This document shows, in pieces, positions 1 to 25,180 of a stretch of 25,180 bases of DNA. The stretch's first letter is position 1; every line of letters starts with the position of its first letter. Position numbers and translations under genes: made by a program. Source of the DNA: a virus; IMG/VR virus record IMGVR_UViG_3300048686_000885, positions 1 through 25,180 of that record; one strand, written 5' to 3'. The notes under the pieces were generated by a model. That model saw nothing but the letters and a program-made list of their open reading frames with translations. It searched no databases and was not told the origin of the DNA.

Positions 1-1033
1 CAGCCCCTCTTCTACAACCACCCCCACCACCACCAGCGACTACCAAGTAATCCACCGAGGTTGCACCTGTAGGTGCAGTCCAAGTGGTTGTTCCACGGAA
101 TACATAAACAGGTAAGGAAGGTAAACGGTATTTGATGATGACGATACCGGAGCCGCCTGCGCCTGCTGATTGGCCAGGGGCATGAACACCGATCCCACCA
201 CCACCGCCGCCTGTAGCCGCAGTGCCTGATGTTCCTGTACCACCTGTACCACCAGCACCGCCACCGCCAGAGCCACCAGAACCGGCTGTTGGGCCTGTAT
301 AAGCACCCCCGCCGCCACCGCCTGCATAGGTTACCGATGAGCCAGTAATCGTAGATGCTTGTCCAGCACCTCCGTTACCACCAGAACCAGGAACAGTTCC
401 ATTACTGCCAGCGGCACTAGCCCCACCACCGCCACCAGCATTAAAAGAAGCACCTGTCCCACCATCAAAACCTTGATAAGCAACTGCCGGAGCACCGTTA
501 CCTCCTGCCGAAGGTTGGCTTGGTGTGTTTCCGCTGCCTTTAGTGCCTGCTACTCTTGCACCACCACCTGAACCACCGTTACCACCGCTATCTTGAGCAG
601 ATGGATTACCACCACCTTTACCGCCACCAGCAGAAACAATACCAGGAGAAGCAAAAGGAGATGGGCTTGAACCACCGACTATAGAAGAGCCGCCGCCCTG
701 AGTTGCTGCGGTTGTATTGGCAACCGCACCCGTTCCGCCTGAACCAACAGTAATGGTATAGGTTGTCCCGGCGACTACCGAGGCGCCTGTCCCGGTACGA
801 AAGCCACCTCCGCCACCACCGCCGCCTGAATTATCTCCACCACCACCACCGCCTCCGGCGACAACCAAATACTCAACGGATGCAACACCAGCAGGACAAG
901 TCCAATCCGTAGTTTGCGTAAATATCTCTACAACATAATTACTTCCAGGCCAGTTCTGACCCAAGATCGCAGCCACTATGGGGTTTAATCCCCAGATACC
1001 CGTGGCGTTAGTTGCTGAAGGAAATTGAGCCAT
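1..1033 (-). CDS. Glycine-rich tail fibre/adhesin, C-terminal part cut by the window edge
   Basis: An open frame begins at ATG 1033 and runs off the left edge without a stop; 344 codons are visible. GAGG lies 9 bases before the ATG, and the start lies 10 bases past the stop of the upstream gene. After about 33 residues comes a segment with FTQTTDWTCPAG followed by YLVVAGGGGGG, then a very Gly-, Ser- and Thr-rich stretch of about 230 residues ending in GIVIIKY. A second copy of the same opening (VFRGTTTWTAPTG then YLVVAGGGGGG) starts near residue 306. So at least two tandem Gly-rich domains exist. Such domains are known in phage fibre tips, where poly-Gly strands pack as polyglycine II helices; a receptor-binding role is inferred from this and from the position after other fibre genes. 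Confidence 0.85.
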   Translation of the reverse strand, partial: MAQFPSATNATGIWGLNPIVAAILGQNWPGSNYVVEIFTQTTDWTCPAGVASVEYLVVAGGGGGGGDNSGGGGGGGGFRTGTGASVVAGTTYTITVGSGGTGAVANTTAATQGGGSSIVGGSSPSPFASPGIVSAGGGKGGGNPSAQDSGGNGGSGGGARVAGTKGSGNTPSQPSAGGNGAPAVAYQGFDGGTGASFNAGGGGGASAAGSNGTVPGSGGNGGAGQASTITGSSVTYAGGGGGGAYTGPTAGSGGSGGGGAGGTGGTGTSGTAATGGGGGGIGVHAPGQSAGAGGSGIVIIKYRLPSLPVYVFRGTTTWTAPTGATSVDYLVVAGGGGGGCRRGA

Positions 1034-1043
1034 GATCTATGCC

Positions 1044-1427
1044 TCAAGAAATCGTCGTGTAAGAACAGGTGTAAGTCAGTTTAGATGCCGTGGCGCTTGT
1101 AGCCCACAACGTAGAAGCCTCACCCGATACGCTTGTGTCTAGCAAATACAGCGATGTCCCCGTGGTCAGCACTTCAACCGTTCCGCCAGCAGGCACCGTC
1201 AGCAAATAACACAAGGATCTATAGGTAGACCCATCGGCAAGCCTTAGCTCCACCGTGGTGTTATACGCCGTTGTTCCATCAATATTAGCTACCAAGATGG
1301 AGTTGATCTTATGCGTTGCCCCTGTCGCAGGTGCCGTCACCAAAGCATTTCGTGAGGTATCTGAAGGAGTTATAGACACCGTATGCGGTACGATGCTCGT
1401 TACAGAAACTATATTCGGCGCACCCAT
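1044..1427 (-). CDS. Small fibre-associated structural protein (127 aa)
   Basis: A beta-rich, Thr/Ser/Ala-rich protein with no charged core, no signal peptide and no catalytic motif. It begins with MGAPNIVSV and includes INSILVANIDGTTAYN, a composition I associate with small phage virion proteins encoded next to tail fibres. The start is decided by a strong ribosome binding site: GGAGGTTAATATG, in which the GGAGGT also forms the last codons of the upstream fibre gene. It sits between two fibre genes in the same direction, so it is probably part of the distal tail or a fibre accessory factor. The exact function is unknown. Confidence 0.8.
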   Translation of the reverse strand: MGAPNIVSVTSIVPHTVSITPSDTSRNALVTAPATGATHKINSILVANIDGTTAYNTTVELRLADGSTYRSLCYLLTVPAGGTVEVLTTGTSLYLLDTSVSGEASTLWATSATASKLTYTCSYTTIS

Positions 1428-1428
1428 A

Positions 1429-3810
1429 TTAACCTCCGAAAACTAAAGCCATAGCTATAGCAAAACCTGTTGTAGAAAGAGTTCCAGTTGCATTAGGCAG
1501 AGTCAATGTCTGTGATGCCGTAAGCGTGGTTGGAGTTAGCGTCACCGCATAGCTTGATGTACCACCCGCACGTCCTGCAAGCACCACGGCATCCTGCGTT
1601 GAAGCAGCCTCTGAACGAATCGCACTGGCCGCACGGAATGTCTGCGCTGCGGTAAATGTCTGTGCCGTTCCTAATACAGCTAAAGTTCCTGTGGTCGGCA
1701 ATGTGACGTTGGTTGCACCAGTAGATGTCAGCGTAATGCTGTTTGCACCGGAAGTAATGAGCGACGAACCATTGGCAACCGTCAGCGTACCCGTGCTTGT
1801 TGAGACTGTTAAGCCGTTGTACTTACCCGCCGTGATGTCACCTGTTGTATCGGCAATCGTTGCAGCCGAGTTCTGAATCAGCTTACCCGTGGTGCCATCA
1901 AACCTAACGACTGCATTATCCGTTGAAGACGCAGGGCCGGTTACATCTCCACTACCACCACCGCCCGAAGCAGCAATCGTAATGCCACCCGAACTATTGG
2001 TAACCGTGATCCCCGAACCTGCGGTCAGTGTGGCAATCGAGAAACCCGATCCGTTACCAATCAGCAGTTGACCGTTCGTGGGCGTTGCCGTGTTACCCGT
2101 ACCACCGTTACCAATCGGAAGCGTACCCGTGACTTGGGATGCTAAGTTGATATTACTGATGGTGTTATTAGCACCGTTAATCGTCTTATTGGTCAGGGTT
2201 TCTGCACCTGCCAACGTCGCCAAAGTTCCTGTCGTGGGTAGTGTGACTGAAGTATTGCCGTTTAAGGTCAGCCCAAGACTGTAGTTACCCGTGAAGGTAA
2301 GCGTATTCAGCGCGTTGTTCGCAACCCCTGTACCACCATTAGCAGGGCTTAACGTCCCCGCAACCGTCACCGCACCTGATGTTGCCGTGCTTGGTGTTAG
2401 CCCCGTGGTTCCAAACGAAATCGTACCTACCGTACCTGCGGTTGTTGCAAGTGTTCCCGATGTGGGAAGCGTGACGTTCGTTGCGCCTGTTGACGTTAAC
2501 GTGATGCTGTTAGCACCGGATGTAGCTAGGGTTGAACCATTAGCCAGCGTTAACGTACCCGTGGTCGTTGAAACCGTTAAGCCATTAATACTTGTTGCTG
2601 TTGCTGCACCAAGCACAGGGGTTGTCAGTGTCGGTGATGTAGCCCGAACCACGCTCCCCGTACCCGTATTGGCGGTCCAAGTTGGCGCAGATCCTGTAGA
2701 GGTCAGGACATAATTAGACGTACCGATGGACAAGAAGCTCGTAGCCCCTGAACCCGTCTGATAAGGCACCGATCCGGCTGCACCACCCGCAAGGTTAGTC
2801 GCCGTACCAATCGTCACCCCTGAAGCCGCAGTCCACTGAGGTGCTGAACCCGATGAAGTCAGGATGGTTGTACTTGCGCCTATGGCTAGCTTCGTAAACG
2901 CAGTTCCTGTTGCGTAGTAAACAAGATCACCAGCCGTATAACTTGTTTGCCCCGTACCGCCTTGATCCGTGGCTAGCGTACCTGTAGAGGTAAGTGCTTT
3001 AGATCCATCCGTAAAGACTGCTTTACTTGCCGTGGCCGAAGATAAGATCGGTGCCGAACTAAATGTCTGTATGCCCGTAAATGTCTGAGCCGCATCCGTC
3101 CGTGCAATCGTTGCACTGGTCCCCGGAAAGGTCATCGTGGTGCTATCAGTACCTGCTAGCGTCAGGCTATTACTAGCCGTAAGTGTCTTGCCATCAGCAA
3201 TCGTCAGTGTTGCACTAGATGCTGGAGCAGTGATCGTGACTTTGTTGTAAGCCCCGCCAGTAATATCACCCGTGGTATCAGCAATCGTAACGGCTGAGTT
3301 TTGAATGATCTTGCCGGTCGTACCATCAAACCGAGCAACTGCGTTATCAGTAGAAGACGCAGGCCCGTCTACATCACCCGAAGCAATCTCTTTGAAATCA
3401 CCGGCATTCGTGTCCCAGGCTACCCAAGTCTGTTTACCCGGAGCAACCGAAATACCTGTCGTAGGCCCAGTGCTTCCCCGGATCGTGACATTGAACCCAC
3501 CAGAGGTGTTGTTCATCACAATATAGGCTTTACTGCTATTGGGTACGTTTATGTAGCGTAGTTGCGACCTGGAACCGGTACAGTTCAGGATCATGTACTG
3601 GGCTGATGTCGTCCCAATATTTGTTGCTGAACTTGTACCTTGCGTCAGGGTCAGCGTGACATCACCGTCAGTGCTTAATGTCTGTGTACCCGCAATTGCA
3701 ATATCAAGGTATGAGGTAACGGCGTTGTTGACATCGTCGCCCCAAGTTCCAGACTCGGTACCCGTAACAGGCTGACCGAGGGCCAAAAGGGATGTGTAAT
3801 TGACTGTCAT
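1429..3810 (-). CDS. Repetitive tail fibre protein (793 aa)
   Basis: The protein is built almost entirely of Thr-, Ser-, Gly- and Ala-rich beta repeats typical of trimeric phage fibres. The N-terminal about 140 residues (NYTSLLALGQPVTGTESGTW onward) are less repetitive and could attach to the tail. Motifs such as TLPIGNGGTGNT (about 563-574) and ATDQGGTGQT (about 280-289) belong to the GGTG class seen in many tail fibres. A segment of about 110 residues at 146-255 (GDVDGPASSTDNAVARFDGT) recurs at 621-730, and part of the second copy (GLTVSTSTGTLT onward) also matches 410-458. The start ATG overlaps the previous stop as ATGA. No chaperone or peptidase domain is seen at the C terminus. Fibre is very likely; the receptor is unknown. 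Confidence 0.88.
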   Translation of the reverse strand: MTVNYTSLLALGQPVTGTESGTWGDDVNNAVTSYLDIAIAGTQTLSTDGDVTLTLTQGTSSATNIGTTSAQYMILNCTGSRSQLRYINVPNSSKAYIVMNNTSGGFNVTIRGSTGPTTGISVAPGKQTWVAWDTNAGDFKEIASGDVDGPASSTDNAVARFDGTTGKIIQNSAVTIADTTGDITGGAYNKVTITAPASSATLTIADGKTLTASNSLTLAGTDSTTMTFPGTSATIARTDAAQTFTGIQTFSSAPILSSATASKAVFTDGSKALTSTGTLATDQGGTGQTSYTAGDLVYYATGTAFTKLAIGASTTILTSSGSAPQWTAASGVTIGTATNLAGGAAGSVPYQTGSGATSFLSIGTSNYVLTSTGSAPTWTANTGTGSVVRATSPTLTTPVLGAATATSINGLTVSTTTGTLTLANGSTLATSGANSITLTSTGATNVTLPTSGTLATTAGTVGTISFGTTGLTPSTATSGAVTVAGTLSPANGGTGVANNALNTLTFTGNYSLGLTLNGNTSVTLPTTGTLATLAGAETLTNKTINGANNTISNINLASQVTGTLPIGNGGTGNTATPTNGQLLIGNGSGFSIATLTAGSGITVTNSSGGITIAASGGGGSGDVTGPASSTDNAVVRFDGTTGKLIQNSAATIADTTGDITAGKYNGLTVSTSTGTLTVANGSSLITSGANSITLTSTGATNVTLPTTGTLAVLGTAQTFTAAQTFRAASAIRSEAASTQDAVVLAGRAGGTSSYAVTLTPTTLTASQTLTLPNATGTLSTTGFAIAMALVFGG

Positions 3811-4283
3811 GTCGTTATCTCAGTCCAATTAGCGGTTTGAGAAGTATTGATCTGCTCCCAGAACAATACAGCAGAGATGCTATCAGCACCAGATGCGTTT
3901 TCAAGTACAGATAGCTGCATTTCCACGTTGATTGAAACAAGGTCATTACCCGCCGCATTCTCAAGCACAGAACTAATAAAGCTTGCTGAACCTGAAATAC
4001 TGTCTGCACCAGCAGATGTTTCAATAATCGTTCCACCAAAATCAGCAGCCCCTGCAATTGTATCTGCACCACTGGCTGCTTCAATAATATCGGTGGCAAA
4101 GTATGGGTTGCCTGCCATGAGGTCATTGCCCGATGCGGCTTCAAGAATAGATGCTGGATACTCAACCCCCGGCACAGCAACTGTGTCGTTTCCTGAAGCC
4201 AGTTCAAGAACAGAACGATCATAAGCTGACCTGCCCCAAGGCCCAAATCCCCATGCACCTGATCCCCAGCCGCCTTCACTCAT
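3807..4283 (-). CDS. Protein with six 20-residue ASGxD repeats (158 aa)
   Basis: After a Gly/Trp-rich head (GGWGSGAWGFGPWG) the protein is six near-tandem repeats with the pattern S-(V/I)-(L/I)-E-x-A-(S/A)-G-(N/A)-D-(S/T/L)-(I/V/M), starting at residues 24, 45, 65, 85, 105 and 125. Spacing is 21 and then exactly 20 residues. The repeats end before a short tail, VLFWEQINTSQTANW. The GND/GAD core recalls calcium-binding RTX turns, but the period is 20 rather than 9, so I do not assign that family. Both ends show ATGA coupling with neighbours (4280 and 3810). Position between tail proteins suggests a fibre or tail-tip component, possibly a beta-solenoid. The family is not recognised. Confidence 0.8.
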   Translation of the reverse strand: MSEGGWGSGAWGFGPWGRSAYDRSVLELASGNDTVAVPGVEYPASILEAASGNDLMAGNPYFATDIIEAASGADTIAGAADFGGTIIETSAGADSISGSASFISSVLENAAGNDLVSINVEMQLSVLENASGADSISAVLFWEQINTSQTANWTEITT

Positions 4284-4861
4284 GTTGCCGTGAGTCGGAA
4301 CTCATAAGTGCAGCTAATGACATCCCCGGATACCACCGAACGATCTCCGGGTGATTGGAAGTCTGCGGCACTGAATAACGTACCCGTCGTTCCTAAGATC
4401 GTATTGTTACTTGTTAGGAAAGCGCCACCTACCGTTGCGGTTGCGTCAATATTAAACACAGCCTTATTAGACGTGTTCGTTACTACCGAAGGATTGGCGT
4501 TTGTTGATGCGGCAAAAGTTGCCGCTGGTCTGGTTGCATTACTGTAGCAATCAATCTCTGTCCAGCCAGAGTGGGAAGACATTGTATCCGAAGCAGCCGG
4601 TGTGTTACTTGCAGCAGCACCGTATAAGCCCACATACCATGTTGTGATCTGCGCTGCTGAGTTTGCCAGTGCTGTGCCAGCCATGTACTGAAGACCGACG
4701 TTAACCACCAAGTTATCACCCTCAGCAGTCCACTTGAGGTTGCCATCTTTGTCATGGCACTCTGCATAGTACCTACCGCAGGCCACAGCCGATTCACCCC
4801 ACGATGTTTTAGCGGCTAACCCGCTAGAAACTTGATCACCCGCTTTTGCTTTTTCCATCAT
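4280..4861 (-). CDS. Tail/fibre-region structural protein (193 aa)
   Basis: The open frame extends upstream to 5008, but the start at 4861 is preferred because ATGATGG overlaps the stop of the upstream gene as ATGA, and the extra N-terminal part would lie wholly inside that gene. The protein begins MMEKAKAG and carries AKTSSWGESA-like and KWTAEGDNLVVNVGLQYM segments, then TWYVGLYG and a long Ser/Thr-rich beta region ending CTYEFRLTAT. This layout (a start near N-VGLQYMA, then a W-YVGLY strand) is common in small phage tail proteins of unknown role. It may be distantly related to the product of the gene before it, which has FKLALYYG in the corresponding place. A virion role is inferred from context. 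Confidence 0.8.
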   Translation of the reverse strand: MMEKAKAGDQVSSGLAAKTSWGESAVACGRYYAECHDKDGNLKWTAEGDNLVVNVGLQYMAGTALANSAAQITTWYVGLYGAAASNTPAASDTMSSHSGWTEIDCYSNATRPAATFAASTNANPSVVTNTSNKAVFNIDATATVGGAFLTSNNTILGTTGTLFSAADFQSPGDRSVVSGDVISCTYEFRLTAT

Positions 4862-5289
4862 GCAATCCTTAAAATAGCTGAAGTGGTTGTAACGGAAGGG
4901 AAGGTGATGTTGATATTCTGGCCCAACGCCGTGAATTCTTCCCCAAAATCCAACACACAAACAGCGCGATTTGCCTTTGTGCTGTTGTAAATCAAACCGC
5001 CCCGGCAAGTCAGCGTGACACCTGTGAATGTAGCAGGGGAGACAAAACTGAACAATGCCTTTCCTGAAGAAGTGCTTGGAGGCACGTTAACAAGCGTTAA
5101 TCCACCTGCCGTGTAGCCCGTTCCAACCACCTCACCTGATGTCGTATAAACCGTCGTGTTGGCATCAAGCGTAGCGCTACCATAATAAAGCGCCAATTTG
5201 AACGTATCGCCGCCCACGGCATCAAAGTTATGGATAGCCTGACCCAATTCTTTTTTGAAACTGGTACAGGGAGTTTGTGTGATAGCCAT
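4858..5289 (-). CDS. Conserved small tail protein (143 aa)
   Basis: Begins MAITQTPCTSFKKELGQ, followed by FKLALYYGSATLDANTTVY, GEVVGTGYTAGG and AVCVLDFGEEF. I recognise this arrangement (MAIT-x-C-TSFK, TFKLALY, GTGYTAGG, VLDFG) from many phage structural proteins encoded near adaptors and fibres, where it has no defined function. There is no signal peptide or membrane segment. The start is one base after the stop of the upstream adaptor gene, with only a weak GGTG-type ribosome site, so it is probably translated by coupling. A 4-base ATGA overlap joins it to the next gene. Confidence 0.85.
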   Translation of the reverse strand: MAITQTPCTSFKKELGQAIHNFDAVGGDTFKLALYYGSATLDANTTVYTTSGEVVGTGYTAGGLTLVNVPPSTSSGKALFSFVSPATFTGVTLTCRGGLIYNSTKANRAVCVLDFGEEFTALGQNINITFPSVTTTSAILRIA

Positions 5290-5943
5290 TTATTGCACCG
5301 GATAACGAACTTGGCCAGAACGATAAGCATCCTGACGCTCTTTACCATCACCCAATTGTTTCAGCAACGCCAAGGCTTCCTGGTATTTAGCCTCAACATT
5401 GGCAACAAGGTCCTGTTCCCCCTTAATAAATAGGTACGCCTCGCGAAGCGCACCGTAAAGAAGAACATTGTCAAAGTTATCGCCCAGCCATGAAGTGCTT
5501 GTACTAACGATTGACGCTGGTTTGTAGAAGTAGTGAAGCTCAACACCATAAGCAGCATCGGGCGTGGGACCAATGATGAAGGTCAATTCATTGGGAAAAG
5601 TCGGGTAGTCCGGGCCAAAAATAGCATAGTACTTAGGTTGTCCCGTGCTTGTTGGGTTAGGGTAAACCTGCCGCATAAAGTTAACGTCTTTATTGAGCAG
5701 GTAGACATAGTCACCGTTAGCTTTGATGATGGCAAGACTATAAACCGCTAAAAAATCAGACGGGCATTGTAAATATTTATTGCTTAAAGAAGTAGATCCC
5801 GTAACATTTTTTCGAAGCGATGGGATCTGAACCGTATTGTAAATGCGGTGCTCAGCTTGTTTGATAAACGTGTTGACACTATCCGTGTCAAACGTCGTTT
5901 CCATATAATCTTGAATCTGAGTTACAAGTTCCGCGTAGTTCAT
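5290..5943 (-). CDS. Head-tail adaptor protein, SU10/T7 gp11-like type (217 aa)
   Basis: The first 60 residues (MNYAELVTQIQDYMETTF, FIKQAEHRIYNTVQIPSLR) form the helical opening typical of phage adaptor proteins, and the middle holds LQCPSDFLAVYSLAI, the P-x-D-(F/Y)-L strand of that group. The second half has FNELTFIIGP-like and ELHYFYKPASI strands, then a helical C terminus (LYGALREAYLFIKGEQDLV, YQEALALLKQ). Such proteins form the ring under the portal in short-tailed phages. ATG 5943 overlaps the upstream stop by ATGA. A second related protein with the same helical-then-beta plan lies one gene upstream (6275-6952). I am confident of an adaptor-like role, less so of the exact family. Confidence 0.75.
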   Translation of the reverse strand: MNYAELVTQIQDYMETTFDTDSVNTFIKQAEHRIYNTVQIPSLRKNVTGSTSLSNKYLQCPSDFLAVYSLAIIKANGDYVYLLNKDVNFMRQVYPNPTSTGQPKYYAIFGPDYPTFPNELTFIIGPTPDAAYGVELHYFYKPASIVSTSTSWLGDNFDNVLLYGALREAYLFIKGEQDLVANVEAKYQEALALLKQLGDGKERQDAYRSGQVRYPVQ

Positions 5944-6272
5944 GTCACGCTCACCGTCACGTTGCCTAGTTCAACAACAGGCAAAATAGCTTGAGCCACC
6001 GGCTCTGGTTGCATGCCCACGGAATTAAAAAGGGAACTTCCTGGAGCACCAACAAAGATTGTAACAGGCTCAATACGATCAGGTCTTGGCTCATAAACCG
6101 CAATCGCATCGCCTGCGTAGCGCAAAGGCTCTAGCTGAGGATGCTTTGGTTCATAGCATTCCTGGCAAACTTTAAAGCCTGTCCATTCTTTTTTCAGGCT
6201 ATTAAGTGGGTACTGAAAACCACACTGATCACAAACTGCCTGGGAAAACTTACCTGAAGCATAGCCGCCCAC
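5940..6272 (-). CDS. Small protein with a two-CxxC zinc-binding motif (110 aa)
   Basis: The N-terminal 40 residues carry C14-x2-C17 and C36-x2-C39, the spacing of a zinc ribbon, with aromatic residues between (FQYPLNSLKKEWTGFKVC). The remainder is Pro- and Val-rich (EPLRYAGDAIAVYEPRPDRIEPV) and probably beta or disordered. The start is GTG 6272, three bases after the upstream stop, with GGGAG six bases before it. It is sandwiched between two adaptor-like genes and ends with ATGA coupling to the second. A virion assembly role is inferred from this position only. Confidence 0.8.
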   Translation of the reverse strand: MGGYASGKFSQAVCDQCGFQYPLNSLKKEWTGFKVCQECYEPKHPQLEPLRYAGDAIAVYEPRPDRIEPVTIFVGAPGSSLFNSVGMQPEPVAQAILPVVELGNVTVSVT

Positions 6273-6274
6273 GG

Positions 6275-6952
6275 CTAGCTCCCAAACTCAAGATTAGGTG
6301 TTAGGAAAACACTTGCAATATCGCGATCTTCCATCGCAGCACGAGCAAACTCTTCTTCGTAAAAACCCTTGAGCAACTGCACACGATCCGGTGCTTTTTT
6401 CAAAGCAATATAGTAAGCAAGTCCTGCAACCAGTGCCGGAAGGAAACGAAAAACAACGTCTGCCGTGTTGGTCAAAGCGCCGACATCTTGAATACGGCGG
6501 ACTGTGTAGTAGCGGAACGTATAAGCCTGAGCGCCGTCAGGGTTAGGATAGACAAAAAGCTGTGCAGGATTTGTGCGTTGCACGTAGTACTGTGCTGGTC
6601 TGGCTTGCACCAATTTATTGGGCATGTGCAGGTATTCGTTTTGGCTAATCCGATCCAGCGTAATATCCTGCTGCAAACTTCCTGAACCAGTACGTAGCAC
6701 TGCAGAAAGCACATTGACTGTGTCGTCTGGAAGACTATATTGGGGTGTATTTTGAACAAGCGCGAGGGATCGTTGTTCAATTGTCCAAAGATTCAAGCCG
6801 CGATTAGCCCAATCCGCAAACATCAAATTCATTGATCGCGCTGCGGTTCGCATGTCATAACCGGTTCGCGATTCCAAACCACAACGCTCGAAAGCCTCTT
6901 CGATGATGTCATCAAACTCTAGGTTGAACGTGGCGGTCCCTGAGGTAGGCAT
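6275..6952 (-). CDS. Head-tail connector/adaptor-like protein (225 aa)
   Basis: Starts after a short spacer with FNLEFDDIIEEAFERCGLESRTGYDMRTAARSMNLMFADWANRGLNLW across residues 8-56, a helical bundle that I associate with head-to-tail joining or tail tubular A-type proteins. Then come LPDDTVNVLSAVLR and YYVQRTNPAQLFVYPNPDG strands, and the C terminus is helical again (FLPALVAGLAYYIALKKAP, LKGFYEEEFARAAMEDRD). The same order of helix, P-D-D/S strand and late helices is seen in the second adaptor at 5290-5943, so the two may be an old duplication. ATG 6952 has GGATG 7 bases before it. Membership of an adaptor family is likely but not proved here. Confidence 0.72.
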   Translation of the reverse strand: MPTSGTATFNLEFDDIIEEAFERCGLESRTGYDMRTAARSMNLMFADWANRGLNLWTIEQRSLALVQNTPQYSLPDDTVNVLSAVLRTGSGSLQQDITLDRISQNEYLHMPNKLVQARPAQYYVQRTNPAQLFVYPNPDGAQAYTFRYYTVRRIQDVGALTNTADVVFRFLPALVAGLAYYIALKKAPDRVQLLKGFYEEEFARAAMEDRDIASVFLTPNLEFGS

Positions 6953-7258
6953 TTATCGCATCCTTGAACGACGCAAACGCGAAACACCAGAACTTGCCTT
7001 AGCTGCACCACCTGCCTGCATTTTGGTAGGAACCTTAACTTCTCTGATCATTTTGCCAATATCAGGATCACGGCGTTCAGGCATAACAGCATCACCTACC
7101 CGATTGACAGATCCACCATTACTTAAACGGCCCATTTTTTTATCTTCACGGACCATTTTCTTGCCTACTGAAGTAGGTACACCTACTTTTTTCGCGAACT
7201 TGGGACTGTTAGCGATAGCAAGCATAAATTTTTGTTGCTTTTTACTCGTCGTTGGCAC
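6953..7258 (-). CDS. Small basic phage protein (101 aa)
   Basis: Begins MPTTSKKQQKFMLAIANSPKF, the (S/T)SKKQQ-F/LM opening known from small basic phage proteins near head completion genes. It is rich in Lys, Arg and Gly and ends in RLRRSRMR, with no membrane segment. The start is GTG 7258, inside the upstream gene (17-base overlap), with GGAGAG as ribosome site. High charge suggests nucleic-acid contact or a packaged internal protein; that is inference only. The stop abuts the next gene directly (6952). Confidence 0.78.
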   Translation of the reverse strand: MPTTSKKQQKFMLAIANSPKFAKKVGVPTSVGKKMVREDKKMGRLSNGGSVNRVGDAVMPERRDPDIGKMIREVKVPTKMQAGGAAKASSGVSRLRRSRMR

Positions 7259-7490
7259 GGCGTCTCTCCATTAAACGATCAAGTTTCATGTCCAAGCGTT
7301 CTAAACGATCAAGGACACGGTTAATGTCGGTATGAACCTCGGATTTAGTGACATACTCCTTGGCCACTTCTTCGCGGGTCTGATTAACAAGCTTGTTAAG
7401 CCGTTTAAGCTCAGCAGACATTTCTTTCAAAAACCACCCGATTGCCCCAACCGCTACGGTTGTCAGCGTATTCCAAAGCCAGGGTTCCAT
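7242..7490 (-). CDS. Membrane-anchored coiled-coil protein (82 aa)
   Basis: Residues about 4-21 (WLWNTLTTVAVGAIGWFL) form one hydrophobic segment; residues 24 to 78 are a highly charged helix with heptad-like spacing (LKRLNKLVNQ, INRVLDRLERLDMKLDRL). A short N terminus and a long polar helix could place the coiled coil on either side of the inner membrane. It could be a holin-like or lysis accessory factor, or a virion protein; no endolysin gene is adjacent, so neither is preferred. GGAA lies 10 bases before the ATG. The next gene starts inside its last codons. Confidence 0.75.
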   Translation of the reverse strand: MEPWLWNTLTTVAVGAIGWFLKEMSAELKRLNKLVNQTREEVAKEYVTKSEVHTDINRVLDRLERLDMKLDRLMERRRANDE

Positions 7491-7493
7491 AAT

Positions 7494-7826
7494 CTAGCAT
7501 TTCCATCGACGGCGCGCCTGTCTTAGGCGGCTATTTGGATCTTTTGCAGCTTCCGGAAACATTTTCATCTGACCAGCAGATCGCGCACAAAACGATTTAC
7601 GTCTTTTAGCTCGTTCGCCTGACGGATTATCTTCGGTAACTGCTGTTTGGAGTTTGCTTCCTGGATTAGCGCGGCGATAAGCTTTGACCCCCTTTTCGGT
7701 CATCCCAGCTCCGGCCTTGGTGGGCCGGAAATTGCCTGACTTTACCGATGTTTTGATCGGCTTTTCACCGCGCGCCATGGCATTAGCAAATGTAGGTTTT
7801 CTTGGACCGTGCTGCACCATTGCCAC
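7494..7826 (-). CDS. Conserved small basic phage protein, DUF6321-like (110 aa)
   Basis: The core is GAGMTEKGVKAYRRANPGS, then KLQTAVTEDNPSGERAKRRKSFCARSAGQM, then DPNSRLRQARRRWKC at the end. This order of motifs (T-x-x-G-x-x-AYRR-x-NPGS-KL-TAVTE, RRKSFCAR, DPNSR, RRW-C) is one I know from a conserved family in marine and freshwater phages. The first in-frame start is GTG 7826; ATG 7820 is an equally good candidate. It overlaps the upstream Met-rich gene by about 40 bases in another frame. The function is unknown; the charge suggests binding to DNA or an acidic protein. Confidence 0.82.
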   Translation of the reverse strand: MAMVQHGPRKPTFANAMARGEKPIKTSVKSGNFRPTKAGAGMTEKGVKAYRRANPGSKLQTAVTEDNPSGERAKRRKSFCARSAGQMKMFPEAAKDPNSRLRQARRRWKC

Positions 7827-8019
7827 GTGAGGTGACGGTTACCATGCCACCCTTCTTGTAGCCTTTGCCCATCATGCCGCCGCCCATTTTACGAACAGGC
7901 ATGGAATCCATGTTCATCATGTCATCACCCATCATGCCTTCTTTGGATGATTTAGCGAATTTCATGCCTTTGTCCATATTCATGCCGGATTTTTTACGGC
8001 GCATATTCATCTTCATCAT
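7783..8019 (-). CDS. Methionine-rich small basic protein (78 aa)
   Basis: Seventeen of 78 residues are Met, arranged as MM, GMM and MxM groups together with many Lys and Gly (MMKMNMRRKK; KMGGGMMGKGYKKGGMV). It starts at ATG 8019 with AAAGGAA 9 bases before. There is no hydrophobic segment, and a single Cys is the last residue. Short Lys/Gly/Met proteins containing KKGGMV-like ends are encoded in structural regions of other aquatic phages. Met clusters can bind copper or silver or give a flexible hydrophobic surface, but I infer no function. The last 44 bases overlap the next gene in a different frame. Confidence 0.72.
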   Translation of the reverse strand: MMKMNMRRKKSGMNMDKGMKFAKSSKEGMMGDDMMNMDSMPVRKMGGGMMGKGYKKGGMVTVTSRGNGAARSKKTYIC

Positions 8020-8031
8020 GGCTCAGTTCCT

Positions 8032-8313
8032 TTAAGCGTAGAAGGCTGTGATTGCTGTTACGTTGGTCAACGTTGCATACGAGCTGGTAGTGCAAAGTAG
8101 ACCATCTTCAGGTAAGTGGATGTAGACAGTGGTTCCGTTAGCAACAGTGTCAATAGTTGCTACGGTTGTGCCAGAAGAGCCACCATCTTTGATTACAACG
8201 GATCCCGCAGATCCCCCGGGGACAATATAAAGACCCTTGACGCGACTGCGACCACCAAAAATGTCACCGCTGGCAGCAAGCCGCGTACTTTTTACGTCAC
8301 TTGTAAATGCCAT
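8032..8313 (-). CDS. Small beta-rich structural protein (93 aa)
   Basis: Begins MAFTSDVKSTRLAASGDIFGGRSRVKGLYIVPGG and continues with SVVIKDGGSSGTTVATIDT, giving a compact beta protein with no Cys pair until the last quarter (LLCTTSS). The ATG has GGGGG five bases before it. It sits in a run of small virion-type proteins downstream of the capsid gene. The VIKDG-S-GTT pattern is common in small phage head or tail decoration proteins. Function is inferred from context. Confidence 0.78.
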   Translation of the reverse strand: MAFTSDVKSTRLAASGDIFGGRSRVKGLYIVPGGSAGSVVIKDGGSSGTTVATIDTVANGTTVYIHLPEDGLLCTTSSYATLTNVTAITAFYA

Positions 8314-8326
8314 GACGGCCCCCTAG

Positions 8327-8782
8327 TTAGAGAAGGTCGCGTGCTTGCAAGTAAAGAACGGTAACCGTTGCAGCGCCTGCAGCCCCGTTACCATTTTGTG
8401 CGGTAAAGTCAACAAGAACCTGTATATCCGTTGTGCCTACATCCGTTGCCTCTGTGTCCAGCGTACCGCGCGTTGTTCCAGCACTCTTGACGCTAGTGCT
8501 TGGGATAAACGCATCAGCATCTGCTGAAGTGCCAACAACCACAGTAGCAGTGCCTGTGTCATCATTTGCTGTTGTGACATTAAGAATCACATCAACAATC
8601 TGAGAACCTGCAGGGATTGTTGCCACAACTTGGTTATTTGAAGTAGCGCCAATGATGTCGATAACGGCCGACTGACCCATGACTGCAAAGCCAACGTTTG
8701 CAACGTTAGTTCCTACAGTAGTGCCAGTGGTATTGAAAATCGGGCCAGCTTTAACTGGGCCGGAAAACGTGGTTTGAGCCAT
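8327..8782 (-). CDS. Structural/decoration-like protein (151 aa)
   Basis: First gene after the promoter at 8870-8898. Starts MAQTTFSGPVKAGPIFNTTGT, then alternating short strands rich in Thr, Val, Ala and Gly (VVATIPAGSQIVDVILNVTTAND; GTATVVVGTSADADAF). It has no catalytic motif, membrane segment or Cys. GAGGA lies 6 bases before ATG 8782. The FSGPVKAG opening and the IPAGSQIVDV segment are typical of phage surface or decoration proteins. Its separation from the capsid gene by a terminator and a fresh promoter suggests it is wanted at a different level. Confidence 0.78.
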   Translation of the reverse strand: MAQTTFSGPVKAGPIFNTTGTTVGTNVANVGFAVMGQSAVIDIIGATSNNQVVATIPAGSQIVDVILNVTTANDDTGTATVVVGTSADADAFIPSTSVKSAGTTRGTLDTEATDVGTTDIQVLVDFTAQNGNGAAGAATVTVLYLQARDLL

Positions 8783-8869
8783 GATGTCCTCACATGCGAG
8801 TTAAGAGCGTCCGTCTGCATGTCGTCTGCTCGGCCAGTCTGACGCTCCGATATTTCCGAGAATATTAGT

Positions 8870-8898
8870 GTTGTATCAGTTTGCGACCAGGGTGTCAA
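8870..8898 (-). promoter_or_regulatory. Sigma70-type promoter for the tail and fibre block
   Basis: On the minus strand TTGACA (8898-8893, a perfect -35) is followed after 17 bases by TACAAC (8875-8870, 4 of 6), with TG one base before it as in an extended -10. It lies directly after the capsid terminator and 90 bases before the next gene. The leader contains GAGCGTC and GACGCTC arms that could form a long-loop hairpin. Confidence 0.65.
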
Positions 8899-8900
8899 TT

Positions 8901-8930
8901 AAAAACAAAACCCCCGCTTTTGGCGGGGGT
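8901..8930 (-). terminator. Rho-independent terminator after the major capsid gene
   Basis: On the minus strand an 8-bp stem (ACCCCCGC/GCGGGGGT, loop of 5) is followed by TTTGTTTTT. It begins 21 bases past the capsid stop. Read together with the promoter just downstream, it divides head from tail transcription. Confidence 0.85.
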
Positions 8931-8951
8931 CCTGGCTGGAAGAAGGCCTAG

Positions 8952-9866
8952 TTAAGCGCCTTCGCTTCCATAGATGCCTCTTGGATCAGACCATCCAAAC
9001 GAATAACGCTCTCTTGCGCGATAGCGAACGTTCCCCGTATCGAAGTCGCCTTCGAAAGCGGTTTTGATCGGCGAGCGCTGGAACATCTTCAAACCGTTAG
9101 GAGCATCGGTCAAAAGGAACCATGCATCCACGTCGGTTAGGAAGTGGTTAACGGTATAACCCTGTGGAACCATGCCCATTGAACGCACCGCGTTAACGTC
9201 ATTGTCCGCTGTTCCAGGACGGAGCGTGGTCTTCATCAGACGCTCGGCCGTGAACTGAAGCTCTTTGGGTACAACCATCTTGGTTACCTGAATTGCAACC
9301 TTCAAACCACGTTCATCGGTGAACCCAGCCACATCGATGATGCCTTGTTCCAACGAGGTTTCGTTGAGATCTGAGGCAACAACAGGTGTGTTACTGAAGT
9401 TGGGGCCGAGTGCTGTGGGGTGTGCGCTGTTACACAAGGACACACCGTCACCGCCGTTATAAGAACCGGTGGTGTTGAAGGCGTTATTCAGGATGCCAGC
9501 ACCCTTCACCTGCTTGGTATTTGCCATGGAACGAGCAAGTGCCTTGGTGTAGCGAACCGAAAGACGGTCATAGAGGTTGTCCTCAATGGCTTCTTCGGTA
9601 AGCGCAAAGGCCAGAGCAATCGTCTCATGGGTATAACGAGCGGTGAAAGATTCCTGCGCGCTGTCGTAGTTAACGCCAGCACCTTCCTGCTTGACAGGAG
9701 CGGAACCAAAGCCGGTCAACATGACCTCTTCTTCAAACGCACGATCCGAATTTTCGATAGAGAAAATCGCTTCATGTTCGTTTTCGTAACGGTCATACTC
9801 CATGCCAAACAGCGCATTGAGTCCCGGCTCCAGTTCCTTGACTAGTTGAGCACGTGTAATTGCCAT
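8952..9866 (-). CDS. Major capsid protein, Mu gpT-like (304 aa)
   Basis: The sequence MAITRAQLVKELEPGLNALFGMEYDRY and FEEEVMLTGFGSAPVKQEGAGVNYDSAQE matches the opening of Mu gpT-type major head subunits, which have the HK97 fold. TARYTHETIALAFALTEEAIEDNLYDRL and YTKALARSM form the spine-helix region, and LCNSAHPTAL plus PNGLKMFQRSPIKTAFEGDFDTGNVRYRARERYSFGW form the C-terminal part. It has no N-terminal scaffold domain, which agrees with a separate scaffold gene upstream. ATG 9866 has GGGAG 7 bases before it. It is the last gene of the head block, followed by a strong terminator, which fits high-level expression. Identity is confident. Confidence 0.93.
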   Translation of the reverse strand: MAITRAQLVKELEPGLNALFGMEYDRYENEHEAIFSIENSDRAFEEEVMLTGFGSAPVKQEGAGVNYDSAQESFTARYTHETIALAFALTEEAIEDNLYDRLSVRYTKALARSMANTKQVKGAGILNNAFNTTGSYNGGDGVSLCNSAHPTALGPNFSNTPVVASDLNETSLEQGIIDVAGFTDERGLKVAIQVTKMVVPKELQFTAERLMKTTLRPGTADNDVNAVRSMGMVPQGYTVNHFLTDVDAWFLLTDAPNGLKMFQRSPIKTAFEGDFDTGNVRYRARERYSFGWSDPRGIYGSEGA

Positions 9867-9868
9867 GA

Positions 9869-10441
9869 TTAAACTCCCGCAGTGCCAGTGCCACCTTTGT
9901 AGAGGTGGTTGTTAACGGCAACGATGAGATCTGCATTAGCAGAAGTCACATCATCATTTCCATCTGCTGCGTAAACGCCAACCACCTTAAAGGTGTAAGT
10001 AGCGTTACCCGTTGCAGGTGTGCCAACTTGTTGACCCGATACACCATAGGTCGTGCTTCCAGAGACGCTGGTATCAACCTGAGCATTGCGGCCGATACAG
10101 GTAGCACCGGCGGTGCCCACGCACTGAACAACAAAGAGCTGGTTGGGGTTATCCGCAACCATTGCAACGATATCGCTTGCGTTGGTCTGGGAATACTGAT
10201 TGCTCCAAATGGGTTTGCCTGTCGTGGGGTCCGTATAGGAACATCCCATAAACACGCCAACAATTGCACCTGAAGTTGTACCTGCAGCCAAATAGCCACC
10301 AGACAACGTCACCACATCACCTTGAAAAATAGATGTGGCGTAGTTGGCTGAAATGGGATACGACGTCAAACCTTGGGTATCGTACCCCGCGCCATTTGCA
10401 CCGACAGGGCGAAAACCAAAAGCCTTATTGGTATTTGCCAT
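9869..10441 (-). CDS. Head decoration/structural protein (190 aa)
   Basis: Begins MANTNKAFGFRPVGANGAGYD, a pattern (MA-x-x-NxAFGFRPV) I know from proteins encoded right next to major capsid genes. The rest is small strands: FQGDVVTLSGGYLAAGT, VGVFMGCSYTDPTTGKP, FVVQCVGTAGATCIGRNAQV and TYTFKVVGVYAAD. The three Cys are not paired in an obvious motif. AAGGA lies 7 bases before the ATG, and the capsid gene follows after 2 bases. A surface or head-stabilising role is inferred from family and position. Confidence 0.82.
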   Translation of the reverse strand: MANTNKAFGFRPVGANGAGYDTQGLTSYPISANYATSIFQGDVVTLSGGYLAAGTTSGAIVGVFMGCSYTDPTTGKPIWSNQYSQTNASDIVAMVADNPNQLFVVQCVGTAGATCIGRNAQVDTSVSGSTTYGVSGQQVGTPATGNATYTFKVVGVYAADGNDDVTSANADLIVAVNNHLYKGGTGTAGV

Positions 10442-10473
10442 GATTCAGTCCTTAAAAAGTTAGATAAACCGAG

Positions 10474-10944
10474 TTAGCCTCGGCTTCCGAAAGTCGTGCG
10501 GGAACTCCGTTCCGGAGTCTGAATCCGCATGGATGAGTGAGCATTTTCACGCAACATCTCATTGTCTACGGCGTGCATTTGATCCCGGGCCTTCTTGTGG
10601 TAGTACGTGTTGCGCTCTTCAACAGTCTCCAAGGGCACTTTTGCTAGCAATAAACCACCAACAGCAATAACCCCAGCATGCTTACCATCTTCCATAACAG
10701 GAAGACTATTTTGGTGTTCGGGCGGAAGATCTTCGTTACGAACAAGTTCATAACCCTCCCGCAAACGACCATAAACATGCTGCTTGTCTTCAAAACCATT
10801 TACTTCTGCGCGAATCCACCGGTACTTATACCCTTCAGGGGCAGGAGGTGCATCAAGACGTGAAGGCGGTGTCCAAGGCTTGCGACGAGCTTCTTTCTCA
10901 CGAGTTTTGCGAGGGGCTCTATCGATAGTTAATTGTTCGCTCAT
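10474..10944 (-). CDS. Conserved protein between scaffold and capsid genes (156 aa)
   Basis: A highly charged protein with a basic, Pro-rich N terminus (APRKTREKEARRKPWTPPSR), then APEGYKYRWIRAEVNGFEDK and VYGRLREGYELVRNEDLP, a beta core, GVIAVGGLLLAKVPLE, and a charged helical tail. I have no firm family, but a PEGY-x-YRW-(I/V)R then LR-GYE-V motif is seen in small virion-assembly genes of aquatic phages. It follows the scaffold by 2 bases with AAGGA as ribosome site and lies 30 bases before the decoration-like gene. A head assembly role is inferred from the operon. Confidence 0.75.
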   Translation of the reverse strand: MSEQLTIDRAPRKTREKEARRKPWTPPSRLDAPPAPEGYKYRWIRAEVNGFEDKQHVYGRLREGYELVRNEDLPPEHQNSLPVMEDGKHAGVIAVGGLLLAKVPLETVEERNTYYHKKARDQMHAVDNEMLRENAHSSMRIQTPERSSRTTFGSRG

Positions 10945-10946
10945 GT

Positions 10947-11882
10947 TTATTCCTTCACATATTTGGCGTATTCCTCAAGAGGAACACCCAATTTCTTTGC
11001 CATAGCAACCTGACTTGGTGACAGCTTGACAGAACGGCGCGCACTATTAACCCCGGAACTTCGGGAGGCAGGAGCTACAGCAGGCGCGGGTCGCTGTACC
11101 CTGGGTTGAGGTGCAGTCTCCTGTTGAAATTGCTTGGGAAATTGTTCCCGCAGGCGACTATCTAATTCAGTATAGTATTCGTCAGATTCAGGGTCAATGC
11201 CTTCTTCTTCCACCAAACCCTGATGAATACCCCAAGCAGCATACGTCATCACACGATTCTTGCCAAACCAATCGTTGTCCTTGGCCCACTGCTCAGCCCG
11301 TTGACTTGGGGGTTTTTTCACAGGTTGCTGTTGAACCTGAGGATTTGCTTGCGGCTGTGGTTGATACTGCGGAACCTGTTGAGGTTGCTGCATGTGATGC
11401 TGCTGCGACTGAAGCCATTGGGAAACTTGGCGTTGTTCAACCTGCAAATCGGTTAAACGTTGGTTGGCCTCCATCTCCGTATCAACATCGCCCTCTTCAC
11501 GAGCCTTTCTAATAATTGCTTTTAGCTGCAATTGCTGGGTATCAAGGCGCTGCTTAGCTTCACTAAGTCGGCTGTAGTCCGTATGGACTAAGCGTGTCTC
11601 AAGGTCATATGTTTTTGACTGAAGGCCCTTGGCATATTCAAGCGCTGCCTGTTCGCGACGCTCAGCTTCGCGCATGCGCGCAGTCAGCTTTGCAATTCGC
11701 TTTTGGACGCTATCGCTAACCGCATCAAGTTCGGATCGGTGTTGTTCAGAGGAATCGGGGGCGGTATTGGCTTGGGCCGTTTGCTCCGGTTTCTCTTCAG
11801 GAGCTTGAAGAGCAATTTCCGTTTCCTGCTCATTCTCACCTAAATCAAATTCAAGTTGTTCGTTGGGATTATTAAGTGCCAT
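10947..11882 (-). CDS. Capsid scaffolding protein (about 311 aa)
   Basis: An acidic, low-complexity N terminus (FDLGENEQETEIALQAPEEK) is followed by a long coiled coil at about 50-170 (VQKRIAKLTARMREAERREQ, LSEAKQRLDTQQLQLKAIIRK, ANQRLTDLQVEQRQVSQWL), a Gln/Pro-rich linker, and a basic C terminus with SARRSVKLSPSQVAMAKKLG. This composition and its place directly upstream of the capsid genes is that of internal scaffold proteins that form the prohead core and are later removed. The frame opens at GTG 11894 (GTGA overlap with the GroES stop), but ATG 11882 has GAGG 7 bases before it and is my choice. ATG 11885 is also possible. Confidence 0.85.
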   Translation of the reverse strand: MALNNPNEQLEFDLGENEQETEIALQAPEEKPEQTAQANTAPDSSEQHRSELDAVSDSVQKRIAKLTARMREAERREQAALEYAKGLQSKTYDLETRLVHTDYSRLSEAKQRLDTQQLQLKAIIRKAREEGDVDTEMEANQRLTDLQVEQRQVSQWLQSQQHHMQQPQQVPQYQPQPQANPQVQQQPVKKPPSQRAEQWAKDNDWFGKNRVMTYAAWGIHQGLVEEEGIDPESDEYYTELDSRLREQFPKQFQQETAPQPRVQRPAPAVAPASRSSGVNSARRSVKLSPSQVAMAKKLGVPLEEYAKYVKE

Positions 11883-11890
11883 CATGAACC

Positions 11891-12343
11891 TCACATGTGC
11901 AAAATATCAGCGGGATCATTGATAGTGGCCAAGATCTCATCATCATTAAGAATGCGAATCTCACCACCATCAATATTCATGCGCGCACCGGCATAACGAC
12001 CAAAAATAATCCAATCGCCTTTCTTGCACCACGCGCCATCTGGGAACTTCTCGCGATCACCGTAAGCCAGAGGGCCTACCTCCAACACATAGCCGCAAGT
12101 TGTTGTTAGTTGATTGCGTTCAACGGTTTGATCCGCCAAAGCAATGCCGCCTTTGCTCTTTTTTGCACCGCGATAAGGGAGAATCACGATCCGCCAGCCT
12201 GTTGGCTTCGGAATTCGACTTAATACGGATTCTTGAAGGTCATCGACTTTTAAATCACCGTCGTCGGTATAGGCATCTGTCAAAGTCGGAACTTTTTGCT
12301 CCGCTTCCTTTGCCCATTTTTGCTCTAAAGCAGTCACAGTCAT
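11891..12343 (-). CDS. GroES/Cpn10-like co-chaperonin (150 aa)
   Basis: Residues about 44-140 fit a GroES fold: PTGWRIVILPYRGAKKSKGGIALADQ, where the GGIALADQ stretch is the mobile-loop region, then TTCGYVLEVGPLAYGDREKF, WCKKGDWIIFGRYAGARMNI and GGEIRILNDDEILATI. The first 43 residues are an acidic extension not present in bacterial GroES (about 95 residues). In tailed phages such as T4 (gp31), a phage co-chaperonin replaces GroES so that host GroEL can fold the capsid protein. Here it lies between portal and scaffold, which fits this role. The frame opens at 12361, but ATG 12343 has AAGGA 7 bases before it. No GroEL is present in the window. Confidence 0.88.
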   Translation of the reverse strand: MTVTALEQKWAKEAEQKVPTLTDAYTDDGDLKVDDLQESVLSRIPKPTGWRIVILPYRGAKKSKGGIALADQTVERNQLTTTCGYVLEVGPLAYGDREKFPDGAWCKKGDWIIFGRYAGARMNIDGGEIRILNDDEILATINDPADILHM

Positions 12344-12353
12344 GTTGGTGTCC

Positions 12354-12539
12354 TTAGTCATCAGGGTTTTGCTTCAAAAGCTTGTGGATTTCAGCTTCCA
12401 CAAACGAAATACCCTCGATGCGGCCCATCAAATGCTTGTACTGCTCCATCGATACGACACGATTGGCTAAAACCATCGTTTCGGCGTCGGCTCTTAGCTG
12501 ACGAATACGCTTTAGTAGCGTTTCTGTGAACTCAAGCAT
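12354..12539 (-). CDS. Small helical protein between portal and co-chaperonin (61 aa)
   Basis: A charged all-helical protein (LEFTETLLKRIRQLRADAETMV, LMGRIEGISFVEAEIHKLLKQN) with heptad-like Leu spacing. The frame also opens at TTG 12551, but ATG 12539 has GGAG six bases before it and is preferred. Its stop lies 10 bases before the co-chaperonin start. Short helical genes near portals in other phages can act as packaging or head factors, but no function can be read here. Confidence 0.75.
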   Translation of the reverse strand: MLEFTETLLKRIRQLRADAETMVLANRVVSMEQYKHLMGRIEGISFVEAEIHKLLKQNPDD

Positions 12540-12607
12540 GGATTGCTCCAATGAAGCAGACGGTTTGTGCCACCCTCTGAAGGCATTTGCTGCGATTATG
12601 CACTAAT

Positions 12608-12751
12608 TTACGTTATCTTTACCTTTTTGAAGGCATCTTTACGATAAATCATCGTAGGTTTAGGTGCTGGAGGAGGGACAATACCCTCCTTTCTCGCTTC
12701 TCTAAGGTTTTTTTTCACAACTTTTTGTTGACTATTGCCTTTGCCTCGCAT
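12608..12751 (-). CDS. Small basic protein overlapping the portal gene end (47 aa)
   Basis: A 47-codon frame from ATG 12751 to TAA 12608, overlapping the last 20 bases of the portal gene in another frame. GAGG lies 8 bases before the ATG. The product is strongly basic (RGKGNSQQKVVKKNLREARK, then Pro-rich PPPAPKP, then YRKDAFKKVKIT), with no membrane segment. Without it, the 180 bases after the portal would be empty in an otherwise closely packed operon. The real status is likely but not certain, because such a short frame can occur by chance. Confidence 0.6.
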   Translation of the reverse strand: MRGKGNSQQKVVKKNLREARKEGIVPPPAPKPTMIYRKDAFKKVKIT

Positions 12752-15107
12752 TTTGAGCCCTCATTTGGTTAGATTGCGCCATTTGCATAACACGTGCTTG
12801 GCTTGCCTGCTGTTGTTGCGCTAACCGAGCTTGATCAATAGCCACATCATTCTGTTCGCGCTGCTGATCAAAGGCTAAACGCTGTTGATCCACGCCAATT
12901 TTGGCTTGTTCAACCTGTCCACGTTGTTGAATCTCGGCTTTTTTCAACTCAATCAAGGGATCGGGCTGCTGTTGGCCTTCACCAGATAACTGTGCCTGCA
13001 GTTGTTTCACTTCTTGGAAGAATTGCGCTACTTTTAAAGCAATCATGGCTTCTTTTTGCAGCGGCGAAACCAAGTGATCAGGATCTGTGCCGTATTGTTG
13101 GAACAATTCGGCTTCTGTTGCCTCTTCAGCTTTCACTTTAATGTGCTCAAAAATGTGTTTTTGCAACAAAACAGCCGCCTGCGGCATTGCTGCCATCATG
13201 GGAGATAAGCCAAAAAGCAGATGAGACAGGATGTGCGCATCGTGCTGCTGACCGGCAAATGCTTTTAAGCCAAAACCGTCCAATGCTTGCGCGTTTTCAC
13301 TGGCTGGATCTTTGGGTTGATCCACATTCTGGCTGTTAAGAAGCGCATCAACATCGCGAACGCCCAGCGCTTCATACATCCGACGGTAAGCTTCATACAT
13401 ATTGTGCATCTGCGGCGCACTTTGAGCGAGCTGCAACTCGGTTTGTGCCATCGTAATACGTTGCGCCACCGAGAAAATATTCGGATCAGACACAGGAAGG
13501 ATGTCTACCCGCTTATCAAAATCCCTGCGCTTGATCTTGCGTGACTCCCCGGGCACATCGTAAGGGTACTCATCCGGTAAATACTCAGCAAAACCTTCTG
13601 CTAAAAGCTGGAATTCAAGACGCTGCGCGTAGTGCAGGCGTTTGTGGATAGCCGACATCACACTTGAACCCTTCTCGAGCAGTGCAATCGTCGTTCCAAC
13701 CGCCGCATTTTGATTACTGTCGCCTACCTGCAAGTCTGTGATGCTCGCTAAACGACGCCCAGCATCCACACAAAAGCCTAAAAGCTGATACAGGGTCTGA
13801 CTTGGCTCTTTGTAAGGCAAGGGCAAAAGAGATGCCTGCAGTTCTGCACCTCCCGCATCCATATCTCGCCATTCCCCCGGCTTGATCGGCACATCGTCAT
13901 TTTCAATCCGAGCACCTTTGGCCTTAAATCCCGAAGGAAGATTATTAAGCGTGCCTGCGTCCGTCAGTTGACGCAGTGAGGAACCTGCCGTTTTGGCCAA
14001 ACCACCAATTAAATGCAAGAAACCAAGGCCATAGGCTCCCGGTCCTTGGACGAGCATGTAATGCACCCAATACTCTTTGCGCAACTTGAGATCATCTTTC
14101 TCTTTCCAGTTGCGGCGAACACCTACTACTTTGGTAGAGTTTTCATCAACCGTGATGACATAAGGCAGGCGAATGCCTGTGGGATCGCCATCCTCGTTTT
14201 TGTCCTCAAACCCCGGAAGGTCGTAATCAACCATAAACTCCAACAACTGCATTTCCTTGTCCTCGCCCGAGGGAGAAATGCCCGTTATCTTGTCTTGCGC
14301 TTCAGAGATCTGGGTCGTGTCATTAACGACCTCCGCTTGAGCACTATCTAAATACCGACCGTGGTACACGGCCTTGCGATAATCGTTCTCGGACATGAAG
14401 ATGCGGTGCGTGATTCGTCCGCACTTGCTCATGACCGGTGAACCGTTATAGGGTATATAAAGGTTATCTGGGAATACCGCAGGCGACACCATGCGCCCAA
14501 GATTTTCGTCGTAGTAAACCTTCTTGAATACCGATCCGCCGTAGCCTATGTAAAACAGCATCTGATCAAACTCAGGTGCATATTCAGGCATCTCATTCAT
14601 GAGTTGGTAATTCATGAAATCCTTGACCCGCTGCGCCTGCATGACCTTTTCACGCGTTTCTTTACCCAAAACCTGCGTGCGGACAGGACCTTCGGCAGGC
14701 AGAAGTTCTTTCAACGCCTGCGCCTGAAACTGCACAATAGCCTCGGTCAACAAAGGATGCTGCACGCCACACGCGCCACGGAAAGGTTGTGTGCGATCTT
14801 CGATCTTAAAACCAAGAAGATCCATGCCTTTGGCGTACTGTTGTTCCCAATCGCCCCGGGAACTTTTATCAGCGTCAAACAAAGCCATGAGATCACTTGA
14901 TATACGTGCCAGCACATCAGGCGGCAATACCTCTGCGAGGTTAGCGTCAAACGGTACTTCGCTATCCTCTTCTTCATCAAGATTAACCGTTACGCCACCT
15001 TCCTCATCAAACTCAATGGTGATTTCCGGTAAATCTTCCTGCTCAATTTCAACTTCCACCTCCCCTGTGGGAAGGTCCTCGATCCGCGTTGCTTTTTCAA
15101 TGGGCAT
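12732..15107 (-). CDS. Portal protein (791 aa)
   Basis: The portal ring is the head vertex through which DNA enters and leaves. An acidic start (EVEVEIEQEDLPEITIEFDEE) precedes DLMALFDADKSSRGDWEQQY and PFRGACGVQHPLLTEAIVQFQAQALKELLP, then a basic helical-beta core with FYIGYGGSVFKKVYYDE and VSPAVFPDNLYIPYNG, typical of long portals of podovirus-like phages. The last 150 residues are Gln-rich coiled coil (QQQRAQAR-like; LIELKKAEIQQRGQVEQAKI), as in portals with a barrel extension. AAGGA lies 6 bases before ATG 15107. The gene follows the giant virion protein and precedes the assembly genes. The identity as portal is strong; its subfamily is less certain. Confidence 0.87.
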   Translation of the reverse strand: MPIEKATRIEDLPTGEVEVEIEQEDLPEITIEFDEEGGVTVNLDEEEDSEVPFDANLAEVLPPDVLARISSDLMALFDADKSSRGDWEQQYAKGMDLLGFKIEDRTQPFRGACGVQHPLLTEAIVQFQAQALKELLPAEGPVRTQVLGKETREKVMQAQRVKDFMNYQLMNEMPEYAPEFDQMLFYIGYGGSVFKKVYYDENLGRMVSPAVFPDNLYIPYNGSPVMSKCGRITHRIFMSENDYRKAVYHGRYLDSAQAEVVNDTTQISEAQDKITGISPSGEDKEMQLLEFMVDYDLPGFEDKNEDGDPTGIRLPYVITVDENSTKVVGVRRNWKEKDDLKLRKEYWVHYMLVQGPGAYGLGFLHLIGGLAKTAGSSLRQLTDAGTLNNLPSGFKAKGARIENDDVPIKPGEWRDMDAGGAELQASLLPLPYKEPSQTLYQLLGFCVDAGRRLASITDLQVGDSNQNAAVGTTIALLEKGSSVMSAIHKRLHYAQRLEFQLLAEGFAEYLPDEYPYDVPGESRKIKRRDFDKRVDILPVSDPNIFSVAQRITMAQTELQLAQSAPQMHNMYEAYRRMYEALGVRDVDALLNSQNVDQPKDPASENAQALDGFGLKAFAGQQHDAHILSHLLFGLSPMMAAMPQAAVLLQKHIFEHIKVKAEEATEAELFQQYGTDPDHLVSPLQKEAMIALKVAQFFQEVKQLQAQLSGEGQQQPDPLIELKKAEIQQRGQVEQAKIGVDQQRLAFDQQREQNDVAIDQARLAQQQQASQARVMQMAQSNQMRAQNARQRQ

Positions 15108-15116
15108 GGTGTGTCC

Positions 15117-18100
15117 TTATTTGACGCGCAGATTAGCAGCAGGTAGTTGCCTCAACAAGGGTTTCGGCTTTGATATCTTTTCTGCGATAAACCGGTTAAG
15201 GGCTCCTGTCTCATAGGCCATAGGATCCATCGGTATATGAGGAGGCAGGTCCTTGGCATCCATTCGCGTTTGCCGTGGACCGGTCAACGCATCAAAAATA
15301 GCCATCATGCGCGTGTCGGGGAAAAGCTTGCGCATTTCCTTGTCTTGAGTCAAGAATTTACCGGTGCTTTGCTCCATGGCAGAAAGCGTGGAAAGCTGCT
15401 CTTCGAAAAGTCCCCGGTACTCACCCTGTCTGCGTAGCAATTCCTTAAGGCTTTCTTCCTTAAACTCTGCGCCAAAGACCGGTTCGCCAAAGAACTTCTC
15501 TAACTTATCTTTGTTCTTGACCATGTTTTGGATAAAAGACTCAATGGGCTTCCAATCTTTACCCAACAAATAATAAGCACGGTAGCTGTTGTCCTGCAGC
15601 ATCGGTGTCTTATAGTTAGGCTGCGGCCTTCCAAGAATGTCCCCACCCCTGAAACTCATGGAATGCTCAAGCTCATGGAGCATGGTCCGTTCACGTTGGC
15701 CCGGGGGCAACGCTTGATTAATCGTAATCAGATCGGGCGCACTACTTGCGACATATCCCCAAAGATCAGAATCAAGCGGCATATCCTGCGTTTCTACCTT
15801 GGGATTCATAGCACGCATATAAGCAGCAAGCTGGCCTGCCGAGCGACTGCGCGTAACATCCGGGGGCAACGGTTCTTGTTTCTCCTTTTCAGGAGGTTTG
15901 CCCATGCGTTGTAGCAAATCTTCCAGTTCCTTGACCGAACTAACACCCAAGTCCCTGGCGCGCGTATCAGCATATGTTTCACGTGGAACATCAACAGGAT
16001 CAAAGGTATCAACCATACCGCCATCGTTAAACTCTTCCGGTGGGCGTGGACGTTTTCCTTCCCCGTACATCCTTTCTACGGCTTTGTCAAAAGCATCCTT
16101 ATCCACGAACCGCTGCCAGGGACCGAACTCTTCCTCATTCCAGCCAAAACGACGGACATCCTCCAAGAACTTTATTTTATTCGGGGACTGTGAATCGGTA
16201 CGAGCAAGTTTTGCCTGTTCCAAGATCTTATTCGATACTTCCCAATCGCTTGAGCGGATGTAATCGCGCACTCGCGATAAAACTTCGTACTCGTTTTCCC
16301 TCTTCGTGCCTTTTGCTTTTACAGGAATTTCAGGATTATCATGCCTAAACATCATCTGTTCAATGATGGGTTTTGCACGAGAAGTATTAGCAAGCTGCTT
16401 TTCCGGATAAGAGGACAGGATCTGAACCAAGGGCTTTCCGTCACCACTCATCAAAACATGTAACTCACCTTCAAAACCGTATTTGGGTCCTGTGTAGCGA
16501 TCAATGAATTCATCTGTTTTAGTACACCATCCCGCATCACAGCCCACCATCCGGATAAATTCGCGATTGTTTTTATTGTTTACCAGATCGTCAGCCCTTA
16601 ACCAGCGACTGCCGTCATCGTAGTTTTTGTACAAAGGAACGCCATTGGCCACAGCGAGGGCCTTTTTACGTTCCTGCTCCTGCAGCCAGTTATCGTAAGC
16701 CTGAACTTTACGCACGGCCTGTTCCACGGAGGTCTTTTCAAGATCCTTTGGTGTCATGCGCAACGCATCGGGCATCACCGTATCGCTATTGATCATCTCT
16801 TCCAAGCGTCTGGAAAGATTTCCAAATCCAAGTGTCCGCTCAATATTCTTGTCCAATGCATAGATCGGCACATTCTCTGGAATCTTTTCAACCATTTTCT
16901 CAAATTCAGAATGGCGAAATGGTCTAAATATAGAACTCAATGTCTGGTGCCTTAAGATATCCTTATCGCCCGGCCTAATGCTGTAATCAACCAGCGTTTC
17001 CCAAGCTGCAGCCGGGGTTCCAGGCTCAAGTTGCGTTTTCTTTGCTTCAAAGCCACGCAGCCTTGAACCTATACGATTTAACTCCGCAACAGAACCATAA
17101 AGTGATTCCACATTGTTTAAATACATTGGATCGATTGGCGGCAAAATACCTTCTTCTTTAGCAAGCTTCAGTAACGGATCGCTCTCCGTTCCCATCTCAT
17201 TTTGGATGTATTTACCTAACTTGTTGGTAATCCATTTGTCCATCTCAACGGCTGGCTCAAGATTCTTGGCATATTGCGCAACTCGTTGCTCCGATAACCC
17301 TGCTTCGCGCAAGCTATCCAATTCTTCAGCCACATCGGCTAGACGTAATTCAGGATCCTGACCCCTAAACCGACTCGGACGAGCAGGGTCCAATATCATC
17401 TGTATATGCCGAGCAGGCCAATTACCGCCCTTTGGTTTCATAACGCCTGCGGCACCCAGAGCACCCAACCCTGCCAACACATCGGGTACAGCACCGGCAA
17501 ATTTTGCCGGTAGGGTGGCAGTGGGCATTAAACCCACACCAAGTGCCTGACCAATACGATAAGTTTCTGAAGGATTGGTCGGTGGACGGGGCGCGGCTCC
17601 TACAAAACCACCAATAAACTCCGCAGGATATTGAATCCCCGGAATAGGTGCCACCGTTTCCCGCTCCGAAGCACGGTCCACGGCCCGTTGATAACCAGGG
17701 GGTGTCTTAAACTGCTGTAAAAGCTGCGCGGCTCGCGGATCACCGCCTGTTTGCATGCGTACAGGCTCAACAGGAGCAGGGAAGGGGGATTGGTAGGACA
17801 AATCCAACGAAGCTAAAGCTGATGGGCGAGAAGGTTGAGCAAGATACTGCTCCGCTGCCGTCGGCTCGTTCTCATCCGTTTTTTCTTTTTCATCATCGGC
17901 TGCTAATAAACTAACAGCCAACGCCGCCTGATACGAAGCAGGTAACTCCGCCGACTGTACCAAAGGCTTAGCGGCTGGCAGTGGACGAGGCACGGACCGC
18001 GAAACACGTGTTACCGGTGGTGTCGTGGCCTCTTCAACAATAGGCGATGGCGTGGGGGTGGTAGCGGTGGCGACAACAGGAGCTGCTGCTACCATCGTTG

Positions 18101-18563
18101 CAGGAAACTTTGCATTTAAATTAGCCAGCACTTCGCCTGCTGTCTTTCCACGCAACTGCGGATTAGCACGCAATACCCTCGGTGCCACTAACGCCGATAG
18201 CGGCCGATCTTCCGGCGCATTGATCACCTTGATCGCCGTATCCGGGCCAAAAAAGTGCATGGCATACAACTCCGAGGGCCGTGGATCACGGCCCAAGGCT
18301 CGTTTGGCCCTCGTCGTATTATCAGCAAGTACAGTCACACCAACCCGTATATTCTCATCCGGATCCAACTGCTTATTCGGCGTTCCACCGTACCGCTTCC
18401 ACGTATCATCAATCACCTGAAAGAGCCCTTTGGCAGAAGATGTCTTTGCCTTGGCCTTGGGATTTAATGAACTCTCAAGCTCAGCAATACGCACTGCCAC
18501 ATCAGGATCAACCTGCTGCGCGACTGCCGCTTCACGGATTTTGGTGACAAGATCTTGAGCCAT
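15117..18563 (-). CDS. Giant virion-type protein: transglycosylase, WC domain and HEXXH motif (1148 aa)
   Basis: The N terminus (VDPDVAVRIAELESSLNP, then SSAKGLFQVIDDTWKRYGG) is a lytic transglycosylase domain at about 10-125; Glu30 in ELESS is the likely catalytic residue. A Pro/Ala-rich region follows (130-330) with one weakly hydrophobic Gly-rich stretch (LAGLGALGAAGV). Around residue 670 lies VGCDAGWCTKTDEF with YGFEGELHVLM and GKPLVQILSS, reminiscent of domains found in large polyvalent phage proteins. HELEH at 963-967 is a zincin-type HEXXH motif (TMLHELEHSMSFRGGD). The frame opens at TTG 18599, but ATG 18563 with MAQDLVTKI is preferred. Such proteins are usually packaged or injected and open the cell wall at entry. 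The gene contains a parS-like site at 15975-15990. Confidence 0.85.
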   Translation of the reverse strand: MAQDLVTKIREAAVAQQVDPDVAVRIAELESSLNPKAKAKTSSAKGLFQVIDDTWKRYGGTPNKQLDPDENIRVGVTVLADNTTRAKRALGRDPRPSELYAMHFFGPDTAIKVINAPEDRPLSALVAPRVLRANPQLRGKTAGEVLANLNAKFPATMVAAAPVVATATTPTPSPIVEEATTPPVTRVSRSVPRPLPAAKPLVQSAELPASYQAALAVSLLAADDEKEKTDENEPTAAEQYLAQPSRPSALASLDLSYQSPFPAPVEPVRMQTGGDPRAAQLLQQFKTPPGYQRAVDRASERETVAPIPGIQYPAEFIGGFVGAAPRPPTNPSETYRIGQALGVGLMPTATLPAKFAGAVPDVLAGLGALGAAGVMKPKGGNWPARHIQMILDPARPSRFRGQDPELRLADVAEELDSLREAGLSEQRVAQYAKNLEPAVEMDKWITNKLGKYIQNEMGTESDPLLKLAKEEGILPPIDPMYLNNVESLYGSVAELNRIGSRLRGFEAKKTQLEPGTPAAAWETLVDYSIRPGDKDILRHQTLSSIFRPFRHSEFEKMVEKIPENVPIYALDKNIERTLGFGNLSRRLEEMINSDTVMPDALRMTPKDLEKTSVEQAVRKVQAYDNWLQEQERKKALAVANGVPLYKNYDDGSRWLRADDLVNNKNNREFIRMVGCDAGWCTKTDEFIDRYTGPKYGFEGELHVLMSGDGKPLVQILSSYPEKQLANTSRAKPIIEQMMFRHDNPEIPVKAKGTKRENEYEVLSRVRDYIRSSDWEVSNKILEQAKLARTDSQSPNKIKFLEDVRRFGWNEEEFGPWQRFVDKDAFDKAVERMYGEGKRPRPPEEFNDGGMVDTFDPVDVPRETYADTRARDLGVSSVKELEDLLQRMGKPPEKEKQEPLPPDVTRSRSAGQLAAYMRAMNPKVETQDMPLDSDLWGYVASSAPDLITINQALPPGQRERTMLHELEHSMSFRGGDILGRPQPNYKTPMLQDNSYRAYYLLGKDWKPIESFIQNMVKNKDKLEKFFGEPVFGAEFKEESLKELLRRQGEYRGLFEEQLSTLSAMEQSTGKFLTQDKEMRKLFPDTRMMAIFDALTGPRQTRMDAKDLPPHIPMDPMAYETGALNRFIAEKISKPKPLLRQLPAANLRVK
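15975..15990. promoter_or_regulatory. parS-like palindrome inside the giant virion protein gene
   Basis: The 16 bases are TGTTTCACGTGGAACA; the other strand reads TGTTCCACGTGAAACA, which matches the parS sequence I know from the Bacillus subtilis spo0J gene. It is an exact copy of the one at 20137-20152. It encodes DVPRETY in the gene, so it does not disturb coding. Confidence 0.6.
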
Positions 18564-18604
18564 GGCTGTCCATTGTACAAGGGTGGATCGGGGCGTCAAT
18601 GCGC

Positions 18605-20125
18605 CTAATAATACTCAAGCTGCACGCCAAAGTATTCACTTTCCTCCTGGTCATCGTCCTCAAGGCTAATAAAATTACCCTGACGAAACCGCATCAAAGC
18701 CATCACCGCCGCATCGACCTGATCATCATGACTGCCGTTGGGAAAAGCAGCACACTCTTCCACCAAGTCCTGCGCCCAATCGTATACCTCGGGATACCAC
18801 ACCATGCCCGATTCAAGGACCGGGGCCACCGCGTTCGCCCTTGCAATCTTATCAGTCCCTGTTCGCCGACCCCCTGGCGAATACATCGTCACAGGAATCC
18901 CCATCTTCCTTAACTCATGCTGCAAGGGCGTTCCCGTGGCCTTGGCCTCAATCAAAACATTATCTGGACGCCAATGCATGTACTCCTCCTTGGCAATCCG
19001 CTTAAGTTCAGGAAAGTCCCAGCGACCTTTCCTTACACCTAGTAACATTAACTGAGGACCCGAATCCTGATCCTGCTGAAACACACCCCACGTACTGATC
19101 ACCGAGAAGTCAGCCGTCTCTTTCTTACTATAAGCCGTATCGTAAGTCTGTATCAAATAAGAACAATGCGGGGGTTCCTCACCACGCCACACGCGCCACC
19201 AATCGCGCTTTAATATCGCTCCCTCATCGTTGGTCGGTTGCTGCTGCCACTGCGCGTTCCATTTTTTCAAGCCAATAGAAAACTTGACCTTTTCTAACTC
19301 ATCAAGGCTCCAGTACTCGGGCCACAAGGGAGTATTGGATGGCAGAATGGCTGGGAACTCAAGCACCTCCCATTGATCGGCTTTTAGATTACTCTGCATT
19401 CTTAATAACCGACCGGCCACGTCATCGGTCTTCCAACGCGTGTTAATCAAGATAATTGAACCGTTCGGTTGCAATCGCTGACGAGGACCGGACTCGTACC
19501 ACTCCCACGTGTTCTGCATCGCCGTGTCTGACAAAGCATCCTGCTCGTCCAGGATGTCGTCCAAAATAATAATGTCGCCACCGCGACCGGTCATCGCACC
19601 GCCTTTACCAATAAAAAAGGCTTCCCCTCCCTGGGCCGTGTTCCACCGGCCAGCAGCCTTGGAGTCTACCGACAACGTCGTATCAGGGAAGAGCTCACGG
19701 TACGAGTCGCCCTCTACAAGATTCCTAATCATCCGGCCAAAGCGCTGTGCAAGCTCTGCGGTGTGCGATCCAACGATAAGCTTTGCATCAGGCTTTTTGC
19801 CCATCACATAAGCAGGAAACAGATAGCTACCAAGCTGTGACTTACCGTGCCGTGGCGGCATCGCGATGATCAAGCGTTTGGTTTTGCCTTGAATAACCCG
19901 ATCAAAAGCACTCGCTATACGGCGATGATGCTCGCCTATCAACATCTCAGGCCATACGTATTTAGCGAAGTCTATGAAAGTGGCAGTGGCCCTTTCTCGC
20001 GTCTCAAGGGCCAAGAGCCGCAGCTCAAGCCTCAGGCGTTCTGCTTCTACATCATGATCGTCGTTCAAAGGATGTCCAGAGGTTTTGAAAAATTTAAATA
20101 TACCCCCGGGGTATGCCTTTTTCAA
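18605..20125 (-). CDS. terL: Terminase large subunit (506 aa)
   Basis: The packaging motor that cuts and pumps phage DNA into the prohead. The ATPase part has a Walker A at 89-96 (MPPRHGKS), TAELAQRFGR as the adenine-side motif, and Walker B with DD at 189-190 (GGDIIILDDILDE). The nuclease part has the RNase H triad: Asp329 (TYDTAYSKKETADFSVI), Glu393 (NVLIEAKATGTP) and Asp467/Asp468 (GSHDDQVDAAVMA). Length is normal. The start is uncertain: the first in-frame start is TTG 20125, with no purine-rich ribosome site, and an upstream stop overlaps a parS-like site. The next candidate is TTG 20068. The small terminase gene is 3.9 kb away, separated by accessory genes. Confidence 0.93.
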   Translation of the reverse strand: MKKAYPGGIFKFFKTSGHPLNDDHDVEAERLRLELRLLALETRERATATFIDFAKYVWPEMLIGEHHRRIASAFDRVIQGKTKRLIIAMPPRHGKSQLGSYLFPAYVMGKKPDAKLIVGSHTAELAQRFGRMIRNLVEGDSYRELFPDTTLSVDSKAAGRWNTAQGGEAFFIGKGGAMTGRGGDIIILDDILDEQDALSDTAMQNTWEWYESGPRQRLQPNGSIILINTRWKTDDVAGRLLRMQSNLKADQWEVLEFPAILPSNTPLWPEYWSLDELEKVKFSIGLKKWNAQWQQQPTNDEGAILKRDWWRVWRGEEPPHCSYLIQTYDTAYSKKETADFSVISTWGVFQQDQDSGPQLMLLGVRKGRWDFPELKRIAKEEYMHWRPDNVLIEAKATGTPLQHELRKMGIPVTMYSPGGRRTGTDKIARANAVAPVLESGMVWYPEVYDWAQDLVEECAAFPNGSHDDQVDAAVMALMRFRQGNFISLEDDDQEESEYFGVQLEYY

Positions 20126-20136
20126 GAAGAAGGGGG

Positions 20137-20152
20137 TGTTTCACGTGGAACA
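20137..20152. promoter_or_regulatory. parS-like palindrome directly before TerL
   Basis: TGTTTCACGTGGAACA, 12 bases upstream of the first possible TerL codon and identical in all 16 positions to the copy at 15975. A ParB-type protein bound here would cover the TerL leader. The minus strand reads ATGTTCCACGTGAAACAC, so a 19-codon frame starting MFHVKH begins here; MFHVKH is also the peptide that bacterial parS sites encode at gene starts. Confidence 0.65.
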
Positions 20153-20220
20153 TGTTTTTAAGAAGTTTTCCTTGGGCTAAATCTGGGCTATAGGCGAGTT
20201 GATCGAGCTTGGGTGTTTTT

Positions 20221-20274
20221 ATGGCCCCCCGGGGGGACCCCTGCGGGTTCCCCTAAAAGCACCCGGGGGGCCAT
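20221..20274. repeat. Perfect 13-bp inverted repeat with inner stem
   Basis: Arms ATGGCCCCCCGGG (20221-20233) and CCCGGGGGGCCAT (20262-20274). The 28-base interior can form a second stem, GGGGACCC (20233-20240) against GGGTTCCCC (20245-20253), with one bulge. No T-run follows on either strand, so it is not a simple terminator. It could be a cruciform or protein binding site. Confidence 0.7.
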
Positions 20275-20377
20275 GACGCTATAGACGCTATAGCGATCAG
20301 GGGTCGGGCGTCGGGATCGGTGGTCGTCCTGTTTTTTATATTGTTCTTGTTGCTATATTCTATAGCAACGGGCCAAG

Positions 20378-20433
20378 AAAAAACCGGGGCGCGCCCCGGT
20401 TCGTCAGCATCGGACCAGGGGCCTCGGCCCCTG
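20378..20433 (-). terminator. Double hairpin terminator after the 96-aa gene
   Basis: On the minus strand a 9-bp stem (CCAGGGGCC/GGCCCCTGG, loop of 2) begins 7 bases after the stop codon; then a 20-base perfect palindrome (core CCGGGGCGCGCCCCGG) runs directly into TTTTTT. The second hairpin with its T-run is a classical terminator and closes the accessory block. Confidence 0.85.
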
Positions 20434-20440
20434 GCGCGGA

Positions 20441-20731
20441 TCAGGCCGCTTGCTTTTCTTTGCGATCCTGCGTGGCCAGGCGCTTAGCTTCTGCTTCGTC
20501 GTAAAGTTCCACTCGCTTCACGCGAACTGCGGCGCTTTCTTCCAAAGCATAAAAAGCGTTACGGTAATTTCCCTCTTCGTCGGTATAGCCAACGCTGTTG
20601 GCTGGCTGCATCATCAGCATCTGTGCCATGAGCGCGGTTAGCTCACGGTCGCTCATGCTCTCGGGCACGATGTACTCGTTGCCCCAACCAAGGCACAAAA
20701 CACGGGTTTGATTCTTTGCTGCTTTTTTCAT
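20441..20731 (-). CDS. Hypothetical accessory protein (96 aa)
   Basis: Start ATG 20731 preceded by AGAAAGGATAG and 4 bases. The protein has LGWGNEYIVPESMSDRELTALMAQMLMMQPAN followed by a charged helical tail (VKRVELYDEAEAKRLATQDRKEK). No signal peptide, membrane segment or Cys motif. It has its own promoter (20780-20809) with a large palindrome between promoter and start, and a terminator follows. It looks like a single-gene transcription unit. No family recognised. Confidence 0.8.
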   Translation of the reverse strand: MKKAAKNQTRVLCLGWGNEYIVPESMSDRELTALMAQMLMMQPANSVGYTDEEGNYRNAFYALEESAAVRVKRVELYDEAEAKRLATQDRKEKQAA

Positions 20732-20735
20732 AACG

Positions 20736-20746
20736 CTATCCTTTCT
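20736..20746 (-). promoter_or_regulatory. Shared ribosome-binding cassette AGAAAGGATAG (one of five)
   Basis: The same 11 bases, always followed by exactly 4 variable bases and ATG, precede five genes: 20736-20746, 21158-21168, 22406-22416, 23246-23256 and 23645-23655. The AGAAAGG part can pair with CCUUUCU at the 16S 3' end. No other gene in the window has it. Confidence 0.9.
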
Positions 20747-20751
20747 GGGTT

Positions 20752-20775
20752 ACTGTGCAGCGGCCGCTGCACAGT
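20752..20775. promoter_or_regulatory. 24-bp perfect palindrome, operator candidate
   Basis: A perfect palindrome (half-site ACTGTGCAGCGG) lies between the -10 box at 20780-20785 and the ribosome site at 20736-20746. In RNA it would form a long hairpin just before the ribosome site, so it could act either as an operator or as a translational block. Confidence 0.6.
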
Positions 20776-20779
20776 GCTA

Positions 20780-20809
20780 ATTATACTGCTAAATTGCCCC
20801 GCCGATCAA
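20780..20809 (-). promoter_or_regulatory. Promoter for the 96-aa gene
   Basis: Minus strand TTGATC (20809-20804) and TATAAT (20785-20780) with an 18-base spacer. The -10 is perfect, the -35 is 4 of 6. It overlaps the last codon of the upstream gene. Confidence 0.65.
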
Positions 20810-21153
20810 GCTACCTGGGGGCGCTTGTCCTGCACGCCCCTCGGCTCATGCTCGACCTCGCCGTTATAAACTTCACGCGAAAACAACGTAAATACATAAC
20901 CCAGGTTATCCAGCGTATTCCCGCACACGCTAAAATTAATCTTGCCTTTCTTGAGCAAGTGAGCGATCAAGGGAAAGCGCTTGCACACGAGCGCTTTCGC
21001 TGCTGCAGCGTGCATGCCCTCGGGGTTCAGTGCATGATCATAAGGCAACGTGACACGCCACGTCGTGTCACGGTCCAGGCGCACCACAGCCATGACACGC
21101 GAACCGCGCACACCCGTCGCGCCAAGAAATTTTGTGTGAATTGCTAAACTCAT
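20806..21153 (-). CDS. Conserved hypothetical protein, T-K-(Y/F)-L-G-(A/P)-T family (115 aa)
   Basis: Opens with LAIHTKFLGATGVRGSRVMAVVRLD, then WRVTLPYDHALNPEGMHAAAAKALVCKR. The same order (TKxLGxT-RGSR-x-A, then SVTxPYDHAL, then H-AAAxAL) is found in small proteins of many phages and some bacteria, without a defined function. The last part, DNLGYVFTLF, is followed by a polar tail. It is preceded by AGAAAGGATAG-N4-ATG, its own promoter with an operator-like dyad in the spacer, and a terminator of the upstream gene. Cytoplasmic. Confidence 0.83.
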   Translation of the reverse strand: MSLAIHTKFLGATGVRGSRVMAVVRLDRDTTWRVTLPYDHALNPEGMHAAAAKALVCKRFPLIAHLLKKGKINFSVCGNTLDNLGYVFTLFSREVYNGEVEHEPRGVQDKRPQVA

Positions 21154-21173
21154 AACGCTATCCTTTCTAAATT

Positions 21174-21190
21174 ACAGCACGGCGTGCTGT
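21174..21190. promoter_or_regulatory. Dyad before the ribosome site of the 115-aa gene
   Basis: ACAGCACG and CGTGCTGT arms with one central base lie between the promoter -10 (21198-21203) and the ribosome motif (21158-21168). The position matches that of the palindrome before the 96-aa gene, but the sequence is different. Confidence 0.5.
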
Positions 21191-21197
21191 TCCTGCA

Positions 21198-21226
21198 ATT
21201 ATAGCGCAGTGCGCAACACTGCGCAA
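21198..21226 (-). promoter_or_regulatory. Promoter with embedded dyad for the 115-aa gene
   Basis: Minus strand TTGCGC (21226-21221) and TATAAT (21203-21198) with a 17-base spacer. The dyad GCGCAGTG/CACTGCGC (21204-21211 and 21217-21224) fills the spacer and overlaps the -35, a typical place for a repressor. Confidence 0.7.
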
Positions 21227-21227
21227 G

Positions 21228-21254
21228 AAAAAAAGGCCCTAAAATCAAGGGCCT
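21228..21254 (-). terminator. Rho-independent terminator after the DUF932 gene
   Basis: Minus strand stem AGGCCCT/AGGGCCT with a 7-base loop, directly followed by TTTTTTT. The promoter -35 of the next gene starts two bases later. The GC-rich 100 bases before it (21255-21354) include a 16-base perfect palindrome at 21269-21284 and no gene that I accept. Confidence 0.85.
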
Positions 21255-21354
21255 AGAATCGCGCGCCACGGTCCGCGCGGACCGGAAAATGCACCCGGGA
21301 CCGGGGGCCAAGCTCCCAGGGTGTACGGCCACCACCGGGAGCAAAGCCACAGCA

Positions 21355-22401
21355 TTATAGTATAGCCGGTTCAGCCTCTGCAGGGTTCAGCCATTCTCCA
21401 CTGGTCAACAGGTCCACAGCGCGCGCCTTTAGCCCCGCGCCCTGCCCGAACCACGCACTTTCGCAACGGGTATTATTCGACCGGCCGCGCTCGTGATCCA
21501 CTAGTTCAGTCACAGCATTAAGCATCTGCCACCGGTTCAGCCCTCCGGATATATCCGAACCAATAGCCTTACCATTGAACAGGTCCCGGATACGCTTAAA
21601 GCCTTTCGTTTCGGTTATCTCGATTTTGCTCGTATGGTAAGGTTTTAACAGTTCAGCAATAAACCCGTCGGCGTCGCGTTCAGTCATTGGCACATGCGCA
21701 AGCTGCCGCGCATTAACCAAAAAGGATTCGAAAGCATCGGCGACTATGCCAAGCTGCAGCCTTACTTCGTCGGCGTCAAAGCGCTCGCTGTGCAGCACGC
21801 GAACCGCGCTCTTGAGATAGCCCGTATCGGTTTCGGCCTCGCCTTTAATAACGCGACCGGCAGAATAGCCGCCGACAGCCGCCGTTATCGTGTTATTGCA
21901 TACCACGCGAATAGCCGTGAACTTTGCAACGGTGGCCATGGTTCCGTCGTATGACGTGCCAAATAGTAAATAAGGCTTCACAAAATCACGGTTTACCACG
22001 TGCACAGCCTCGCCTACTGAAGCCAGCGCCCACACCCTACGGCCTTCGGACAGTACCCCGGCCGTCTCGAGATTAAACCCGCCGATATCCGAAAGCTTGC
22101 GGAAAAAATCCATAACCTCCGCAGGCTGTACCACGCGATAACCGTCGGATACAACAGCCAACGGCGCGCCCGTGTCGGACCGATGCAAAACTTTGCGGTC
22201 CGGCCAGCGCTGAAGCTCGGTTACGGCGGGGGTTTCATACAGGACAGGGCTCTCAAGCACTGTATAGCCAAGCCCTGCTTCGCGTGTCCATTCTTCGATT
22301 GATGCCCCTGCAGTAAGCTTCGAACCTAAGCCATGCCACGGGGTTTGTCCGGTGTAAGCCATTGCAGCCCTGCCGGTGGTGGTGTCAATCATGTGAGCCA
22401 T
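21355..22401 (-). CDS. DUF932 / phage-plasmid-like protein (348 aa)
   Basis: Starts at ATG 22401 after AGAAAGGATAG-N4. The opening AYTGQTPWHGLGSKLTAGASIEEWTREAGLGY, then VLHRSDTGAPLAVVSDGYRVVQPAEVMDFF and WALASVGEAV, is characteristic of DUF932 proteins (also named phage/plasmid-like protein family). LFGTSYDGTMATVAKFTAIRVVCNNT is the conserved core with the RVVC-N motif, and the C-terminal half is helical with LNRWQMLNAVTELVDHERG. Length is normal. The family is widespread in phages and plasmids but lacks a firmly known biochemical role. Own promoter at 22448-22476 and own terminator. Confidence 0.92.
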   Translation of the reverse strand: MAHMIDTTTGRAAMAYTGQTPWHGLGSKLTAGASIEEWTREAGLGYTVLESPVLYETPAVTELQRWPDRKVLHRSDTGAPLAVVSDGYRVVQPAEVMDFFRKLSDIGGFNLETAGVLSEGRRVWALASVGEAVHVVNRDFVKPYLLFGTSYDGTMATVAKFTAIRVVCNNTITAAVGGYSAGRVIKGEAETDTGYLKSAVRVLHSERFDADEVRLQLGIVADAFESFLVNARQLAHVPMTERDADGFIAELLKPYHTSKIEITETKGFKRIRDLFNGKAIGSDISGGLNRWQMLNAVTELVDHERGRSNNTRCESAWFGQGAGLKARAVDLLTSGEWLNPAEAEPAIL

Positions 22402-22436
22402 TGCACTATCCTTTCTGAATTGATCCGGTTGATTTA

Positions 22437-22457
22437 ACCGTAATGCAATTGTACGGT
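22437..22457. promoter_or_regulatory. Dyad overlapping the -10 of the DUF932 promoter
   Basis: ACCGTA and TACGGT half-sites separated by 9 bases, covering the -10 box. A second small dyad, CGGTT-GATTT-AACCG, lies at 22426-22440. Either could be an operator. Confidence 0.45.
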
Positions 22458-22476
22458 TTTATTTCATCGCGTGCAA
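22448..22476 (-). promoter_or_regulatory. Promoter for the DUF932 gene
   Basis: Minus strand TTGCAC (22476-22471) and TACAAT (22453-22448), spacer exactly 17. It begins right after the stop of the micropeptide gene. Confidence 0.7.
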
Positions 22477-22477
22477 G

Positions 22478-22549
22478 TTATTTTTTACCGTCAAAAAAAT
22501 CAATAAACCACCACGCGAACACAAATAACAGCAGGACTAAGAAAATCAC
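22478..22549 (-). CDS. 23-residue single-span membrane micropeptide
   Basis: The start GTG 22549 overlaps the stop of the upstream gene as GTGA, and GGGAGGG lies 5 bases before it, the strongest ribosome site in the block. The peptide has a core IFLVLLLFVFAWWFI (residues 2-16) and ends DFFDGKK before TAA 22478. That is one membrane helix with an acidic/basic cytoplasmic-like end. It could be a holin-like, superinfection-exclusion or membrane-associated regulator; none can be told from sequence. Reality rests on the coupling and the ribosome site, not on length. Confidence 0.6.
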   Translation of the reverse strand: MIFLVLLLFVFAWWFIDFFDGKK

Positions 22550-23241
22550 ATGGCCCTCCCGATATCCCCGGCCACATGATGACGCAACAGCGAACCCTCG
22601 GGCAAGCTTGCAGCAAAAGCACGCACTGCCACAGCATCATCCGCACGGCCTTGTTTTTTAGTGGCGCGCCATTGCATGGCAACGAAACCCGCTGCAGCAT
22701 AACAGCCGCCCTCACGGTCCGAACCCACTAGCTCTTTATAAGTGCTATGCCCAACGAACACCACCACATAATCGCGATCGCCACGGGCACAAAGCGGCGA
22801 ACCATTGCCGCAATCCCTGCAGGTGAAAGTCTCAGCAAGCTCAGCAGGGCAGCGCACAAAGCGCACGCCATCAATAGTTTTCGGCCACTGTTCAGCAGAA
22901 GCGGCCGGGGCAGCGTAAACCGTCGGATACCCATCGCGAACCGACGCCACAGCATCGGCCACAGCATCGGAGGAAACATTAATAACAGTCCGCCCTGCAG
23001 CGGGCTTAGGTAAGGCGTGACGAGCAAAGTGAGAGTAAGTCCAAGCTTTACCACCACGGGGCACAGCATCGGACAATGCTTCAAGATAATCGGTATCGAC
23101 TAGGTTGGACGACTCGGCGCCCTTCGGGTTCAATGCGCAAGTTTTCGGGCATGTGCCGAAAATAGAATGTTCGCCTGAGCGATAAGTGACGGCAATTTTG
23201 CCGGTTTTTGAATTGCCTGATACGGCTACAGTTTTAAGCAT
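22546..23241 (-). CDS. Cys-rich conserved phage protein, DUF7227-like (231 aa)
   Basis: The start follows AGAAAGGATAG-N4. Conserved features include GTCPKTCALNPKG (Cys31, Cys35), LEALSDAVPRGGKAWTYSHF and RTVINVSSD, followed by CPAELAETFTCRDCGNGSPLCARGDRDYVVVFVGHS with Cys131, Cys141, Cys144 and Cys151. I recall this layout from a widespread phage family of unknown function that is built around these Cys residues. They could bind zinc or an iron-sulfur cluster. No membrane segment. The stop overlaps the micropeptide start. Confidence 0.85.
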   Translation of the reverse strand: MLKTVAVSGNSKTGKIAVTYRSGEHSIFGTCPKTCALNPKGAESSNLVDTDYLEALSDAVPRGGKAWTYSHFARHALPKPAAGRTVINVSSDAVADAVASVRDGYPTVYAAPAASAEQWPKTIDGVRFVRCPAELAETFTCRDCGNGSPLCARGDRDYVVVFVGHSTYKELVGSDREGGCYAAAGFVAMQWRATKKQGRADDAVAVRAFAASLPEGSLLRHHVAGDIGRAM

Positions 23242-23274
23242 GACTCTATCCTTTCTAGTGGGTTACAGCAGAGT

Positions 23275-23640
23275 TTACTCTACCATAGAATTGTCGCTAG
23301 TGGGAAGCGCTATCTTTCCCCACCACCTCGTCAAGGGTAAACCCTTGCGTGAATACATCCGCCTCAATTCCACATCAGCCTCGGCAGCGTAAAAACTGCG
23401 ATATGGTTTATTGACGCAAGCTATCAAAAAAGCAGGATGAATAAACTCGGAAGACTCAAGCTTGGCGCGTACCTCAGCAAGCCGCACCTCAAGCTTTGAA
23501 ATAGGAATCCGTTCGATCAAAGCAATCTCAAGATAAACATCAGCGAACTTCCGGGCATCCTTCAAAAGCTGAAACACTGCATGCGGCGAGGCAGGGCTAA
23601 GATTCGCAAAAACACGATAAACAGATCGCTCTTTTTTCAT
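23275..23640 (-). CDS. Hypothetical accessory protein (121 aa)
   Basis: ATG 23640 preceded by AGAAAGGATAG-N4. Mostly helical: SPHAVFQLLKDARKFADVYLEIAL, then LEVRLAEVRAKLESSEF, then an HPAFLIACVNKPYRSFY core and a basic C terminus (RRMYSRKGLPLTRWWGK). No domain recognised. The gene has a short 62-base leader with no strong promoter; a weak TTGCAT/TAGCAT pair with a 17-base spacer lies at 23686-23714. Its end overlaps the leader of the next gene. Confidence 0.78.
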   Translation of the reverse strand: MKKERSVYRVFANLSPASPHAVFQLLKDARKFADVYLEIALIERIPISKLEVRLAEVRAKLESSEFIHPAFLIACVNKPYRSFYAAEADVELRRMYSRKGLPLTRWWGKIALPTSDNSMVE

Positions 23641-23702
23641 CTCTCTATCCTTTCTGGAAAAACTTAATTAACAACAGCAAAGCTATGCTATCACAAAAAA
23701 TC

Positions 23703-24101
23703 TTATGATGCAAGCGCCTCGTAAAATTCACGCCAAACCATGCTTTTTAGTTCCCATTTTTTAAACGGTGGCAAGTCGATTCCAACACCATACAACTGCA
23801 TCGCACTAATACTTTCGTATAGCAGCAAAGTATCGGGAAACGACTTTGTCGCAAGTTTCCACACCAAAATAAAGCCCGGACGGCCAAGCCGCCCATGGCG
23901 CATGTGAAAAGCGACCTGATGAGGGCGCAACTCAACCTTTCGGCCGGTTGCGACCTTCAACTCAAGCATCACAAAGCGACTTCCCACACCGATCAGCATG
24001 TCGGGAATGCCAAGATTCACGCGGTTTTCAATGCGCTCGATGTCGCACCATTCCCGCAGCCCCTGGCGTACCTTCTCGGAAAGCTTGGCCTCAGGCGTCA
24101 T
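23703..24101 (-). CDS. PD-(D/E)XK nuclease (132 aa)
   Basis: NLGIPDMLIG (Asp34) followed by FVMLELKV (Glu47, Lys49) is the D-x12-E-x-K core, then RPHQVAFHMRHGRLGRPGFILVW supplies Gln62 and a late strand, as in Holliday junction resolvase-like and VRR-NUC phage nucleases. The N terminus MTPEAKLSEKVRQGL is the usual opening. The frame also has ATG 24122 and 24113, but ATG 24101 gives that opening and overlaps the TerS stop by 11 bases. It directly follows the small terminase, so a packaging-linked or DNA branch-resolving role is possible. The active site is intact. Confidence 0.82.
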   Translation of the reverse strand: MTPEAKLSEKVRQGLREWCDIERIENRVNLGIPDMLIGVGSRFVMLELKVATGRKVELRPHQVAFHMRHGRLGRPGFILVWKLATKSFPDTLLLYESISAMQLYGVGIDLPPFKKWELKSMVWREFYEALAS

Positions 24102-24756
24102 TCTTGGGCACATCCACGTCAAAAACGCTCAGATCCACATCCTCAAACGTCGGGTCATAAGGTGGATCGGCTCCCTTATCCGCACTGGCAAGGACCTTTC
24201 CTGTCTCAGCGTCGATCAAGGCCTTCGGTGGAGGGCCCCCATAGAGCTGTTTAAGCTCGTCCAGTTTGCGTTGGACCTCCTCCTTGGACATCGAATCAAT
24301 CGTGCCATGGCGGATCTCTTTACGGTCGATGTAGATGGTTCCAAGAGCCTGCCCCCTGCGGTATTCCGCCTGCACAGCAGCAGCAAAGGCTCCTGCTTCA
24401 AGTGCTTTATCACGTATCGTCTGTAAGTCCCTCATGTGCCTTTCGTAGGTGGTGTTGTACTTCATTGCCAACTCAGCCCGATAGGCCTGGATCGCAGCCA
24501 CGACATGTGGACAAGTCTTCGGATTGGTCAATCGCCTAGCTTCTGCCTGAGCACTGCCCTCAGAATAGCCTGCACGCAGCGCAGCTTCACGCAACGTGAC
24601 TCTCCCATCGTTTGACACATACTCCTGCACAAAACGCCACTGCTGAGGCGTTAAGGCCTTCTTAGGGCCTTTTAAGGGCCCTACGTCCGTTGCCAAGCGC
24701 TGTTGGACCTTCGGCGGAATGATCGGGGGCGTTGACCAGATGTCTTTCGTACTCAC
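24091..24756 (-). CDS. terS: Terminase small subunit (about 221 aa)
   Basis: Recognises the phage DNA for packaging. LTPQQWRFVQEYVSNDGRVTLREAALRAGY (residues 36-64) and SEGSAQAEARRLTNP form the helix-turn-helix region of TerS proteins, followed by a long helical oligomerisation region (YERHMRDLQTIRDKALEAGAFAAAVQAEYRR) and an acidic tail (DPTFEDVDLSVFDVD). The longest frame opens at ATG 24777, but GTG 24756 overlaps the previous stop as GTGA and has GGAGG about 6 bases before it, so I prefer it. It is not adjacent to TerL, which is unusual. Confidence 0.85.
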   Translation of the reverse strand: MSTKDIWSTPPIIPPKVQQRLATDVGPLKGPKKALTPQQWRFVQEYVSNDGRVTLREAALRAGYSEGSAQAEARRLTNPKTCPHVVAAIQAYRAELAMKYNTTYERHMRDLQTIRDKALEAGAFAAAVQAEYRRGQALGTIYIDRKEIRHGTIDSMSKEEVQRKLDELKQLYGGPPPKALIDAETGKVLASADKGADPPYDPTFEDVDLSVFDVDVPKNDA

Positions 24757-24995
24757 GACACCCTCCATAAACGCCATCCAGAGCCATCAGAAGCCTTTCT
24801 GAGCGTAAAACGCCATTCAGGGCGGTGACTACCCGTAAAACGGATTGCAGCGACTCTGGCGCTGAATGCAGGGCCTTGCTGGGCAAAGAAAATGCTGTCG
24901 CCCACGCCCATGTCTTCAAAGGGATATTTTGAAGTCCTTTTGACGACCGGGAGGGGAATATCGGTATCGATTTGTAATCTCATGGTAGCCATCAT
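24753..24995 (-). CDS. Small conserved hypothetical protein (80 aa)
   Basis: The sequence LQIDTDIPLPVVKRTSKYPFEDMGVGDSIFF, then RFTGSHRPEWRFTLRKASDGSGWRLWRV, is a compact beta protein. I recall similar (KYPF-x-x-M-x-VGDS then F-x-x-R-x-x-GWR-WRV) small proteins in many phages; function is not known. The frame opens at ATG 24995, with ATG 24992 and ATG 24983 (MRLQIDTDIP) as alternatives; no ribosome site separates these. A promoter is right upstream and the stop overlaps the TerS start. Confidence 0.78.
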   Translation of the reverse strand: MMATMRLQIDTDIPLPVVKRTSKYPFEDMGVGDSIFFAQQGPAFSARVAAIRFTGSHRPEWRFTLRKASDGSGWRLWRVS

Positions 24996-25013
24996 GTAAT
25001 CAATAATTCGCGG

Positions 25014-25042
25014 ATCTTACGCAGGTGTACGTTTCTGGTCAA
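25014..25042 (-). promoter_or_regulatory. Promoter in front of the TerS block
   Basis: Minus strand TTGACC (25042-25037, 5 of 6) and TAAGAT (25019-25014, 4 of 6) with a 17-base spacer. Transcription would start near 25007, only about 12 bases before the first possible start codon. Confidence 0.6.
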
Positions 25043-25072
25043 CCAAGGACTCCAACCCCACCCAAAAACCAG

Positions 25073-25130
25073 CCCAAAAATCGCTACAAAACGTTGACCA
25101 AAAATAACCCCAAAAAATCGCTACAAAAAA
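25073..25130. repeat. Direct repeat, 16 bases, two copies
   Basis: AAAAATCGCTACAAAA occurs at 25076-25091 and 25113-25128, 37 bases apart, in an AT-rich and C-rich gene-free stretch (24996-25180). Both copies follow CCCA. Possible protein binding sites, or part of a larger repeat cut by the window edge. Confidence 0.65.
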
Positions 25131-25180
25131 TCCACCAAACAAAGGGTCTTCAAAAACACATTACGCCATTACGTTAGGGG

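Follow-up and report, generated by a model that had tools for sequence, protein, structure and literature searches.

Why does a tailed phage carry two exact copies of parS, the centromere-type site of bacterial chromosomes? We analyzed a stretch of 25,180 bases (the window), which is the whole record of this genome and a fragment of a tailed phage of ∼60 kb. A scan of the entire window found TGTTTCACGTGGAACA exactly twice, at 15975–15990 and 20137–20152, and no other copy, as an earlier note on this DNA had reported with both coordinates correct. After shuffling of the window, 0.21 matches to the 16-mer are expected at three or fewer mismatches. On the opposite strand, TGTTTCACGTGGAACA reads TGTTCCACGTGAAACA, which fits the universal chromosomal parS and which we take to be an accepted form of it. 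Both copies match the 16-bp chromosome-type pattern (TGTTNCACGTGAAACA / TGTTYCACGTGRAACA) exactly. They also match the chromosomal consensus TGTTTCACGTGAAACA that PMC10197239 uses, following Livny 2007, so that the earlier recognition of parS on the other strand was correct. The mutual identity of the two copies means little, since both match one consensus and their contexts are unrelated.

All main genes of the window lie on the minus strand. They encode the terminase small subunit (terS, 24091–24777; phrog_51, PF03592), the terminase large subunit (terL, 18605–20068; phrog_38, E = 4.6e-112), a large virion protein with an N-terminal SLT lytic transglycosylase domain (15117–18599; PF01464, E = 3.4e-12; phrog_4067), the portal protein (12732–15107; phrog_1216, E = 5.5e-39), with which the late operon continues downstream of the sites, the phage co-chaperonin GroES that is a hallmark of the family (11891–12361; phrog_3188, E = 1.7e-19), and the major head protein (8952–9866; phrog_371, E = 1.1e-23). 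The terL ORF is open to 20125, and alignment to the ATG starts of relatives indicates that translation probably begins at the TTG at 20068. Rather than a start codon, the TTG at 20125 more probably represents the −35 of the terL promoter, because a promoter scan predicts a sigma-70-type promoter at 20125–20097 on the minus strand (TTGAAA-17-TATATT), with its −35 TTGAAA at 20125–20120, a 17-nt spacer, and its −10 TATATT at 20102–20097. At 20097–20136, before terL, lies an element, CCCCCTTnTTn..GGGGTATATTT..TTCAAAAC, that many relatives share in their leaders; a GGG..TATA[TA]T element was present in 40 of the 156 distinct leaders compared. The conserved element is a probable late promoter and may in addition serve in packaging or regulation.

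Site 1 (20137–20152, assigned to neither strand and reading TGTTCCACGTGAAACA on the minus strand) precedes terL, its end lying 11 bp before the predicted −35. With the promoter at 20125–20097 and the start at 20068, it would lie upstream of the promoter and outside the transcribed leader; the earlier note had rightly put the site in front of terL, but its claim that the site covers the leader probably does not hold. Site 2 (15975–15990, likewise unstranded) is inside the transglycosylase gene, where it is translated as V-P-R-E-T within a variable linker; this gene is also the commonest location of the site in relatives. Elsewhere in the window, AGAAAGGATAG and a few further bases directly precede the ATG of five successive minus-strand genes between terS and terL (20733–20746, 21155–21168, 22403–22416, 23243–23256, and 23642–23655), and AGAAAGGATAGAGA is the family's most recurrent 14-mer with unrelated flanks. 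This motif resembles a ribosome-binding site of extended form and unusual uniformity, or a leader shared by a set of middle genes.

On TerL kinship and gene order, we grouped the window with DSL-LC04, a circular phage of 61.5 kb predicted by its authors to be virulent, and with the pelagiphages HTVC027P and HTVC023P. The kinship holds for TerL, portal, GroES, and capsid, all in the same order. The family that bears parS is a large one and consists of apparently virulent, mostly freshwater and marine phages. Terminal repeats of 127 bp in G047 and G062 and of 77 bp in G079 fit circular complete genomes of 60–62 kb; each of these complete genomes has one exact site, and G043 has two. Many members have no exact site (for example L003–L005, L022, L046, and DSL-LC04), and the site is therefore inessential for the group as a whole. 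Near-matches occur as well: G079 has a one-mismatch parS at position 4295 (TGTTTCACGTGAAACG), and HTVC027P (MN698241.1) has one at 16412 (CGTTTCACGTGAAACA). These one-mismatch sites may be working variants or decaying copies. Cumulative GC skew in four relatives of ∼61 kb gave origin positions that were inconsistent between genomes. Assigning hosts through bacterial genome bins was uninformative, the TerL relatives being scattered over many unrelated phyla.

The sites are far more numerous than expected. In 187 family loci (2.29 Mb), TGTTYCACGTGRAACA occurs at 57 exact and 18 one-mismatch sites, compared with averages of 0.025 and 0.135, respectively, in the same loci for 200 control palindromes of the same make-up as parS, from which permutations able to match parS had been excluded. 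Among contigs of the nearest TerL relatives, 31 of 80 have parS at one mismatch or less, and the reversed-motif control has none. Throughout IMG/VR, the 16-mer matched at least 120 stretches and the reversed 16-mer matched 1; among the 80 matches listed, ∼20 belong to this phage family (as judged by shared proteins or by TerL/portal similarity), and the next-largest linked group numbers 3. When recurrent 14-mers in unrelated flanks were counted agnostically, only two motif families came out on top, namely parS and the ribosome-binding-site-like motif. Chance origin, which the earlier note had dismissed for the two copies, is ruled out by the shuffles, the control palindromes, and the reversed motifs. 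Outside the family, many IMG/VR contigs (L083–L162) hold the 16-mer with no ParB gene (ParB_N in 1 of 49), and other phage groups may likewise carry parS. Some of these contigs resemble bacterial chromosome more than phage, L126 with its 11–12 clustered sites among them; matches outside the family were left uncounted as phage parS.

Wherever the site falls inside the large transglycosylase gene, it is translated as V[PS]RET or V[PS]RGT, as it might be if the protein required a conserved peptide, DVPRETY, and the palindrome were a by-product of its codons. The codon evidence contradicts this explanation, which we regard as exceedingly improbable. At homologous places in 81 loci, V[PS]RET was never found in synonymous codons; other V/I/L-x-R-E-T/S strings in these loci are few and lie in unrelated frames. 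In an alignment of 15 linkers, V, R, E, and T each use a single codon, whereas most neighboring invariant residues use two to five, and the only amino acid variation in the peptide, P versus S, corresponds to the C/T position (Y) that parS tolerates. Sites occur outside genes too, and the preferred reading frame has another explanation, in that motifs ending in GAAACA bring a TGA stop into frame 0. The earlier note had proposed checking relatives for conservation beyond codon needs and had named a kept peptide with a lost palindrome as the adverse result; we saw the reverse, V[PS]RET being always in parS codons and never without them. Given the unrelated flanks, the fixed codons, and the nonhomologous positions, the family, as far as its sequences tell, selects the palindrome as DNA, independent of coding context.

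On the TerL tree, parS sites fall in several separate clades and at several places. The commonest location is about 435–650 nt after terL, in the next gene; in one clade of 18 members, 17 have the site in the linker after terL (435–615 nt downstream); in the remaining one, L067, the leader holds it. In other lineages the site lies 1.8–2.2 kb upstream or in the terL leader, and in L015, L017, L018, L072, and L081 it occupies a short ORF about 6–7 kb downstream. In L341 (also L112; IMGVR_UViG_3300008110_000371), three sites lie 3.2–5.0 kb after terL, at coordinates 14481, 15162, and 16200, each in a disordered-looking linker. The leader layout varies, with the site 31 nt downstream of where the −10 begins in L067, L075, and L306 and upstream of the terL promoter in the window; L074 has a decayed half-site where those three have an intact palindrome. 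The closest kin of the window, L003–L005 (TerL identity up to 91%), have a homologous leader that does not contain the palindrome, and their linker is replaced at the place of site 2. All 46 sites of the nonredundant loci are within −2.2 to +8.5 kb of the terL start, with zero sites in the 381 kb lying 3–20 kb upstream of terL; site density is 206 per Mb in the terL leader and 191 per Mb just after terL. This bias toward the terL region is no more than suggestive, the site counts being phylogenetically linked.

We then considered which protein would read the site. Profile searches found no ParB_N (PF02195) in 22 records, no HTH_ParB (PF17762) in 21, and no ParA (PF13614) in 15; tyrosine integrase was absent from the 16 records searched for it. 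Complete genomes were included in each case. Neither the parB nor the parA of a phage-encoded partition cassette of the P1, N15, or RedRock type was thus present in the relatives searched. Since ParB_N, HTH_ParB, and ParA were all absent from these records, the most likely reader is the ParB of the host, although a divergent phage ParB-like protein with no recognizable domains may read the site instead. The earlier note had allowed for either host ParB or the phage's own; the former stands, and the latter has become unlikely now that the genes it proposed looking for are missing from relatives that include complete genomes.

Our preferred explanation, to which we assign a probability of ∼0.8, is that the 16-mers are predicted docking sites for host ParB, maintained by selection on a phage that has no partition genes. 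This reading draws on the identity with parS, the DNA-level selection, the recurrence in independent places around terL, and the lack of a recognizable parA, parB, or tyrosine integrase in complete relatives. ParB is a CTP-dependent clamp. Host ParB would load at the phage's parS site and slide over the neighboring late region, and the host segregation machinery (ParA and SMC) would then handle the phage genome as it does an origin region. The phage might benefit, for example, if its genomes were held on the nucleoid or retained over divisions during a slow or carrier infection. Our first choice for the purpose of the site is the positioning or segregation of phage genomes, but we hold it tentatively, at somewhat less than even odds. 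A pure segregation role does not need the preference for the terL region.

That preference would be explained if host ParB, nucleated next to the terL promoter or reaching it by spreading from a site no more than 2 kb away, repressed terL together with the structural operon at an early stage of infection, giving the phage a free timing repressor. This is possible, if rather unlikely. The clustering of sites at the terL leader and just after terL, together with the empty 381 kb upstream, favors such control, as does the spacing in the leaders (11 bp before the −35 in the window, 31 nt after the −10 in the three relatives), because ParB bound in either layout would presumably hinder RNA polymerase. 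There is also a precedent, PMC5521831 reporting that ParB represses the genes and promoters adjoining parS3 and parS4 in Pseudomonas aeruginosa. However, the commonest location is in the gene after terL and not in a promoter, some sites are 4–8 kb downstream, and the clustering in the late region could reflect places that tolerate a 16-mer, among counts that are linked by phylogeny. The two roles could also be joined, with ParB, at a parS standing at the head of the late operon, both positioning or passing on the phage genomes and silencing the late genes until induction, as a switch between carrier state and lysis; we consider this combination speculative and the odds to be against it.

The sites might instead be decoys, with replicated phage copies titrating ParB off the chromosome and disturbing host segregation and division to the phage's gain. 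Replication would multiply even a single site per genome, and phage ParA and ParB would be expected to be absent; however, most complete genomes keep one or two sites where more would serve a decoy better, the location near terL is left unexplained, and loss of ParB is nonlethal in P. aeruginosa, according to PMC5521831. We judge a decoy unlikely. Far less probable is that a phage protein reads the palindrome, for instance the small terminase at a pac site, and that the likeness to parS arose by convergence. Clustering around terL would suit a packaging site, but all 16 bases and the Y/R degeneracy equal those of host parS, even though the TerLs are only ∼50–60% identical to that of the window; packaging sites are not expected to be so conserved, and the site is missing in many members. 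Uses of any other kind seem quite improbable to us.

Down to the C/T position that is tolerated, the site is the 16-bp palindrome that serves chromosomal ParABS in Bacillus subtilis, Caulobacter, P. aeruginosa, and Burkholderia chromosome 1. Here, however, it lies on a phage genome with no parA or parB beside it, and proximity to the origin is known for the chromosomal type only. The extrachromosomal prophages P1, N15, and mycobacteriophage RedRock likewise combine a phage genome and a centromere site with no integrase, but they encode their own ParA and ParB and use their own unrelated parS, which in RedRock consists of eight 8-bp direct repeats (PMC7157519); in the present family neither gene was found, and the site is that of the host chromosome. 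Engineered lambda-parS imaging phages also have a parS-marked genome with ParB supplied by the cell, but they are laboratory constructs in which CFP-ParB made in Escherichia coli serves as a label (PMC13190303), whereas the site of this family is natural. Among the nearest named phages, DSL-LC04 and the HTVC023P-like pelagiphages share the gene order of the window (terS, terL, large protein, portal, GroES, and capsid) with TerL identities of 50–63%. DSL-LC04 yielded no exact parS, nor did the first 50 kb of HTVC023P or of 023Pt_psg01, and HTVC027P has only its single one-mismatch copy.

In the openly available journal papers searched, we found no earlier report of virulent phages that conserve a chromosome-type parS. 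ParS and ParB are among the most conserved DNA–protein pairs of bacteria. Phages equipped with partition functions were previously known to supply their own, whereas this family carries the host's site alone. A parS match in a viral contig is thus no proof of bacterial contamination. A natural family with only the host site implies that ParB is a host factor exploited by phages, and the sites provide a testable handle on the placement, inheritance, or quiescence of phage genomes in aquatic bacteria.
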